NCBI RefSeq assembly: GCF_001548055.1
Contig: NZ_AP014724.1
Span: forward strand, 2,170,001-2,234,000
Direction: 5' to 3'
Length of the DNA: 64,000 nucleotides
Source of the DNA: Sulfurospirillum cavolei
Lineage (GTDB): Bacteria; Campylobacterota; Campylobacteria; Campylobacterales; Sulfurospirillaceae
Position numbers and translations under genes: made by a program
Notes under the pieces: generated by a model
Told to the model about the DNA's origin: nothing
The model's database searches: none
The model's input: only the letters and a program-made list of their open reading frames with translations
Shown here: piece by piece, positions 1 through 64,000 of the stretch
Numbering within the stretch: the stretch's first letter is position 1
How the letters are laid out: each line of letters starts with the position of its first letter

Positions 1-288
1 TTTTTGCGCCAAAAAAAGCCCGACGCCTGCTACGGGCGTATTGCTTAAATAGAGCGTTTCATACTCTTCTTCGTTAAAATAGCGTCCGTTTTTATCAACG
101 CTATTAACCATACCCTCCAAACAACTGTCCATCAATCTTTTTTCGTCAATCGGTTGAACAAATTCGTCTTTTAGTTTTTTAACGACTTCTTGATACGCAA
201 GCATAGCTTCCTCCGGCGTAACCGTTTTGGAAGATTGTGCCCATACCAACGATACCGTTACGAGCATACCGTACACAAACCTTTTCAC
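1..288 (-). CDS. S41-family (C-terminal processing) protease, N-terminal part only
   Basis: The gene starts with GTG at 288, seven bases after AAAGGA, and runs off the left edge after 96 codons. The first ~16 residues look like a Sec signal peptide (VKRFVYGMLVTVSLVWA). The next part has the helical pattern seen ahead of the PDZ domain in S41 proteases: a 'V..L.DEFVQPIDEKRLMDSCLEGMVNSVDKNGRYF' style stretch around residues 38-72 and then GVGLFL, where the PDZ domain would begin. These enzymes are periplasmic serine proteases that trim C-termini. The catalytic domain lies outside the window, so the assignment rests on the N-terminal region only. A TATAGT -10 element sits at 313-318. Confidence 0.62.
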   Translation of the reverse strand, partial: MKRFVYGMLVTVSLVWAQSSKTVTPEEAMLAYQEVVKKLKDEFVQPIDEKRLMDSCLEGMVNSVDKNGRYFNEEEYETLYLSNTPVAGVGLFLAQK

Positions 289-337
289 GTCAATCCTTTA
301 TTTTTTCCGAATACTATAGTAGCGTTTTTGCCTTTTT

Positions 338-802
338 TTAACAAGAAACGTCACTTAAGAGCAATCGAAACGGTTGCATCGACGAGGCTTGAAAGCCGCA
401 TTTCTCATAAAAACGATGCGCCGGTATATTATCCCCGTCCGTTAAAAGCGTTATCCGGCGACATCCGACGCTTTGTGCGTACGCAATCGCTTCATGAATT
501 AAAACAGATCCGATACCTTTTGAACGAAACGCGTTATCGACGACCATATCTTCGAGCCACGCGACCCTAGTGCCTAACGCCGTGCTGATACTCCATAAAA
601 GACTGACCATCGCAACGATGCTTTTTTCGTTTTCGGCTACGAGAATAACGCCGACCGAACCATCGCGTAATATGCTTTCAAGCCCTTTAACATGTAAAGA
701 TCGATTTGGGATGAACTCGGTCTCTTGCTCGAAAAGTTGTAAAAGTAACGTTACGAGTTTATCGCAATCTTCAATCGTCGCTTTACGGATTTTTAACATC
801 AT
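338..802 (-). CDS. GNAT-family N-acetyltransferase
   Basis: A 154-residue protein of the GNAT fold, which moves an acetyl group from acetyl-CoA to an amine; the substrate cannot be told. The acetyl-CoA binding signature is visible as VDNAFRSKGIGSVLIHEA (R/Q-x-x-G-x-G/A) followed by the typical late motif NIPAHRFYEKCGF. The open frame extends upstream to 925, but the start at 802 (MMLKIRKA, tandem ATGs) is preferred because AAGGA lies six bases before it and the GNAT fold begins there. It is divergent from the gene at 886 and lies upstream of the protease on the same strand. Confidence 0.85.
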   Translation of the reverse strand: MMLKIRKATIEDCDKLVTLLLQLFEQETEFIPNRSLHVKGLESILRDGSVGVILVAENEKSIVAMVSLLWSISTALGTRVAWLEDMVVDNAFRSKGIGSVLIHEAIAYAQSVGCRRITLLTDGDNIPAHRFYEKCGFQASSMQPFRLLLSDVSC

Positions 803-885
803 CGTTCCTTGTGAAATTAGTAAACGTATTGTAACATAGGAATCATTTTTGCTTGTACTCGTTACCTCACGATAAGGAGTAAACG

Positions 886-1374
886 ATGATGATTGACGAC
901 CAAACGAAAAAAACGTATCAGTCACTTCTTGATTCGACGACGACGCGCGTCAAAAGCGGTTTGGAAGATGCAAACTCGTTTGCGCAAACACTCGCCGACG
1001 AGATTAAAGCCAAATTTTCAACCGATAATGAAACCTCTACGGTCAAAGATTCAGAAACGACGCAGAGGGATCCTGCGGTTGAAACGTTTCTGGAAGATCT
1101 AAAAACAAAAGGTGCTCTTGCATTCTACCAAGACTACAATTTTGAAAAAATTGAGAAATTAATCGAAGAAAAGAAAGCGGAACTTACTGAAAAATTAGGT
1201 CTAGGAGAATCCACGCAACCGCCGCTTACGGGCAAAGCCCGCGAAGATGCGTTGACGAGCCTTGACGATATGCTCGACGCCTACCGAAAACAACTTCAAG
1301 AAAAAATGCAAGCGGAAGATAAGCTCGATCAGCAAAATACGATGCTCGGTACGTTTTTACAAGATTTAGCTTAA
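886..1374 (+). CDS. conserved-looking hypothetical protein, helical, 162 aa
   Basis: Function not recognised. The protein is soluble, highly charged and mostly helical, with a Glu/Lys-rich coiled-coil-like stretch near residues 83-103 and another near 120-150. It has no signal peptide and no membrane segment. AAGGAG sits six bases before the ATG at 886. Its TAA stop shares the TTAA at 1371-1374 with the stop codon of the convergent methyltransferase, so the two genes end on each other. Its neighbour upstream is the divergent acetyltransferase. Confidence 0.75.
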   Translation: MMIDDQTKKTYQSLLDSTTTRVKSGLEDANSFAQTLADEIKAKFSTDNETSTVKDSETTQRDPAVETFLEDLKTKGALAFYQDYNFEKIEKLIEEKKAELTEKLGLGESTQPPLTGKAREDALTSLDDMLDAYRKQLQEKMQAEDKLDQQNTMLGTFLQDLA

Positions 1375-2057
1375 CGTTTCCGATACACTAGCAAGGTTTT
1401 ATCGGGGGAATCGCCAAAAAGCCTCAGGGCTTCGGTTGTCTCCAATCGAAACCCTTCTTGTTTCTTGAGCTCTCCGAGCGTGTGAAAATATTGTCGGATT
1501 TGACCGCTGTGTTTACGGTAAAGCTCGCCCTCTTTTTCAAAAAATGCGATATGCGTTAAGAGTTCTTTGTCGGCATAATTAGCTTCGATGCATAAAAACT
1601 GCGTTTCGTTTTCAAAGCGCATCACACCCTCCGCAACGGCTTCAAATCCGTACAGGGTATTGACATCGCATACAAAATAACCTTTGGGTTTTAACACGCG
1701 ATTAATCGTGTGAAAAAAACCCGCCAACTCTTTGGGCGGTATGTAATTGAGCACGTCCGCGACCGCCGTAACGCAGTCAAAACGTTCCGCTTCAAAATCC
1801 TCCAACTCTTTACACGATGCTCGAACGCCGATCTCGTTGGCACGCTGAACCATAGAATCACTCCGATCGATCCCTTCCGCGTCGATATGTCGCTCTAAAA
1901 GATGCTTTAAAAACTTTCCGTTCCCGCATCCCACATCTAAAACCGAGCCGATAGAATAAGAGCTTAAATACCGAAGGTACGTTTTATAGAGGATTTCATA
2001 TTGGTCGTAAAAACCGATGAAAGGTTCAATTTTGGCGTAAAGATCAAGTGGATTCAT
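1371..2057 (-). CDS. class I SAM-dependent methyltransferase
   Basis: A 228-residue enzyme with a Rossmann-type methyltransferase core. Motif I is VLDVGCGNGKFLKHL near residues 40-54, the acidic residue ending beta-2 is in EGIDRSD, and the post-I region FDCVTAVADVLNYI follows. The N-terminal helices and C-terminal extension resemble the broad methyltransferase type 11/25 group, so the acceptor cannot be predicted. The ATG at 2057 is preceded by GGAAAG. The gene follows mqo on the same strand across a hairpin at 2070-2086. Confidence 0.85.
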   Translation of the reverse strand: MNPLDLYAKIEPFIGFYDQYEILYKTYLRYLSSYSIGSVLDVGCGNGKFLKHLLERHIDAEGIDRSDSMVQRANEIGVRASCKELEDFEAERFDCVTAVADVLNYIPPKELAGFFHTINRVLKPKGYFVCDVNTLYGFEAVAEGVMRFENETQFLCIEANYADKELLTHIAFFEKEGELYRKHSGQIRQYFHTLGELKKQEGFRLETTEALRLFGDSPDKTLLVYRKR

Positions 2058-2069
2058 GAGCAGCTTTCC

Positions 2070-2086
2070 GAGGGCGTTACGCCCTC
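2070..2086 (-). terminator. GC-rich intercistronic hairpin between mqo and the methyltransferase
   Basis: A perfect stem of seven base pairs, GAGGGCG and CGCCCTC, around the loop TTA. It follows the mqo stop on the minus strand but has no T-run; instead the next bases form the ribosome binding site of the methyltransferase. It is more likely an mRNA 3'-end stabiliser or a weak attenuator than a full terminator. Confidence 0.5.
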
Positions 2087-2094
2087 GAAGATTT

Positions 2095-3435
2095 TTAGTC
2101 TAATAACTCTTGTCGAAATAAGGCTTCGTTAAACGTACGACCGAGATGTTCGCATACTAGTTTAACGTCCCGACGGGCATTACCTAAACAGCTCGTTGCT
2201 CCTGGGCTTGGCGTCATATTGAAAATAATGCCGATACCGGGATTAATGCTCGCTTCGCCTAACATTAACTTTTGTTCTTTTTTGTTGATCACCTGCGGTC
2301 GTACGCCGCCGAAATTCTTCGCGTATTCAATTTCGTCTAATTGCAACGAAGGAACGATTTTTCGCGCATCTTTTAAGAAAAGCCCTTTATTGAAGTAAGG
2401 CACTTCAAATAAAAAGTTACGGAAGATATAATTTCTAATATCGCTATCTTTGAGCAAATCGTAGAATACTTTCGCGACTTTTCCGTCAAATTGCAACGTT
2501 TGCCAAAAATCAAGGTACGTACCGCCCGTGTAACGCTCCAACTTCGGCAAAACCAGCGCCGTCGGGCCAAAACGCGTACAGCCGCCGGCTAAAACGTCAG
2601 GGTCGCCGTGTAACGCGGCAAACGGAAGCTTTGGATTTTGAACCATATAGACTTTGCCGTTGAGCATCTTTTGTTTCGTCAAATAAAAACTTCCCGCAAC
2701 CGGCAAGCACGCAAAATCCAACCCGAATCCCATTTGATGCGCTAAATAAAGCGAATGCGCTCCGGCATTCACTACCACAAAATCCGCCGTAAAAGTATGG
2801 TCTTTGGTCATCACGACAAACATATCGCCGAGTTTCGTGATATTCGTCACTTGCGCATTTAAGTATACGTCCGCAACTTTTCCTTCGATTTTTTGTGCCT
2901 CTTCGACCAAACTTTCCGTCATTGCGCCAAAATCGACCGTACTGTACTCGCCGCCTTCGACGCCTACGCCTATAATGCTTTCCGGTCGTTCTTTACCGTT
3001 TTCGTCGAAGATCAATTTCGGCTCGATTTTCGCCAATTTTTCCTTATCGAAAACTTCCAAATACGGATACAACTCTTTAAACTCTTCGTAACGTTTTTGC
3101 ATGTACGCCACTTCGGTATCGCCTACGCCGATTGCCATTTTTTGGTGTGCAAATAAAAACTTTCCTTCATGACCGTATTGAAGGCAATATTTTGCGACCA
3201 TACTCGCCGTTTCTTTGACTTTTTTCGCTTTTTCTAGAGTATAGTTTGTCTCGATGTCACCGCAGTGAATCGTTTGAGAGTTTGACGTTCCGGCAGAATT
3301 AAGCTTTGCCAATTTTTCATATTTTTCAACCAGCGCGATACGCTTAATATCCGTGTATCTTGCAAGCTCGTAAAACAGAGCCGCACCTGAAATTCCGCCA
3401 CCGACGACTAAAACGTCATAGTGATTTTTTGTCAT
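2095..3435 (-). CDS. mqo: malate:quinone oxidoreductase-like FAD enzyme
   Basis: A 446-residue flavoprotein with the dinucleotide-binding motif VVGGGISGAALFYEL at residues 9-23. The following SAGTSNSQTIHCGDIETNYT and the C-terminal NFGGVRPQ and GIGIIFNMTPSPGATSCLGNA stretches match the Mqo family, which oxidises malate at the inner face of the membrane and feeds electrons to quinone. Mqo replaces NAD-dependent malate oxidation in many Campylobacterota. The frame opens at a TTG at 3444, but ATG at 3435 has AGGAAG nine bases upstream. A related LhgO-type 2-hydroxyacid oxidase is the main alternative. Confidence 0.8.
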   Translation of the reverse strand: MTKNHYDVLVVGGGISGAALFYELARYTDIKRIALVEKYEKLAKLNSAGTSNSQTIHCGDIETNYTLEKAKKVKETASMVAKYCLQYGHEGKFLFAHQKMAIGVGDTEVAYMQKRYEEFKELYPYLEVFDKEKLAKIEPKLIFDENGKERPESIIGVGVEGGEYSTVDFGAMTESLVEEAQKIEGKVADVYLNAQVTNITKLGDMFVVMTKDHTFTADFVVVNAGAHSLYLAHQMGFGLDFACLPVAGSFYLTKQKMLNGKVYMVQNPKLPFAALHGDPDVLAGGCTRFGPTALVLPKLERYTGGTYLDFWQTLQFDGKVAKVFYDLLKDSDIRNYIFRNFLFEVPYFNKGLFLKDARKIVPSLQLDEIEYAKNFGGVRPQVINKKEQKLMLGEASINPGIGIIFNMTPSPGATSCLGNARRDVKLVCEHLGRTFNEALFRQELLD

Positions 3436-3494
3436 ATTGAACAACTTCCTACTCTAAGATTTAGGGTTTATTATTGTAATACACTCTTGCCTAT

Positions 3495-3512
3495 AAAACT
3501 TTTAAAAGTTTT
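3495..3512. repeat. perfect 18-bp AT-rich palindrome between ridA and mqo
   Basis: AAAACTTTTAAAAGTTTT is its own reverse complement. It lies in the 88-base gap after the ridA stop and before the mqo start. It could be a regulator site for mqo or a weak ridA terminator; nothing in the sequence decides between them. Confidence 0.4.
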
Positions 3513-3523
3513 AAATTTCACGA

Positions 3524-3895
3524 TTATTTTGTTGCGATAACTTCGACTTCAACACGGGCGTTTTTAGGTAACGCTTTGACGCACACCGTACTGCGAGCCG
3601 GTTTGTGATCTTCAAAAAATGAGCCGTAGACCGCATTTACCGCGGCAAAATCGTCCATATCGGTTAGAAAAATCGTCGTTTTGACGACGTTTTGCAAACG
3701 GCTTCCCGCCGCTTCCAAAACAGCACTGACGTTGTGCATCACCTGCGTCGTTTGCGCTTCAATATCGCCGTCGTTAAAGCTTCCGTCCGGACGTAAAGCG
3801 ATTTGACCCGACGCATAAATTATCCCGTTGCTTTCAATCGCTTGAGAATAAGGTCCGATCGCTTGCGGAGCCTTGAGGGTTGCAATACTTTTCAT
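3524..3895 (-). CDS. ridA: RidA/YjgF-family enamine/imine deaminase
   Basis: A 123-residue protein with the full RidA pattern: IGPYSQAI near residues 12-19, YASGQIALRPDG, DFAAVNAVYGSFFEDHKPARSTVCVKALPKNARVEVEVIA at the C-terminus. The Arg in PARST is the conserved carboxylate-binding residue. The family hydrolyses reactive 2-aminoacrylate released by PLP enzymes. Its ATG overlaps the dapE stop as ATGA, so it is translationally coupled to dapE. Confidence 0.93.
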   Translation of the reverse strand: MKSIATLKAPQAIGPYSQAIESNGIIYASGQIALRPDGSFNDGDIEAQTTQVMHNVSAVLEAAGSRLQNVVKTTIFLTDMDDFAAVNAVYGSFFEDHKPARSTVCVKALPKNARVEVEVIATK

Positions 3896-5007
3896 TTTAA
3901 ATCCTTTGAAAAATTTTCTATCGTATGCGAAAACACGCGGTACAGGGCTTCGACCTCATCGAGGCAACACCGCTCGTTGGGAGCATGGATCGTATCGTTA
4001 ACAACGCCGCACTCCACCGTAGCGATACCGTAACTTCCGAAAAATCGCGCGTCGCTTGTACCGCCTGCGGTGGAAAGTTTAGGTGCAAAACCGTTACATG
4101 CACTCAGTGCTTCTTGCAGTTTTGCGACAATTTTAGAATCTTTACATGTTAAAAAAGGGCGGGCACTTTCGTGAAGACGCAATCGATAATCCAGTCCGTT
4201 TAAGACCCCTTCTGCGTACGAGCGAACGCTCTTTGGATTTGTCTGAGTCGAGTTTCGGACGTTGAACATGATTTTTAACGAGTTGGGGGTGACGTTGGTA
4301 ACCTCCATACCGCCTCGTATATCGGTAACGACGATCTGAGAGGGGGCAAAGAAATCATCGCCTCGGTCTAAAAAATGTCCCGCAAAAAGAGAAAGCAACG
4401 GTGCCATTTGATGAACGGGATTGATGCTTTTTTCAGGGTACGCCGCGTGGCCTTGTTTGCCCAAAATTTCGATAACGCCGTTAATCGAACCGCGTCTGCC
4501 TATTTTGATTGCATCGCCGAAGAGTTTCTCGGACGTCGGTTCGGCAACAACGGCATAATCGGGCAAAAGAGCGCGTCGCTCGAGTTCACGAAGCATTTCG
4601 ATCGTCCCGTACGTGGCATCGCCCTCTTCGTCGCTGGTCAGCAGTAACGAAAGCGTTCCCTTAAAATCGCGCGTCGTTTTAAGAGCCTGAATACTTGCCG
4701 CTACGCCGCTTTTCATATCTTGAGCACCTCTGGCGTAAACGTTTTTCCCTTCGATCAAGGGTTCAAACGGATCGCTCTTCCACCCTTCTCCGGGAGGAAC
4801 GACGTCGACATGTCCCGCAAAACAGAGGTGTTCACCCTCGCCGAATTTTTTGAAAAGGAAGAGATTTTTCGTCGATTCGATTGAAACTTCAATCGCTTCA
4901 AAATCGTCCAAATAGCCTCGAATAAACGCAAACGAGCCTGCTTCGTCGGGCGTGATCGAAGGAAAACGCAATAAAGTTAAAAAAAGTTCTTTCGTACTTA
5001 ACATCAT
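3892..5007 (-). CDS. dapE: succinyl-diaminopimelate desuccinylase
   Basis: This M20 metallopeptidase-fold enzyme removes succinate from N-succinyl-LL-diaminopimelate in the lysine/peptidoglycan pathway. Metal ligands are visible in CFAGHVDVVPPGEGW (His and Asp), SDEEGDA (catalytic Glu-Glu), VAEPTS and the C-terminal VNDTIHAPNE (His). At 371 residues it has the usual length. Tandem ATGs at 5007 and 5004 are both possible, with GAGG just upstream favouring 5004. It lies 70 bases downstream of mutS2. A probable succinyl-DAP aminotransferase gene lies further upstream in the same run. Confidence 0.92.
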   Translation of the reverse strand: MMLSTKELFLTLLRFPSITPDEAGSFAFIRGYLDDFEAIEVSIESTKNLFLFKKFGEGEHLCFAGHVDVVPPGEGWKSDPFEPLIEGKNVYARGAQDMKSGVAASIQALKTTRDFKGTLSLLLTSDEEGDATYGTIEMLRELERRALLPDYAVVAEPTSEKLFGDAIKIGRRGSINGVIEILGKQGHAAYPEKSINPVHQMAPLLSLFAGHFLDRGDDFFAPSQIVVTDIRGGMEVTNVTPNSLKIMFNVRNSTQTNPKSVRSYAEGVLNGLDYRLRLHESARPFLTCKDSKIVAKLQEALSACNGFAPKLSTAGGTSDARFFGSYGIATVECGVVNDTIHAPNERCCLDEVEALYRVFSHTIENFSKDLK

Positions 5008-5077
5008 GCCTCAATTATAAAAAAGTCTGTTTTAAAGTTTGCACTTTTTTGAAATTATCGTCTTGCGACAAGCCGCT

Positions 5078-7285
5078 TTAAAGTTTAATCAACGTCGCTC
5101 CGAAACCGCCTAAGTTTTGCGGTGCGTCGGCGTACGAAACCAAGGAAGGGTACGTACTTAAAAATGTGCGTACCGCATAAGCCAATTTCCCCGTTCCGAT
5201 ACCGTGGTAGACCAAAACCTCGTCAAATCCGTTGATCAGCGCGTCGCTCAAAAACTTATCGAGCCGCTCGATCGCTTCATCGCTACGAAGCCCGTGCAAA
5301 TCCAAAATCATCGAACCGCCCGTCGTCTCTTTGGCGATCACGACGCTTGGTTTGTGCGAGTGCGGTTGCGGGCCGCTTCGTTTGAGCGATGCCAGCGGTA
5401 CGCGCATGCTAATGCCGTCGCATTCGATCAAGGCTTCTTCTTTTTTGATACTTTTGATCACACCTTTGGAACTGCCGTATTTGATCTTTTCTCCAACGCT
5501 TAAAGGCTCGCCCGCGCGCGCTTCCGGAACGTTTCGTTTGCTTTCTTGTCGGTAAAGATTGGCTTTGTTCAACAAACGGTGCGCCTCTTTAACGTCTTGG
5601 GTTTTAATGGCTTTTTTCGCCTCCGATACGGCGTCTCTAAACTCTTTCGAGAGTTTCCCGTAAGCGGTTTCAAATTCGCCTCTCACGCGTTCTTTTTCGT
5701 CGTTGAGCGAAATTTTCAGCTTTTCAACCTCTTGCAAGCGCGCATCTAACTCCTCTTTCGTCTTGCGCATTTGCAATTCTAAATCAATATTTTTTTGAAT
5801 CAGTTCGCCCAATTTCTCTTTGTCTTCGCCGTATAAGATTTTCGCTTCTTTCACGAGCGAAGGCGGAACTCCGTAACGAAGCGCGGTTTCAAACGCGTAA
5901 CTGCGCCCGATGGTTCCTTTTAAAAATCCATACGTCGGGCGTTCGTTTTTTTCGTCGTAAATCGCCGCTAAAAGCTCAACTTCCGGATGCGTCGCCAACA
6001 TCGAAGCCAAGCGTTTATGGTGCGTCGTAATGACGATCTTCATCTCTTTCTCGATCAGTTTTTCGATCATCACTTTAAACAGATTTGCCGCCTCGTCCGC
6101 GTCCGTACCCAATTCGATCTCGTCGACGCCGACTAAAGCATTTTTTTTGCCGAACAAGTGACTAAACTCGCTCATTCGTCCCGCAAACGTCGAAATGTCG
6201 TTTTTAACGCTTTGAGGATCGTCTAAAACGGCGTAGAGCTCTTTAAACGAGCCGATCGTCGAATGCGCGGCGTCGATTTTCATGGGAAGGAGGTATTTGC
6301 TCAGGAGTGCCGCGGAGAGAATCGATTTTAACAACATCGTTTTTCCACCCGCATTAACGCCCGTAATCATCAAAACGCGTTTGGAAAAATCGACGCAAAT
6401 AGGCTTAGGATGGGCCAATGCTGGATGCGAAAAGTTTTCGAGTACGATGGCGGACGATTTGGAAGAAGAGAGTACGAATTCCATCTCTTTTTCGCGCGCA
6501 AATGCGACGCGTGCGTAGTACGCATCGAAACGATCAAACTCTTTATTGATAAAGCTCAGAAATTTGAGCTGTTTGGCAAATACGGAGGAGATTTGCTTCG
6601 CGTATTTATAGATCAACTCCTCTTTTTTGTCGATCAATTCACTCTCTTTGGCGACCAATTTTGCCAAAGCTTCGGGAACGACGTAGAAAAACCCGCTGCT
6701 ACTGCGTGCAACGACGTTGCCTTTTAAGACATGGTTAAATCCGCCGCGCAACAAGAGGGCTTCTTGATTATTGATATAATGGATCTGTTTGTCGGCAAGG
6801 TATAACGCGATTTTTTCGGTTGCTATCAAGCGGCGAAGGGTCGTATTCATCTCGTCTTTGATGCTTTTGAGGTTTTTGTTGATGTGTTCAAACTGTTCGT
6901 CGACGCTCGATTTTAATTCGCCTTTTTCGTCGAAATAGTCGCAAATGCGCGTGATTTCAACCGGAATAACGATACGTGCGATCCATTCCCCCAACGCTTG
7001 ATCGAGCAGAACGCTTTGAAGATAGGTCGTATAAGTAACGATTTTGACGAACGCGAAAATCTCCGAAAGATGCAAAACGCCCATTTTACTTAAATGCGCG
7101 ATTGCCGTATCAAGATTGGGTACTTCCGGAAGCGGCTTTAGGCGGTCTTTTGCGAGCAGCTCGTGAATCAATTTAAAATGCAAATGCGCGTCGCCTTCCA
7201 TAAACAAAGGCTTTTCTCGCGCCAAAAAGTGTTTAAAACTCTCTTGATAATCGCTCAAATCGAGTTTGGCAAATAGCTTTTCCAT
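5078..7285 (-). CDS. mutS2: MutS2-family ATPase/endonuclease
   Basis: A 735-residue MutS2 protein. The N-terminal MutS core helices are followed by the ATPase with Walker A GVNAGGKTMLLKS around residues 315-327, VGVDEIELGTDADEA (Walker B) and ITTHHKRL. A long coiled coil spans about residues 515-590, and the C-terminal Smr nuclease domain shows LDLHG and YHGIGTGKL. Family roles are suppression of recombination and, in some bacteria, rescue of collided ribosomes. Its ATG overlaps the upstream stop as TAATG, so it is coupled to the 115-residue membrane protein. Confidence 0.94.
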   Translation of the reverse strand: MEKLFAKLDLSDYQESFKHFLAREKPLFMEGDAHLHFKLIHELLAKDRLKPLPEVPNLDTAIAHLSKMGVLHLSEIFAFVKIVTYTTYLQSVLLDQALGEWIARIVIPVEITRICDYFDEKGELKSSVDEQFEHINKNLKSIKDEMNTTLRRLIATEKIALYLADKQIHYINNQEALLLRGGFNHVLKGNVVARSSSGFFYVVPEALAKLVAKESELIDKKEELIYKYAKQISSVFAKQLKFLSFINKEFDRFDAYYARVAFAREKEMEFVLSSSKSSAIVLENFSHPALAHPKPICVDFSKRVLMITGVNAGGKTMLLKSILSAALLSKYLLPMKIDAAHSTIGSFKELYAVLDDPQSVKNDISTFAGRMSEFSHLFGKKNALVGVDEIELGTDADEAANLFKVMIEKLIEKEMKIVITTHHKRLASMLATHPEVELLAAIYDEKNERPTYGFLKGTIGRSYAFETALRYGVPPSLVKEAKILYGEDKEKLGELIQKNIDLELQMRKTKEELDARLQEVEKLKISLNDEKERVRGEFETAYGKLSKEFRDAVSEAKKAIKTQDVKEAHRLLNKANLYRQESKRNVPEARAGEPLSVGEKIKYGSSKGVIKSIKKEEALIECDGISMRVPLASLKRSGPQPHSHKPSVVIAKETTGGSMILDLHGLRSDEAIERLDKFLSDALINGFDEVLVYHGIGTGKLAYAVRTFLSTYPSLVSYADAPQNLGGFGATLIKL

Positions 7286-7632
7286 TAAGGAAGAATCCTA
7301 CATGTACTCACTTCGATTACCGTACCTTTATCGTTTTCGTTGATTTCGTTCGGGATGAAACTTTGCGTTCCGCTCACGTAAATAAACCGTTTAAGATCAA
7401 CCGTCACACCGCCTTGACATGTCAGCGTTTTCCCCTGTTTAAAAGCATTGACGATCAAGCGGCGTTGTTCGCTTTGGGACGCTTGATAGCTCTCGTAACC
7501 GATTGCCGAAGCGAGCAGTACGACCATCGAGCCGATCAAGGTCTTTTTCATGCGTGAAGAGAGCGTCTCTTTTTTGGTGTACAATACCGCGGCTAGCAGA
7601 AGGATTAACACTAAAAAGAGCAAAAATTGCAT
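7285..7632 (-). CDS. small membrane-anchored hypothetical protein, 115 aa
   Basis: Function not recognised. Residues 2-18 form one hydrophobic segment, there is a second hydrophobic stretch near 30-46 (TLIGSMVVLLASAIGYES), and the remaining ~65 residues contain two cysteines (LTCQGG and STCRIL) that could form a disulfide if that part lies in the periplasm. It sits between murC and mutS2 with one-base TAATG overlaps at both ends, so it is translated as part of that operon. The tight coupling suggests a conserved partner of this gene string rather than a chance ORF. Confidence 0.8.
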   Translation of the reverse strand: MQFLLFLVLILLLAAVLYTKKETLSSRMKKTLIGSMVVLLASAIGYESYQASQSEQRRLIVNAFKQGKTLTCQGGVTVDLKRFIYVSGTQSFIPNEINENDKGTVIEVSTCRILP

Positions 7633-8942
7633 TAGACGACTCCTCGAAGCTGATACGTAATGTCGCCCGCGCCGAAACTAATCACCACGCCTTCGTCAAA
7701 GCGCTCGTAACCTTCTTCGTTCGGGAAAATTTCGATCGCAGCGTCTTTGCGATGAACTCTGGGTGCAAATACGGGTGCGTACCGCGCAAACGCTTTTTCA
7801 AAATCGATAAACACCTCTTTTTCGCCGGCTTTCCATACCGGTAAAATAACCAGCTTGTCTACCCCTTCAAAACATTGGACGAAACTTTCGAGATTGTCGA
7901 TCGTACGTGAATATTTGTGCGGTTGCCAAATCGCCGTGATCGTTTTAAGACCCGTCAAATTTGCATAGGTTTTTGCCGAAGCAAGCGTTGCTTTAATCTC
8001 GGTCGGATGGTGCCCGTAATCGTCGATAAGGGCGAAATTATCCTCTTTGGCAATAATATCGAATCGTTTTTTAATTCCTTTATAACGTTTCAGTTTTTCG
8101 CGTACGATTTCCACGTCTTCTTCCACAAGGCTCGCCAAAATCGCCAAAGAAGCGTCCAACGCCATATGCGCTCCGATGCCCCAAACCTCGAAACGTCCTA
8201 AATCTTTGAGCACGAAAGAGGTATAAGGCTCGCCCTCATGCATCGTCGTTTCGATCGCTTGAATATCTTTGCTCGGATACAGACGAATCGCGTCCATCTC
8301 TTCAAGCGTCGCCAGAAAAGGATCTTCGGCATTGATGACGCGAATCGTAGCACTTTGCAAAAAGCGACGATACGCGCCGTAAAAGCGTTCCAAATCGTAG
8401 TTGTAATGCTCCATATGTTCCGGTTCGGCATTGGTCACGACCGCAACGTAAGGGTTGGAGTTTAAAAAACTCTCATCGCTTTCGTCCGCCTCGAAAATAA
8501 CGTTATTGCCCTCTTTATAGTACATGTTAGTGCCGTATTGTTTGCTTTCGGCTCCGATGACGACCGAACCTTCGATCAAAGACGCCAGCATCGCACTGGT
8601 GGTACTCTTACCGTGTGCACCGCACACCGAAAAAACCCGTCTGTTTTTTAAAATGAACACTAAAGCTTGCGAACGCGACATAATCGCGATTCCCTTTTCG
8701 CGTGCCCGTACCAACTCGACGTTATCGGGTTTAATAACCGCCGAATACACCACCAACTCTTGATCGTTAATGCATGAGGGATCGTGCGGAATGACCACCG
8801 AAATGCCCTCTTCTTCCAAACGTGCCGTAATTTTCGTTGCTTTAATGTCCGAACCCGTAATCTCATATCCTTCTTGTTTGAGATAACGTGCCAATGCCGA
8901 AAGCCCGATGCCTCCGATACCTACAAAATGTACTTTTTTCAA
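7632..8942 (-). CDS. murC: UDP-N-acetylmuramate--L-alanine ligase
   Basis: MurC adds the first amino acid of the peptidoglycan stem peptide using ATP. Visible are the N-terminal VGIGGIGLSALARYL, the ATP-binding CGAHGKSTTSAML near residues 108-120, EADESDESFL and the C-terminal domain motif DDYGHHPTE with WQPHKYSRT. The length of 436 residues is normal for the family in this group. The start is TTG at 8942 with AAAGGG five bases upstream; no ATG lies near. It opens the murC, small membrane protein, mutS2 coupled set. Confidence 0.95.
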   Translation of the reverse strand: MKKVHFVGIGGIGLSALARYLKQEGYEITGSDIKATKITARLEEEGISVVIPHDPSCINDQELVVYSAVIKPDNVELVRAREKGIAIMSRSQALVFILKNRRVFSVCGAHGKSTTSAMLASLIEGSVVIGAESKQYGTNMYYKEGNNVIFEADESDESFLNSNPYVAVVTNAEPEHMEHYNYDLERFYGAYRRFLQSATIRVINAEDPFLATLEEMDAIRLYPSKDIQAIETTMHEGEPYTSFVLKDLGRFEVWGIGAHMALDASLAILASLVEEDVEIVREKLKRYKGIKKRFDIIAKEDNFALIDDYGHHPTEIKATLASAKTYANLTGLKTITAIWQPHKYSRTIDNLESFVQCFEGVDKLVILPVWKAGEKEVFIDFEKAFARYAPVFAPRVHRKDAAIEIFPNEEGYERFDEGVVISFGAGDITYQLRGVV

Positions 8943-8979
8943 TTCAACCCTTTACAAAAATCTTTTACTTTTGACACAC

Positions 8980-10110
8980 TTACTTTGAAGTCGCCATAAA
9001 ATCTCGTATCTCTTTTAAAATCGTTTCCGTTTTCGTGCTGTTTTCGACCAAGGCGATACGCACAAATCCATCGCCCATACCGCCGCGTCCTAAAAATCTT
9101 CCGGGTAAAACTTTGATATTTTTCTCTTGATAAAGCTTACATGTAAAGCCTAAATCGTCTCCGACTTCCAACCAAACGTAAAAGGTCGAAGCAATCGCAT
9201 CGATGCCTAAAATCGCTTCGGCCAAACGGAGGTTTTTCGCATACTCTTGGCGCGTGATCTCCACATGTGCCATATCGCTCCATGCAGCCGCAGAGGCTTT
9301 TTGCAACGGCAAAGGAATACCCGCACCGATGTACGTTCGATACTTCATATAGCCGCTCAAAATCTTCTCATCGCCTGCGATGAAGCCTGAACGAAGTCCC
9401 GGAGCGGAGCTTCGTTTGGAGATGGAGTTGATGACCAAGACGTTTTTGAAACTCTCGTTTCCTACATGTAAGGAAGCTTCCAGAAGCGAAACGGGTTTTT
9501 CATCGACGTAAATCTCGCTGTAACATTCGTCATTTAACAGCACGATGTCGTATTTGAGTGCAAATTTGACCCACTCGCCCAACTCGTCCAACGAAAGAGT
9601 CGATGTGGTCGGATTGTTGGGAAAATTGAGAATGATCAAATCGGCTTCTTTAAGCTGGGGAAGCGTAATGTCGGGTTTAAACGCATTCTCTTTTGTCAGG
9701 TTTAAATGCACGACTTTAGCGCGACTGGCAATCGCCGCACCTTCGTAGATCTGATAAAACGGATTGGTATACGCCATCACAGGATTTGGTTTATCGTGCA
9801 AAAGGTATTGCGGGAAGTTGAACAACACTTCTCTCGTACCGAATGTGCAGAGCAGTTCGCTCTCTTTGAGCGCAACGCCGAAACGCTTTTGAACAAAAGC
9901 GCGCTGTGCTTCCGTGACGTAGGCTTCACCGGATGATTTTGGGTATTTATTTAAAAGTGCGCTGTTTTCTTTGAGTGCATTTTGGATAAACATCGGGGTT
10001 TCAAACTGCGGCTCGCCGATGGTCAGATTGACCGTTTCGTACTGCGGATTGGGCGTTACGTCGTTCAATAACGCACTTAATTTTTCAAACGGATAGGGTT
10101 CAAAATGCAA
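8980..10110 (-). CDS. dapC: PLP-dependent aminotransferase, probable succinyldiaminopimelate transaminase
   Basis: A fold-type I class I/II aminotransferase of 376 residues. Residues seen are the substrate-binding NLTIGEPQF near the N-terminus, LNFPNNPTTS, LNDECYSEIY (the PLP Asp) and the PLP lysine in NSISKRSSAPGLRSGFIAG. DapC moves an amino group from glutamate to N-succinyl-2-amino-6-ketopimelate; the nearby dapE supports this role, but other aminotransferase roles remain possible. The chosen start is TTG at 10110, six bases after AAGGA; a TTG at 10128 is in frame but lies upstream of that site. It follows the AT-rich HTH gene by about 30 bases. Confidence 0.75.
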   Translation of the reverse strand: MHFEPYPFEKLSALLNDVTPNPQYETVNLTIGEPQFETPMFIQNALKENSALLNKYPKSSGEAYVTEAQRAFVQKRFGVALKESELLCTFGTREVLFNFPQYLLHDKPNPVMAYTNPFYQIYEGAAIASRAKVVHLNLTKENAFKPDITLPQLKEADLIILNFPNNPTTSTLSLDELGEWVKFALKYDIVLLNDECYSEIYVDEKPVSLLEASLHVGNESFKNVLVINSISKRSSAPGLRSGFIAGDEKILSGYMKYRTYIGAGIPLPLQKASAAAWSDMAHVEITRQEYAKNLRLAEAILGIDAIASTFYVWLEVGDDLGFTCKLYQEKNIKVLPGRFLGRGGMGDGFVRIALVENSTKTETILKEIRDFMATSK

Positions 10111-10141
10111 TGAATTTCCTTTAGTCAAAACTAAAATATTT

Positions 10142-11095
10142 TTATTCGATCGGTATGTTTTTAGATGTGCAATAATTCAAGATATCTTCATCTTTTTCAT
10201 AATACATGTCACATTCTTTCTCTAATTCCAACAAAGACGAATTGACATATTTGTCATCCGCACTTAATATTTTTTCAATTTGTTCTATAAATTGGCGATA
10301 TTTCTCGTTAATATGGCACAGCTTGTCAATCGTTTGATAGTCTAAGTTTTTATAAGAAGATTGAAAAAGAATTTGGCTTTCAAACGGATTTGCATGAAGT
10401 TTAATTACCCCAATTCCAAAAGACTTATTTAATCGCTCCATCTCTTCTTTCAAATTATCATTAATTTCAAAGGCCACCAAATAACCTAAATTTGCCCATG
10501 TCGAATTTGAAACGGCTTGAAAGTAATATTTTTTTAATTCATAATCTGAATTGATCTCTTTTTTAATCTCATAGGAAATGATTTCACAAGAGTCTTTTCT
10601 TTCAAGTGTTTTCAATAACTTACTGCTCGTTGCACTTTTAAATTTCGCAAACTTCACGCCGATAATATCGGGATGCGCCCATTTTTGCGTGTCGTCTTTA
10701 CTATTTTTCGACTCTTCGTGTAAAATCGTTTTGGCATAAATACCTCGACTTTTAAGATAGCTTACAAACAAAACATGCAAATCTCTCTCAGAGAAGCAAG
10801 CCTTCGTACCTTTTTTAGAGCCATTTTCGTCTTGCAAAAGCACATTCGCTTCTTCAACTGCCAAAAGATCGTTTTTCGTCAGATAGTAAAAATAAGCACC
10901 GTTTTGTTTAACTCTAGCAACTCTCGTATCGCCCTTGCGAATAAAATCACCCAATAAAGCAGATACCGTTGCGTGAGGTGTTTGTCCTTCAAACGCATAT
11001 AACTTATTGTCTAAAATGTATTTTGTGATTTCTTGATAAGAAACAGGCTTACTGAAATTTTCAAGTGCTTTTAATATGCTATCTTTAATGGTCAT
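10142..11095 (-). CDS. HARE-HTH protein with a PD-(D/E)XK nuclease-like domain
   Basis: A 317-residue protein unlike its neighbours in composition: it is clearly more AT-rich. Residues 3-75 fit the HARE-HTH winged-helix fold (VSYQEITKYILDNKLY, then a variable loop and AYFYYL), found in restriction systems and chromatin proteins. Residues 100-215 carry what looks like a restriction-endonuclease core: AHPDIIG (Asp143), SYEIKKE (Glu176, Lys178) and a later FQAVSNSTWANLGYLVAFE. It resembles the COG2958 type. Role unknown; DNA binding and cleavage are inferred from motifs only. It sits inside the housekeeping run, between the ThiF gene and dapC. Confidence 0.72.
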   Translation of the reverse strand: MTIKDSILKALENFSKPVSYQEITKYILDNKLYAFEGQTPHATVSALLGDFIRKGDTRVARVKQNGAYFYYLTKNDLLAVEEANVLLQDENGSKKGTKACFSERDLHVLFVSYLKSRGIYAKTILHEESKNSKDDTQKWAHPDIIGVKFAKFKSATSSKLLKTLERKDSCEIISYEIKKEINSDYELKKYYFQAVSNSTWANLGYLVAFEINDNLKEEMERLNKSFGIGVIKLHANPFESQILFQSSYKNLDYQTIDKLCHINEKYRQFIEQIEKILSADDKYVNSSLLELEKECDMYYEKDEDILNYCTSKNIPIE

Positions 11096-11107
11096 CCAAT
11101 GTTCCTC

Positions 11108-11791
11108 TCAATTAACGCTAGATTGCATCTTAGGCATCGCAAATTTTTGCGTGATCAGCTCGCCTTCGTCGTTGAAGTAGAGATAATAGAGCCAATCTTT
11201 TTTCACGCTCAAACCTGCCAAATAACGAAGTGCTAGATTTGCCTGCAACGAAGCGATGTGCATCACGATGGGTGCGGCAATTCCGGAAGGCGTTTTATTG
11301 CTGATGACAAAGGCTTTAAAACTACTCTGCTCGAAAAAACAGACTTGCCCGTTGAACGCCTCGACCGAACCGTAAAGCCACGGCGTATTCACGCTTTTAG
11401 CATACGCATCGATGGCGGCGCGTGAGGGCAAATTGTCGGTAGCGTCGATGATGAGATCGACCGCAATATTCTTACATGTAAAGTCTTCCAAGCGACCGAT
11501 ATGCGCCGTAACTTTTACAAAAGGACAACGCTCTTCGATGCTTTTTTTCACCACGTCGGCTTTGAATTTTCCCTCATCGCCCACTTTAAAGGCAATTTGG
11601 CGGTGAATATTATGCACACTTACCTCATCAAAATCCACCAAATGGATTTCGCCGATCCCCGAACTTCCCAGTGCATACGCTAAAGAGCTTCCCAAACCGC
11701 CGCAACCGATGATGACGATTTTTTTACTTTGAAGTCTCTCTTGCGTCACTTCGCCCCAAAGCTGAATCTGTCGGTGAAAATAGTGCGTCAT
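11108..11791 (-). CDS. ThiF/MoeB/HesA-type E1-like adenylyltransferase
   Basis: A 227-residue E1-like enzyme. It has the nucleotide-binding loop IIGCGGLGSSLAYA at residues 27-40, the acidic pair in LVDFDEV, the Arg in VHNIHRQIAF and the LIIDATDN motif at 113-120. The family adenylates the C-terminal glycine of a ubiquitin-like sulfur carrier such as ThiS or MoaD. The two CxxC pairs of the usual zinc site are missing. ATGA overlap couples it to the nitrilase-fold gene, and metX lies three genes upstream, so a sulfur-transfer role in homocysteine synthesis (HcyF-like) is worth considering next to thiamine or molybdopterin roles. Confidence 0.85.
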   Translation of the reverse strand: MTHYFHRQIQLWGEVTQERLQSKKIVIIGCGGLGSSLAYALGSSGIGEIHLVDFDEVSVHNIHRQIAFKVGDEGKFKADVVKKSIEERCPFVKVTAHIGRLEDFTCKNIAVDLIIDATDNLPSRAAIDAYAKSVNTPWLYGSVEAFNGQVCFFEQSSFKAFVISNKTPSGIAAPIVMHIASLQANLALRYLAGLSVKKDWLYYLYFNDEGELITQKFAMPKMQSSVN

Positions 11792-12579
11792 ACGTTTTCT
11801 CGCTTACTCACCTGCTTTTTCCATCCCCAGAGTTTTCGCGCTTCGGCTAAGACGTCTTTGTCGATGGTCGCGACGATCATCTCTTCTTTATCCCCGAGGC
11901 TCACTTCGACTTCGCCGTAAGGAGAGATCAAAGCACTTTGACCGTAAAACTGCCACGTCTCTTCCTCTTTGTAACTGCCGACGCGATTGGCGCGCAAAAT
12001 ATAAACATTGTTTAGCATCGCACGCATTTTTAAAAGCTCTTCCCAGCGTTTTGCCGAATCAAACGTCGAAGAAGTCGCACTTAAGACCACGTCGACGTTT
12101 TTACGCATGACTTCTTGCCATACCAGATCAAAGTGAAGCTCGTATCCGCTGACGATCCCAAAGCGCAAACCGCCGTGCAAAAAGAGCGGCAACGTGTATT
12201 TGGCGATCGCGTTGGCAAAGAACTTCTCTTCGTTCCAATGCTTATAGTTAATCAAAAATTGCTGATCGAAAAAATGCACCGATTTGGGCGAAAAATGCGC
12301 GTTGCTCTTGTAACAAAAATCCCCTTTGACGTTGACGATCGGCGCGATGACGTGAAGGTTGTATTCGGCGCAAAGCTTTTTGAGCGTTTCGATTTTGTGG
12401 TTGGATTGCTCTTTGATCATTGAGATCGGCATCGTCTCCAACTCTTTAAAAAAGCTGTTGAGCGCATATTCGCTCAATAAGACGACTTCCACCTCTTTTT
12501 GCTGGCAAATACGAAAATAGTAATCCAATTTCGCTTCGCTCATCGGAAGCGTACTTAACTGTAAAGCGGCTATTTTCAT
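11788..12579 (-). CDS. nitrilase-superfamily (carbon-nitrogen hydrolase fold) protein lacking the catalytic Cys
   Basis: The 263-residue protein matches the carbon-nitrogen hydrolase fold. The catalytic Glu is seen in LLSEYAL (Glu37) and the Lys in NYKHWNEE (Lys113). At the nucleophile position, where active members have a Cys before Tyr-Asp/Glu, this protein reads GIVSGYELHF, with glycine 145 encoded by GGA. Without the cysteine it is unlikely to hydrolyse amides by the family mechanism. It is coupled by ATGA overlaps to xseB upstream and to the E1-like gene downstream. A binding or structural role is possible; the frame is intact, so it is not a decaying pseudogene. Confidence 0.85.
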   Translation of the reverse strand: MKIAALQLSTLPMSEAKLDYYFRICQQKEVEVVLLSEYALNSFFKELETMPISMIKEQSNHKIETLKKLCAEYNLHVIAPIVNVKGDFCYKSNAHFSPKSVHFFDQQFLINYKHWNEEKFFANAIAKYTLPLFLHGGLRFGIVSGYELHFDLVWQEVMRKNVDVVLSATSSTFDSAKRWEELLKMRAMLNNVYILRANRVGSYKEEETWQFYGQSALISPYGEVEVSLGDKEEMIVATIDKDVLAEARKLWGWKKQVSKRENV

Positions 12580-12779
12580 GCCTTCTCTTCCTTCTCTTGT
12601 AATTTGGCATACGTCAATTTGGCTTCTTCAATCATCGCGCTCGCCTCTTTCAGAACCAAAATTCCCTCTTGATACCGCTTCATTCCCTCTTCCAAGGAGA
12701 GTTCAGGATTGGAGAGTTGCTCCAAGATCACTTTGGCACGCTCTAACTTTACTTCAAAACTCTCGTTTTTTGCTTCCAT
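12576..12779 (-). CDS. xseB: exodeoxyribonuclease VII small subunit
   Basis: A 67-residue helical protein with the XseB pattern FEVKLERAKVILEQLSNPELSLEEGMKRYQEGILVLKEA. It forms a complex with XseA, which degrades single-stranded DNA. The length is typical. The ATG at 12779 follows the metX stop directly, and the stop overlaps the next start as ATGA. XseA is not encoded in this window. Confidence 0.93.
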   Translation of the reverse strand: MEAKNESFEVKLERAKVILEQLSNPELSLEEGMKRYQEGILVLKEASAMIEEAKLTYAKLQEKEEKA

Positions 12780-12781
12780 AT

Positions 12782-13891
12782 TTAGACCTTTGCCTCTAAG
12801 GCTTTTCGAATATAAAAATCAAACGTATCGTATTCGACTAAAAAGGCATCGTGCCCGTAACGACTGTCGATACAATAATAATCCACCCGTTCGCTTCGTC
12901 CCATATTGTCCATCGTCGCTTTGATGAACTCCATCTCTTCGGGCATAAACAAAAAATCGCCTTTAAACGAAATCAACGTCAGTTTGGCTTTGATGTGTTT
13001 GAGCGAATCTTCCAGCGAATCGTAATTACGCGTTGCATCAAAAATATTCATCGCTTTGATAATGTACAAATAGCTTAAAGGATCGAAACGTTTGGCGAAG
13101 CTATAGCCGTTGTATTCCATATAGCGTTCAACTTGAAAACGCCCGAAAAGCTCGTACAAACCGTCCGTCTCGACATAATTACGACCGAATTTTTTGTTCA
13201 TCGAATAGGGACTTAAAAAACTGATGTGCCCCGCCATACGCCCGATGGCAAAACTCTGCAAGCCCTCTTCCGTAAAATCGTCCTTATCGTAGTTACCGCC
13301 TTTAAAGCGTTCGTCCTTGACGATACCTTCCATCGCGATTTTGTTCCACGCAATTGCCCAAGGACCCGTTGCATACGTCGTCGCAAGCAAAATCACCCGT
13401 TTCGCGAAATGCGGATACTCGATCGACATGCAAAGCCCTTGCATTCCGCCGAGCGACCCGCCGATAATCGCATACGCCTCTTGAATGCCTAAACGTGCGA
13501 AGAGATTCATTTGCGCTCTGACCATATCGCTAATCGTTAATACCGGAAATTTAAGACGTAAAGGCTCTTGATTTTTTCCCTGAGGACTCATAGGACCGCT
13601 CGAACCGAAACAACTGCCCAAAATATTGACGCAAATAACGTAATATCGGGTCGTATCGATGATTTTTCGATCGCCGATCATCGGATCCCACCATCCGGCT
13701 TTGGTCTCATTTTCATAACGACCTGCGGCATGGTGGCTTCCGGTAAGCGCGTGAAAAACGACGATGACGTTGCTTTTATCGTCGTTCATCTCTCCGTACG
13801 TTTCGTAGGCAAGTTGATACGACTCTAAAATACGGCCGCTTTCTAGGTAAAGCGGCTCGTCGAAACGTTCGATAGAGGTTTGTATTTTCAC
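12782..13891 (-). CDS. metX: homoserine O-acetyltransferase
   Basis: A 369-residue alpha/beta hydrolase that makes O-acetylhomoserine for methionine synthesis. The family motif with the catalytic serine is AIIGGSLGGMQGLCMS near residues 140-155, preceded by FHALTGSHHAAG and by the MSPQGKNQEP loop. The C-terminal RYGHDAFLVE supplies the catalytic His and GDFLFMPEE the acid. A TTACATGTAA palindrome lies just upstream at 13900-13909. It follows guaB by 40 bases. No metY sulfhydrylase gene is in the window. Confidence 0.94.
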   Translation of the reverse strand: MKIQTSIERFDEPLYLESGRILESYQLAYETYGEMNDDKSNVIVVFHALTGSHHAAGRYENETKAGWWDPMIGDRKIIDTTRYYVICVNILGSCFGSSGPMSPQGKNQEPLRLKFPVLTISDMVRAQMNLFARLGIQEAYAIIGGSLGGMQGLCMSIEYPHFAKRVILLATTYATGPWAIAWNKIAMEGIVKDERFKGGNYDKDDFTEEGLQSFAIGRMAGHISFLSPYSMNKKFGRNYVETDGLYELFGRFQVERYMEYNGYSFAKRFDPLSYLYIIKAMNIFDATRNYDSLEDSLKHIKAKLTLISFKGDFLFMPEEMEFIKATMDNMGRSERVDYYCIDSRYGHDAFLVEYDTFDFYIRKALEAKV

Positions 13892-13931
13892 CGTTATCCT
13901 TACATGTAAGCGCGTTGCTAAAAACGCGCGT

Positions 13932-15380
13932 TTAATTCACACGGTAATTGGGTGCTTCGTGCGTAATGATAACGTCGTGTACGTGACTCTCTTTAAGTCC
14001 TGCACTCGTAATCTCCACGAATTCCGCTTTTTCTTGATAATCGACGATATCGCGAGCACCGACATAGCCCATAGAGGAGCGAAGTCCACCGACGAGCTGA
14101 AAAATAACGTCGCGAATCGATCCCGCATGCGGTACGCGCCCTTCAATGCCTTCAGGTACGAGCTTATCCGCCGCCGTTCCTTCTTGGAAATAACGATCGC
14201 TGCTGCCTTTGGTCATCGCACCGATGCTTCCCATGCCGCGATAGGTTTTATATTGACGTCCTTGATACGTAATAAGTTCGCCCGGACTTTCATCCGTTCC
14301 CGCCAATAAACTTCCGATCATCACGCTTTGAGCACCTGCGGCTAAGGCTTTGGCAAAATCGCCCGAATACTTAATGCCGCCGTCGGCGATCACCGGAACA
14401 CCGTGTTTTTTACCTACCGCCGAGCACTCTTCGATGGCTGAAATTTGCGGTACGCCCACACCCGAGACGATACGCGTGGTACAAATACTTCCAGGTCCGA
14501 TACCCACTTTAATGCCGTCAACGCCGGCTTCGACTAAAGCTTCCGCCGCTTCGGACGTTGCGATATTTCCGGCGATAATATCGACGTTTAGCGTTTTTTT
14601 GATCAATTTCACCGTATCGATAATACCTTTAGAATGGCCGTGCGCCGAATCGAGAACCAAGACGTCCGCACCCGCGGCAACGAGTGCCGTCGCGCGCTCC
14701 AATTGTCCCACGCCGATCGCCGCGCCGACTCTGAGCCTGCCAAACGCGTCTTTGTTGGCGTTAGGATACTCTTGACGTTTTTTCAAGTCTTTGATCGTAA
14801 TAAGACCGGCTAGTTTATTATGCTCGTCGACGACGGGAAGTTTTTCGACTTTATTCGTTCTAAAAATCGCTTCGGCATCGTCCAAAGTCGTGCCTTTTTT
14901 GACGGTAATCAAAGGCATTTTCGTCATTAACTGTTCAACTTTTTTACTGAAATCGTTTTCGAAGCGAAGGTCGCGGTTGGTCAAAATACCGATCAAGGTA
15001 TTGGTGTCATCCACGACGGGAACGCCTGAAATTCGGTATTCAGACATAATTCCTAAAGCCTCTTTTAACGTCGCGCTGGCTTTAATGGAAACCGGATCGA
15101 TGATAATGCCGCTTTCGCTTTTTTTAACGCGTCTGATCTCGCGTACTTGCGATTCGACGTCCATATTTTTATGCACGATGCCTAAGCCTCCGAGCCGTGC
15201 CATCATAATCGCCGCACGGTGTTCGGTCACCGTATCCATCGCCGCGGAAATTAACGGAATGTTCAACGTGATATTCTTCGTTAATTTGGTTTTAATATCC
15301 ACTTCTTTGGGTAAAATCTCCGAATATTTCGGTACCAATAAAACATCTTCAAACGTCAACGCTCTTTTTCTAATTTTCAT
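13932..15380 (-). CDS. guaB: inosine-5'-monophosphate dehydrogenase
   Basis: IMPDH oxidises IMP to XMP with NAD, the committed step to GMP. The 482-residue protein has the TIM-barrel start [10 protein letters not shown], two CBS domains at about residues 95-205, VLDSAHGHS, the catalytic cysteine loop [21 protein letters not shown], and the mobile flap YRGMGS followed by the active-site Arg region. Length is normal. It lies 11 bases after the gatA stop on the same strand. Confidence 0.97.
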
Positions 15381-15391
15381 GTGTGCTTCTC

Positions 15392-16750
15392 CTATAACCC
15401 TAATGCTCGCTCTAAGCTTAGCGCACCGTCGAGTAACGCTTGCTCACCGTAGGCTTGTCCTATCAATTGTCCGCCGATGGGTAGCCCTTCTTGATTTTTA
15501 CCCAAAGGAACCGAAATACCGGGTAATCCGGCAAGATTCAGTGAAATCGTATAAATATCGCTTAAGTACATTTCCAAAGGATCCGCTTTAGAGCCGAACT
15601 CAAACGCCGCGGTAGGCGTCACCGGCATAAAAATCAGATCCGCTTCTTGAAAAATCGCTTCGTATTGCGCTTTGATAAAGTGACGTGCACGTTGCGCTTT
15701 AATATAATACGCGTCGTAGTAACCGCTACTCAAGACAAACGTTCCGAGTAAAATTCTTCGTTTGACCTCTTCGCCGAAACCCAAACTTCGGCTTTGAATG
15801 AACATCTCTTTTAACGAATCGCTGTTGTGTCGATTGCCGTAACGTACACCGTCATAACGGCTTAAGTTCGCGCTCGCTTCCGCGGTTGCAATCACGTAAT
15901 AGGTTGCGATGTCGTATTTGGAGTTGATAAAATTGCGATACACGATCGTATGTCCGGCACTTTGCAGTGCTTTAATCCCCTCTAACATCTTCTCGCGTAC
16001 TTCGGAACTTGCTTCATTGAGGTAATTTTCGATGACGGCAATCGTCATTTTACGATCGGGATTGAGTTTATCGGCAACGCTCTCATGCGCCATAGCGGCA
16101 CTCGTAGAATCTTTAGGTTCGTGTCCCGCGATAATATCGTACAAAATTGCGGCGTCTTCGACGTTTTGCGTAATCGGTCCGATTTGATCTAAAGAGCTCG
16201 AATAGGCGCCCAAACCGTAACGGCTCACTTTTCCGTAAGTGGGTTTGAGTCCGACGCAACCGCAAAAAGCCGCGGGCTGACGGATACTTCCGCCCGTATC
16301 GCTACCAAGAGCCGCAATAGCAATGCCCGCCGCAACGGCCGCCGCGCTTCCGCCGCTACTGCCGCCCGGAACGCACATGGGATTATGCGGATTCAAGGTT
16401 TTGCCGTAAAAAGACGATTCGGTGGAGCTTCCCATCGCAAATTCGTCCATATTCGTGCGTCCGAAAGGAGCAAGTCCGCGGCGTAACATGTTATCGACGA
16501 CGGTTGCGTTGTAAGGAGCGACGTAGCCTTGCAAAATGTTCGAACCGCTGGTGACTTCCCAGCCTTTGACTTGAATATTGTCTTTCAACGCGATAGGAAT
16601 TCCCTCGCCGTACTCGCCGATCGGTTGATTTGTGAGTTGTTCAACGTATGCACCCAGCTCTTTTTTGGCTGCAATCTCTTTTTTTAAGTCGTCTCGAATC
16701 TCTTTCAAAGCTTCGGCAGGAAGGGTTAATGCTTCTTTTAGCGTAATCAA
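15392..16750 (-). CDS. gatA: glutamyl-tRNA(Gln)/aspartyl-tRNA(Asn) amidotransferase subunit A
   Basis: GatA releases ammonia from glutamine and, with GatB and GatC, converts misacylated Glu-tRNA(Gln) or Asp-tRNA(Asn). The amidase signature is complete: the catalytic lysine in PIALKDNI, the serine in [14 protein letters not shown] and the loop [15 protein letters not shown]. The start is TTG at 16750 with AAAGGA six bases upstream, giving 452 residues; upstream extension is non-conserved. The start overlaps the stop of the 42-residue membrane ORF (TTGA), so it is probably coupled to it. Confidence 0.95.
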
Positions 16751-16875
16751 TGATGTTCCTTTAACTGTTTCGTTCGTCGATTGACGAGGTAAACGCACAC
16801 GCCGATGACGATAAAAATAGCGCCGACGGTTTCGAAAATAAAGCTAAGCTGTACGGGAGCGCTCAAATCAACCAT
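16747..16875 (-). CDS. small single-pass membrane protein, 42 aa, between ileS and gatA
   Basis: A short frame that fills the gap between ileS and gatA exactly. Its ATG at 16875 overlaps the ileS stop (ATGGTTGA) and its TGA at 16747-16749 overlaps the TTG start of gatA. The protein begins [12 protein letters not shown], has one strong hydrophobic segment at about residues 10-31 with a central glycine pair, and ends in a basic tail [11 protein letters not shown], which predicts N-out/C-in insertion. Function unknown. The overlaps at both ends, the clean transmembrane pattern and the lack of other content argue that it is real. Confidence 0.72.
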
Positions 16876-19630
16876 TGAGAGCCTCGGCGCATCGGTGGCA
16901 TAGCTCTTCTTCGCTTTTTGATCGGTATTTCCAACAACGTGGACATTTGCATTTAGGAGCTTTTAAAATTTTAAAACGATCTTTTTCGACTTCAAAAACG
17001 CCGATTTCGCCGCTTTCTTCATGCTCGATCACGCGGCTGACCGTAAACCAATCTTCCGCATCGACCTTATCGAGTGCGATGATTTTTGCGGACGCCGTTT
17101 GTATGACCAATTCCAACGTCGATTTAATCACTTTTTCTTTCTTCAAACTATCGACGATTTCAAAAAATTTCTCTCGTGCTTCGATCATGTAAGCTTCGTC
17201 AAACGAAGACGTATGATCCGGTAGCGGTTGATAGACCAGATCAAAAACACCGGTACCGCCTTGTTTCACGATGTTCGGCGCATACTCCATCATTTCGTCG
17301 ATCGTATACGTAAGCGTCGGCGCAAATAAAGCCATCATACGCTCGGTAATCAGTGCCATCGCGCTTTGTGCGGAGAGGCGGATCGTGTCGTTTTTGGCGT
17401 TACAATAGAGCCTGTCTTTGGAAATATCGAGGTAAATACCGCTGAGTTCCACCGCAATAAAATGGTTCAAAAGCGCAAAGCCTTTGGAAAATTCGTACTC
17501 CCTAAAATAGCCTTCCGCCTCATCGAAAACGGCTTTGGCATGGGATAATATCCAACGATCCAACGCCCCCATCTGCTCGTAGGGCAAAAGCGTTTCCAAG
17601 TCGTTGATATTGGCAAGTAAAAAACGAAACGTATTACGGATTTTTCGATACTGCTCGCTGACTTGTTTTAAGATATTATCACTGATTTTTTGGTCGCTCA
17701 TGTATTCACTGGTAACAGCCCAGAGGCGTAAAATCTCGACACCATGGCTTTTGGCAATATCAATCGGGGAGATAACATTTCCCTTCGATTTGCTCATTTT
17801 CTCGCCCTTTTCATCCATGGTAAATCCATGAGTCAAGACTTTCTGGTATGGCGCGATGCCATTATTGGCGGTGCTAACAAGCAGTGAGCTTTGGAACCAA
17901 CCACGGTGTTGATCGCTTCCTTCAAAATACATGGTCGCAGGATAACTTCCCGCATCATAATCGGACGATTCAAGTACCGCTTTCCATGTACTACCGCTAT
18001 CAAACCAGACGTCTAGAATATCCATCACTTTTTCAAGGTTTTCTGCTTTATAGCCACTGTTTTCAACCAAAAGGTCTTTGATCTCCAAATCCCACCACGC
18101 ATCCGCACCTTTTTCTTCAAAGATGGCGGCAATGTGTGTTACGACCTTGGTATCAAAAATAGGTTTACCCGTTGTTTTGTCTCTAAAAAAGGCTATTGGC
18201 ACACCCCAATCGCGCTGACGGGAGATACACCAATCCGGGCGATTTTCGATCATCGAACCCAAACGGTTGATACCTGATTTTGGGTAAAAACGCACTTTTT
18301 CAAGTTCATCCATCGCCATTTTGCGAAGGCTTTCACGTCCACCAACGGCTTCATCCATTGCGACAAACCACTGCTTGGTTGCACGGTAGATGACCGGTTG
18401 ATGCGTTCTCCAACAAAACGGATAGGAGTGAGTGAATTTGGAACATTTAAGCAATCGATCACCCAAAAGTTCTAAAATGCGCTCATTGCATTTAAAGATA
18501 TGCTCGCCTACAAAACTCTGCGCATCGGGAAGTAGCCCTAAATGAACCACTGTCTCATCGTAACAACCACGCTCATCGACGGGCATAATCACTTCAAGAC
18601 CATAGCGAAGCCCGACTTTGTAGTCATCATCACCATGCCCTGGTGCGGTATGAACACAGCCGCTACCACCATCCATTGTGACGTGATCGCCTAAAATCAG
18701 TTGTGATTTTCGACCGTTAAGAGGATTGATGGCAAAACTGTTCTCCAACACGCTGGCTTTAAAGGTTTTAACAACGTCACCTTGTACCACACCTTGCTCT
18801 AACAGTTTTACATGTAAAGGCTCAGCGACGATGTAGCCATCCGATGTCAACACATAATTTTCATTTGGACTAAACGAAATACCCACGTTGGCAGGCAATG
18901 TCCATGGCGTTGTTGTCCAGATGATTACTGAAGCATCCGAGCTGATTTCCAGTTTTGCTTTGGCTTCAGAGCTGAGTGCAAAGGCAACAAAGATAGAGTA
19001 ATCTTCTTTGTCTTCATACTCCACTTCGGCTTCGGCTAACGCACTGCGTGCCGCCCATGACCAGTAAACGGGTTTGCTTCGCTCAACCAAAAGACCGCGC
19101 TCAGCCACACCGCACAAGGCACGGTAAATATCGGCTTCAAATTTAAACTTCATCGTCATATAGGGATTGTCCCAATCGCCAATGACGCCTAACGATTTGA
19201 ACTCTTCTCTTTGAATATCGATAAATTTGCGGGCATGTTCACGACACAACTCTCTGATTTTACTTTTAGGAAGTGCGTCTTTTTTCTCTTTACCTAGATT
19301 TTTTTCAACCTGTTGCTCAATGGGCAAACCATGGCAATCCCAACCAGGAACGTAACGAACTTTCTCGCCAAAAAAATAGTGGGTTTTAACAATGACATCT
19401 TTGAGAATTTTGTTCAGCGCGTGTCCAATGTGAATGTGTCCATTTGCGTAAGGAGGCCCGTCGTGCAAAATAAACGTCTTGGAACTGTTTTCGCGATTCT
19501 TGATCATGCGTGCGTAAGCGCTTTCCTCTTTTGAAAACCACTTAGCGTAACGAGCGGGTTCGTTTTGGGGTAGATTGCCTCTCATCGGGAACGCCGTTTG
19601 AGGAAGAAGCAAGGTCTCTTTATAGTCCAT
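16868..19630 (-). CDS. ileS: isoleucine--tRNA ligase
   Basis: A 920-residue class I synthetase charging tRNA(Ile). HIGH is present as [11 protein letters not shown] near residues 65-75 and KMSKS as EKMSKSKGN in the C-terminal half, with the editing domain ([11 protein letters not shown]) between. The C-terminal zinc finger [10 protein letters not shown]...CHRCAEAL is complete. The ATG at 19630 follows GGAGAG. The 5' two thirds (about 17.65-19.63 kb) are much poorer in CpG than the 3' part and than the neighbouring genes, so the gene looks like a recombinant of two related alleles; the frame is intact. Confidence 0.97.
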
Positions 19631-19761
19631 TTAGTCTCTCTCCTTGGAAGCTAAGACTCTTACATGTAAGCATCTTAAAATGAGGCAAGTTTACCTAAAA
19701 ACGATTTAAGAAGCACTTACGCATCGCAAGATGCTATAATACAAACTAAAAAAGGTTGTGC

Positions 19762-20856
19762 ATGAAAAGCTCTTTGATCGTCGTAGGAAAAGCCTTGCGA
19801 TACAATCTGCCGTTTTTAAATTATATCCATTCCACGATCACGAAACATTTGAATCTTCCCGATCAAACCGTCTATATCGATAAAAACGACAAAGACCTCT
19901 TTTTTGTGTTAGAAGAATCGATTTCGCATGCCGACGAAATCGTTATCGTCACCTCCAACGACAGTTTTAATCTAGTCAACAAAGTTATCGCGACGCTCGG
20001 TGAAGAGACGTTGGAACTCAAAGGCGGTATGTTGATCCCCTCTAAGGCCGTTCGTTATGAAACCGACAGCTACCTTTTAGCGCGGGAGGGCAAATATATC
20101 AACGTCATAAAAGCGACGGAAAATAAAAAACTTCCGCCTATTTTTATCGATAACACCAACGAATCGTCCCTTTTTTCCATCATCAATATCGATGAAGATT
20201 CCTTGAAAATTCTCGTCGAACCCTTAGCACAAAATTACGAAATCCGCATCACTCCGACGACAATCATCGACGGATGGATAAGCGTCGAAGCCGTTTCAAA
20301 CAAATACGGCAATTTAGAGAGTTTTTTCAAAGCCGTTAAATCGCTCTTACCTCAAAAAGTCATTCAGCATCCCGATGTTATCGAGCATATTTGTACCTGT
20401 TTAGAAACGCACGGTAAGACCTTAAGCGTTGCGGAAAGTTGCACCGGAGGATTGATCGCTTCGATGTTAACCGAACATTCGGGAGTCTCCGCCGTTTTTA
20501 AAGGCGGCATCGTTTCCTACGCCAATGAAATCAAAGCATCATGGCTCGGCGTCAATGAAGAGACCCTCGAACGTCACGGTGCGGTGAGCGAATTGTGCGT
20601 TAGGGAGATGTTGGAAGGCGTTTTAAACGCCAGCTTGGCCGACTATGCGATTGCCACAAGCGGTATCGCGGGACCGACCGGCGGAAGCATCGAAAAACCC
20701 GTCGGGACGGTTTTTGTGGGTGCCCGCGATAAAGAAGGAAACGTCCTGATCGAAAGGCTCCTTTTAGAAGGCGATCGACACTATATCCAACGTCAAAGCG
20801 CGTATCACGCCTTTAAACTTCTTTTGCATGTCGGAGAAACACTTTTTTTAAAATAG
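19762..20856 (+). CDS. cinA: CinA-family protein with nicotinamide-nucleotide amidase domain
   Basis: A 364-residue protein. The C-terminal 160 residues are a clear CinA amidohydrolase domain (LSVAESCTGGLIASMLTEHSGVS, GGIVSYANEIK, ATSGIAGPTGG), which converts nicotinamide mononucleotide to nicotinate mononucleotide in NAD recycling. The first ~200 residues are not the usual molybdopterin-binding (COG1058) domain in an obvious way, which is a known feature of shorter Campylobacterota versions. ATG at 19762 has AAAAGG six bases upstream; the TTG at 19756 is less likely. It is divergent from ileS. Confidence 0.85.
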   Translation: MKSSLIVVGKALRYNLPFLNYIHSTITKHLNLPDQTVYIDKNDKDLFFVLEESISHADEIVIVTSNDSFNLVNKVIATLGEETLELKGGMLIPSKAVRYETDSYLLAREGKYINVIKATENKKLPPIFIDNTNESSLFSIINIDEDSLKILVEPLAQNYEIRITPTTIIDGWISVEAVSNKYGNLESFFKAVKSLLPQKVIQHPDVIEHICTCLETHGKTLSVAESCTGGLIASMLTEHSGVSAVFKGGIVSYANEIKASWLGVNEETLERHGAVSELCVREMLEGVLNASLADYAIATSGIAGPTGGSIEKPVGTVFVGARDKEGNVLIERLLLEGDRHYIQRQSAYHAFKLLLHVGETLFLK

Positions 20857-20868
20857 TGCAAATTTCTC

Positions 20869-20897
20869 TTGACAAATGAAATTTTTTTCTCTATAAT
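20869..20897 (+). promoter_or_regulatory. consensus sigma-70 promoter of the tRNA array
   Basis: TTGACA at 20869-20874, a 17-base spacer, and TATAAT at 20892-20897. Both hexamers match the consensus perfectly, which is uncommon in Campylobacterota, where the -35 element is usually weak. The first tRNA begins 30 bases downstream. Confidence 0.88.
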
Positions 20898-20927
20898 TTC
20901 AGCCTCATTACGAGAAGAACGGTGAAT

Positions 20928-21003
20928 GACTCGTTAGCTCAGCCGGTAGAGCATCTCCCTTTTAAGGAGGTGGTCGATGGTTCGAATCCATCACGGGTCA
21001 CCA
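20928..21003 (+). tRNA. tRNA-Lys (TTT), copy 1
   Basis: 76 bases including encoded CCA. The acceptor stem GACTCGT/ACGGGTC closes with one G-T pair, the anticodon loop reads CTTTTAA (anticodon TTT), and the T arm has GGTTCGAATCC. It differs from copy 2 at one base of the D loop. Confidence 0.97.
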
Positions 21004-21018
21004 CTTTTTTATTTGTGC

Positions 21019-21094
21019 GACCCCATCGTCTAGTGGTCCAGGATCCCGCCCTTTCACGGCGGTTACAGGGGTTCAAATCCCCTTGGGGTCGCCA
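21019..21094 (+). tRNA. tRNA-Glu (TTC)
   Basis: 76 bases with encoded CCA. The acceptor stem is GACCCCA/TGGGGTC, discriminator G, and the anticodon loop CTTTCAC carries TTC. The T arm is GGGGTTCAAATCCCC. Confidence 0.97.
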
Positions 21095-21123
21095 TTTAAT
21101 TCTTTTTAACGTAGTGTCCCTTT

Positions 21124-21199
21124 GGTCGCTTAGCTCAGTTGGTAGAGCGCCACCCTTACAAGGTGGATGTCATAAGTTCGAGTCTTATAGCGACCACCA
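21124..21199 (+). tRNA. tRNA-Val (TAC)
   Basis: 76 bases with encoded CCA. The acceptor stem is GGTCGCT/AGCGACC, and the anticodon loop CTTACAA carries TAC. Confidence 0.97.
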
Positions 21200-21207
21200 T
21201 TTCGTGT

Positions 21208-21284
21208 GCGGCGGTAGTTCAGTTGGTTAGAATATCGGCCTGTCACGCCGGGGGTCGCGGGTTCGAGCCCCGTCCGCCGCGCCA
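21208..21284 (+). tRNA. tRNA-Asp (GTC)
   Basis: 77 bases with encoded CCA. The acceptor stem is GCGGCGG/CCGCCGC, discriminator G, and the anticodon loop CTGTCAC carries GTC. Confidence 0.97.
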
Positions 21285-21337
21285 CGATTTATTTCCCTCA
21301 GCTCTTTCTTATCGTTACGATGAAACCGTCTGAGCAT

Positions 21338-21413
21338 GACTCGTTAGCTCAGCAGGTAGAGCATCTCCCTTTTAAGGAGGTGGTCGATGGTTCGAATCCA
21401 TCACGGGTCACCA
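21338..21413 (+). tRNA. tRNA-Lys (TTT), copy 2
   Basis: 76 bases with CCA, identical to copy 1 except AGCAGG for AGCCGG in the D arm. Like copy 1 it is followed directly by a tRNA-Glu, so a Lys-Glu pair seems to have been duplicated. Confidence 0.97.
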
Positions 21414-21438
21414 TTGTCCTAAGCAAAATCACGTGTGC

Positions 21439-21513
21439 GACCCCATCGTCTAGTGGTTAGGACACCGCCCTCTCAAGGCGGGAACGGGGGTTCAAGTCCC
21501 CCTGGGGTCGCCA
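21439..21513 (+). tRNA. tRNA-Glu (CTC)
   Basis: 75 bases with CCA. The acceptor stem is the same as in the TTC isoacceptor (GACCCCA/TGGGGTC), but the anticodon loop is CTCTCAA, giving CTC, and the D loop is one base shorter. The two Glu genes also differ in the anticodon and T stems, with compensating changes. Confidence 0.95.
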
Positions 21514-21527
21514 TTTTCTTTCATATG

Positions 21528-21971
21528 TTAAATTCTTTTCCCTCGTTGATTGATTCCCTCATTTTCATAAATATCGATTTCTTGCTTGTATTCGGGATTG
21601 GCTTTTTTCAACTCTTCATCCATAAAAGCGATCAACTTCGCGTCCGCATTACGATGACTCGCAACCAACAATACGAAATTGAGATACACTTTGGCAATTT
21701 TTGGAGCCATCCCTTTTTGTTTTTCGGGAAACGGGCAGGCTTTGGCAACTTGTAAAATAGCATTGGTCAGATCGTTACGCGTCGAATTGCGTTTAGCTGC
21801 AATTTCCACCATCGCTTCGATAGCGATTTTACGAGCTTTTTCTTGTTCGACTTGGCTCGGAGCCACTTCGATCACAACGGTTTTTTGAAGATTCGCGACA
21901 ACAATAAATAAAGAGATAATGACAATTGCGATAACCGCAACAATGGCAAGAATCAGATAATTCTCTTGCAT
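21528..21971 (-). CDS. membrane-anchored hypothetical protein, 147 aa
   Basis: Function not recognised. Residues 4-26 form one very hydrophobic segment rich in Ile/Val and the rest is charged and helical (QVEQEKARKIAIEAMVEIAAKRN). Nothing catalytic is visible. The ATG at 21971 (MQENYLIL) is chosen because the membrane anchor begins there; the longer frame upstream would overlap ccsBA. It follows ccsBA by 64 bases on the same strand and converges on the tRNA array, so it may be co-transcribed with ccsBA. Confidence 0.75.
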   Translation of the reverse strand: MQENYLILAIVAVIAIVIISLFIVVANLQKTVVIEVAPSQVEQEKARKIAIEAMVEIAAKRNSTRNDLTNAILQVAKACPFPEKQKGMAPKIAKVYLNFVLLVASHRNADAKLIAFMDEELKKANPEYKQEIDIYENEGINQRGKRI

Positions 21972-22035
21972 GCCTATAGCCTTCCTGATTTTTGGGGCTA
22001 TTATAGCACAACTTGAAAAAGGCCATAGGCCTCTT

Positions 22036-25000
22036 TCAAGCGGAAGGTTTTGTATCTTGACGTAAGGTTCGTTTGGGATATGCGAGTGCAATCGTCAATG
22101 CAACGATCGCGACCGTATAGTAAACAAAGCTCGGTACGGGTATCGGATCGCCTGCCGCATACGAGTGCATACCGGAGAGATAAAAGTTAACCCCGAAATA
22201 GGTCATAATAATCGAAGCAAACGAAACGGTAGACGCTACGGCAAATACAAACGGCGTATTGAGCTTCGGCACAAAGCGAAAATGCACGACGGCCGCGTAT
22301 ACTAAGATGGATACCAAGGCCCACGTCTCTTTTGGATCCCAACCCCAGTACCTCCCCCACGACTCGTTCGCCCATACGCCTCCCAAAAAGTTACCGACCG
22401 TTAAAAGGCTGAGCCCTAAAATCATTGCCATTTCATTGATACGCGTCGCTTCGATAATATTGCGATCCAACTCTTGATTTCGGTTATGTTTGGCTTGACT
22501 ACCGCTACGTAAGATAAATAAAACGAGCGTAAAAAAGCCCAAAAGCGCGCACAAACCGAAAAAGCCGTAACTTGCCGTAATAACGGAGACATGGATATTG
22601 AGCCAATACGATTTTAAAACGGGAACCAGATTGGTAATTTGCGGATCCATCCAACTTAAATGTGCGACAAAAAGCGTAATACCGGCTAAGATCGACGTCA
22701 ACGATAAAGAAACAACCGACTGGCGTGCAAAGAAAATACCCGCTAACGCAATAGCCCATGCGATGTAGATCATGGATTCGTATCCGTCGCTCCACGGTGC
22801 ATGCTGTGCGATGTACCAGCGAAGGCCGAGTCCGGCACTGTGAACCAAAAAGCCGATGACCGTCAGCGTTAATACTGCTTGGGCTATCCATTGGATAGAG
22901 AGTTTTGGTTTAACCATTTTGGCAAAAATAAAGCATAAAAGTATCAACCCGCTTAAGAGATAAAGCGGCGTCAAACGATCGAAAATTTTTGCATGGTTAA
23001 AAAAGATTTCCGCTTTAATGCGGCTTGATGCGGGAATAATGTCGGCTCCGTATTGTTCTTGGTAAGACTGAAGTTTATCCAGTGCTTTGTCGGCATTGTC
23101 CCAGTTGCTTTTTTCCAAGCCTTCTCCGATTGCCTCAAAATAACCGCCCAACAATGCCCGCACTTCATCGCCCTCTTGTTTTGAAAAATTCATTACGGCT
23201 TCTTGAGGTGCAAACCATCGTTTCGAGAGGTCGTTTTGTTTCGGGATCATTTTAAAAATTTCTCCGGTATAGACCATATAACAGATGTTAACGCGTTCGT
23301 CGACTTTTAAGACGTCTTTATCAAACTGGTTGCGTAATGCGGGTTTTTTTCGGTTGGCTTCTTCGGAAAACTTCGCCAGTTTAAAGCCGTGATCACCCTC
23401 TTTTTCAAAAAAGTCGTTAAAGGACGCGTATTTTTGATTATCGGGAATCCCGATCATCTTTTTGAGTTCGGGATGAAACACTTTGATAATCGGAAGCGAT
23501 TGCCATTCCGCCGGAGAACTCATCATGCTCAAAACGACTTGATTGGCATTCATACCTTGATACGTCGAACCACCGTATACTTTGTTAAGCACTTCGAATG
23601 CAACGGTATCGATCGGTTTGATACGCCCGTCCACGCTTTGCACCAACACTTTACCGAAACGATCGGCATGTTTGACGTCGTACTGTTTCAAAAAGCTTAA
23701 ATACTCTTCTGTAGTATACGCATGTAAAGGCTGTGTCCACGTTAAAAGCATCGCGCTTACGAGTACAAGCACCGATTTCATCTTAACCGTGTCGCGCTGA
23801 ATCATAAACGCTAATTTGCGAAAACGGCTTTGGGGATTGAGCAGGTTTAAAAAAAGTCCTAAACTTAACAAAAAGTATCCTAAATAAGTCGGAATTTTTC
23901 CCGGATCGTTATTGACCGATAAAATCGTACCCTTTTCGTCTTTATCGTACGATGATTGGAAAAAACGGAATCCTCGGTAGTCCAAGACGTGATTCATATA
24001 GATACGAAACGGCAAACGTACGTTTTGATCTTTATCGACGACTTCAACTTCGCTGGCATATGACATTGGCGACATGGAACCTGGGTATCGATCTAATTGA
24101 AATTCGTTCAACTGAATGGAAAAAGGCAACGTAAACGTCTTCGAACCCCATTCAAATACAAACGGAATGCCTGCAATTATTATCTTCGTCGGCTCGCCTT
24201 TAGCACCTTTGCCTTGTCCGAACATCGCAACATCGTGTCGTTCACCTTTAAATTCGACCGTCACGACCAACGCGGACTCAACACCTGCTTGAATCATCGG
24301 ATTTTTATCTTCAACGACTTTCTCTTTTCCTTTTAAGCCGATATAACGCGGTGCAAAATTCATAGTACCGACGGTATAAAGCTGTCCCGTCGTGAACGCT
24401 TCTTTACGGTTTGCCTCAAACGTTCCGCGAGTATTTTCCGCCATTTTAAACCACGATACGTTTTCGTCTGAGAGCATGTAAAAGCTTTTGTTTTCCCTAA
24501 AAAAGCGTACTATCGGCTTACTCGGTTTATCAAGCTTCGCATTGAAACTAAAAATATAATCGGGTGTTTCGTAAAATTCGCCTTCTTTGAGTGCAATACT
24601 TAAACTCTCCCCGTAAGCACTGAGTATCATGGAAATCATCGCAACTCCGTTAGGGTCGTCGACGACTTTTTTAGTCGCCCGCGGAAAATACTCTTTAAAA
24701 CTTACATGTGCTTTTTCGCCGCCGACGTCCAAGCCAAAATTAAAATGATTCCCGCCCATTTGGGAAAGCAACAGAGGATGCGCATAACTATAGCTTTTCC
24801 CCTCTTTGAGTGCGGAAGCTTGTACAAACGCTTCCGAAGAGAGTACGCGGTTTTCTTCCATACCGTTTCGAATGTGCAAAGAGCCTTCAAAACCGAAATA
24901 ACGCGTCATCCCCGAACCGATAAGAATCAAAAGAAAACTAAAATGAAACATCAAAGAAGGAAGTTTATCGCGTGTGTAGATTTTATAATGGATTATATTG

Positions 25001-25188
25001 TAAATGAGTACGATACCAAGAGCTATTTGCAGAAGTTCAAACCACCATGACGTATAAATCAGCGCCCAACTCGTCTCGGCACCGAAATCGTTCTCCACAA
25101 AAGTCGCAACGGCACTAAAAAGGCCAAAAAGTAAGAGCAAAACAATCGCAACTTTCATCGATAAAAGTTGCTTCAATACACCGTTCAT
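22036..25188 (-). CDS. ccsBA: CcsBA-type fused cytochrome c biogenesis protein
   Basis: A 1050-residue system II cytochrome c synthase, exporting haem and joining it to CXXCH of apocytochromes in the periplasm. The N-terminal half is CcsB/ResB-like, with early membrane segments (VAIVLLLLFGLFSAVATFVE; LIYNIIHYKIY) and a large periplasmic region. The C-terminal half is CcsA, with the tryptophan-rich WGRYWGWDPKETWALVS motif and multiple membrane helices. The fused form is typical of Campylobacterota. ATG at 25188 has AAGGA nine bases upstream. The liv operon terminator lies upstream. Confidence 0.95.
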   Translation of the reverse strand: MNGVLKQLLSMKVAIVLLLLFGLFSAVATFVENDFGAETSWALIYTSWWFELLQIALGIVLIYNIIHYKIYTRDKLPSLMFHFSFLLILIGSGMTRYFGFEGSLHIRNGMEENRVLSSEAFVQASALKEGKSYSYAHPLLLSQMGGNHFNFGLDVGGEKAHVSFKEYFPRATKKVVDDPNGVAMISMILSAYGESLSIALKEGEFYETPDYIFSFNAKLDKPSKPIVRFFRENKSFYMLSDENVSWFKMAENTRGTFEANRKEAFTTGQLYTVGTMNFAPRYIGLKGKEKVVEDKNPMIQAGVESALVVTVEFKGERHDVAMFGQGKGAKGEPTKIIIAGIPFVFEWGSKTFTLPFSIQLNEFQLDRYPGSMSPMSYASEVEVVDKDQNVRLPFRIYMNHVLDYRGFRFFQSSYDKDEKGTILSVNNDPGKIPTYLGYFLLSLGLFLNLLNPQSRFRKLAFMIQRDTVKMKSVLVLVSAMLLTWTQPLHAYTTEEYLSFLKQYDVKHADRFGKVLVQSVDGRIKPIDTVAFEVLNKVYGGSTYQGMNANQVVLSMMSSPAEWQSLPIIKVFHPELKKMIGIPDNQKYASFNDFFEKEGDHGFKLAKFSEEANRKKPALRNQFDKDVLKVDERVNICYMVYTGEIFKMIPKQNDLSKRWFAPQEAVMNFSKQEGDEVRALLGGYFEAIGEGLEKSNWDNADKALDKLQSYQEQYGADIIPASSRIKAEIFFNHAKIFDRLTPLYLLSGLILLCFIFAKMVKPKLSIQWIAQAVLTLTVIGFLVHSAGLGLRWYIAQHAPWSDGYESMIYIAWAIALAGIFFARQSVVSLSLTSILAGITLFVAHLSWMDPQITNLVPVLKSYWLNIHVSVITASYGFFGLCALLGFFTLVLFILRSGSQAKHNRNQELDRNIIEATRINEMAMILGLSLLTVGNFLGGVWANESWGRYWGWDPKETWALVSILVYAAVVHFRFVPKLNTPFVFAVASTVSFASIIMTYFGVNFYLSGMHSYAAGDPIPVPSFVYYTVAIVALTIALAYPKRTLRQDTKPSA

Positions 25189-25264
25189 TCCAAATTTCCT
25201 TCGTAACAAAATAGGGGTATGTTACCTTTTTAGAGTAAATAATTTATAAATCGTTAAAGAAGCG

Positions 25265-25289
25265 GTAGCCTCATCGTTTCAGAGGCTAC
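25265..25289 (-). terminator. terminator after the liv operon
   Basis: Stem GTAGCCTC / GAGGCTAC with a nine-base loop, just beyond the livF stop. On the minus strand it is followed by a T-rich stretch (CGCTTCTTTAAC). Confidence 0.6.
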
Positions 25290-25307
25290 ATGTAAGCAGT
25301 TTTAATC

Positions 25308-26003
25308 TTATCCGCCGAGGTATTTTTTGCGGATTGTGTCGTCTCCGATCATCTCGGAAGCTTTACCGCTCATCACGATTTTGCCGTTTTCTAAAACGTA
25401 GGCTTTATCGGAAATTTTCAATGCGGCAAAAGCGTTTTGTTCTACGAGGAGAATGGTAATGCCCTCGTCTCTCAGGCGAAGAATCGTTTCAAAAACCTCT
25501 CCGACGATTTTAGGTGCAAGACCGAGGCTCGGTTCATCCAACATCAAAAGTTTCGGTTCTCCCATCAAAGCTCGCGAAATCGCCAACATTTGTTGCTCGC
25601 CCCCGCTCATCGTTCCCGCAAGTTGATAGCGTTTGTCTTTGATACGAGGGAAAAGCCCGTACATCGCATCGCGCAGATGTTCGTAATTTTCGTCGTTATT
25701 AAACGCGCCCATACGTAAATTTTCTTCAACCGTTAGGTTGATAAAGATTTTACGACCTTCCGGAACCAGCGAAAGTCCGTGTTGAACGAGCGTATGCGTT
25801 TTATGGTGTTTGGTATCGAACCCTAAAAAATTAATATCTCCCGTTTTTTTGACGCTGTTGAGCAGTGCTTTCAAGGTCGAACTTTTACCCGCACCGTTGC
25901 TACCGATCAACGAGACGATTTCCCCCTCTTTCACGTCAAAATCGATCCCTTTGACCGCTTCGATCAGTCCGTAATAGACATGTAGGTTTTTAACGTTAAT
26001 CAT
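25308..26003 (-). CDS. livF: branched-chain amino acid ABC transporter ATP-binding protein LivF
   Basis: A 231-residue ABC ATPase with Walker A GSNGAGKSS near residues 34-42, signature MSGGEQQML, and Walker B LLMLDEPSLGLAP. The residues around the H-loop position read LLVEQNAF, which is typical of LivF. With LivG it powers uptake through LivHM. Its start overlaps the livG stop by eight bases. Confidence 0.95.
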   Translation of the reverse strand: MINVKNLHVYYGLIEAVKGIDFDVKEGEIVSLIGSNGAGKSSTLKALLNSVKKTGDINFLGFDTKHHKTHTLVQHGLSLVPEGRKIFINLTVEENLRMGAFNNDENYEHLRDAMYGLFPRIKDKRYQLAGTMSGGEQQMLAISRALMGEPKLLMLDEPSLGLAPKIVGEVFETILRLRDEGITILLVEQNAFAALKISDKAYVLENGKIVMSGKASEMIGDDTIRKKYLGG

Positions 26004-26763
26004 GATGAAAATCTCCTAAATACGCCGAAATCACTTCAGAATCTTGAATCGCGTCGCTGGGCTTTCCTTCGAAAATGGTTTTACCGTAATCAAGCACCAA
26101 CACTTTGTCGCACAATTGATTGACGAATTTCATATCGTGTTCGATCAAAAGTACCGTTAAGTCGAAATCTTCACGCGCTTTTTTGATGATGTTTCCTAAC
26201 TCTTCCGTCTCGGAAGGATTCATACCCGCCGCAGGTTCGTCAAGCAGTAGCAATTCCGGATTGGTCGCCAATGCACGTGCAATCTCGACTTTACGTTGCT
26301 GACCGTAACTCAAATCGACCGCTTTGTCATGGGCAAACGCACTCATTCCAAAATAGTCCAAAATCTCGAATGCGCGCTTTTTGATGCGTTTTTCTTCGCC
26401 GATAAAACGCGGAAAACGCGAAATAGCTTCAAAGAAACTGTAGCGTGCTTGGAAATCAAATCCGATCAAAACGTTATCCAAAACGCTCATACTCGAAAAC
26501 AGACGAATGTTTTGAAACGTTCGGGCGATACCGCGGCGAACGATTAAATGCGGTTTCAATCCGTGAATCATCTCGTTTCGGAAAATGACTTCTCCTGAAC
26601 TTGGTTCGTAATTTCCCGTGATGATGTTAAACATTGTCGTTTTACCCGCACCGTTAGGCCCGATCAGTCCGAAAATCTCTTTTCGATCGACGCTAAAACT
26701 CGTCTCTTTAATCGCCGTTACGCCGCCGAAATTTTTAGTGACGTTATTGACATGTAAGATCAT
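25996..26763 (-). CDS. livG: branched-chain amino acid ABC transporter ATP-binding protein LivG
   Basis: A 255-residue ABC ATPase with Walker A GPNGAGKTT, the LivG-type insertion ARTFQNIRLFSSMSVLDNVLIG, signature LSYGQQRKVEIARAL and Walker B LLLLDEPAAGMNP, then LLIEHDM. The ATG overlaps the livM stop. It forms the energy-coupling dimer with LivF. Confidence 0.95.
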   Translation of the reverse strand: MILHVNNVTKNFGGVTAIKETSFSVDRKEIFGLIGPNGAGKTTMFNIITGNYEPSSGEVIFRNEMIHGLKPHLIVRRGIARTFQNIRLFSSMSVLDNVLIGFDFQARYSFFEAISRFPRFIGEEKRIKKRAFEILDYFGMSAFAHDKAVDLSYGQQRKVEIARALATNPELLLLDEPAAGMNPSETEELGNIIKKAREDFDLTVLLIEHDMKFVNQLCDKVLVLDYGKTIFEGKPSDAIQDSEVISAYLGDFHHD

Positions 26764-27791
26764 TTCGCACTCCTTTTACGGCCTTTGAAAAGATCTTTAA
26801 GTTCTTTCTTGCCCATAATGCCTTCTCGAGCAAAGAGCATAATAAAAATTAAGATTAACGAAAAGACGACCATACGCAATCCGGGCATTGCCGGCGTCGT
26901 ATAACCGAAAAATTTCATCGGTTCGTCCAAAAAGCGCATCCATTCGCTTCCGCCCATTACTAAAATCGTTCCGACAATCGCACCCGTCGTACTGCCGAGT
27001 CCTCCGAGCACGATAATAATCAACAATTGAAACGTAAAGAAAAAGTCAAAAAGATCAGGCGAAATGCTTGTCAGCAATGCCGCCAAAAGCCCGCCGCCGA
27101 CGCCTTCAAAAAAAGCACTCGTGCAAAAGGCAAAGGTTTTGGCTTTAAAAGTATTGACACCCATTGCAATCGCCGCATCTTCATCGTCGCGTACCGCTTT
27201 CATAGCACGTCCGAATTTAGAATTGACGATGTTCAAAACCGTTATAACTGCGATAATCGCAATACCGCCCGTCCAATACAGATTAGAAAATTCGGGAATA
27301 TCGTTTAGCCCTAAAGAACCGTTGGTTACTTCGGGATAATTGATCGCAAATATTTTGATGATAAATCCAAAACCAAGCGTTACGATCGCCAAATAGTCTC
27401 CTCGAACCCTAAAAACCGGGAAAGAGAGTACCAACGCCAAACATGTCGCAAAAAATCCCGACAACACTAAAGCAACCACGAAATTGGCATGCAAGCTTAA
27501 CACGAAAGGATACGGATCGACGATCGCGTATTGATACTGTTTGGCTTCGGGAGAAACCAATAAAAGCGCGGTGACGTAAGCGCCGATAGCGACAAAACCG
27601 TTCGGCTCGAGCGAAAACTGCCCCGTAACGCCGTTAATCAGATTGTAACTGACCGCCAAAATCGTAAAAATAGCGATATTGTTTAAAATACGAATCGTAT
27701 ATTCGTCAAAAAAACTATTGGCGATACCGATAAATCCGATAACACCGAACACGAATGAAAGGTTAATCCATTGATCTTTTTTTACCGTCAT
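26760..27791 (-). CDS. livM: branched-chain amino acid ABC transporter permease LivM
   Basis: A 343-residue inner-membrane permease with eight or more hydrophobic segments and the LivM-type stretch YNLINGVTGQFSLEPNGFVAIGAYV near residues 45-70, followed by the EAA-like loop GRAMKAVRDDEDAAIAMGVN. The start chosen is ATG at 27791, two bases downstream of the livH stop; an in-frame TTG at 27818 inside livH is less likely. Confidence 0.93.
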   Translation of the reverse strand: MTVKKDQWINLSFVFGVIGFIGIANSFFDEYTIRILNNIAIFTILAVSYNLINGVTGQFSLEPNGFVAIGAYVTALLLVSPEAKQYQYAIVDPYPFVLSLHANFVVALVLSGFFATCLALVLSFPVFRVRGDYLAIVTLGFGFIIKIFAINYPEVTNGSLGLNDIPEFSNLYWTGGIAIIAVITVLNIVNSKFGRAMKAVRDDEDAAIAMGVNTFKAKTFAFCTSAFFEGVGGGLLAALLTSISPDLFDFFFTFQLLIIIVLGGLGSTTGAIVGTILVMGGSEWMRFLDEPMKFFGYTTPAMPGLRMVVFSLILIFIMLFAREGIMGKKELKDLFKGRKRSAK

Positions 27792-27792
27792 C

Positions 27793-28689
27793 TTAAAACC
27801 TACTCTTTTCAAAATCAATTCCTAAAATACCGGTCGGTTTGAACAATAAAATTAAGATCAGAAAGATAAACGCAAATGCATCTTTGTATCCGCCCAACTC
27901 CGGGAAAAAAGCAATCACGACCACTTCGGTAAAGCCGATAATCAACCCTCCTAAAACGGCCCCGCCGACGCTTCCGATGCCACCGACTACCGCTGCCGCA
28001 AACGCTTTAAGCCCGACTAAAACACCCATCATCGGATCGACGGAAGGATAATTCACGACCCAAAAAATACCGCCGACCGCCGCAAGTGCCGAGCCCATCC
28101 CAAAAACAATGGTAATGATACGATTGGCGTCAATCCCCATAAGATTGACCGTATCGACGTCGAACGCAAGGGCGCGAATCGCCATGCCGTACTTGGTTTT
28201 AAACAAAACCCACAAGATAATCGCTAATAACATAGCCGTCAAAATCGGTACGATCAAGGCCGATACGGGAATCGTAAGTCCGCCGAATTCTAAGATATCT
28301 TCCAAAACGCTCGGAACGGGGAAAGCTCTTGGAACGCCGCCGAAAAAAACGTTAAATGCGTTTTCTAAAAAAAAGCTGACGCCGATCGCCGTAATCAACA
28401 AAGAAATTTTGGGGGCGCTTCGAAGCGGTCGATAGGCGATTCTATCGCTTGCCATACCTAAGAGTGCTGAACCGACGATCGCCAATAAAACGGCGGCAAG
28501 GAACGGGAGTTCCAAAACGGCTACACCGAAAAATCCTAAAAATCCGCCGACCATCATAATATCGCCGTGCGCGAAATTGATCAAGCGAAGTACGCCGTAC
28601 ACCATCGTATACCCGATCGCGATCAGCGCATACATACTACCAAGGCTAAAGCCGTTGATCATCTGTTGCATAAACATTGTAAAATCCAA
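27793..28689 (-). CDS. livH: branched-chain amino acid ABC transporter permease LivH
   Basis: A 298-residue permease partner of LivM. The LivH hallmark is SLGSMYALIAIGYTMVYGVLRLINFAHGDIMMVG near the N-terminus, and the coupling loop GMAIRALAFDVDTVNLMGID is present. TTG at 28689 has AGGAG seven bases upstream; ATG at 28677 or 28671 would lack a ribosome site. It lies downstream of livK across a hairpin. Confidence 0.92.
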   Translation of the reverse strand: MDFTMFMQQMINGFSLGSMYALIAIGYTMVYGVLRLINFAHGDIMMVGGFLGFFGVAVLELPFLAAVLLAIVGSALLGMASDRIAYRPLRSAPKISLLITAIGVSFFLENAFNVFFGGVPRAFPVPSVLEDILEFGGLTIPVSALIVPILTAMLLAIILWVLFKTKYGMAIRALAFDVDTVNLMGIDANRIITIVFGMGSALAAVGGIFWVVNYPSVDPMMGVLVGLKAFAAAVVGGIGSVGGAVLGGLIIGFTEVVVIAFFPELGGYKDAFAFIFLILILLFKPTGILGIDFEKSRF

Positions 28690-28755
28690 ATAGATGCTCC
28701 TAAAAAATTTTAAAAAACTTACCACACTCTGACATATATGGCAACTTGTCTAAAA

Positions 28756-28780
28756 TTCTCTCCCCGAAATGAGGAGAGAA
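28756..28780 (-). terminator. hairpin between livK and livH
   Basis: Eight-base-pair perfect stem TTCTCTCC / GGAGAGAA with a nine-base loop, followed on the minus strand by TTTTAG. A partial terminator here would let the binding-protein gene be expressed more than the permease and ATPase genes, as is common in ABC importer operons. Confidence 0.6.
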
Positions 28781-28793
28781 AAACGTCGTTCTT

Positions 28794-29912
28794 TTAAGGA
28801 TTGACGGTTGCTTTGTAAACGGCTTTTGCGTTTTGAACGACTTTGATAACCGCTGAACGCGTAGAGTTACCGAGTTCGTCCATAGAGATCACGCCCGAAA
28901 CACCCTCAAAACCTTTGGTTTTTTTGATTTCGTTATTGACGCAAATATTGTCTTCGGGATTAGCACAACGGTTCATTGCGTCTACCATTAAGTTGTAGGC
29001 ATCTGCACCAAGGGCGACAAACGAGTTGACTTCTTGTTTACCGGTTTTGGCAGCATACGCTTTGATGAATTCTTTTGAACGTTCTGTCGGAGGAGCACCG
29101 TAATCAAAGAAATCCGTAAACATGTAGCCTTCAACCGCATCGCCGCCTAAGTCGATAAAGGTTTGATTGGCAACGCCGTCTCCCGAGAACATCGGTTTAT
29201 TAAGCCCGATTTGTTTTGCTTGACGTGCAATCATAGAAACTTCGGGGTGATACATCGGCAAGAACATAAAATCAGGATTTGCCGCTTTGATTTGAGAAAC
29301 GACGGCTTTAAAGTCTTTATCGCCGGAGCTCACTTTGATCTCTTTAACGATTTTACCGCCGGCGGCGCTAAATGCGTCTTTAAACGCTTTGGCAAGGCCC
29401 AAAGAGTACACTTGCGCTTGATCGACTACGACGACCGCCGTTTTAAGTTTCAAGTCTTTTGCCGCATAGTTGGCAACAACTGCACCTTGGAACGAATCGG
29501 TAAAACAAACGCGGTTAGCAAATTTTTTACCTTCGGTCAATTTGTCGTTCGTTGCAACAGGAGCAATGACCGGAATCTCTTTTTTATCGGCAATAGCAAT
29601 GACTTGCGCGGTATTCGTGCTCGTCAATTCGCCGATGATACCGACGACTTTATCGGAACTAATCAAACGCGTCGTTGCGTTGGCAGACTCGACTTTATCG
29701 CCTTTCGTGTCGATCAATACCAATTTAACGGTATCTCCGTTTTTAAGTTTCGGCTGTAACGAATGTGCAAATTCGATACCTTCGTTGCACGTTTGTCCGT
29801 ATGCGGCAAGCGGGCCGCTCATCGACATAACGACACCGACGTTAATCTCTTTCGCAAAAGAAGAGCTTGCTAAAAGAAGAGCGGAAGCGGCTAGAACAGA
29901 TAGTTTTCTCAT
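28794..29912 (-). CDS. livK: branched-chain amino acid ABC transporter substrate-binding protein
   Basis: A 372-residue periplasmic binding protein (type I fold). The signal peptide MRKLSVLAASALLLASSSFA is followed by KEINVGVVMSMSGPLAAYGQ, the family start. Hinge and ligand-site regions such as GELTSTNTAQVIAIADKKEIPVIAP fit the Leu/Ile/Val or general amide group; exact ligand specificity is not predictable. AAGGAG precedes the ATG. It heads the liv operon, with an extended -10 TGTAATATT about 50 bases upstream. Confidence 0.93.
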   Translation of the reverse strand: MRKLSVLAASALLLASSSFAKEINVGVVMSMSGPLAAYGQTCNEGIEFAHSLQPKLKNGDTVKLVLIDTKGDKVESANATTRLISSDKVVGIIGELTSTNTAQVIAIADKKEIPVIAPVATNDKLTEGKKFANRVCFTDSFQGAVVANYAAKDLKLKTAVVVVDQAQVYSLGLAKAFKDAFSAAGGKIVKEIKVSSGDKDFKAVVSQIKAANPDFMFLPMYHPEVSMIARQAKQIGLNKPMFSGDGVANQTFIDLGGDAVEGYMFTDFFDYGAPPTERSKEFIKAYAAKTGKQEVNSFVALGADAYNLMVDAMNRCANPEDNICVNNEIKKTKGFEGVSGVISMDELGNSTRSAVIKVVQNAKAVYKATVNP

Positions 29913-30028
29913 GTATACTCCTTGTAGTAGTAATCAAACAATATTACAGAAAAGTTACTTAAGCAAGAATCTAAAAGAAGTGAAGTTGTGTATAAAAAAT
30001 AGACAGTTAAGAAAAGGAGTAAAAAAGA

Positions 30029-30055
30029 AACTCCGCCTCATAGCGAGGCGAAGTT
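30029..30055 (-). terminator. rho-independent terminator of porin 1
   Basis: Stem AACTTCGCCTC / GAGGCGGAGTT (minus strand, one non-canonical pair) around GCTAT, followed by TTCTTTTTTAC. It ends 13 bases after the porin stop. Confidence 0.85.
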
Positions 30056-30067
30056 ATCAAGGCATGA

Positions 30068-31285
30068 TTAGAATTTGTAGTTAGCTTTTACCCAAACGTC
30101 ATTGCCGTCGCCGTCTTGACCTTGTTTCTCATATTGAGCGCCAAGGCTGAAACCTTTAAGAGCCGCATCAAATTTGTAAGTACCGTATACTGCTGTTGAA
30201 GATACATCTTTATCAATACCTGTACCCATTTCAGCTAAAACATAGCGAGCACCGATATTTGCAGCAGCTGTAATGTCATAGTTTAAGTCGATAAGGTAAG
30301 ATTTTGTATCTCTATTATAACCGTTCATAGCAATAACAGGGTCGGTATAAAGAAGATCTGCACCGTTACCTAAACCGGAAGCAATAGCATTACCAACAAC
30401 TGCATCGTCACTTACTTGAGAGAAAGCAACCGTTCCGTTGATGCCTTTAAAGCTTAAACCTGCTTTAACTGCGTATAGATTGATTGTATCGTCTGGTGTA
30501 CCGGCATTGTCAAATGCATTGTAGTAATCTTGAACACCTAACGTATAGCCAATCTCGCCTGCTTTTCCTTCATAAAGAGCTTCAACATATGCAATATTTA
30601 CGTCAATAGTATCGAAAGCCTCAGCATAAGCATAAGCACCGGTTAACGTTAAACCCGGAATTGATTTATTAATAGCGGCAAATGTATATGCACCGTCATT
30701 GATATCTACGTTAACTGAAGAGTTAGTTGTAACGCTTTTTCGTGTAAACTTACCAACATTACCGTCACGGTCTGTACGAGATTGGAATTTTTGGACGTAT
30801 CCGGCAATCAATGTCGTATTTGGAAGATCCGTATTGATAATAGCAGCACCTTCAAATGCTTCTTTGATAATTCTTGAACCGCTTCCGCTTACAAGAGGCG
30901 TATCTAAGAACATACGACCGACCATTGCCGTTGTTTTACCGGCAGAATACGCAAGATAAGACTCAGACAATACAGCACCTGAACCGTACATATCGCCATT
31001 ATAATAAGCTTTGCCATCAGAATCGGCAAATGGAGAAGCACTTCCTTGAGCTGTTAAACCTAAGCTAAAACCGTAAAATGAAGCCGTTTTATAACCAAGC
31101 ATGATACCCGTACTAAAAATATCCGCTCTATCCATGCTATCGTCATCGTGTGAAAAATAGTAAGCTTTTAACTCACCGTTTACAGAACCTTGTTTAAATG
31201 CGTCAGCCAATGTGTCTGCCGCGAAAGAGCTGGATGCAAGACCAGCAACTACCATAGCCGCCAAGCTAAGTTTAGCTAATTTCAT
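30068..31285 (-). CDS. outer-membrane porin, Campylobacterota MOMP/OprD-like (paralogue 1)
   Basis: A 405-residue beta-barrel protein. The 22-residue signal peptide MKLAKLSLAAMVVAGLASSSFA is followed by ADTLADAFKQGSVNGELKAYYF, the start typical of these porins. Alternating hydrophobic strands run to a terminal aromatic residue (KANYKF), the sign of outer-membrane assembly. It forms passive channels for small hydrophilic solutes. It is preceded by a strong promoter. The sister gene directly upstream has an identical signal peptide. Confidence 0.9.
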   Translation of the reverse strand: MKLAKLSLAAMVVAGLASSSFAADTLADAFKQGSVNGELKAYYFSHDDDSMDRADIFSTGIMLGYKTASFYGFSLGLTAQGSASPFADSDGKAYYNGDMYGSGAVLSESYLAYSAGKTTAMVGRMFLDTPLVSGSGSRIIKEAFEGAAIINTDLPNTTLIAGYVQKFQSRTDRDGNVGKFTRKSVTTNSSVNVDINDGAYTFAAINKSIPGLTLTGAYAYAEAFDTIDVNIAYVEALYEGKAGEIGYTLGVQDYYNAFDNAGTPDDTINLYAVKAGLSFKGINGTVAFSQVSDDAVVGNAIASGLGNGADLLYTDPVIAMNGYNRDTKSYLIDLNYDITAAANIGARYVLAEMGTGIDKDVSSTAVYGTYKFDAALKGFSLGAQYEKQGQDGDGNDVWVKANYKF

Positions 31286-31329
31286 ATTTTCTCCTTGAAA
31301 ATTTAGATTACTAAATGATTACAAAACGA

Positions 31330-31357
31330 AGTATACAAAAAAAAAATAGAAAGTCAA
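31330..31357 (-). promoter_or_regulatory. sigma-70 promoter of porin 1
   Basis: On the minus strand TTGACT (31352-31357), a 16-base very T-rich spacer and TATACT (31330-31335). The T-tract upstream and in the spacer suits a highly expressed gene. Confidence 0.75.
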
Positions 31358-31415
31358 CTAAAAAAAGTGATGAAAAAGTAAGCTTTTTAAGAAAAATGCA
31401 GATTTAAGAAGAGAA

Positions 31416-31437
31416 ACAGCGGTAAAAATACCGCTGT
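31416..31437 (-). terminator. rho-independent terminator of porin 2
   Basis: Perfect nine-base-pair stem ACAGCGGTA / TACCGCTGT with a four-base loop, then TTCTCTTCTT on the minus strand. Confidence 0.85.
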
Positions 31438-31460
31438 TCGACGATTAGGCAACGTATAAA

Positions 31461-32702
31461 TTAGAATTTATAGTTTGCTTTGAACCAGAAATCGTGTCCG
31501 TCAACATCTTTTGACCAGTCTTGGTAAGAAACGTCTGTTGAAAAACCTTTAAGTGCGCCTGAAAATGCATATTGCATATAAACATCGGTATAACCTCTGT
31601 CTTTTACGGCTGAAGAATCAACTGTAACATCCGTATATCTAGCACCTGCTAACAAACCGATAGCTTTGAAGTTGTAGTTTGCGTCAACTGAGTATGCTTT
31701 TGAATCTTTATCATACGTTCCCGTTTTGCTTGAGTATGCTTTTGCAAACGCTGTTTGTGCGCCGCCGCCGAAACCGGCACCGCCGTCAAAACCGCTTACA
31801 TCTGCATCATCGGTAATTTTCGTGTAGGCTACGTATGTTTTCAAGTCGCCAAAGCCTAAATCAAGTTTTGCACCGTACATTTTACCGTCTTTACCTGCAT
31901 CAGGAGATTTTAACTCATAGTTTGCTGCCAAACCGTAAGAGATTTCGCCTGCTTTACCAGCATATGCCGCTTCGAAGTAGTAGAAGTCTGCAAAATTATC
32001 AAGTCCAGCCCATTGTGCCGTTAAAGTCGTACCGGGGATTGATTTATTGATAGCAAGTAATGTATAAGCATATGCATCAACAAGACTATCTAGGTTCTCA
32101 AAACGAGGAGCATCACCTGCTGGATGTGCAAATGGAGGGAATGCATTTAATGTTGAACTTGTTCTTGCTTGGTATTTCGTTACAACACCCGTTGCCAAGG
32201 TTGTTTGTGGAAGATCGGTATTGAGGATTACGGCACCTTCAAACGCTTGTTTGATCATACGTGAACCAGAACCGTTAACCAATGGCGTAGAGATAAATTG
32301 GCGACCGACTTTTGCTGTCGTGTTGCCGATAGAGTATTGTACATACGCTTCAGAAAGAACGGCACCTGAACCGTATTCATCGCTAGCAAAATCTGCTTTT
32401 GCATCGCTGTCGGCATACGGAGCGTAGTTAGATTGGATGGTTGCACCCAATTTAAAACCGTAGAAAGAATCCGTTACGTAACCAAGAATAACGCCTACGT
32501 TGAAGATGTCGGCATTAATAGCTTTTGAAGCCGTTGAACCTTCAGCAGCGGTTGCTGAACCTTCTCTGTCAAAATACCATGCTCTTAATTCGCCTGATAC
32601 TTTACCGTTTTTAAATGCGTCAGCCAATGTGTCTGCCGCAAAAGAGCTGGATGCAAGACCAGCAACTACCATAGCCGCCAAGCTAAGTTTAGCTAATTTC
32701 AT
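31461..32702 (-). CDS. outer-membrane porin, Campylobacterota MOMP/OprD-like (paralogue 2)
   Basis: A 413-residue paralogue of the porin at 30068. The signal peptide is identical over 22 residues and the first mature strand (ADTLADAFKNGKVSGELRAWYF) and the end (FKANYKF) are shared. The middle has diverged, mainly in predicted loops, for example a Gly/Ala-rich loop GFDGGAGFGGGAQTAFA. Each copy has its own promoter and terminator, so the pair can be regulated separately. Confidence 0.9.
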   Translation of the reverse strand: MKLAKLSLAAMVVAGLASSSFAADTLADAFKNGKVSGELRAWYFDREGSATAAEGSTASKAINADIFNVGVILGYVTDSFYGFKLGATIQSNYAPYADSDAKADFASDEYGSGAVLSEAYVQYSIGNTTAKVGRQFISTPLVNGSGSRMIKQAFEGAVILNTDLPQTTLATGVVTKYQARTSSTLNAFPPFAHPAGDAPRFENLDSLVDAYAYTLLAINKSIPGTTLTAQWAGLDNFADFYYFEAAYAGKAGEISYGLAANYELKSPDAGKDGKMYGAKLDLGFGDLKTYVAYTKITDDADVSGFDGGAGFGGGAQTAFAKAYSSKTGTYDKDSKAYSVDANYNFKAIGLLAGARYTDVTVDSSAVKDRGYTDVYMQYAFSGALKGFSTDVSYQDWSKDVDGHDFWFKANYKF

Positions 32703-32735
32703 ATTTTCTCCTTTGAATTTTTTGAAGGCGAGATA

Positions 32736-32764
32736 AGTCTATCACAAAAACGAGAAAATTACAA
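32736..32764 (-). promoter_or_regulatory. sigma-70-like promoter of porin 2
   Basis: On the minus strand TTGTAA (32759-32764), a 17-base spacer and TAGACT (32736-32741), about 34 bases before the ATG. Confidence 0.6.
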
Positions 32765-32856
32765 TAAATTAGGGGGAAAATGTCACGCAAAATCCGATTT
32801 TCGGGTCACGCGATCCAAAGAATCCGAAGGAAGAGGTGTTTGGGCTCTAAAAGAGC

Positions 32857-32884
32857 GTCGGGAAGGCATTGTGGCATTCCCGAC
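32857..32884 (-). terminator. terminator after dctM
   Basis: Stem GTCGGGAA / TTCCCGAC, with inner TGCC repeats in a 12-base loop and GCTCTTTT after it on the minus strand. A TTACATGTAA copy lies between it and the dctM stop. Confidence 0.7.
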
Positions 32885-32904
32885 AAACGTTACATGTAAA
32901 GATT

Positions 32905-34188
32905 TTACATTCCGTACATCAGCTGCGGTAACCACAACGAAATTGCAGGAATATAGGTAATAAGAAGCAATCCGATAAACAAGACGCCGACCCACGGAAG
33001 TGAAGCGACGACAACCTCTTTGAGACTCAGTCCCGTCATACCCGCGGCGACAAAAAGATTGAGACCCACGGGCGGGGTTATCATACCGATTTCCATATTG
33101 ACGACTAAGACGACGCCGAAATGAATCGGATCGATGCCGAGTGCCACGATGAGGGGTAAAAGCAAAGGAACAGTAATCATAACAATAGAACTCGGTTCCA
33201 TAAACTGCCCCATCAAGAGCAACAAAATGTTAACGATGACCATAAACATAATCGGTCCGACGTTCGCGTCCATAATCAGCTTCGTGATTTGTTGCGGAAT
33301 CGTCTCGTCGGTTAAAAAGTGCGCGAAAATCATCGCATTTGCAATGACGAAAAATATCATCGAACTTGTCAACGCCGACTCTAAGACGATCTTATAGACG
33401 TCTTTCATTTTAAGGTCTTTGTAAACAAAAACTGAAACAACAAAAGCGTAGACGGCACTTGCCGCACCCGCTTCGGTCGGTGTAAAAAAACCGCCATAAA
33501 TACCGCCGATAACGATGACGATGAGCATCAACGCCCAAAACGCCTCTTTAAATTTGACCAGTCGTTCTTTAAAACTTGCCGGCGTGCCTTTTTTAAAGCC
33601 TAAACGCACCGCGCCGACATAGGTCAAGCTCATCAACATAAAACCGATCAAAAGCCCCGGAACGACGCCCGCCATAAACAGCTTTCCGATGGAAAGATCC
33701 GCCGTAACGCCGTATACGATAAACACGATGGATGGAGGAATCAAAATGCCCAAGCTCCCCGAAGTTGCGATCGTTCCGATGGCATAGCCTTTGGGATAGC
33801 CCGCTTCTTGAATCGCTCCGAACATGACCGAGCCGATAGCCGCAACGGTTGCCGGAGAGCTTCCGCTGACCGCCGCAAAAATCATCGCCGCAAAAATCGC
33901 CGAGATCGGAAGACCTCCGGGTAAATGCCCGACGATAGACTTTGCAAACTCGATAATACGATGTGCCGCACCGCCTTTGGAGAGAAACGATCCCGCTAAG
34001 ATAAACATCGGAATCGCCATCAGCGAATATTTATTGAGCCCGTCGAAGACGTGCGACGTGATGCCCATCAAATCCATATCGGTAAAAAAATACGCCGTTA
34101 TCAAGGTACTCGACCCTAAGGCTACCGAAACGGGAACGCCCAAAAACATTAAAAGGAAGAGTAAACCGAAAAGACTAAGCATCAACAT
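32905..34188 (-). CDS. dctM: TRAP transporter large permease DctM
   Basis: A 427-residue membrane protein, with about 12 hydrophobic helices. Family hallmarks are LFLLMFLGVPVSVALGSSTL at the start, SGSSPATVAAIGSVMFGAIQEAGYPKGYAIGTIATSGSLGILIPPSI in the middle and a mirrored second half (TEAGAASAVYAF, ITPPVGLNLFVAAG). It moves the substrate delivered by DctP using a sodium gradient. The start at 34188 lies within the dctQ tail, with GAGGAG nine bases upstream. Confidence 0.95.
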   Translation of the reverse strand: MLMLSLFGLLFLLMFLGVPVSVALGSSTLITAYFFTDMDLMGITSHVFDGLNKYSLMAIPMFILAGSFLSKGGAAHRIIEFAKSIVGHLPGGLPISAIFAAMIFAAVSGSSPATVAAIGSVMFGAIQEAGYPKGYAIGTIATSGSLGILIPPSIVFIVYGVTADLSIGKLFMAGVVPGLLIGFMLMSLTYVGAVRLGFKKGTPASFKERLVKFKEAFWALMLIVIVIGGIYGGFFTPTEAGAASAVYAFVVSVFVYKDLKMKDVYKIVLESALTSSMIFFVIANAMIFAHFLTDETIPQQITKLIMDANVGPIMFMVIVNILLLLMGQFMEPSSIVMITVPLLLPLIVALGIDPIHFGVVLVVNMEIGMITPPVGLNLFVAAGMTGLSLKEVVVASLPWVGVLFIGLLLITYIPAISLWLPQLMYGM

Positions 34189-34741
34189 GTGAGTTTACTC
34201 CTCTCATTTCCAAAGAATCGTGAAGCGTTTCGAGCTCGCTGTTGACGATGACTTTATCGGCATCGGTCGCGGCGACTTCAAACACTTTTTCTCCGGCACG
34301 AAACGCCGCGCCGATAAAGGCAAACGGTAAAACCAAATGCGGTATCCACATCGGTACGCGCAAATCGATGCTCATTTCGCCGAAATCAATCAACATTAGC
34401 ACCAATTCGTATCCCAAGTACGCCATTAATGCCAGATACAAACAACTAAACAGGTGTGCCGCCATTAAGATGATTTTTGCCAACATCACGGGCAGTTTTT
34501 CCAAAAGCATCGTAACGGAAATATGCACCCCTTTTTTAAAACCGTATGCCGCCCCGAAAAGTGCCGACCACATAAAAAGATAGTTGGTCAGCTCTCCCGC
34601 CCACGTAATGCTCATATCGAAAAAATAACGTAGCACGACGTTGGCGAAGGCAAGAAGAACGCCCAGCGATATGCCGAACACGGCGATATTTTTATTAATC
34701 GCCATGACGCCGAGGTCTAAAATCGTAAAGTACTTTTTCAT
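34175..34741 (-). CDS. dctQ: TRAP transporter small permease DctQ
   Basis: A 188-residue protein with four membrane segments and the DctQ-type motif FFDMSITWAGELTNYLFMWSALFGAAYGFKKGVHI. It pairs with DctM. The 3' end overlaps dctM by 14 bases. The upstream dctP stop is 11 bases away. Confidence 0.93.
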   Translation of the reverse strand: MKKYFTILDLGVMAINKNIAVFGISLGVLLAFANVVLRYFFDMSITWAGELTNYLFMWSALFGAAYGFKKGVHISVTMLLEKLPVMLAKIILMAAHLFSCLYLALMAYLGYELVLMLIDFGEMSIDLRVPMWIPHLVLPFAFIGAAFRAGEKVFEVAATDADKVIVNSELETLHDSLEMRGVNSHVDA

Positions 34742-34752
34742 TGCCTTGCTTT

Positions 34753-35739
34753 CTATTTAGCGGCTTGCGCTTTTTTAATCAAATCTTCGCCGATCACGCT
34801 ATAAAACTTGGGATAAATCGCTTCCATCGCTTTTTGCCATGCCGCTTTTTGCTCCGCGTTTAACGTATGAATTTTGAGATTGCCGGACGTTTTAGCATAC
34901 TCTTTGAGTTTTGCCAAGATCGCCTCATCGTCTTCGGACGCAAGTTTGCGCTCATATTCCGTTGCCTCTTTCATTGCTTGAAGCACCATCGGTTTAAGAT
35001 CGTTCGGGAATTTTTTCCAGAAACTCTCGCTCATAATGACCAAATACCCTAAATAACCGTGATCGGAGAGGGTTAAATCGCTTTGAACTTCGTTGAATTT
35101 TTTAGTATAAAAATTGGAAAGCGGATTTTCCGCACCGTCGACGACGCCTTGTTGCAATGCGGAATAGACTTCCGAGAACGGCAATACTTGCGGATTAGCA
35201 CCTACAGCTTTAAACTGTGCTTCGAGTACATGTGAACTCATAATACGAAATTTAAGTCCGGAAGCGTCTTCGGGTTTCAAAAGCGGCTTATTGGCGGAAA
35301 GGTGTTTAAATCCGGCATCCCAATAATCCAGTGCGACGAAGCCTTTTGCCGTCACTTTGTCTTTCAAGATTTTACCCACTTCGCCGTCGAGAACTTTGTA
35401 AAGATGGTCTTTGTCTCTAAACAAAAACGGTAAGTCGAAAAGTTGCATCTCCGGAACGATACTCGTAAATTTTGAAAAGCTCGGCATCGCGATGTGTGCG
35501 TTTCCTAGCTTCAACGCTTTCATCTCTTCGCCGTCGCCGTAAAGTTGTGAGTTAGGGAAAACGACGACTTCAACTTTACCGCCTGTGAGTTCGCCGACGC
35601 GTTTTGCAAAGAAGTCGGCACCCATACCTTTGGGCGTATTCGGGCTTACGACGTGCGTGAGCTTAATCGTATACTCTGCGGCAATCGCAGATGAAACTAA
35701 GAGCGTAGCAGCCGCTACGATTTTGAATAATTTTGTCAT
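34753..35739 (-). CDS. dctP: TRAP transporter periplasmic binding protein DctP
   Basis: A 328-residue binding protein with signal peptide MTKLFKIVAAATLLVSSAIA. Family features are LTHVVSPNTPKGMGADFFAKRVGELTGGKVEV and the substrate-carboxylate Arg in GLKFRIMSS, then VDGAENPLSNF. Most members bind C4-dicarboxylates (fumarate, succinate, malate). The adjacent two-component system supports that. AAGGAG lies before the ATG. Confidence 0.93.
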   Translation of the reverse strand: MTKLFKIVAAATLLVSSAIAAEYTIKLTHVVSPNTPKGMGADFFAKRVGELTGGKVEVVVFPNSQLYGDGEEMKALKLGNAHIAMPSFSKFTSIVPEMQLFDLPFLFRDKDHLYKVLDGEVGKILKDKVTAKGFVALDYWDAGFKHLSANKPLLKPEDASGLKFRIMSSHVLEAQFKAVGANPQVLPFSEVYSALQQGVVDGAENPLSNFYTKKFNEVQSDLTLSDHGYLGYLVIMSESFWKKFPNDLKPMVLQAMKEATEYERKLASEDDEAILAKLKEYAKTSGNLKIHTLNAEQKAAWQKAMEAIYPKFYSVIGEDLIKKAQAAK

Positions 35740-35771
35740 GTCAACTCCTTTAGCGATGTATTTCTGCGTCG

Positions 35772-35777
35772 ATTATA
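35772..35777 (-). promoter_or_regulatory. -10 element of the dctPQM promoter
   Basis: On the minus strand CCTATAATCG contains a consensus TATAAT 33 bases before the dctP start codon. No good -35 element is visible, which fits an activator-dependent promoter. Confidence 0.65.
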
Positions 35778-35841
35778 GGTGAAAGTTATGTCAAAATTAT
35801 GTAATAAAAGCGTTGGGATTCGTTCCGAGTCGGATTTTAGG

Positions 35842-35870
35842 CGTAAAAGTTTCTTTTAGTAACTTTTACG
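35842..35870. promoter_or_regulatory. perfect inverted repeat upstream of dctP
   Basis: CGTAAAAGTT and AACTTTTACG, ten bases each, separated by nine bases. It lies 65-98 bases upstream of the dctP -10 element and 32 bases after the regulator stop. A T-run is lacking, so an activator site for the neighbouring response regulator is as likely as a terminator for its gene. Confidence 0.45.
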
Positions 35871-35901
35871 CACTACAAAGGCTTTTAATAGTTTCATGAA
35901 G

Positions 35902-36576
35902 TTACAATTTGTAACCTATACCTTGAATATTTTTTAAAGTTCCCTCAGGAAGTTTCTTTCTTAAGTTTTTAATCATCAAACGAAGCGCGTTCAAGCTCAT
36001 ATACTCGTTTTCCCACAAATAGGTCTCAATCTCTTCGTACGTGATGATGGAATCTTTTTCCAATAAAAGTTCGATGAGCTTGGCTTCTTTTTTGGTTAAC
36101 TCATACGCTTCCGTGCCGTCCGTGATGCTCTTTTGCGAAGCATCGTAATACCATCCCGAGGCGATTTCTTGCAGATGGCTTTTTTCTTTGGACTGTAAAA
36201 ATTTTTCCAATGCGTCAAACAATTTCGGCTCGGTAATGGGTTTGACGATGTAGCGTAGTAAAGAGAGTTCGATAGCTTCTAACATGTAATCGACTTCGGT
36301 ATACGCCGTGATAATAATCACATGGGCTTTTTCGTCGTGCTCGCGAATCTTCTTCACCAAGTCGATGCCGCCGAGATGGGGCATTTTAATATCGGTAATC
36401 ACCAAATCGGGTGCATATTTCACGAAAAGTGTATACGCCTCTTCGCCGTCGCTTGCCAAATAGACTTCTTGAAAAAGCAAGCATAAAAGCTCGTAAACGT
36501 TTTTGCGCACGCCCACATCGTCTTCGGCATACAAAACGCGGTAATTTGAAAGCTTTTTCATCATTTTTTCATCCAT
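35902..36576 (-). CDS. dctR: OmpR-type response regulator, probable DctR
   Basis: A 224-residue two-domain regulator. The receiver domain has the acidic pocket YAEDD (residues 16-20), phospho-acceptor Asp62 in VITDIKMP, and the conserved IVKPI lysine. The C-terminal winged helix ends with ALRLMIKNLRKKLPEGTLKNIQGIGYKL, a typical OmpR DNA-binding wing. AAAGG precedes the ATG at 36576. It sits between the dctPQM operon and a divergent sensor kinase, so regulation of dicarboxylate uptake is the natural reading. Confidence 0.87.
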   Translation of the reverse strand: MDEKMMKKLSNYRVLYAEDDVGVRKNVYELLCLLFQEVYLASDGEEAYTLFVKYAPDLVITDIKMPHLGGIDLVKKIREHDEKAHVIIITAYTEVDYMLEAIELSLLRYIVKPITEPKLFDALEKFLQSKEKSHLQEIASGWYYDASQKSITDGTEAYELTKKEAKLIELLLEKDSIITYEEIETYLWENEYMSLNALRLMIKNLRKKLPEGTLKNIQGIGYKL

Positions 36577-36671
36577 AACCGAACCTTTACGTTTCTTAAA
36601 AGAAGAGATACGCTACTCTCTTTCTAAAATTTCTTACTTTTATATTATAGCAGTTGCAACGGGAGTTTTTT

Positions 36672-38270
36672 GTGAAAATTATTAAAGAGAGCAATATCTC
36701 GAAAATCATTACGTTAAGTACCGTTTTTATCATTACCTCTTTAATGCTTTTTAACGGTTATTTTTTTATTACCAAGCAATACGAACTGCTAGACGCCCAA
36801 ATCGAAGATACGCGAAAAACGTTTGAGACGAATAAACGCGCTTTGCTTCAGCGCGAAGTCGATTCGATTATCAGCTTTATCGAATTTAAACTGCATCGCG
36901 CCGCCTCCGATACGCCAAACGACCTTGCCGCGCTCAAGCAGGAGGCTTTTGAGTGGATTCGACATATTCGCTACGGCGGACAAGAACATAATTATATTTT
37001 CGTTTACGAGATCAACCATATTAGCGGCGGCGATCGCTTTGCCAAAATGTTGATTAACCCCAATCGTCCCGATCTGGAAGGCGAATATATTTCCGATGCG
37101 TATACCGACGAAAACGGTAAGGCATTTCGCAAAATCTTTTTGCACGACATCCTCGATCACGGTTATTCGTTTGTAGAATACCTCTACAAAAAGCCCGGAA
37201 CAAAGCTCGCTCGCCCCAAGGTTTCGTACTTTAAATTGTATCAACCGTGGAATATTATCATCGCCGCGGGTGTTTATCTAGACGACATCGACCAAGAGAT
37301 CGAAGCGGCAAAAACACAATTTCAAGAAAAAGTGAAGATGGAAGCAACCTCCGCGATCATTATCTTTTTGCTCTTCGCCCTCGTCGCCAATGCGTTTGCG
37401 CTGATGCTCGGAAAACGCATCGAGCGTTTTTTAAAAAGCTACCACGCGCAAGTGCAACAAAAAGCCCAAGAACTCGAAACGCTCAACCATACGCTCGAAA
37501 GCCGCGTGCAAGAAGAGATTCAAAAAAATAGGGAGCAAGAACAACTCCTCATTCAAAAATCCAAATTTATCGCTTTAGGAGAGATGATCAGCAATATCGC
37601 GCATCAGTGGCGACAACCGCTCTCCCAACTCTCCGCGCTTTTAATGACCCTCAAACTCAAATACAATCGAGATATGCTCGATAAAAGCTCGATGGAGATT
37701 AAATGCGTCGAAGCGGAAAACATCGTCGAGTACATGTCGCATACGATTGACGATTTTCGTAATTTTTTTATGCCCAATAAGGACAAAAAACGTTTTTCGA
37801 TCCAAAATTCCGTCGACGAGGTGTTGCGCATCATTCAAGAGGCGATTATTCATCATAACATCGTCGTGGACGTACGCATCGAATCCGATGAAAGTATCGT
37901 CGGCTACAAAAGCGAATACGAACAAGTCGTTTTAAACCTTCTCTCCAACGCCAAAGACGCCATTCTCGCATCGGGAAGAGCCGAGGGGTATATTCGCATT
38001 ACGTTGGAAAGCGACGAAAAAAGCATTTACCTAAGGGTAGAAGATAACGGCGGAGGCATTAAAATAGAGCCGATCGAGCGCATTTTCGAGCCTTACGTCA
38101 GTACGAAAGAGCAAAACGAAGGAACGGGCATCGGACTTTACATGTCAAAGTTGATTATCGAAAAAAGTATGCGCGGAAAGCTAAGTGCTCGGAACGAAAA
38201 AGAAGGGGCTATTTTTACGATTGAAATAGAAAAAGAGTTCAAAGAGGCGCTTGGCGGAACACCTCTTTGA
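36672..38270 (+). CDS. dctS: membrane sensor histidine kinase with a periplasmic Cache domain, probable DctS
   Basis: A 532-residue kinase. Membrane helices at about residues 11-33 and 227-247 flank a periplasmic single-Cache domain with the WIRHIRYGGQEHNYIFVYE pattern typical for small organic ligand sensing. A coiled coil (about 258-295) leads to the H-box NIAHQWRQPLSQL (His311), then N-box QVVLNLLSNAKDAI and G-boxes VEDNGGGI and GTGIGLYMSK. GTG at 36672 has GGGAG six bases upstream; a TTG at 36654 lies within that region. It is divergent from dctR. Confidence 0.87.
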   Translation: MKIIKESNISKIITLSTVFIITSLMLFNGYFFITKQYELLDAQIEDTRKTFETNKRALLQREVDSIISFIEFKLHRAASDTPNDLAALKQEAFEWIRHIRYGGQEHNYIFVYEINHISGGDRFAKMLINPNRPDLEGEYISDAYTDENGKAFRKIFLHDILDHGYSFVEYLYKKPGTKLARPKVSYFKLYQPWNIIIAAGVYLDDIDQEIEAAKTQFQEKVKMEATSAIIIFLLFALVANAFALMLGKRIERFLKSYHAQVQQKAQELETLNHTLESRVQEEIQKNREQEQLLIQKSKFIALGEMISNIAHQWRQPLSQLSALLMTLKLKYNRDMLDKSSMEIKCVEAENIVEYMSHTIDDFRNFFMPNKDKKRFSIQNSVDEVLRIIQEAIIHHNIVVDVRIESDESIVGYKSEYEQVVLNLLSNAKDAILASGRAEGYIRITLESDEKSIYLRVEDNGGGIKIEPIERIFEPYVSTKEQNEGTGIGLYMSKLIIEKSMRGKLSARNEKEGAIFTIEIEKEFKEALGGTPL

Positions 38271-38362
38271 GAAGATACTTTCGGAAGAAAATATGAAATT
38301 TGCTACTGAAAGTATAGGAATTCAAAGTAAACGATCGGTTAACAATAGTAAACCTTTTAACA

Positions 38363-38902
38363 CTAGAAACGAATCGTCTCTTCTTGCGGAACGCTAATGA
38401 CCTGATGTGCTTTATTGCGTACGCCCGGTTCGTCCGGTTCAGACGTTTTAGCGTTAGTGTTTTTCTTTCTGCTTGCACTTGTTATCGGCTTTGACGCAGG
38501 AGCCGTTTGCGAAATCTTACCGTTTTTAAAATAACCGGCTTTGATGACGAAAAGCTCTTCTAAACGCATCCCGTTAAACGACGCATAGACCAAATCGCCT
38601 TCGTTGGCAAGCACCGTTTTATGGTTAAAGTTCACGTACGGCAATTTTCCGTTGGTCGTTTCAATGCCGTCGATTTCGTAGTTCCATAAAAGCGTGTTAG
38701 GATCATACGTCAAATGCAATACAACGCCTTTAATATAGTTTTTGCCGACCAAACGCGAAAGTTTAGGATTGGTATCTTGTGCCGATTGTGCGGAGACGTT
38801 TTGCGTATTGGCTTGCGGTTTTTGCGGTTGTTGGTTAAACGCACATCCTTGTATCCAAAAGACGAAAAATGCTACGCAAAGATACGAAATAATTCTTTTC
38901 AA
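38363..38902 (-). CDS. lipoprotein of unknown function, 179 aa
   Basis: The N-terminus KRIISYLCVAFFVFWIQGC is a lipoprotein signal with lipobox IQGC, so the mature protein would be anchored to a membrane. A Gln/Asn/Ser-rich linker (QQPQKPQANTQN) precedes a compact beta-rich domain of ~75 residues and a Ser/Lys/Glu-rich tail. No family recognised. The start is TTG at 38902, with AAGGA seven bases upstream. It converges on dctS. Confidence 0.75.
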   Translation of the reverse strand: MKRIISYLCVAFFVFWIQGCAFNQQPQKPQANTQNVSAQSAQDTNPKLSRLVGKNYIKGVVLHLTYDPNTLLWNYEIDGIETTNGKLPYVNFNHKTVLANEGDLVYASFNGMRLEELFVIKAGYFKNGKISQTAPASKPITSASRKKNTNAKTSEPDEPGVRNKAHQVISVPQEETIRF

Positions 38903-38970
38903 AATAGTTTCCTTCAATACTTTTTGCGAATTATAGCAAAATATGCTAAACTTACGCTCCTACTATCTAT

Positions 38971-39348
38971 GGGGCTGACATGGCTTCGACAGGAGTAGTT
39001 TTAGTTTATGGCTGCATGTCGCGAGTGAGGGTCTTGCGTTAGACAACCCTCAAACAATAACTGCTAACAACAGTAACTATCGTCCTGCTTACGCTCTAGC
39101 TGCGTAAGTTTAATAAATAACGGACTGCTCTCCCCTTCGATGCTATCTTAGGAGGTCTCGGAGAGTATCATAGCTTCGATAGCTATACTACATGAACGCC
39201 TTTACATGTAGCGAAGTTAAAGGCTCGTTTTGCGTAGTTTTCTGATTGTTGTACGAAGCAAAATTAAACACTATCAACAATATCTAAGCATGTAGACGTC
39301 ATAGGCGGCTATTTTTGGACTGGGGTTCAATCCCCCACAGCTCCACCA
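38971..39348 (+). ncRNA. ssrA: transfer-messenger RNA (tmRNA)
   Basis: The 378-base gene begins GGGGCTGACATGGCTTCGAC and ends with a T arm GGGGTTCAATCCCCC and encoded CCA; the two ends form the alanine tRNA-like acceptor (GGGGCTG/CAGCTCC with G-T pairs). The tag frame is at 39063-39107 and encodes ANNSNYRPAYALAA plus stop. tmRNA with SmpB rescues stalled ribosomes. A TACTAT -10 element lies at 38961-38966. The arm region near 39203 contains TTACATGTAG, one base off the window-wide palindrome. Confidence 0.97.
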
Positions 39349-39402
39349 TAATTTGTAGGTGTTTTCAGTATAATACCCCATCCTCTTCGCAAAGGAGTTT
39401 TG

Positions 39403-39846
39403 ATGGTATGGTATCTTTGGGCGATCTTAGGCGTTTTTGCTATCGTTTTCGAGATCGCGAGTCCCTCGTTTTTTGCTCTTTTTATCGGTCTTGGGTTTTT
39501 CGGTTCTTCTTTGTTGGCATATTTCATGGAAAACTCTCTTATTCTTCAAATTCTCGTAGCCCTTTTAGGTATGTTCGTCGGCGCAATCGTTTTTAAACGC
39601 CAAAGAGTCGCCAATGCACCCGCTTCAAAAATCGGACAATCCGATGAATTTATCGGCACGAAAGGTAAAGTCCTCAACGAAATTCTGCCCGATGCACAAG
39701 GGCGCGTAAAATTACAAACCCCTGTTTTGGGTAGCAGCGAATGGAACGCGCAAAGTGAAACCGACGCAACGATCGCGATCGGCACGAACATCGAAATCGT
39801 CTCTATCCACGGTCATTTTTTAATCGTCAAACCTATTTCAAACTAA
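39403..39846 (+). CDS. nfeD: NfeD-family membrane protein
   Basis: A 147-residue protein with three hydrophobic segments in the first ~75 residues (VWYLWAILGVFAIVFEIASPSFFALFIGLGFFGSSLL) and a C-terminal OB-fold soluble domain ending in IEIVSIHGHFLIVKPI. NfeD proteins pair with SPFH scaffold proteins, encoded here 10 bases downstream. AAAGGAG precedes the ATG at 39403. Confidence 0.9.
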   Translation: MVWYLWAILGVFAIVFEIASPSFFALFIGLGFFGSSLLAYFMENSLILQILVALLGMFVGAIVFKRQRVANAPASKIGQSDEFIGTKGKVLNEILPDAQGRVKLQTPVLGSSEWNAQSETDATIAIGTNIEIVSIHGHFLIVKPISN

Positions 39847-39856
39847 AGGAGTTTGC

Positions 39857-40774
39857 GTGCATACCTCTATCGACCTTAGCCTTTCGTTTTTTATTATTTT
39901 GCTCTTAGCGGGCGGTTACCTTCTCTACCAAATGGTGCGCATCGTACCGCAAGGCGAAGAGTGGGTCGTCGAGCGACTCGGGAAGTTTCACTCCATTTTA
40001 AAACCGGGACTCAATTTTCTCATTCCCGTACTCGATCAAGTTCAGGTAAAACTCAATACCAAAGAGTTGATTCAGCAAATGAAAGCGCAAGAAGTCATCA
40101 CAAAAGACAATGCCGTCGTGATTATCAGTGCGGTGGTCTTTTATAAAATCAGCGATCCTGCAAAAGCGGTTTATTCGATCGACGATTTTGAGCTTGCCGT
40201 CGCCAATATGGCGGCAACGACGCTTCGCTCCGTCATCGGCAATATGGAACTCGACGCTTCGCTTTCCGGTCGAGAAGCCATCAAAGCCTCCGTTTCGGAA
40301 AAGATCAGCGACCATTTGGAACAATGGGGATTATCGTTGACCGCGGTCGAAGTCCAAGATATTCGCCCAAGCGACAGTTTACAAGAAGCGATGGAAAAAC
40401 AAGCCGCCGCCGAACGTGAGAAAAAAGCACTCATTATGAAAGCCGAAGGTGAGAAACAAGCCGCCATCGCAAAAGCAGAGGGTTTTAAACAGTCTATGAT
40501 TTTAGAAGCAGAAGGAAAACTCGAAGCTGCTCGTAGAGAAGCTGAAGCCAAAGTCGCACTTGCAAATGGCGACCAAGCTGCGATGGAAGCGATAGCATCA
40601 CAAATTAAAAACGGCGATGCGCCGAGTTACCTTTTAGCGCAACGCTACATCGACAGCGTTCAAGCGTTGGCAAACTCCGCCAACAGCAAAGTCGTCTTTG
40701 TTCCGTCCGATCTCAAACACTCGTTAGAAGGCGTCGCGGGCAATCTTAGCACACTTTTTTCCGCGGTCAAATAA
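39857..40774 (+). CDS. SPFH/band-7 (QmcA-like) membrane scaffold protein
   Basis: A 305-residue protein with one N-terminal membrane helix (FFIILLLAGGYLLYQMV), an SPFH domain beginning VPQGEEWVVERLGKFHSILKPGLNFLIPVLD, and a long Ala/Glu-rich coiled coil (EAMEKQAAAEREKKALIMKAEGEKQAAIAKAEG) used for oligomer ring formation. Such proteins form large membrane cages often associated with FtsH or NfeD. The end VPSDLKHSLEGVAGN is typical. Confidence 0.93.
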   Translation: MHTSIDLSLSFFIILLLAGGYLLYQMVRIVPQGEEWVVERLGKFHSILKPGLNFLIPVLDQVQVKLNTKELIQQMKAQEVITKDNAVVIISAVVFYKISDPAKAVYSIDDFELAVANMAATTLRSVIGNMELDASLSGREAIKASVSEKISDHLEQWGLSLTAVEVQDIRPSDSLQEAMEKQAAAEREKKALIMKAEGEKQAAIAKAEGFKQSMILEAEGKLEAARREAEAKVALANGDQAAMEAIASQIKNGDAPSYLLAQRYIDSVQALANSANSKVVFVPSDLKHSLEGVAGNLSTLFSAVK

Positions 40775-40783
40775 GTGCGATTT

Positions 40784-40821
40784 CACGCCAAAAAGAGACT
40801 TTAAACGGTCTTTTTGGCGTG
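40784..40821. terminator. bidirectional terminator
   Basis: Perfect 13-base-pair stem CACGCCAAAAAGA / TCTTTTTGGCGTG around a 12-base loop, between two convergent genes. The A and T tracts in the arms let it serve both strands. Confidence 0.85.
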
Positions 40822-42108
40822 CTACCTCGACGCTAAAGTTTTTGCCAAAGCCCGTTGAATCCGCTCGTACTGCTTATCCATCGGATGACCTTTCGCCTCA
40901 AATGCCGCTAAAACCTCTTGGTTTTCGGCATATTTCTTTTCCCAAATATCAATATCTTTTTGTTTATTGGCGATTCTTAGTTCAATCTCGTCAATGGCTT
41001 TTTGGCACTTCGTCCTCTCGCTTAGCAACTTGTCTTCTTTCTTAAATAGACGCGTAATCAAGACCTTTCGAGGGAAAACTTTTTCTTCGCCGTCTTCGTT
41101 GAAATGCACCTCTTCGTCTTCGGACTCTTGGATTTTGCGCAGTGTTTTATGAATCCCGTTTATCACGGCTTCGGTGTTGGACCATTGCTCGTTAATCTTG
41201 GCTTTTTGCAAGGCGTACTCTTGTTGGTCTAGTTTAAAGCCTTCCAATTTCGTTTTGATGCTAATGAGGGCATTTTTTTTATCGTAAACGGCTTGTTTGG
41301 CTTTTTTGTGCTGAAGCAAAGTCGAGCGAATCGTCGTAATGTTCCACGCATGATTGCTTTCATCCAAAATCGGATTGGCTTTGTAACGATTGCCGTGGGC
41401 GTCGATGCTTTCGTTGACGCTAAAAAAGCTTAAAAATTCGATGGCTTTGCGATCGGCGTTGGAAAAGTGAAATAAAATATCCGACGCGATGAAAAGCATC
41501 AAACGATCGAACACTTCACGCAACAGATACAAGCTCAAGCCGCGCACGACTTTAGGATCGCTGATATCCGTGTATGCCAAAACGATCATATCCATCAGGT
41601 TGATAAACGACGTGATAAACAGTTTTTTGAATTTAACCGGCGTGATTTTGCGAAAATTTAAAACCTCTTCAACCAGATAGGGCAAAAGCTCTAACGTTTT
41701 TTCGACATGTAACTCGTTGGGAAAAAATTTTTGCTTATAGGCTTCCAGTCCGGCAGGATCGAGTCCGCATGCGCGTCTTTCGGCACCTTCGCCCAAAGCT
41801 TCGACGGCAAAAAAGCGTTTGGCGTAAACGATGCCGTCGGTACACAAAATCAAGTCTTGCGTGCTAAAACCGAGCTTTTCGATCAGCTTTTCCCGCAAAA
41901 CGTCTTTGTAGGAGAGAAAATGTTTGGGCAACTTGCAATTACGCAAGGACGCGACGATTTCACCGAAAACGTTCTCTTCAAAATAATATAAACTAGGGTG
42001 GACTTTGTAGGGCTCGGGATCAAACGTCTTTAAAAATTCGGCTAATCGCACTTCCACATCGCTAAATCTAAGGCTACCGTCATTGGGGTTCTCGAGAAAA
42101 TTATTCAT
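40822..42108 (-). CDS. unknown protein with C-terminal coiled coil, 428 aa
   Basis: Function not recognised. The N-terminal two thirds are helical and mostly soluble, with a moderately hydrophobic patch (LFITSFINLMDMIVLAYTDI) that is not a convincing membrane span. The C-terminal part (about residues 260-400) is strongly coiled-coil (KKAKQAVYDKKNALISIKTKLEGFKLDQQEYAL and ERTKCQKAIDEIELRIANKQ). No catalytic motif is visible. It begins at ATG 42108, with a TTG at 42120 as an alternative, and is divergent from ycaO. It is the last gene before the CpG-poor block. Confidence 0.75.
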   Translation of the reverse strand: MNNFLENPNDGSLRFSDVEVRLAEFLKTFDPEPYKVHPSLYYFEENVFGEIVASLRNCKLPKHFLSYKDVLREKLIEKLGFSTQDLILCTDGIVYAKRFFAVEALGEGAERRACGLDPAGLEAYKQKFFPNELHVEKTLELLPYLVEEVLNFRKITPVKFKKLFITSFINLMDMIVLAYTDISDPKVVRGLSLYLLREVFDRLMLFIASDILFHFSNADRKAIEFLSFFSVNESIDAHGNRYKANPILDESNHAWNITTIRSTLLQHKKAKQAVYDKKNALISIKTKLEGFKLDQQEYALQKAKINEQWSNTEAVINGIHKTLRKIQESEDEEVHFNEDGEEKVFPRKVLITRLFKKEDKLLSERTKCQKAIDEIELRIANKQKDIDIWEKKYAENQEVLAAFEAKGHPMDKQYERIQRALAKTLASR

Positions 42109-42274
42109 TTTATCCGTCAATAAAAAAGGTTCGTTGTGCCTATTTTACCAAAATATTCTACGATCGTACTTAGGGCTGACGATAAAAAGTTACCAAATGT
42201 TTTCAAAGCCCGCTTTTGCGCTTCACGCGTTTATTATGTTACAATGCCCAATTCTCCAAAGGACATCCTCATTC

Positions 42275-43897
42275 ATGAATCCGCTCTCCAAAAATGCACC
42301 CTTAAGCACTTCCATCGCAAAAATGCAAACGATTTTAGACGATCTGGGCTGTGCCGTTACCTTTGCAAGCGAAAAAAATCCGCTAAGAAACTGCTACTCC
42401 GTCAATCTTGCTTCCATTGAGGCACCCAATCATATTTATTCTAACGGTAAAGGCACTCTTTCGCTCTCTTCCAAAGCGAGTGCGCTTGGCGAATACATCG
42501 AACGACTTCAAACCAATAACTGTTTCATCGACTTTCATCTTCCTAATCGCGCATACTACCCAGACCAAAAAGTGTTTGAGTTTGGCGGTGAATATCTGAG
42601 TCCTTCTTTACATGTCATTTACAATCCGTCCAATGAAATGAGCCGTGAAGACTGGGTGGATTTCAACAGCGATTACCATGACAAAATCGTAGCGCTTCCG
42701 TTTGAAAGTGTTTTTGGCAAAGAAAAGGTTTATATTCCCCTCAATATTTTAAGCAATCTTTACGTGAGTAATGGACTTGCCAGCGGAAATACGCCTGATG
42801 AAGCCAAAGTGCAAGCACTCAGCGAAATCTTCGAGCGTCACGCTAAAATGGAGATCATCAAAAACGCTTACGCGCTCCCTAAATACCCAGAGGACATCAT
42901 CGCATCATTCCCTAAACTTCATGCAGACGTGTGCGAGCTTCAAAAAGCGGGTTTCATCGTTGAAGTGCTTGATGCTTCACTCGGTGGAAAGTTTCCCGTC
43001 ACGGCTATCTCGCTCATCAACCCGCGTAACGGCACACTCTTTGTCTCCTTTGGCGCACACCCCATTTTAGAAGTCAGTCTCGAGCGTACCATGAGCGAGC
43101 TGATGCAAGGAAGGGGCATTGACAATCTTGACGCATTTGAAATGCCAACCTTTGACATGGCTTTAGTGGGAGATAGCTTCAACCTTGAGGCGCATTTCAT
43201 CGACTCGAACGGCAAAATGGGCTTTGGTTTTCTAAGTGCCGCCAAAAGTTTTGAGTATGCACCGTGGCAGTATAAGGGCGAAGGAAGTAGCGACGAATAC
43301 GCCTTCTTATGCGACATCGTGCAGTCTATGGGCAAAGAAATTTATTTGCGTGAATACACCTACTTAAATTTTTATTCGTGTCAGATGATCATTCCTAGTG
43401 TCTCAGAAGTCTATCCTATCGAAGATATGGTCTATCAAAACCGCAACAGCGGCAAATTCATTCGCTCCTTCGTACTCAATTTCAAAGAAGAAAACCATGA
43501 GGCACTGTTAGAAATTATCGAACCGCTCGAAGATTCACTCAATATGGAAAAATACATCGGTGTCATTTTCGAGCAAAACTTTCAGATGATCGACCTTAAG
43601 GCGCAAATGCATCTGCTTTTGGAAAATTATGAAGAGGCTCAAATGCTACTTGCCTTGAGTGAAAAACCTATCAGTAAACTTTTATGTGAAATCCTCTCCC
43701 TCAAAGCTCAAGAACATCTTTGGAGTGACTACGAAAGTGCCTTTGGGGACATTTTTGGTAAAGCGAACGTTGAACACGCCCTCAAGATTTTAGACGGCAA
43801 AGCTTACTTTATAGACGTAAGCTTACACCAACACTATGTCAATATCCTTGATCTGTACGACAGATTGGACGTTAAAAAAGCGGCAATGGTGGCTTAA
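42275..43897 (+). CDS. ycaO: YcaO-domain protein, E. coli YcaO type
   Basis: A 540-residue protein. The ATP-binding residues of the YcaO fold are visible in SKASALGEYIERL and in DEAKVQALSEIFERHAKME, with GRGIDNLDAFEMPTF, and the C-terminal helical (TPR-like) extension of the E. coli form follows. YcaO proteins activate amide backbones with ATP; E. coli YcaO supports beta-methylthiolation of ribosomal protein S12 by RimO, which is encoded 20 kb away in this window. ATG at 42275 is chosen because the fold starts there; AAAGGA is 12 bases upstream. It lies at the start of the CpG-poor block. Confidence 0.88.
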   Translation: MNPLSKNAPLSTSIAKMQTILDDLGCAVTFASEKNPLRNCYSVNLASIEAPNHIYSNGKGTLSLSSKASALGEYIERLQTNNCFIDFHLPNRAYYPDQKVFEFGGEYLSPSLHVIYNPSNEMSREDWVDFNSDYHDKIVALPFESVFGKEKVYIPLNILSNLYVSNGLASGNTPDEAKVQALSEIFERHAKMEIIKNAYALPKYPEDIIASFPKLHADVCELQKAGFIVEVLDASLGGKFPVTAISLINPRNGTLFVSFGAHPILEVSLERTMSELMQGRGIDNLDAFEMPTFDMALVGDSFNLEAHFIDSNGKMGFGFLSAAKSFEYAPWQYKGEGSSDEYAFLCDIVQSMGKEIYLREYTYLNFYSCQMIIPSVSEVYPIEDMVYQNRNSGKFIRSFVLNFKEENHEALLEIIEPLEDSLNMEKYIGVIFEQNFQMIDLKAQMHLLLENYEEAQMLLALSEKPISKLLCEILSLKAQEHLWSDYESAFGDIFGKANVEHALKILDGKAYFIDVSLHQHYVNILDLYDRLDVKKAAMVA

Positions 43898-43917
43898 ACA
43901 CTTTGACATGTAAAGAG

Positions 43918-45153
43918 TTAAGAAGCAGGTTGTGAGGCCGCCTGCTCTCTTAACTTATCTTTTTTACTTTTGCGTTTGCCTTTGATGGGCGCACTGCCTT
44001 TTTCTTTTTGAGGCGCAACGCCTGTGAGTTCAAACCCTTTGATCTGCTCTTTGTGAAGTGTGATGCGACACCGTTTTTCGATGAGCGCGAAATGCGCTTT
44101 GTCTTCATGGTCGATAAATGAGATCGCCAAGCCCTCTTTGCCCGCGCGCCCCGTTCGCCCGATACGGTGAATGTAATCTTCGGTAGAGCGAGGAAGGTCA
44201 AAGTTGATTACGCAACTTACATCTTCGATGTCAAGTCCCCGCGCGGCGATGTCCGTGGCAAATAACACGCGGATCTTGCGCTCTTTAAAGGATTTCAATG
44301 TCCACGCTCTGTCTTCTTGAATGAGATCACCATGAAAGGATTCGCTCAAAAAGCCGTGTTTGCGAAACTTCACAGCGATGTTATCGGCGGCGCGTTTGTT
44401 TGCCATAAAAACCAAGACCAACTCCCAGTTGTTTTCACGCAATAACTGGCGTAAAAGCGGTGCTCTATTTTCTTTATTGACTTCGATAGCACGTTGTGTG
44501 ATACGCTCCACCGTCGGCGCTTCTGCTTCGATGTTCGCTTCCTCAGCACTTTGGGTGATTTTCGAGGCGATCGTCTGTACTTTTTCAGGGTACGTCGCTG
44601 AGAAAAGAAGATTTTGGCGTTTTTGGGGCAGTGCTTCGAGGATGGCGTTTAGTTCGTGCTCAAACCCAAGATCAAGCATTTTGTCCGCTTCATCGAGCAC
44701 AAAAAACTCCACTCGCGAAAGGTCGATCTGTTTTTTACGCATGATGTCCAAAAGGCGCCCCGAAGTCGCCACCACGATGTCGCACCCTTGTTGGATGTCA
44801 TAGAGTTGCTCGCCGATCTTCTCGCCACCGATGATACTCACCACTTTTGGTTTTACATGTAACCATTTTCCAAAGGTTGTAAATGCCTCCGCAACCTGTA
44901 CCGTAAGCTCTCTCGTAGGCGTTAAAACCAATGCCTTGATCTTCGCTTTTCCTTCATTTTTGCTCGCACTCCACAACTCCAAAATGGGCAGTACAAACGA
45001 AGCACTCTTGCCACTTCCCGTTTGCGCTCGTGCCATGATGTCTTTTCGCTCCAACACAAGGGGAATCACCTTTTCTTGAATCGGCGTCGCTGTGCTAAAG
45101 CGTGCTTCCACAAGCGCTTGTTGAAGGGGTAAAGAGAGTTTTGAAAATGGCAT
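43918..45153 (-). CDS. DEAD-box RNA helicase, RhlE-like
   Basis: A 411-residue helicase with the Q-motif (FSTATPIQEKVIPLVL), Walker A ARAQTGSGKSASF, PTREL, DEAD in FVLDEADKMLDLGFE, SAT in LLFSATYP, and the helicase C motifs FATDIAARGLDIEDV and HRIGRTGRAG. The basic tail (KGKRKSKKDKLREQ) is typical of RhlE and CsdA relatives that act in ribosome assembly or RNA decay. ATG at 45153 has AAAGG six bases upstream. Confidence 0.92.
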   Translation of the reverse strand: MPFSKLSLPLQQALVEARFSTATPIQEKVIPLVLERKDIMARAQTGSGKSASFVLPILELWSASKNEGKAKIKALVLTPTRELTVQVAEAFTTFGKWLHVKPKVVSIIGGEKIGEQLYDIQQGCDIVVATSGRLLDIMRKKQIDLSRVEFFVLDEADKMLDLGFEHELNAILEALPQKRQNLLFSATYPEKVQTIASKITQSAEEANIEAEAPTVERITQRAIEVNKENRAPLLRQLLRENNWELVLVFMANKRAADNIAVKFRKHGFLSESFHGDLIQEDRAWTLKSFKERKIRVLFATDIAARGLDIEDVSCVINFDLPRSTEDYIHRIGRTGRAGKEGLAISFIDHEDKAHFALIEKRCRITLHKEQIKGFELTGVAPQKEKGSAPIKGKRKSKKDKLREQAASQPAS

Positions 45154-45218
45154 GAGCATCCTTTAAGTCTTTATGCCATTGTAAGATAATCTCACTTTAG
45201 ATTTACATGTAAATGTAT

Positions 45219-45869
45219 TTAACCATGATACCACTCGGTTAATGTGATCAGAGGCAGAGCGATCAGGGCAAATCCTACAAACGTCATGACGGTTGCTTTG
45301 CGCGATTTGAGAAAACGACTCAACACGATAAAGCCAAGAACCCAATAGCCTTGCGCCGTATAAAATCCTGGAAAATACTCCCAATGCAAAAGACTCCACC
45401 ATGTATGGGTTATCGCATTGCCGATCATGCCGTAAACGATATAAAATAACATTGGTAGCACTAAAAATTTTAATTTTTGCGTAAATACCGCAATGCACCC
45501 TAAAGCAAAGACACAATAGCTGATCATATTGATCGTCACAAATCGCTCTACGGAGTAAGGATGGCTGCCGAATAAAAGCGGAAATTCCCGATAAAATCCC
45601 GTTACAAATTCTTCATTGAAATGAATGAACTGCCACGCAAACGAAGCAAAAAACAATGGAACAAACGACTTAGCAGAAGGAAGTTCAAGCTGCTTTACAT
45701 ACATAAAATAGATTAGCGTAAGAGTGATGACAAGCCCCGGTATAAACGTAACAGCAAGAGGCAACCTTCCGATATAGATAAAAAATGTCCCCATCGCCAA
45801 TGCCATTATAGTCGCAATTTTTACGTCGCTTTTTTCAAGTGTTCCAATTTTTTCTTTGAGTTCAAGCAT
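45219..45869 (-). CDS. HXXEE-domain membrane protein
   Basis: A 216-residue protein with about six hydrophobic segments. The motif HFNEE (in WQFIHFNEEFVTGFY) gives the HXXEE domain its name, and a second conserved patch is THTWWSLLHWEYFPGFYTA. The biochemical role of this family is unknown. ATG at 45869 with AGGAG upstream overlaps the TetR stop by eight bases, so regulator and membrane protein are one operon. Confidence 0.82.
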   Translation of the reverse strand: MLELKEKIGTLEKSDVKIATIMALAMGTFFIYIGRLPLAVTFIPGLVITLTLIYFMYVKQLELPSAKSFVPLFFASFAWQFIHFNEEFVTGFYREFPLLFGSHPYSVERFVTINMISYCVFALGCIAVFTQKLKFLVLPMLFYIVYGMIGNAITHTWWSLLHWEYFPGFYTAQGYWVLGFIVLSRFLKSRKATVMTFVGFALIALPLITLTEWYHG

Positions 45870-46500
45870 CTTTTTCTCCTGTGGGTCTTTCAGAAACTTC
45901 TTCAATACAGCCGTGCATAAACTTCTCAACGTTTAGCGCAAGCAACTCGTACACATCTTCTTGCAAAATAATTCGCCCAAACGCATGGTGCATAATCAGA
46001 TAACCTAAAAGATTGCATAAAAAAGTGGTCGCTAAAAAATGAGCATTCATTTTTGGATTGATGACAATCATTTTTGAAGCTTCCATCTGCTCGAAATACG
46101 TTTGCAACATTGAAATCGCAGTAGATGGAATCTGGATGAAACTTGTTTTGAAATCATCGTTGTTTTCATTTAAGAGCGATAAAATCAAACCGATATTGGC
46201 ACGAAATGCTTGATAATAGATGATGCCAACCGCTGTCAAATCTTTTTCGATGCTGTGGTGTGACGATGAAAACAATACCTCTTTAAACGGTTCAATCAAT
46301 TCTATTTTCGACAATGCCAACGACTTTAAAATGCCCGCTTTCGTGTCAAAATTTCTAAAAATCGTGATTTCATTTACGCCTGAAACTTCGGCTATCATTT
46401 TCGTCGTCGTTTTTGCGTAACCGACTTCTTGAAATAGTTTTTCAGCCGCCACAAGAATTTTTTCCTTTGCCGGGCGTTTTCTTTTGAATGCTGGTTCCAT
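45862..46500 (-). CDS. TetR/AcrR-family transcriptional regulator
   Basis: A 212-residue repressor. The N-terminal helix-turn-helix reads KILVAAEKLFQEVGYAKTTTKMIAEVSGVNEITIFRNFDTKAGIL, with the typical YAKTTTKMIA and TIFRNF signatures. The C-terminal ligand domain is poorly conserved, as usual. It likely represses its own operon and the divergent monooxygenase gene from the operator at 46517-46539. Confidence 0.92.
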   Translation of the reverse strand: MEPAFKRKRPAKEKILVAAEKLFQEVGYAKTTTKMIAEVSGVNEITIFRNFDTKAGILKSLALSKIELIEPFKEVLFSSSHHSIEKDLTAVGIIYYQAFRANIGLILSLLNENNDDFKTSFIQIPSTAISMLQTYFEQMEASKMIVINPKMNAHFLATTFLCNLLGYLIMHHAFGRIILQEDVYELLALNVEKFMHGCIEEVSERPTGEKDA

Positions 46501-46516
46501 GAATGCTCCCTTAACA

Positions 46517-46539
46517 AAATGTAAGTAACACTTGCATTT
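46517..46539. promoter_or_regulatory. imperfect palindromic operator between tetR and the monooxygenase gene
   Basis: Arms AAATGTAAGT and ACTTGCATTT flank AAC; nine of ten positions pair. The site is 16 bases from the tetR start and about 50 bases before the divergent start, right where a TetR dimer would bind. No other palindrome is near. Confidence 0.72.
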
Positions 46540-46591
46540 TATACAAAAACGTGCTATATTGTCAAGTAAATTATTTCACAAAGGATGGTAC

Positions 46592-46921
46592 ATGTCCACT
46601 ATTGCCAACACACCCAAACCGCCCTATTACGCCGTTATTTTTACTTCTTTGCGAACTAAAAGCGACCAAGGATATGACAAAATGGCACACAAGATGGTAG
46701 AACTTGCAACCAAACAACCCGGTTTTTTAGGAATGGAATCAGCACGAGACGAAGTCGGGATTACGGTTTCGTATTGGTCCGATATGGAATCTATTCAACG
46801 ATGGAAAGCAGACATGCAACACCAAGAAGCTCAAAAACTTGGACGCGAAAAGTGGTATGCTTCTTTTAAAACACGCATTGCAAGAGTGGAAAAAGAGTAC
46901 GGATTTGATCATGCGCTTTAG
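46592..46921 (+). CDS. antibiotic-biosynthesis-monooxygenase (ABM)-fold protein
   Basis: A 109-residue ferredoxin-like ABM protein. YYAVIFTSLRTKSDQGYDKMAHKMVELATKQPGFLGMESARDE is the core, with SYWSDMESIQRWKADMQHQEAQ following. Members are small cofactor-free oxygenases or haem-degrading enzymes; no haem-ligand pattern stands out. The ATG at 46592 has AAAGGA upstream. It is divergent from the TetR gene and shares its operator. Confidence 0.88.
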   Translation: MSTIANTPKPPYYAVIFTSLRTKSDQGYDKMAHKMVELATKQPGFLGMESARDEVGITVSYWSDMESIQRWKADMQHQEAQKLGREKWYASFKTRIARVEKEYGFDHAL

Positions 46922-46963
46922 AACCATGAGATGTAAAAAGAGATTAGCCACAAGGAAATAAAA

Positions 46964-47179
46964 ATGACATTTGAACTAGACGAAGAATACATCGAGTTGT
47001 TTAAACTGCTTAAAGTCATGGGCGTAGCAGACAGTGGCGCACACGCGAAGATGCTCATCGAAGAAGGCAATGTGAAACGAAACGGCGAAGTGGAGACACG
47101 AAAACGCGCTAAAATCGTTGCAGGAGAGAAGATCGAAGTGGGTGGTGAAAGCATCACGGTTGAAACCATTTCACACTAA
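46964..47179 (+). CDS. S4-domain RNA-binding protein (YbcJ-like)
   Basis: A 71-residue protein that is little more than an S4 domain: EEYIELFKLLKVMGVADSGAHAKMLIEEGNVKRNGEVETRKRAKIVAGEKIEV. S4 domains bind structured RNA. It resembles the YbcJ/RlbA small RNA-binding proteins. It follows the ABM gene by 42 bases. Confidence 0.88.
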   Translation: MTFELDEEYIELFKLLKVMGVADSGAHAKMLIEEGNVKRNGEVETRKRAKIVAGEKIEVGGESITVETISH

Positions 47180-47316
47180 AATAGGACACATCTACTTTAA
47201 AAAGCATTGATTTCTCTAATGTAATGTGGAGTATAGTACCTCCTTCATTTTAAATACTCCTATGCACCCTCAAAATGTTTTTTGTCGCCACTGCATTCAT
47301 GAAGGATGACTCAACG

Positions 47317-48603
47317 ATGCTCAGTTTAAACAAAACAAAGCGAATTGTCGTTTTTATCTTAGGACAATTCATTATGGCGTTAGGTGTCTCACTCTCGGTT
47401 AAAGCCAACCTCGGGGTTTCGCCAATCTCTTGTGTACCGTATGTGTACAGCTTAACGATGTCACTCAGTTTAGGCGAATTGACCATTTTGCTCAACCTTG
47501 TTTTTATTGTCTCGCAAATGGCGGTTTTACGCAAAAACTACCAATGGGCACAACTGGTTCAACTCCCTTCCGTCATCGTTTTTGGGTACTGCATTGACTT
47601 TACGATGCATCTGCTCTCCGCGCTCTCTCCCACATCGTATGTCGCGCAAGTTTTTTGGTGTTTAGTCGCATGTTGTGTGTTGGCATTTGGTATCTTTTTG
47701 CTTTTAAAAACACGTTTGACCTATTTACCGCTCGATGGTTTGGCGGTTGCGATTTCGCACACGTATCATAAAGAGTTTGGTAAAGTCAAAATCAGCTTGG
47801 ATAGCACCATGGTCATCATCGGTGTCATCAGCTCTTTTGCTTTTTTAAATCGCTTGGAGGGCATACGCGAAGGCAGTGTGGTTGCGGCGTTACTCGTTGG
47901 AGCATTGATTAAATTTTACAGTACCAAATTGGTCTTTGTCGAACAATGGCTTGGAACATACACTACGCCTCAACCACAAAGCACGCAAGAGACGGCTCTT
48001 AATTCGCTGGTCATTACCATCTCAAGAGAGTACGGTAGCGGCGGACATGAGATAGGAGAGATGATCGCCAAAGAGCTTGGCATTCCTTTTTACGATAAAG
48101 AGCTTATTAAACTCACCGCCGAAGAGACGGGCTACACGGCAGAATACATTCAAGCCAACGAGCAACATTTAGCCAGTGAACTACTCTATGAACTCTACGA
48201 GCAAAACTATGCCTATGTGGATGACCAGCTTCCGCCTGAGGATGTTTTGTTTATGGTGCAAAGTAAGATTATTCGCGATATTTGTGCTAAAGGGGCATGC
48301 GTCATCGTCGGGCGCTGTGCCAATTTTATCTTAAAAGATGACCCCAATTGTTTCAATGTTTTCATTCATGCCAACATGGCGTACCGCAAAACCAAAGTCA
48401 ATGAAAAGTATGGAGCCACACCGCCATGTACCGACAAAGACTTAGAAATGTCCGATAAAAATCGCGCCAACTACTGCCTTCACTACACCAAACACGACTG
48501 GAAAGATGCGACCAATTATCATGTCACCCTTGATGCTTCTTTGTACGGTTCCGAAAAAGCGGCTCAAAAGATCATCGAACTGTTGAAAGATTTTGCACAT
48601 TAA
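47317..48603 (+). CDS. fusion of a YczE/YitT-like membrane domain and a cytidylate-kinase-like domain
   Basis: A 428-residue two-part protein. Residues 8-205 contain about five membrane segments of the YczE (DUF6198) type, starting IVVFILGQFIMALGVSLSVKANLGVSP. After a ~15-residue linker (residues 214-228) comes a P-loop kinase of the cytidylate-kinase-like group: LVITISREYGSGGHEIGEMIAKELG, ...FYDKELI, and VGRCANFIL. Which nucleotide it phosphorylates is unknown. ATG at 47317 has AAGGA ten bases upstream; ATGs at 47299 and 47275 are alternatives. Confidence 0.85.
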   Translation: MLSLNKTKRIVVFILGQFIMALGVSLSVKANLGVSPISCVPYVYSLTMSLSLGELTILLNLVFIVSQMAVLRKNYQWAQLVQLPSVIVFGYCIDFTMHLLSALSPTSYVAQVFWCLVACCVLAFGIFLLLKTRLTYLPLDGLAVAISHTYHKEFGKVKISLDSTMVIIGVISSFAFLNRLEGIREGSVVAALLVGALIKFYSTKLVFVEQWLGTYTTPQPQSTQETALNSLVITISREYGSGGHEIGEMIAKELGIPFYDKELIKLTAEETGYTAEYIQANEQHLASELLYELYEQNYAYVDDQLPPEDVLFMVQSKIIRDICAKGACVIVGRCANFILKDDPNCFNVFIHANMAYRKTKVNEKYGATPPCTDKDLEMSDKNRANYCLHYTKHDWKDATNYHVTLDASLYGSEKAAQKIIELLKDFAH

Positions 48604-48711
48604 CGTCTTTACATGTAAACGTAAATCGTACGAAAGATGGAGGGGTTAACCGCTTACTCACGCATCACATTTGATATAATTGGCTCTTAACAATTATTTG
48701 AGGAATTGACC

Positions 48712-49086
48712 ATGAACGATTTAGAGCTGATAAAACGCTACATCGAAGCATACAACACCTTTGACATCGAAACGATGATAAGTACGCTTCACCCTGACAT
48801 CGCATTTCAAAACATCTCCAACGGCGAAATCAACGCCGAAACACACGGTATAGAAGCTTTCCGAACCCTCGCAGAACAGTCCAAAGGACTTTTTACATCT
48901 CGCAAACAGACCATCACCAATGTCGAAACCCACGAGTCTCAAACACGCATCGACGTCACATTTGAAGCCGTCCTCGCCATCGACCTCCCCAACGGACTTA
49001 AAGCAGGCGAGTTCCTCCAACTCCAAGGAAACTCAGAGTTTACCTTTCGCGATGGAAAGATCGTAAGCATTGTGGATAGAGCTTGA
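48712..49086 (+). CDS. SnoaL/NTF2-like protein
   Basis: A 124-residue protein with the NTF2-like cone fold pattern: IKRYIEAYNTFDIETMISTLHPDIAFQNI, ...GIEAFRTLAEQSKGLF, and FTFRDGKIVSIVDRA. The family includes isomerases, polyketide cyclases and simple binding proteins; the role cannot be told here. ATG at 48712 has GAGGAA upstream. TTACATGTAA copies flank it on both sides. Confidence 0.85.
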   Translation: MNDLELIKRYIEAYNTFDIETMISTLHPDIAFQNISNGEINAETHGIEAFRTLAEQSKGLFTSRKQTITNVETHESQTRIDVTFEAVLAIDLPNGLKAGEFLQLQGNSEFTFRDGKIVSIVDRA

Positions 49087-49190
49087 TGGGTTTTACATGT
49101 AAAGGGGTTGGCTGGGAAAAGTTTTAAAATCTAGTATTGCCTCCTATTTACTATGTTACACTCTTTTATATTTAGGTGTATTATTATAAG

Positions 49191-51026
49191 ATGACTAAGA
49201 AAATCATAGCATGGATATCAATGAATCTAAATATTAAAACTCCCATCATATCAATTATCAAAGCTTTTCCATACGCATTACTCATTTCTATAATTATGAA
49301 CATTGGCTCAACAATCCAACCGATATTTATTAAATTATTTACTAGTGAAGAAGTAAAACTTTATGATACTCTGCATGAAGGTAAAATTGCGATTTATCAA
49401 ACAAATTTTATACAATATTTTATAGAATATCCCTGGTCTTGGTTTCTAATCCCATCTTTGGCAATTATTTATTTTGCATTTAAGGCAACCTCATTAAAAA
49501 AAATTCTCATTTATCTAACAATATTTATCTTTGCAACGTTAATGATTACAGACTATTTATTTGTATTTATTCATGCTAAAAATTTGGATAATCATTTATC
49601 AAATTTAATATCTAATATTATTGGTAGCCCAATTATCGCGATTATTGTTATTTTATCTTTAGATACAGGATATGCAATAAACCAATATTTTGAAATAAAT
49701 CATGAAATTTATCGTGAATTATTAAATGGATTAATTGCAATCATATATGGATTTATCATTGCATTTATCGTGTATATCATCTATATTAACGTTTATACTG
49801 TTACAAAATCGAAAATTGATTTGTCTATCAAAGCTCCAATAAAAGGGGCTTATACTATAGACAATGAAGCAAATAAAACATCAGAAAAAAACTATGGCTT
49901 TTTATCTTCTACATCTACAAACATAGAAAAAATATATTGGCATGGATTTAGCGATAATTTTACACTTAACTGGGAAAAAAAGATTAATAAAAATCCTCTT
50001 GTTTATAATGCAGAAATTAGAATACTCGATTCATGTTTTAAAGATAAAGATAAAATTGCTAAAGCTATATCAGCTTCGCCAACTTATGTAATCAAAAATA
50101 TTAATAAGTTTAAACTGACCGCTAATAATGGACCGCTAGAAATGTATACCTTGCCAAATTTGTCCAATTCAAGTGAAAAATTTTTAATTTCATCCAAAGA
50201 TGATAAGAAGAAAGTGATATTTTGGATAAGTGAATCAAAAACAAAAGGATATGATTTGACTCGTTTTATAGATAATTCTGATCAAATAAAATATTCTTTA
50301 TATGATAATAAAATATCATATGTTCTGACTCTTGTAACTTTTAATGACCATTTACAAAACTCACAAGAAATAGTCAAACCAAGAGAGCTTTCTTTGCAAA
50401 CAAATAATGAAGATTTTTCAATTTCCTTAATTCCTCCTACACAACTTAATTCAAAAAATAATTCACAAAAAAATTGCCAGATTTTTCATAAATCTGAAAA
50501 TAACGCTTACAACCTTCAAAGTATAACTAGTAAGATCATTCTTACAATACAAGAAGCTCAAGATATTCAAAAACCACTATCATTAAATTCCATATTAGCT
50601 AATCACAATATTCAAGAAGAAGTTAGTATTGAAGGATTTAATGGTTGGATCAAGGCACAAGAAGTAGAAAAAAATAAACTTTCATCATATATCAATGATC
50701 TTCCATTAAATTCCATTTCTGTAACTGCCCCTATTCAAACATTATATATTGATGGAAAGGAATTTAAACAAACTTTATCTTCCAATAACATACAAATAAG
50801 CAATGCTTCATTAATAGGTAATGCAACATCTGATGGGTTCTTGAAATTTACAGGAAATACACAAGCCGTATATATAAATGAAGAAAGAGCAAATTTAAGT
50901 CGTTGGGAGAAATTAGATTCGGAATATAAGTACATTGCGTTTTTTAGCTTACTTGGTAGTATTATATTAATTATATTTAAAAGATTAAAATACATCTTAA
51001 ATGCCAATAAACAATATACATTATAG
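49191..51026 (+). CDS. AT-rich orphan membrane protein, 611 aa
   Basis: No family recognised. About five hydrophobic segments occupy residues 15-205, then a large ~370-residue soluble domain follows, rich in Asn, Lys, Ser and Ile, and a single membrane helix near residues 580-600 (YIAFFSLLGSIILIIF) closes the protein just before the C-terminus. Cysteines are few. Base composition is far more AT-rich than anything else in the window (stretches near 20-25% G+C), which suggests transfer from a low-GC source. ATG at 49191 is preferred; GTG at 49176 is in frame. A terminator-like hairpin lies after the stop. Confidence 0.8.
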   Translation: MTKKIIAWISMNLNIKTPIISIIKAFPYALLISIIMNIGSTIQPIFIKLFTSEEVKLYDTLHEGKIAIYQTNFIQYFIEYPWSWFLIPSLAIIYFAFKATSLKKILIYLTIFIFATLMITDYLFVFIHAKNLDNHLSNLISNIIGSPIIAIIVILSLDTGYAINQYFEINHEIYRELLNGLIAIIYGFIIAFIVYIIYINVYTVTKSKIDLSIKAPIKGAYTIDNEANKTSEKNYGFLSSTSTNIEKIYWHGFSDNFTLNWEKKINKNPLVYNAEIRILDSCFKDKDKIAKAISASPTYVIKNINKFKLTANNGPLEMYTLPNLSNSSEKFLISSKDDKKKVIFWISESKTKGYDLTRFIDNSDQIKYSLYDNKISYVLTLVTFNDHLQNSQEIVKPRELSLQTNNEDFSISLIPPTQLNSKNNSQKNCQIFHKSENNAYNLQSITSKIILTIQEAQDIQKPLSLNSILANHNIQEEVSIEGFNGWIKAQEVEKNKLSSYINDLPLNSISVTAPIQTLYIDGKEFKQTLSSNNIQISNASLIGNATSDGFLKFTGNTQAVYINEERANLSRWEKLDSEYKYIAFFSLLGSIILIIFKRLKYILNANKQYTL

Positions 51027-51034
51027 GCATACTA

Positions 51035-51144
51035 GAAAAGCCTCTCTCAAGGCTTCCCCATCTTTACATGTAAACCTTACGCAGGTTTTTTAATCAACAA
51101 TTTTTCAGTGTCAGATGCCGCTTCATCGGTCAAATGTAAGTTAA
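51035..51144. repeat. left direct repeat: copy of the hcp 3' end
   Basis: 110 bases that match 51834-51943 with about six mismatches. The repeat covers the hcp terminator hairpin (AAGCCT/AAGGCTT), a TTACATGTAA, the hcp stop codon and the last ~22 codons. The offset between copies is 799 bases, and the DUF433/DUF5615 pair lies between them. Confidence 0.85.
51077..51143 (-). pseudogene. remnant of an hcp 3' end
   Basis: On the minus strand this encodes the hcp C-terminal tail (TDEAASDTEKLLIKKPA and the same stop), with no upstream gene body. It is a fragment, not an expressed gene. Confidence 0.75.
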
Positions 51145-51183
51145 GAGAAAAAGAGGGCAAGCGACTTTTTTATCTTCTTTATT

Positions 51184-51516
51184 TCATATCTCCAAAATAG
51201 CACTCACATCATCGTCTAAAAATTCGACGATGCTCTCATAATTCTCTCGCAATATCGTAGCGATAGCGTCTACTTTACAATTTCCAAGTTTAATCCAGAT
51301 AATTTTCGGAGGAATTCCTCGGTATATCGCCAAGTCGTTAAAATCAGAATCCTTAGTGACGATGGCAAAACCGTGGATTTTTGCATATCGCCACACTTCT
51401 AAGTCGGTTGATTCATCAAGGTTTTTAAGCATTACATGTAAAGAGTTTGGGAAGATGTCCGCTAGTTTTGGCAAGACACGATGGGAGATGTTATTGTCAA
51501 AAAGGAGTTTATGCAC
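51184..51516 (-). CDS. DUF5615 PIN-like protein (toxin candidate)
   Basis: A 110-residue protein with the DUF5615 pattern: KLLFDNNISHRVLPKLADIFPNSLHV, then DLEVWRYAKIHGFAIVTKDSDFNDLAIYRG. The Asp residues in LLFDNN and VTKDSDF match the acidic metal site of PIN-like nucleases. It is predicted to be the toxin partner of the DUF433 gene upstream. GTG at 51516 is chosen; it overlaps the DUF433 stop by eight bases. Confidence 0.85.
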   Translation of the reverse strand: MHKLLFDNNISHRVLPKLADIFPNSLHVMLKNLDESTDLEVWRYAKIHGFAIVTKDSDFNDLAIYRGIPPKIIWIKLGNCKVDAIATILRENYESIVEFLDDDVSAILEI

Positions 51517-51736
51517 TGAGTTTTGCGCTAAGCGTTTTATGCTCTCTATCGGCGGCATAGGCAAGGGCGGCTAAAATATCTTCTTTCGTTAGTTTGGGGA
51601 AGTCTTCTAAAATCTCATCGTAACTCATGCCCTCTGCAAGCATAGCAAGAATGTCGTAAACCGTAATGCGTAGATTTCTAATGCAAGGTTTACCGCTTCT
51701 TTTTGATGATTTGATGGTAACGGTTGTACTCATCAT
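51509..51736 (-). CDS. DUF433 antitoxin-like protein
   Basis: A 75-residue protein with a short N-terminal beta part and a HTH of the DUF433 type: SGKPCIRNLRITVYDILAMLAEGMSYDEILEDFPKLTKEDILAALAYAADRE. These are DNA-binding antitoxins usually paired with PIN-like partners. GAGGAGGCAA precedes tandem ATGs at 51736/51733. Confidence 0.9.
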   Translation of the reverse strand: MMSTTVTIKSSKRSGKPCIRNLRITVYDILAMLAEGMSYDEILEDFPKLTKEDILAALAYAADREHKTLSAKLSA

Positions 51737-51833
51737 TTGCCTCCTCTCAATCTTTATATAAAGCTTATTTTAGCATATTTTTTCAAAGCTTTTTCTTCTT
51801 TACATGTAAAGAAATTAAGAGGCAAAACATTTG

Positions 51834-51943
51834 AGAAAGCCTTTTTCAAGGCTTCCCCATCTTTACATGTAAACCTTACGCAGGTTTTTTAATCAACAAT
51901 TTTTCAGTATCAGATGCCGCGTCATCGGTCAAATGCAAGTTAA
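51834..51943. repeat. right direct repeat: intact hcp 3' end
   Basis: The functional copy of the 110-base repeat at 51035-51144. It includes the hcp stop at 51876-51878 and the AAGCCTTTTTCAAGGCTT hairpin that should terminate hcp. Confidence 0.85.
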
Positions 51944-53207
51944 AGTTCTCTTGCAAGAAGGCGAAGATGTCGTCGTTGACGAATTGTGGTGGTTTTGGTC
52001 CGAGGTAGATGTTTTTGATGCCAAGGCTAAAGAGTCCTAAAAGAATGAGAACCGCTTTTTGCTCCATCCAACTCAAAACGATCGAAACAGGAAGATCATG
52101 AACGGTTACACCAAGTGCGCCAGCAAGTGCTAGAGCGATGTGTACAGCGCCGTTACTGTCGTTGCATTGACCAAGGTCTAGGTAGCGAGGAATGCCTGTG
52201 TCTGCCACCGTTCCAAAGTCGATATCGTTAAATCTAAATTTACCGCAACTAGACGTCAAGATGACGCAGTCATTGGGGAGACTCTCTGCCATTTTTCGGT
52301 AGTATTCCCCGCCTGAGCCAGGAGCGTCACATCCTGCGATGACGAAGAATTGACTGATTTTGCCTGCTTTTACTGCTTCTAAGATTTGAGGAGCAAGACC
52401 GAGAATCGTTTTATAGTGGTGACCCGTTACAAGTGTCTCGTCACTGTCAAAACCTGTAACATCAGGAAGGGCAAGTGTTTGAGCGATGACTTCGCTAAAG
52501 TCATTGTTTTGGATTTTTTTGCCCTCTTTGATGCCGACGATGTCGTACGTATAGAGTCTATCGACATAGGTTGAAGTTGATTTTGGAGGAACGATACAGT
52601 TGGTGTTTACGATGATGGTTCCGCCCCATTGCTCGAAGAGTTTGGTTTGGTCAAACCATGATTTACCGATGTTACCTTTGAGGTGTGCGTATTTTCTAAG
52701 TTCTGGGTAACCGTGCGCTGGGATCATCTCAGAGTGGGTGTAGATGTTGATGCCTTTGCCCTCGGTTTGTTTGAGAAGTTCAAGTAACATGTCAAGGTTA
52801 TGACCGCTCACTAAGATCGCTTTGCCCTCAGCCTTGTTTTGAGAGATGCGAACAGGCGTTGGAATGCCAAGGTGAGACGTGTGTGCTTCGCTTAAGATGT
52901 CCATCATTTTAACACCCGCTGAACCGATTTTCATGAGTTGAGCGATGTGGTCATCGAAGTTGAAATTGACGTTGGTAAGGGTGAAGTAAAGGGTTTGAGC
53001 GATGACGTCATCGACTTCTTTGGTGTCTGCACCAAATTCATTCGCGTGTGTTCTATACGCACTAAGACCCTTAAGACCATAGATCATGATGTCTTGAAGT
53101 TTCGCCAAGTTGGCATCTTTGCCGCACGTTCCAGCCTCTTGACCTTTAGAACCACAGCCACCGATGGCACTCATAGAGCATTGATCACATAACATGTTTA
53201 AAGACAT
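51876..53207 (-). CDS. hcp: hybrid-cluster protein (hydroxylamine reductase), short class
   Basis: A 443-residue prismane protein. The N-terminal cluster ligands are Cys7, Cys10, Cys18 and Cys28 (LCDQCS...GGCGS...GTCGK). Hybrid-cluster ligands fall in SGHNLDML, VIAGCDAPG, LTSSCGKFRF and LGQCNDSNG. It is about 100 residues shorter than classical Hcp, which matches the class III form seen in several anaerobes and Campylobacterota. Family role: NO or hydroxylamine detoxification and S-nitrosylation control. A palindrome at 53264-53281 suggests CRP/FNR-type control. Confidence 0.93.
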   Translation of the reverse strand: MSLNMLCDQCSMSAIGGCGSKGQEAGTCGKDANLAKLQDIMIYGLKGLSAYRTHANEFGADTKEVDDVIAQTLYFTLTNVNFNFDDHIAQLMKIGSAGVKMMDILSEAHTSHLGIPTPVRISQNKAEGKAILVSGHNLDMLLELLKQTEGKGINIYTHSEMIPAHGYPELRKYAHLKGNIGKSWFDQTKLFEQWGGTIIVNTNCIVPPKSTSTYVDRLYTYDIVGIKEGKKIQNNDFSEVIAQTLALPDVTGFDSDETLVTGHHYKTILGLAPQILEAVKAGKISQFFVIAGCDAPGSGGEYYRKMAESLPNDCVILTSSCGKFRFNDIDFGTVADTGIPRYLDLGQCNDSNGAVHIALALAGALGVTVHDLPVSIVLSWMEQKAVLILLGLFSLGIKNIYLGPKPPQFVNDDIFAFLQENFNLHLTDDAASDTEKLLIKKPA

Positions 53208-53263
53208 ATTTTATCCTCTTTCAAAAATTTTCAGCATCTTAGCAAGAGGTTATGTTTATGTCA

Positions 53264-53281
53264 TTGATTGATCTCAATCAA
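53264..53281. promoter_or_regulatory. CRP/FNR-type palindrome upstream of hcp
   Basis: TTGATTGATCTCAATCAA has perfect 8-base arms around TC. Its centre is about 65 bases before the hcp ATG. A TAAGAT -10 at 53236-53241 would place it near -42, where class II activators sit. The half-sites resemble FNR/HcpR-type TTGA...TCAA sites. Confidence 0.6.
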
Positions 53282-53294
53282 GACTTTTGAGGAA

Positions 53295-53981
53295 TTATTG
53301 TTCGATGACGCCGCCGAAACGCCTTTCGGTATGTTGGTATTCCGAAACGACGGTTTCGAGCTCTCCGACCGAAAAGTCCGGCCAGAGCGTTTTACTGAAA
53401 AAAAGTTCCGCGTACGCCGCTTGCCACAATAAAAAATTTGAAAGCCTGCAATCGCCGCCCGTGCGAATGAGCAGATCCACAGGTGGCATACCTGCCGTAT
53501 CCAAGCATGCTTCAAGGCTCTCTTTGCTCACGTCGCTTCTTACATGTAAGAGTTTGGAAACGGCTCGAACGATCTCGTCTTGCGCACCGTAATTAATCGC
53601 CAAAACTTGCGTCAAGCCCGTACAATGCGCGGTTTTCTCTTTAGCGTAGGCAATCTCTTTTTGTAACGTCGCAGAAAATCGGCTCATATCGCCGATGACG
53701 TCGAAACGGATATTGTGTTCTAAAAGCGTGGGGATTTCACTGTGTAAATACTTGGAGAGTAGCTTCATCAAAATACCGACTTCCGCCTTGGGGCGATTCC
53801 AGTTTTCGGTGCTAAATGCGTAGAGGGTAAGGTATTTGATGCCCATTTTTGCGGCATATTTGGTAATTTCGCGAACCTTTTTAGCCCCTTCTTTATGGCC
53901 AAACGAACGCTCTTTTCCCTGACGCTTTGCCCATCTTCCGTTACCGTCCATGATAATCGCTAAATGCACTAAATCATTCAT
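53295..53981 (-). CDS. uppS: undecaprenyl pyrophosphate synthase (isoprenyl transferase)
   Basis: A 228-residue cis-prenyltransferase that makes the C55 lipid carrier for cell wall synthesis. IIMDGNGRWAKRQGKERSFGHKEGAK carries the catalytic Asp, and YAFSTENWNRP and LIRTGGDCRLSNFLLWQAAYAELFF complete the family motifs. It is divergent from rho. CpG density returns to the high level here, so the accessory block ends just before it. Confidence 0.95.
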   Translation of the reverse strand: MNDLVHLAIIMDGNGRWAKRQGKERSFGHKEGAKKVREITKYAAKMGIKYLTLYAFSTENWNRPKAEVGILMKLLSKYLHSEIPTLLEHNIRFDVIGDMSRFSATLQKEIAYAKEKTAHCTGLTQVLAINYGAQDEIVRAVSKLLHVRSDVSKESLEACLDTAGMPPVDLLIRTGGDCRLSNFLLWQAAYAELFFSKTLWPDFSVGELETVVSEYQHTERRFGGVIEQ

Positions 53982-54044
53982 TTTTTTACTTCTTTTTACC
54001 CAAAATGATAAGCGCCATTCTATCTTTTTTCTCTTTAGCCCACC

Positions 54045-54073
54045 TTGACAAATCTTGCCACTTTGACTAAAAT
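54045..54073 (+). promoter_or_regulatory. sigma-70 promoter of rho
   Basis: TTGACA at 54045-54050, 17 bases, TAAAAT at 54068-54073. A leader of roughly 100-130 bases precedes the rho start. Confidence 0.7.
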
Positions 54074-54208
54074 TACGCCATCGCTACTTTTTAGATTTCT
54101 CGCAAAGTAGTCTCATAAAAATCGACTCAAGCAACTCTATTTTTGGGCATCTACCCTACCAGAGACTCTAGCTTCATGAACGATCAAACTAACAACAAAG
54201 AAGGCACA

Positions 54209-55582
54209 ATGAGCGGAACGACTCCCTCCCAAGCGACGACGCAACCCCAACCTTGCGCAAATCAGGCGCCAACCAACGGACAAGCAAAACCGACGTACTA
54301 TAACAAATCACGCACCCACGTTCCCGTTGACGGTTATAAAATCGAAAGCTTACGCACCACGCCTTTAGAAAAACTTCTTGAAATTGCCACCGAACTGGGC
54401 ATCGAAAATCCCAATGAACTTAAACGCCAAGATTTAATGTTCGAGATTTTAAAATCTCAAGTCAACCAAGGCGGATTTATTCTTTTTACGGGTATCTTAG
54501 AGATCGCAGGCGAGGGATACGGTTTTTTACGTGCGATGGATGCCAACTTTTCCGATAGCGCAAACGACGCTTACGTCAGCAGTACGCAAGTTAAAAAATT
54601 TGCCCTCCGAACGGGCGACATCGTTACCGGACAAGTCAGACCGCCCAAAGATCAAGAGCGTTACTACGCGCTTTTAAAAATCGAAGCGATCAACTATCTC
54701 CCGATGACGGAGAGCAAAAAACGTCCTCTTTTTGAAAACCTCACACCGCTTTACCCCACCGAAAAAATCAAACTCGAATACGATCCGATGAAAATTACCG
54801 GACGCGTACTCGATCTTTTTACGCCGATCGGTAAAGGTCAGCGCGGCCTGATCGTCGCACCTCCTAGAAGCGGTAAAACCGAATTGATGAAAGAGCTCGC
54901 ACACGGTATCGCACGCAATCATCCCGAGTCCGAACTCATCGTTTTACTCGTCGACGAGCGTCCCGAAGAGGTCACCGATATGCAACGTTGCGTTCAAGGC
55001 GAAGTCTATAGCTCAACCTTTGATATGCCCGCTTCCAATCACGTACGCGTCGCCAACCTCGTTATCGAAAAAGCCAAACGTCGCGTTGAGATGGGCAAAG
55101 ACGTTATCATCTTGCTGGACTCGATCACCAGACTTGCTCGTGCGTACAACACCGTCACGCCTTCCAGCGGTAAAGTTTTGAGCGGCGGCGTTGACGCCAA
55201 TGCCCTTCACAAACCCAAACGCTTTTTCGGCGCGGCAAGAAACATCGAAGACGGCGGTAGTTTGACCATTATCTCCACCGCGCTGATCGAAACGGGAAGC
55301 CGCATGGACGAAGTTATCTTTGAAGAATTCAAAGGTACGGGTAACAGTGAGATCGTCTTAGATCGCAACATCTCCGATCGTCGTATCTATCCGGCGATTA
55401 ACATTATGAAATCGGGAACGCGTAAAGAAGAGCTTCTTTTAAGCCCCGACACGCTTCAAAAAGTATGGGCGCTTCGCAGTGCGATCAACCAAATGGACGA
55501 CGTGGAAGCCCTCAAATTCCTTTACGCCAAGATGCTCAAAACCAAAGACAACGAAGAGCTTTTATCGATCATGAATGAATAA
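54209..55582 (+). CDS. rho: transcription termination factor Rho
   Basis: A hexameric RNA-translocating ATPase. The N-terminal helix-bundle domain ([35 protein letters not shown]), the cold-shock RNA-binding domain ([12 protein letters not shown]), Walker [28 protein letters not shown], and the Q/R-loop region [14 protein letters not shown] are present. ATG at 54209 is favoured by AAGG five bases upstream; ATG at 54176 is the alternative, and either adds only a Gln/Thr/Pro-rich tail. The gene starts a plus-strand run with dnaX. Confidence 0.96.
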
Positions 55583-55602
55583 TTTTTTACAAAGGTAGCG
55601 TC

Positions 55603-57276
55603 GTGTCACAAGTACTTGCCCTCAAATATCGCCCCTCTTCGTTTGACAAGTTGATCGGCCAAGAAGCGATCGCACAGACGCTCTCTTTAGCCCTCAATCA
55701 AGACAGGCTTTCGCACGCCTACCTTTTTTCGGGACTTCGCGGAAGCGGTAAAACCTCGACCGCGCGCATTTTTGCCAAAGCCTTGGTGTGCGAAAACGGT
55801 CCGACTTCGACGCCGTGCGAAACTTGCGAACACTGCCTCAGCGCAAACGAAAACCGTCATATCGATATTATTGAAATGGACGCGGCTTCCAACCGCGGTA
55901 TCGACGACATACGCGAGCTCATCGAAAGCACCAAGTATAAACCCTCAAGCGCACGTTTCAAGATTTTTATCATTGATGAAGTTCACATGTTAACCACGCA
56001 AGCGTTTAATGCGCTCTTAAAAACCTTGGAAGAGCCCCCAAGTTACGTCAAATTTATCTTAGCGACGACCGATCCGTTAAAACTTCCGGCAACGATCTTA
56101 TCGCGTGTGCAACACTTTCGTTTTAAGCAAATCAAACAAAGCGACGTCGTCAACCACCTCTGCCATATTCTCAACCTTGAAAACATTGAGTACGAAAAAG
56201 AGGCTCTCGAGATGATTTCACGTGCCGGAAACGGTTCGCTGCGCGACACGTTGACCCTGCTCGATCAAGCGATTATCTTTTCAAAAGGCTACATTACACC
56301 CGAAAACGTCGCTTCGATGCTCGGACTTTTAGATCCCAAGCAACTCGACATCTTGTTTACGGCGATTTTAAACCGTAACAAACTCGAACTCTTGGCAATG
56401 ATTAAAGAGTTGGAGAGCTATGAGTGCGAAGTGGTTCTCGACGAATTGATCGCCTATTTGAAAAACGCTTTTTTCGAACAAGATCGACGCTTTTCGACCC
56501 TTTTGTACGAACGTTTTTTCAAAATTCTTAGCGAAGCCAAAAGCCTTCTTTACATCAATGCCGACAACGGCTTTGTGCTTTCGTTGGTTTTATTTAAAAT
56601 GGTCGAAGCCACTAACATTAAGACCATCGAAGAGATGATCGATTCGTTGGAAAAGGAGAAGTTTCGCTTACCCGCCGCTACGACGGAGTCATCGGAACAA
56701 CATGAAGAAGCACCTCTTAAAGAGACTCAAAAAGAGACAGAGCATACCGGCGTTCAAGATCACGGCGTTACCGACGCGCAATTGTATGCGCGTTTATGCG
56801 AAAAACTGCTCGATCGCAACGTCGAACTCGGCGAATGTTTTCAAAACCATATTCGCTTTGAACGTTTTCAAGATCACGTCTTAACGCTCAATTCCAGTGC
56901 AAAAGACGAATCCGCCAAAATTTTAAAACACAACTCGGCAATCATCCGACATTTCGTCCAAGACGTTTTCGGCTTTGAAAGCCAAATCAAAATCGTTAAA
57001 ACCGATGCTCCCGCAACGCAAAGTGCCGTGCCCGCACCTTTGGCGCATGAATCCTCGGCGATGCTCGAAGATTTGCCTTTGGAAGACGACAGCAACTATT
57101 CGATGATCGAAAACACGACGTTTGAAGGTGCGCCGCAAAGCGAAAGTTGTGCGACGGGAGCGATGATGAGCATGCAAAAAGAGTTGGATGCTACGGAAAT
57201 TTTAAATACGCCGTTCGTACAAAAAGCGACCGATCTTTTTGTGGCACAAAAAATTCAAATTCGTCAAAAAGTTTAA
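55603..57276 (+). CDS. dnaX: DNA polymerase III subunit gamma/tau
   Basis: A 557-residue clamp-loader ATPase. Walker A GLRGSGKTSTA near residues 45-55, zinc-binding cysteines in CENGPTSTPCETCEHC, Walker B FIIDEVHML and sensor TTDP are clear. The C-terminal half is variable and Glu-rich, as expected for a tau-type tail. GTG start at 55603 with AAAGG upstream. No obvious slippery site for a gamma product was found by eye. Confidence 0.95.
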   Translation: MSQVLALKYRPSSFDKLIGQEAIAQTLSLALNQDRLSHAYLFSGLRGSGKTSTARIFAKALVCENGPTSTPCETCEHCLSANENRHIDIIEMDAASNRGIDDIRELIESTKYKPSSARFKIFIIDEVHMLTTQAFNALLKTLEEPPSYVKFILATTDPLKLPATILSRVQHFRFKQIKQSDVVNHLCHILNLENIEYEKEALEMISRAGNGSLRDTLTLLDQAIIFSKGYITPENVASMLGLLDPKQLDILFTAILNRNKLELLAMIKELESYECEVVLDELIAYLKNAFFEQDRRFSTLLYERFFKILSEAKSLLYINADNGFVLSLVLFKMVEATNIKTIEEMIDSLEKEKFRLPAATTESSEQHEEAPLKETQKETEHTGVQDHGVTDAQLYARLCEKLLDRNVELGECFQNHIRFERFQDHVLTLNSSAKDESAKILKHNSAIIRHFVQDVFGFESQIKIVKTDAPATQSAVPAPLAHESSAMLEDLPLEDDSNYSMIENTTFEGAPQSESCATGAMMSMQKELDATEILNTPFVQKATDLFVAQKIQIRQKV

Positions 57277-57278
57277 CC

Positions 57279-57776
57279 ATGGAAAAAATTCTTATCATCA
57301 ACACGGGCGGAACGTTTAACAAACGCTACAATCCGCTCAAAGGCGAGCTCGAAGTTCCCAAAGACGGTATCGCACCCGAAGCGATTTTACGCTACTGCTA
57401 CAATACCGCTTACGAACTCGTCAACATCATTCATAAAGACAGCCTCGAGATGAACGATGAGGATCGAGCTTTACTGCTTCAAACCGTTCAAGCCTCTTCC
57501 CATCGTAAAGTCATTATCCTTCACGGTACCGACACGATGGACGTCAGCGCGGCTTTTCTTGCCTTACATGTCAAAGATAAAATCGTCACTTTAACCGGAG
57601 CAATGGTTCCTTTTCACATCGAGACCGTTGAAGCAACCGCTAATTTTGCGATGGTTTTAGGCGATATTATGCGCAATAATCAAGCGGGAATTTACATCGG
57701 TATGCACGGTTGCGTCGCACCCTATAACCTGCTTTATAAAAATCGACAAAAAGGTATTTTCGAGCCCGTTCGTTAA
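57279..57776 (+). CDS. single-domain asparaginase-like protein
   Basis: A 165-residue protein that corresponds only to the N-terminal domain of type I/II asparaginases. The first catalytic Thr motif NTGGTFNKRY and the second one HGTDTMDVSA with Asp are both present, followed by LTGAMVPF. The C-terminal domain that completes the active site of the enzyme is missing. It could be a dimer with its own active site or a binding protein. It starts three bases after the dnaX stop. Confidence 0.85.
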   Translation: MEKILIINTGGTFNKRYNPLKGELEVPKDGIAPEAILRYCYNTAYELVNIIHKDSLEMNDEDRALLLQTVQASSHRKVIILHGTDTMDVSAAFLALHVKDKIVTLTGAMVPFHIETVEATANFAMVLGDIMRNNQAGIYIGMHGCVAPYNLLYKNRQKGIFEPVR

Positions 57777-58522
57777 AGGGCTCTGATCTCTTGGGTTTTT
57801 TGAAATAGAAAATGGCTCATCACGATCACGTAGTAAGGATAAATTAACACGCCAAATACCGGAATCAACGTTAAAGCGAAGCATACCAAAGAGATTCCGC
57901 GCATCGAAGCGGCATAACGACCTTTCAAGCGTAAATACTCCTCTTTTGAATTCAGTAACGACGATACGTCGAGAACCAAAAGTTTATGAAACATGTAAAA
58001 AACGGGAACGAGTAGGATAAAATTAAAAACGGGGATCAACGCCAAAGGCAACAAAAGGATCAACAAGACTCCCGTAATCAAAAGCGTTTTGGCGACAAAT
58101 CCCAAATACGACAATAACGCCATAGCTCTCATGTGAACGTTCGGGTAGTAAGTCTTTCCGATCTCTTGGATAAAGTATCCCGCGAACAATCCGACGATGA
58201 TAGAATAAACCATCAAAAAAAGATAGTACACCACTAACATCGATGTGATAAAAAAAAGAATACCGACGACGGTTTTCGCGATAACAAAAAGCGAAATAAG
58301 GCTAAAAAGCCACGTCTGTTCGAAATTGCCCTCAAAGCCTTGAAGCCACTCGCCGAGCCAAACGCTTAACGCGCCGATGCCCCCAAAACTCAGCCAAATC
58401 ATCGCGATGAAAAAAAGAAGGGTTAAGACAAACGAGAGAAGCGACACAAGAAGAACCCTTGGAGAAAGCGTATCTCCAAGAGCCAAAGTAAAACTGTTTA
58501 AGAGCGAACGTTGCGGTTGCAT
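57773..58522 (-). CDS. EI24/CysZ-like membrane protein
   Basis: A 249-residue polytopic protein with about four long membrane segments and the EI24-domain pattern (VYSIIVGLFAGYFIQEIGKTYYP and LLPLALIPVFNFILLVPVFYMFHKLL). CysZ relatives mediate sulfate uptake, but this looser member cannot be assigned a substrate. It is convergent with the asparaginase-like gene (four-base overlap) and follows the DUF945 gene by four bases. Confidence 0.85.
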   Translation of the reverse strand: MQPQRSLLNSFTLALGDTLSPRVLLVSLLSFVLTLLFFIAMIWLSFGGIGALSVWLGEWLQGFEGNFEQTWLFSLISLFVIAKTVVGILFFITSMLVVYYLFLMVYSIIVGLFAGYFIQEIGKTYYPNVHMRAMALLSYLGFVAKTLLITGVLLILLLPLALIPVFNFILLVPVFYMFHKLLVLDVSSLLNSKEEYLRLKGRYAASMRGISLVCFALTLIPVFGVLIYPYYVIVMSHFLFQKTQEIRAL

Positions 58523-58526
58523 CGTT

Positions 58527-59918
58527 TTATTGGATCGCCTGATCGTTAACGCTTAAAACGCCTTTTTTAAAGGCAATGTCGTACACGAAAAAATCACCCT
58601 CGGCTTTACCTAGCGCAAAATCCGAAGGCGCGGTTAGGTTCAGAGCTTCCAACGTCGTGCGATCGTCTTTATGCAACTTAAACTTAGCACTCACGTCCAA
58701 AAGCGTCATGGCGGAGAGAGGGTTGTTATTGGCGTCAAAGTCGTTTTGAGGAATTTGCAACGTCGAAGTGAGCGTCACGTCTTTAAGGGCAAGAACGCCG
58801 CGCATATTTTTAAGTCCGACGTTAAAGTCCAATTTGAGTCCGTGACGGATCAATTCGCTCACGTCGCCGACTAAAGCCTGCTCACCGCCGCCTTGAGGTG
58901 CTAGCATCAGCCGATTGTAATCGCCTTGAAGCTTTTTAATCGTCGCGGCATCGACGCCTTTTAAGGCAAGCGTCGCATTGAGCGTTTCCAGTGAAACCGA
59001 CTCTGCGTTGGAAGCAGCGTTCAGCCCGTTTAAGGCGTATTCGGCTTTGGCGTTCCATTGCTTGTTGTTTTCTTCCGCACTGCTCATAATTTTCATCCCG
59101 CCAAGCGACATGTTAAACGTGCTGTAAGGTTCTTTGACCGATAGAAGGTAACTGCCCAACGAGAAGTCGCCTTTGTTGTTAAGATCGTCTTTATAATCAA
59201 ACGTATAGCGAAGGTTTTCTAAACGGCTTTGCAGGGTCAAATCGGATGCATTCACGCCGAATAGTTGCTTTTGAATACCCAAAACGCCTTGCATGACGCC
59301 GGCACGCTCATGAAGCGTCAGCGCATTGCCGGAGGTTTCGATTTGTACCGTTCCCTCTTTCATCGCCAACTCTTCTTTGATGTCTTTCATCGCAAACGAT
59401 TTGAGACGTTCGTCGCTTCCAAAAATCATCGTAAACGCCAACACACCTTTATCGACGATCGGATTGAGCACTTTAGCAACGTCCGGATTTTGAGACAAAG
59501 CCTCTTGAACCGAACGAGGCAATTTGGCTAAAGCCAAAGAGACGGTTACGTCGCTTGGCAAAAGATGCGAACAAACGACTTCGCCTTTAAAACTCAAACC
59601 GCCTAGCACCTCGCGAATATCCGCATCGTCTTCTTGCGTCAAACCTTGCGCCAAAATAGCGTATTGCGGATTTTTTGCAACCAACGTATCGAGTATAAAA
59701 TCACGCACTTTAGCGGCATCGTCGATTTCAAGAGTGAATGTACGCGTACCGTTTACGTAACCGCTTTTTGAGAGCATCTCCTGTTTAAAACCGTGTCCTT
59801 CGAGAAAGCGTTTTGTCTCATCGAGCTTTGCGTCCACGCGCGAAGAGATGTAAAGAGGCGTCAGCGCGAGTGCCGCAATGACGACACCTCCGCCGATAAG
59901 GTATTTTGTACTCGACAT
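58527..59918 (-). CDS. DUF945 (YdgA-like) family protein
   Basis: A 463-residue protein. An N-terminal signal anchor (YLIGGGVVIAALALTPLYISS) is followed by the DUF945 opening SRVDAKLDETKRFLEGHGFKQEMLSKSGYVNGTRTFTLEI and long beta-rich repeats. It is expected to sit in the periplasm, tethered to the inner membrane. Role unknown. It shares an operon with the EI24-like gene. Confidence 0.85.
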   Translation of the reverse strand: MSSTKYLIGGGVVIAALALTPLYISSRVDAKLDETKRFLEGHGFKQEMLSKSGYVNGTRTFTLEIDDAAKVRDFILDTLVAKNPQYAILAQGLTQEDDADIREVLGGLSFKGEVVCSHLLPSDVTVSLALAKLPRSVQEALSQNPDVAKVLNPIVDKGVLAFTMIFGSDERLKSFAMKDIKEELAMKEGTVQIETSGNALTLHERAGVMQGVLGIQKQLFGVNASDLTLQSRLENLRYTFDYKDDLNNKGDFSLGSYLLSVKEPYSTFNMSLGGMKIMSSAEENNKQWNAKAEYALNGLNAASNAESVSLETLNATLALKGVDAATIKKLQGDYNRLMLAPQGGGEQALVGDVSELIRHGLKLDFNVGLKNMRGVLALKDVTLTSTLQIPQNDFDANNNPLSAMTLLDVSAKFKLHKDDRTTLEALNLTAPSDFALGKAEGDFFVYDIAFKKGVLSVNDQAIQ

Positions 59919-59931
59919 AGAGTGCCTTTGT

Positions 59932-60258
59932 TTAAGATTTATAACCTATCACGTAATAGGTATTTTTGTTAGGAACTTTTTCCACCGTAATTTTGTACTT
60001 GGCCGACCATTTCAAGATCATATCGTTGACTTCTTCGATCATTTCGCTGCTGGGTGCTTCGTTTTTAATTTTAAAATAATCTTTGTTGCTGGAAAGTGCT
60101 ACAAAACCGTGGTATGCTTTGAGTGCGTCGTGCAGAGCAATGAGGTGTTTTTCGACGTTTTCAAATCCTACGGTATGAGCAATGACGCGATCCAATTGCG
60201 CTTCGGTACTTGGGGTTAACCCGTATCCAAGTTGCGTTAAAATAGCCTGTTTATGCAT
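59932..60258 (-). CDS. hypothetical protein, 108 aa
   Basis: Function not recognised. A soluble alpha/beta protein: about two thirds helical (STEAQLDRVIAHTVGFENVEKHLIALHDAL) and ending in a beta hairpin (KITVEKVPNKNTYYVIGYKS). AAGGAG lies seven bases before the ATG. It lies 13 bases upstream of the DUF945 gene on the same strand, so it probably belongs to that operon. Confidence 0.8.
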   Translation of the reverse strand: MHKQAILTQLGYGLTPSTEAQLDRVIAHTVGFENVEKHLIALHDALKAYHGFVALSSNKDYFKIKNEAPSSEMIEEVNDMILKWSAKYKITVEKVPNKNTYYVIGYKS

Positions 60259-60282
60259 CGTTTCTCCTTATAAATTGGGTTG

Positions 60283-60468
60283 TTTTTTATCTTTGACACG
60301 CTTTTAGAGCTAAGCTCTAAAAGCTACGCTAACGCTGAGTTCTCTTCGGCAGAGTGCCCAGCGCACTTTTGGTGCTTTTTTATCTTTAACACGCCTTTAG
60401 AGCTAAGCTCTAAACGCTACGTTAACACTGAGTTTTGCCAGACGCAATGCCCAGCGCACCTTCGGTGC
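60283..60468. repeat. two tandem 93-base palindromic repeat units
   Basis: Units at 60283-60375 and 60376-60468. Each contains a near-perfect palindrome TTTAGAGCTAAGCTCTAAA and ends with a GCGCAC..(C)TT..GGTGC hairpin. Divergence between units is concentrated in the middle. The position right after prfB suggests that the last hairpin also ends the prfB transcript. Confidence 0.8.
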
Positions 60469-60501
60469 TTTTACTTCTTGCAAAATTGATTGCGCAACAC
60501 G

Positions 60502-61599
60502 TCATTGGCGTTTTTGTGCGATTAGCACGTCTTCGATTACTTTGGAAATATCGCCGTCGAGAATGTTGTTGACTTGCGAATAAGCGATATTGCTTCGATT
60601 GTCTTTAACTTGCTGGTAAGGTGCTAAAACGTAACTGCGAATCTGATGTCCCCAACCGATTTCGCTCTTTTCGATACCGTCTTTTTCGGCTTGTTGCTTT
60701 TCAAGTTCCAATTCGTATAAACGCGATTTGAGCATCTTCATCGCCGATGCGCGGTTTTTATGCTGTGAACGATCGTTTTGACACTGTACGACGATACCAG
60801 TGGGAAGGTGGGTAATACGAATCGCACTGTCGGTTTTGTTGACATGTTGACCTCCCGCACCGCCGGAGCGATAGGTATCGACTTTCAAATCTTTTTCGTC
60901 GATGACAATGTCGATATCGTCGTCTACTTCGGGGGAAACCATCACCGAACTAAACGACGTGTGACGTTTGGCGTTCGCGTCAAAAGGGCTAATACGCACC
61001 AAACGATGAATGCCGTTTTCGACTTTGAGATAGCCGTAAGCGTTTTCCCCGCGGATAATAAAACTCACGTCCTTAATACCCGCTTCTTCGCCCTCTTGGT
61101 AGTCTAAGACTTCAACTTTAAAGCCGCATCGCTCCGCCCAGCGCAAGTACATGCGGTACAAAATACTCGCCCAGTCTTGGCTTTCCGTTCCGCCCGCACC
61201 CGGGTGAATCGAAATAATGGCGTCGTTACCGTCGTTCTCGCCGCTTAACATCATGGCGATTTCAAGATCGGTAATGTGCGTTTCCAAATGCTCCGCATCT
61301 TTAAAAAGCTCCTCGATCGTCGCCTCATCGTTTTCCGCGTTCGCCATTTCGTACAAATCGCCCGCGTCGTCTACGACGGTTTTGGCTTTCGTATAACGCT
61401 CCAACAAGGAGTTTAACGCGCGTTTTTCTTTTTGAATTTCACCCGCTTTTTTGGCGTCGTTCCAAAATTCGGGATCGTGTTCAATTGCATCTATTTCGTC
61501 GAGGCGTGTTTGAATTTCGTTTGGTTTAATGATCTGCGCGATATTATCGACTTTCGTGGTCAATTTTTTGAGCAGTTCCGTATACTCGTAATTATCCAA
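60502..61599 (-). CDS. prfB: peptide chain release factor 2
   Basis: RF2 terminates translation at UGA and UAA. The 365-residue protein has the GGQ catalytic loop in [19 protein letters not shown] and the stop-codon reading SPF tripeptide in [17 protein letters not shown] at 61599 is the likely start, with AAGGA six bases upstream, and gives the canonical RF2 length; a longer frame starts at 61632. The whole protein is in one frame, without the programmed +1 frameshift found in many bacteria. Confidence 0.95.
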
Positions 61600-61713
61600 A
61601 TACCTTCCTTTTGCTATAATACGCTCTTTCAAAGAGACTTCTCAAACCTCTAACGTCCCATCAACGTCTTGGATCGTTAAAGAAGTCTATTATTTTACTC
61701 AAAAGTGCCTAAA

Positions 61714-62535
61714 ATGAAAATAGTACATACCTTAAGCGAGCTCATTGCCGCGCGTGCCGAACTTCAAGGTTCGGTTGGACTGGTTCCGACGATGGGAGCG
61801 CTGCACAACGGACATCTCTCTCTCCTTCAACAATCCACGGCGCAAAACGACCGTACGATCGTTTCGATTTTTGTCAATCCGACGCAATTTTTACCCGGAG
61901 AAGACCTCGACAAATACCCTAGAAAACCCGAAGCCGATATTAAAATTTGCGAATTGGCGGGTGTCGACGTGCTTTTTATGCCCCGACCCGAGGAGATGTA
62001 CGCGACGATCGAACCGACGATTCACGCCCCTAGCTCTAAAGCTTACATTTTGGAAGGATTGGCGCGTCCGGGACACTTTGACGGCGTTTTGCGCGTCGTT
62101 TTAAAATTGTTCAATCTGACCAAGCCGACGCGGGCGTATTTCGGGAAAAAAGATGCTCAACAACTCTATCTCATTCAAAATATGATCACATGCCTCTTTT
62201 TGGACATCACGATCGTTCCGTGCGAAATTATCCGCGAAGACGACGGATTGGCACTTTCGAGCCGTAACACTTATTTAAATCCCGAAGAACGCCGTGAAGC
62301 TTTAAAACTGTGCGAGTCGCTCAAATGCGCAACCTATTTGGTTATGAAGGGAGAACGCGATATTTCCGTGATTCAAGCGGCGATGCTTCAAGCCTTAAAG
62401 CCTTTACATGTCGAATATGCGGTTATTTTAAACCGCGATTTTGATACAATACCTACATTACATGTCGGTCATTCGATTATTTTAGTCTGCGCCAAAGTCG
62501 GTACGACGCGTTTGATCGATAATTTATGGATTTAA
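61714..62535 (+). CDS. panC: pantothenate synthetase
   Basis: A 273-residue enzyme that joins pantoate and beta-alanine. The HIGH-like motif is [15 protein letters not shown] near residues 28-42, then [17 protein letters not shown] and the KMSKS-like [10 protein letters not shown]. It is divergent from prfB and overlaps the beginning of the open frame of rimO. A weak start at 61714 is used; GTG at 61705 is an alternative. Confidence 0.96.
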
Positions 62536-62543
62536 GGACACCC

Positions 62544-63854
62544 GTGAAAAAACTCCATCTCGTCTCACTCGGATGCAACAAAAACCTCGTCGACAGCGAA
62601 GTCATGCTCGGTAAACTCAAACAGTACGAGCTTTGCGACGATCCCGCGAAAGCCGACGTGCTCATCGTCAACACGTGCGGATTTATCGGTCCTGCGAAAC
62701 AAGAGAGTCTCAATACGATTTTTTCACTTCACGAAGCGCGTAAAAAAAATTCTTTACTCGTAATGGCAGGGTGTTTGAGCGAGCGTTACAAAGAAGAGCT
62801 GACCCATGAGCTCAAAGAGGTCGATCTCTTTACGGGTGTCGGCGATTACGACAAAATCGACGAGATTATCGCGCTTCGTCAAAATCGCTTTTCTCCCTCA
62901 ACGTATCTTTTAAACGAAGAAGAACGCGTCATTACGGGTTCCAATGCCCATGCTTACGTCAAACTTTCCGAGGGCTGCAATCAAGCCTGTAGTTTTTGCG
63001 CGATTCCAAATTTTAAAGGAAAGCTCTTTTCGCGCACGCTCGAATCGATCGAAAAAGAGGTACGCTTCCTTGTTGCCAAAGGCTTTTTCGATTTTAGTTT
63101 TATCTCCCAAGACAGTAGCTCCTTTTTAAGAGACCGCGGCGAAAAAGAGGGGCTAATTCGTCTCATTGAAACGATTGAATCTATCGAAGGCGTCAAGAGT
63201 GCGCGTATTTTATACCTCTATCCGACAACGACGTCCAACGCGCTAATTGAACGCATTATCGCTTCGCCTTTGTTTCACAACTATTTTGATATGCCGATTC
63301 AACACATCAGCGATGCAATGCTGAAACGTATGAAACGAGGTGCCGGAAAAGAGCGCATTATCGAACAATTAACCCTGATGCGCCAAGCACCGAACAGTTT
63401 TATTCGTACCAGCTTTATCGTCGGACATCCGCAAGAGAGCGATGCGGAATTTGAAGAACTCCTTTCCTTTATGAAAACGTTTCGCTTCGATCGCGTCAAT
63501 ATCTTTGCATATTCGGACGAAGAAGATACTTCTGCGCATGCGATGGAAGGCAAAATCGATACCAAAACGATCAACGCACGCATTAAAAAGCTCGATAAAC
63601 TCGTTGCCGCGCAAACCATGCAAAGCCTCAAAAACGAAATCGGTAAAAGCGTAACGATCCTAATCGAAGGAGAGAGCAGCGAACACGCGCTTTTTATGGG
63701 AGCGCGCGAACTGCTTTGGGCACCGAGCATCGACGGCGAAATTCTCGTCAACGACTCGGACGTTGAAAACGTTCGCATCGGAGCGTGCTACCAAGCGCGC
63801 ATCAACGAACTTGCCGGAGATAAGCTCATTGCCGCCATCACCGCTCTTGCATGA
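62544..63854 (+). CDS. rimO: ribosomal protein S12 methylthiotransferase RimO
   Basis: A 436-residue radical-SAM enzyme. The N-terminal UPF0004 domain has [24 protein letters not shown] and MAGCL cysteines for the auxiliary iron-sulfur cluster, and the radical SAM triad is in [16 protein letters not shown]-terminal TRAM domain follows. It thiomethylates S12. MiaB-type tRNA enzymes are excluded by the RimO-type N-terminus. GTG at 62544 has TAAGGA seven bases upstream. YcaO, its accessory factor in E. coli, is at 42.3 kb. Confidence 0.94.
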
Positions 63855-64000
63855 AGAAACCCTTGCTTTTCTTCGTAACCGCAAAAATCTTTTAGCCTTT
63901 TCGGGAGGCGGCGATTCGACCGCCCTCTTCTTTTTACTCGAACAAGCGAACATTCCTTTCGATATTGTCTTCGTCAATTATCAAACCCGAGCGCAAAGCG
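63829..64000 (+). CDS. tilS: tRNA(Ile)-lysidine synthase, N-terminal part only
   Basis: The gene runs off the right edge after 57 codons. The P-loop of the N-type ATP pyrophosphatase family is [19 protein letters not shown], followed by VNYQTRAQS. TilS modifies C34 of the minor tRNA(Ile) to lysidine. The start is uncertain: TTG at 63829 has GGAG nine bases upstream and overlaps rimO by 26 bases; TTG at 63847 is the alternative. Confidence 0.82.

Follow-up and report, generated by a model that had tools for sequence, protein, structure and literature searches.

The window, a stretch of 64,000 nucleotides of the Sulfurospirillum cavolei genome, carries at 49191-51026 a gene for a 611-residue membrane protein, referred to here as P0001. 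It lies between a SnoaL-like gene and a toxin-antitoxin-like gene pair, in a slot that is bounded by a small gene on the left and an hcp-like gene on the right. The names of these two landmarks, S4 and hcp, are those we presume to apply. L066 in the list denotes the corresponding locus of one relative from the same genus.

46964..47179, plus strand: small gene of 71 amino acids (presumably S4), left landmark of the slot
48712..49086, plus strand: SnoaL-like gene, left neighbour (Pfam SnoaL_2, E 4.9e-11; same junction in L066)
49092..49103: TTTACATGTAAA palindrome left of the cassette, just past the snoaL stop codon
49148..49149: left edge of the cassette, at the last base of homology with L066
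49172..49178, plus strand: putative Shine-Dalgarno-like stretch (AGGTG), containing the GTG at 49176
49191..51026, plus strand: gene of P0001, 611 aa, preferred ATG start, TAG stop
51037..51144: first copy of a 108-nt repeat (hcp 3' end plus downstream DNA), right edge of the cassette
51063..51074: TTTACATGTAAA palindrome right of the cassette, 37 nt past the P0001 stop codon
51184..51564, minus strand: DUF5615 (PIN-like) protein (Pfam E 1.9e-31)
51509..51736, minus strand: DUF433 protein (Pfam E 3.7e-24)
51836..51943: copy 2 of the 108-nt repeat (95% identity to copy 1), which overlaps the true 3' end of hcp
51876..53207, minus strand: hcp-like gene, right landmark, with matches in 23 of the 24 genus genomes, its own included

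For P0001, translation could also begin at a GTG at position 49176, five codons 5' of the ATG. This GTG overlaps the AGGTG stretch and is thus an unlikely start, so that ATG 49191 is preferred; in the alignment, the homologue from Rhizobium (see below) starts with M-T at the very position of this ATG. Since two divergent homologues (606 and 632 aa) preserve the length of the ORF, we regard 49191-51026 as a genuine gene and reject the idea that it is open merely by chance in AT-rich sequence. An earlier note on this DNA had drawn attention to the extremely low G+C, and the numbers bear this out: from 49176 to 51026, G+C is 0.261 and GC3 0.186, compared with a mean of 0.447 (sd 0.031) for the other ORFs of the window (n=56, non-overlapping, at least 100 aa), which places the gene about 6 sd from the mean. 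The next-lowest ORF of the window, 10142-11095 (317 aa), has a G+C of 0.331.

Protein architecture and homologues

The layout that the earlier note had read from the letters, with five N-terminal membrane segments, a large Asn/Lys-rich soluble domain and a last helix close to the C-terminus, was recovered by ORF analysis, hydropathy and composition (residues 204-578 contain 11.2% Asn and 10.4% Lys). The elements of the protein are as follows.

49242..49298, plus strand: hydrophobic segment 1, residues 18-36
49440..49496, plus strand: hydrophobic segment 2, residues 84-102
49515..49571, plus strand: hydrophobic segment 3, residues 109-127
49605..49661, plus strand: hydrophobic segment 4, residues 139-157
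49731..49787, plus strand: hydrophobic segment 5, residues 181-199
49788..50930, plus strand: soluble domain, residues 200-580 (381 residues), putatively periplasmic
50034..50036, plus strand: Cys282, aligned with a Cys in both homologues
50475..50477, plus strand: Cys429, second conserved Cys, proposed disulfide partner of Cys282
50877..50915, plus strand: family signature N563-x-x-R566-x5-W572-E573-x-L575, directly before the last helix
50931..50987, plus strand: hydrophobic segment 6, residues 581-599; the C-terminus beyond it is positively charged

No named family could be assigned, in keeping with the earlier note, which had recognised none. The profile search suggested there was carried out and gave no significant match in four profile libraries or among PDB sequences, hence no match to a known family with an ordinary role: the best E values were 0.83 in Pfam, 0.21 in PHROGs and 0.54 for PDB sequences (2.5 in a PDB profile search), and NCBIfam and PADLOC returned zero matches. 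The weak matches at E 0.83, 0.21 and 0.54, a type IV pilin among them, were rejected as chance. The designation "orphan" holds insofar as there is no named family; as a strict statement it does not, for two rare homologues exist. A tblastn search of 72,556 plasmid records with P0001 gave a single match (E 0.03) on plasmid pRlX2 of Rhizobium johnstonii TP25, corresponding to the hypothetical protein WP_327208007.1 (606 aa; P0002). In direct BLASTP, P0001 and P0002 align over 599 columns with 19% identity (E 4e-25). A profile of these two proteins, run against 398 genomes from the phylum of a Xenorhabdus khoisanae genome, gave one match (E 2e-9), a 632-aa protein (P0004) encoded on the minus strand of genome G883 (L081:1444-3339). 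We take this phylum to be Pseudomonadota, so that the P0004 host would probably belong there as well. P0004 is about 17% identical to P0001; in BLASTP it matches P0001 residues 248-580 (E 2e-12) and also P0002 (E 3e-10). Against Pfam, the best E value of P0002 was 0.11, and P0004 had no match at E 0.01.

With 500 shuffles per pair, in which membrane and soluble parts were kept apart, the maximal scores were 25.8, 28.5 and 29.3 bits, compared with 96.3, 56.2 and 49.3 bits for the real pairs P0001-P0002, P0001-P0004 and P0002-P0004, respectively. Invariant positions in all three proteins include Cys282, Cys429, Gly485-Trp486, Asn563, Arg566, Trp572, Glu573 and Leu575. P0001, P0002 and P0004 are one family of three members, as shown by significant similarity over most of their length, by the aligned pair of cysteines and by the motif that precedes the last helix. 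P0002 has the five-plus-one arrangement of segments in common with P0001, as well as the two cysteines, the G-W pair and N-x-x-R-x5-W-E-x-L before the last helix, but differs by one additional borderline segment and by its composition (gene G+C 51% in a 57% locus). P0004 likewise has the invariant residues of P0001 and differs by one extra hydrophobic segment.

We predict that the 381-residue domain of P0001 is periplasmic and the C-terminus inside, as five helices, an odd number, would follow an inside N-terminus, and as the domain carries a conserved cysteine pair. The N-terminal tail is net positive in all three proteins, and so are the short loop between segments 2 and 3 of P0001 and its counterparts; P0001 and P0004 also have a positive tail at the C-terminus. 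Counting against this topology, the C-terminal tail of P0002 is neutral, the loop 158-180 of P0001, predicted to be inside, is acidic, and each homologue has seven hydropathy segments versus six in P0001. The additional segments, 210-228 in P0002 (hydropathy 1.26, barely above the limit of 1.25) and 53-71 in P0004 (1.45, same limit), matter insofar as either of them, if truly a helix preceding the domain, would shift the domain to the opposite side of the membrane in that homologue. Cys282 and Cys429 are the sole cysteines of P0001; as a pair conserved in a domain predicted to be exported, they point to a Cys282-Cys429 disulfide. The structure prediction advised by the earlier note was run, though to little profit: AlphaFold2 without alignment gave a pLDDT of 35 for the whole protein and 30 for the soluble domain, and the models are unusable.

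The neighbourhoods of the homologues differ from one another, and no conserved partner gene was seen in them. According to the annotation, two TA-like pairs and an ISL3 transposase lie within a few kb of the Rhizobium copy, whose neighbours are otherwise unlike those of P0001. About 0.4 kb from the P0004 gene is a gene whose product combines hemagglutinin repeats with a deaminase domain at the C-terminus, and a DUF6911 gene comes next; from reading, we also presume stretches beside the P0004 gene to be transposase-like.

The family looks rare by these searches. In a set of 60 genomes of relatives, its own included, the P0001 gene was not found in the other 59, and in the plasmid census one record of 72,556 bears a member. 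No member turned up in the family of a Ciceribacter genome (297 genomes searched), in the order of the P0004 host (240 genomes, the host itself excepted), in 118 genomes of the phylum of genome G502 or in five further individual genomes. In tblastn searches of 50,697 phage records, P0001 had no match at E <= 1 and P0004 none at E <= 0.1, and P0002 gave weak ones (best E 0.6): a Hoc/Ig-like hint, from 16 phage records (12 of Escherichia phages), was dismissed as too weak. IMG/VR scans with a few short patterns, which amount to weak evidence, yielded no confirmed member. A plasmid search with P0004 came back empty, missing even the Rhizobium plasmid at E <= 0.1, so that empty searches with one to three rows are weak evidence of absence, and distant members may have been overlooked by them.

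Several further candidates were examined and rejected. Weak matches of P0001 occurred in 12 of 398 genomes of the order (E 0.0025-0.53) and in 9 of 298 genomes of the phylum (E 0.003-0.06), its own genome not counted. When compared with the three proteins, the 21 corresponding ORFs matched over at most 94 residues at E 2e-4 or weaker (in a small set), none over its full length, and they were judged to be chance matches; we take one of them (L007) to be a GlmS-like enzyme and two (L016, L023) to be copper-ATPase-like. DNA motif scans gave two matches in viral contigs and ten in genome contigs, all 12 of which were chance by tblastn and ORF reading, and in a first scan of genome contigs with P0001 none of 41 pattern matches was confirmed.

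The variable slot beside hcp

The DNA beside hcp (about 9 kb) was surveyed in 20 of the 22 other genus genomes, with G001, G022 and a second match in G006 omitted. It varies strongly in size and content, and its cargo is often of low G+C. Thirty cargo proteins were compared with Pfam and ten of these with PADLOC; the cargo of L064 was judged by its ORFs matching those of L061. Recognised restriction or anti-phage families are present in 10 of the 20 loci (L063, L065-L067, L069, L070 and L076-L079), and two further loci contain other named domains.

L063: DRT RT_UG36, E 3.8e-124
L065: TIR protein of the CAP12/Pycsar type, E 1.7e-26
L066: type I methyltransferase and specificity subunit
L067: PD-Lambda-4_A, E 1.2e-24
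L069: McrBC, E 2.6e-44
L070: nSTAND3, E 3.5e-9 (Pfam only, no PADLOC match)
L076: type I HsdM; the left landmark was not found, so possibly another slot
L077: type II methyltransferase of the Eco57I type, E 7e-136, with a GHKL protein
L078: PD-T4-6 kinase, E 5.9e-69
L079: protein 91% identical to the PD-Lambda-4_A protein of L067 over 1244 aligned positions
L068: HipA
L080: FRG domain

No defence family was recognised in L062, L071, L072, L073 and L075, of whose ORFs a part was scanned singly; L074 has nothing in the slot and L072 next to nothing. Genes of a non-defence kind or without assigned identity also occur in the relatives, e.g. DUF2971, UPF0489 and a 370-aa ORF. The small gene that marks the left side was not found in L070, L075, L076 and L077, and the left neighbour is instead yitT-cmk in L070 and L077 and a helicase in L075. 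In the window, 47275-48603 encodes a DUF6198/YitT-like membrane half (Pfam E 1.6e-14) fused to a cytidylate-kinase-like half (E 9.2e-51); several of the 20 relatives have this fusion as well, and in L069 it reads as two ORFs. In L070 (3127-7653), a 259-aa protein with a start that reads as hydrophobic directly precedes the 1249-aa nSTAND3-type NTPase. L061 encodes on the minus strand (1075-3108) a 678-aa protein of 25% G+C behind a NERD nuclease-related gene, and the same cassette is found in L064. This protein has no match in Pfam (E <= 0.01) or PADLOC (E <= 0.001) and is a candidate for another putative defence gene.

At E <= 1e-10, PADLOC assigned 208 families among 75 cargo proteins (with fragments of hcp, most fragments of yitT-cmk and those L064 proteins that duplicate L061 set aside) versus 41 among 53 other proteins of the window. 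We rejected this count as an enrichment statistic, since ordinary window genes also match; the matches listed for this control include the E1-E2, DpdF, mad, PsyrT, BrxH and PD-T4-2 models. Because of such cross-matches, the argument is built on individual matches that are specific and strong, rather than on this ratio. On this basis, the slot between the small conserved gene and hcp is a defence-rich hotspot. The guess of the earlier note that the gene might sit in a hot spot for acquired genes thus proved correct and can be sharpened, as the slot varies among 20 genomes and half of the loci carry defence families. The co-occurrence with mobile elements or defence genes that it proposed to look for was seen as well, with defence families in the slot of the relatives, and TA-like pairs and an ISL3 transposase near the Rhizobium copy. 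Known defence islands and hotspots with variable cargo likewise accommodate different, often low-GC modules at one site across species. In contrast to their known cargo, the P0001 cassette is without a recognised defence domain.

The left edge of the cassette is resolved to the base. Between 48600 and 49300, the window and L066 are identical at 404 of 495 positions (82%), through snoaL and the palindrome, with the homology ending at 49148. Past this point comes the type I R-M-like module in L066, but the P0001 gene in the window, with its ATG 42 nt on. The right edge begins 10 bases past the P0001 stop codon with the first 108-nt repeat copy. In the 20 relatives this DNA is situated at the hcp end, and partial copies of it occur at the edges of other cassettes (for example, L067 8156-8219 and L061 8059-8108, in window orientation), which suggests a homology-driven exchange of cassettes. 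The simplest account would be that cassettes are swapped by recombination between short shared stretches.

The two 108-nt copies bracket the DUF433/DUF5615 module; on the simplest account, this TA-like module would have come in separately, by an event in which the tail of hcp was duplicated. The adjoining TA-like module reported earlier is genuine by family (E 3.7e-24 and 1.9e-31). Its two ORFs overlap on the same strand, as in the layout of type II toxin-antitoxin systems, and we take the DUF433 protein to be the probable antitoxin and the DUF5615 protein the probable toxin. The pair is found in 6 of the 20 loci (L067, L068, L071, L077, L079 and L080).

Proposed role and alternatives

The P0001 gene by itself makes up a cassette of about 1.9 kb (49149-51036), which we read as acquired by horizontal transfer, and we tentatively propose that its product is an envelope-anchored defence or exclusion factor, a reading that we regard as quite possible. 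Horizontal movement is indicated by the G+C of 26%, the failure to find the gene in 59 relatives and the distant homologues, one of them on a Rhizobium plasmid. As a single mobile gene in the defence slot of the relatives, and with the homologue neighbourhoods described above, P0001 would be accounted for most economically by a defence or exclusion function; the role is thus deduced from location, and the build of the protein points to the envelope as its site of action. The five N-terminal helices and the last helix would anchor P0001 in the inner membrane with both termini in the cytoplasm, while the soluble domain of about 380 residues, held by the Cys282-Cys429 disulfide, would face the periplasm. 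In this position it could encounter phages or other invaders as they enter, and P0001 would then either block the invader or trigger a response at the membrane. The most specific version of this proposal is a new one-gene anti-phage system, thinly spread among distant bacteria as a stand-alone cassette. In it, the periplasmic domain, stabilised by its disulfide, would detect or stop the entering phage, and the membrane part with its six helices would respond; taken with all its parts, we consider this version unlikely.

The bacterial defences known so far mostly target nucleic acid or detect the phage once it is in the cell, and few work in the periplasm. Single-gene abortive-infection and superinfection-exclusion proteins of the membrane are like P0001 in being membrane proteins encoded by one gene in a mobile slot, but they are mostly small. 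We know of none with five helices, a cysteine-paired outer domain of 380 residues and a last helix. In the literature, we found no description of the P0001 family, although a nameless protein is hard to search for in text. Defence hotspots are already known; what would be new, if the proposal is true, is a hotspot member of one gene that works at the envelope through an outer domain with paired cysteines. A single transferable gene of such design could easily be tested in laboratory strains. Apart from this, the slot beside hcp is now a mapped hotspot of the genus and a source of further unannotated cargo, e.g. the 678-aa ORF of L061 and L064.

P0001 could also be accessory cargo without a role in defence, related for example to envelope stress, lipids or polysaccharides, that landed by chance in a permissive slot. 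We consider this somewhat unlikely. The slot does carry other genes without an assigned role, such as DUF2971, UPF0489 and the 370-aa ORF, and neither PADLOC nor other defence models match P0001. However, restriction or anti-phage families occupy 10 of the 20 loci, a type I R-M-like module follows the very same junction in L066, and no pathway genes accompany P0001.

An immunity or exclusion protein with the same envelope-anchored domain, acting not on phages but against contact-delivered toxins, bacteriocins or incoming plasmids, would suit the proposed periplasmic domain and helices. The protein encoded about 0.4 kb from the P0004 gene has the look of contact-dependent inhibition, and the Rhizobium copy resides on a conjugative plasmid. 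Immunity proteins are usually small, however, and 600 residues would be large for one; moreover, no such toxin gene is seen among the neighbouring ORFs of the window (a part of which was scanned by profile), and the slot is instead rich in anti-phage cargo. We consider this function quite unlikely for P0001. Finally, it is very improbable that P0001 is a remnant or selfish gene of a decayed phage, plasmid or larger element, e.g. a superinfection-exclusion gene of a prophage: an extreme AT content is typical of many phage genes and morons, and a lone gene with short repeated DNA at the slot edges would fit, but the ORF is of full length and without decay, P0001 and P0004 have no match in the 50,697 phage records, and IMG/VR gave none that was confirmed, which is weak evidence.

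The TTTACATGTAAA palindrome

The 12-mer TTTACATGTAAA is found in the window at 48608, 49092, 51063, 51799 and 51862, and also at 18807 and 45202. The region 48600-51900 thus contains five copies versus 0.18 expected, although this region was picked after the copies had been seen. We found no report of the palindrome in Sulfurospirillum in the literature. Its number per genome varies from 14 to 792 in the 24 genus genomes, with 144 copies in the genome studied here, while the reversed sequence as control occurs 0-3 times. Among the 60 relatives, there are 27-346 copies in the sister genus g2, 58 in g3 and 7-310 in g5, whereas g4 and the remainder of the order have 0-3 copies. Of the 90 copies in the window and the 20 loci, 77 are not within ORFs of at least 90 aa, and 51 of these 77 are within 100 nt downstream of a stop codon. 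The palindrome might serve as an uptake, recombination or terminator-like signal.
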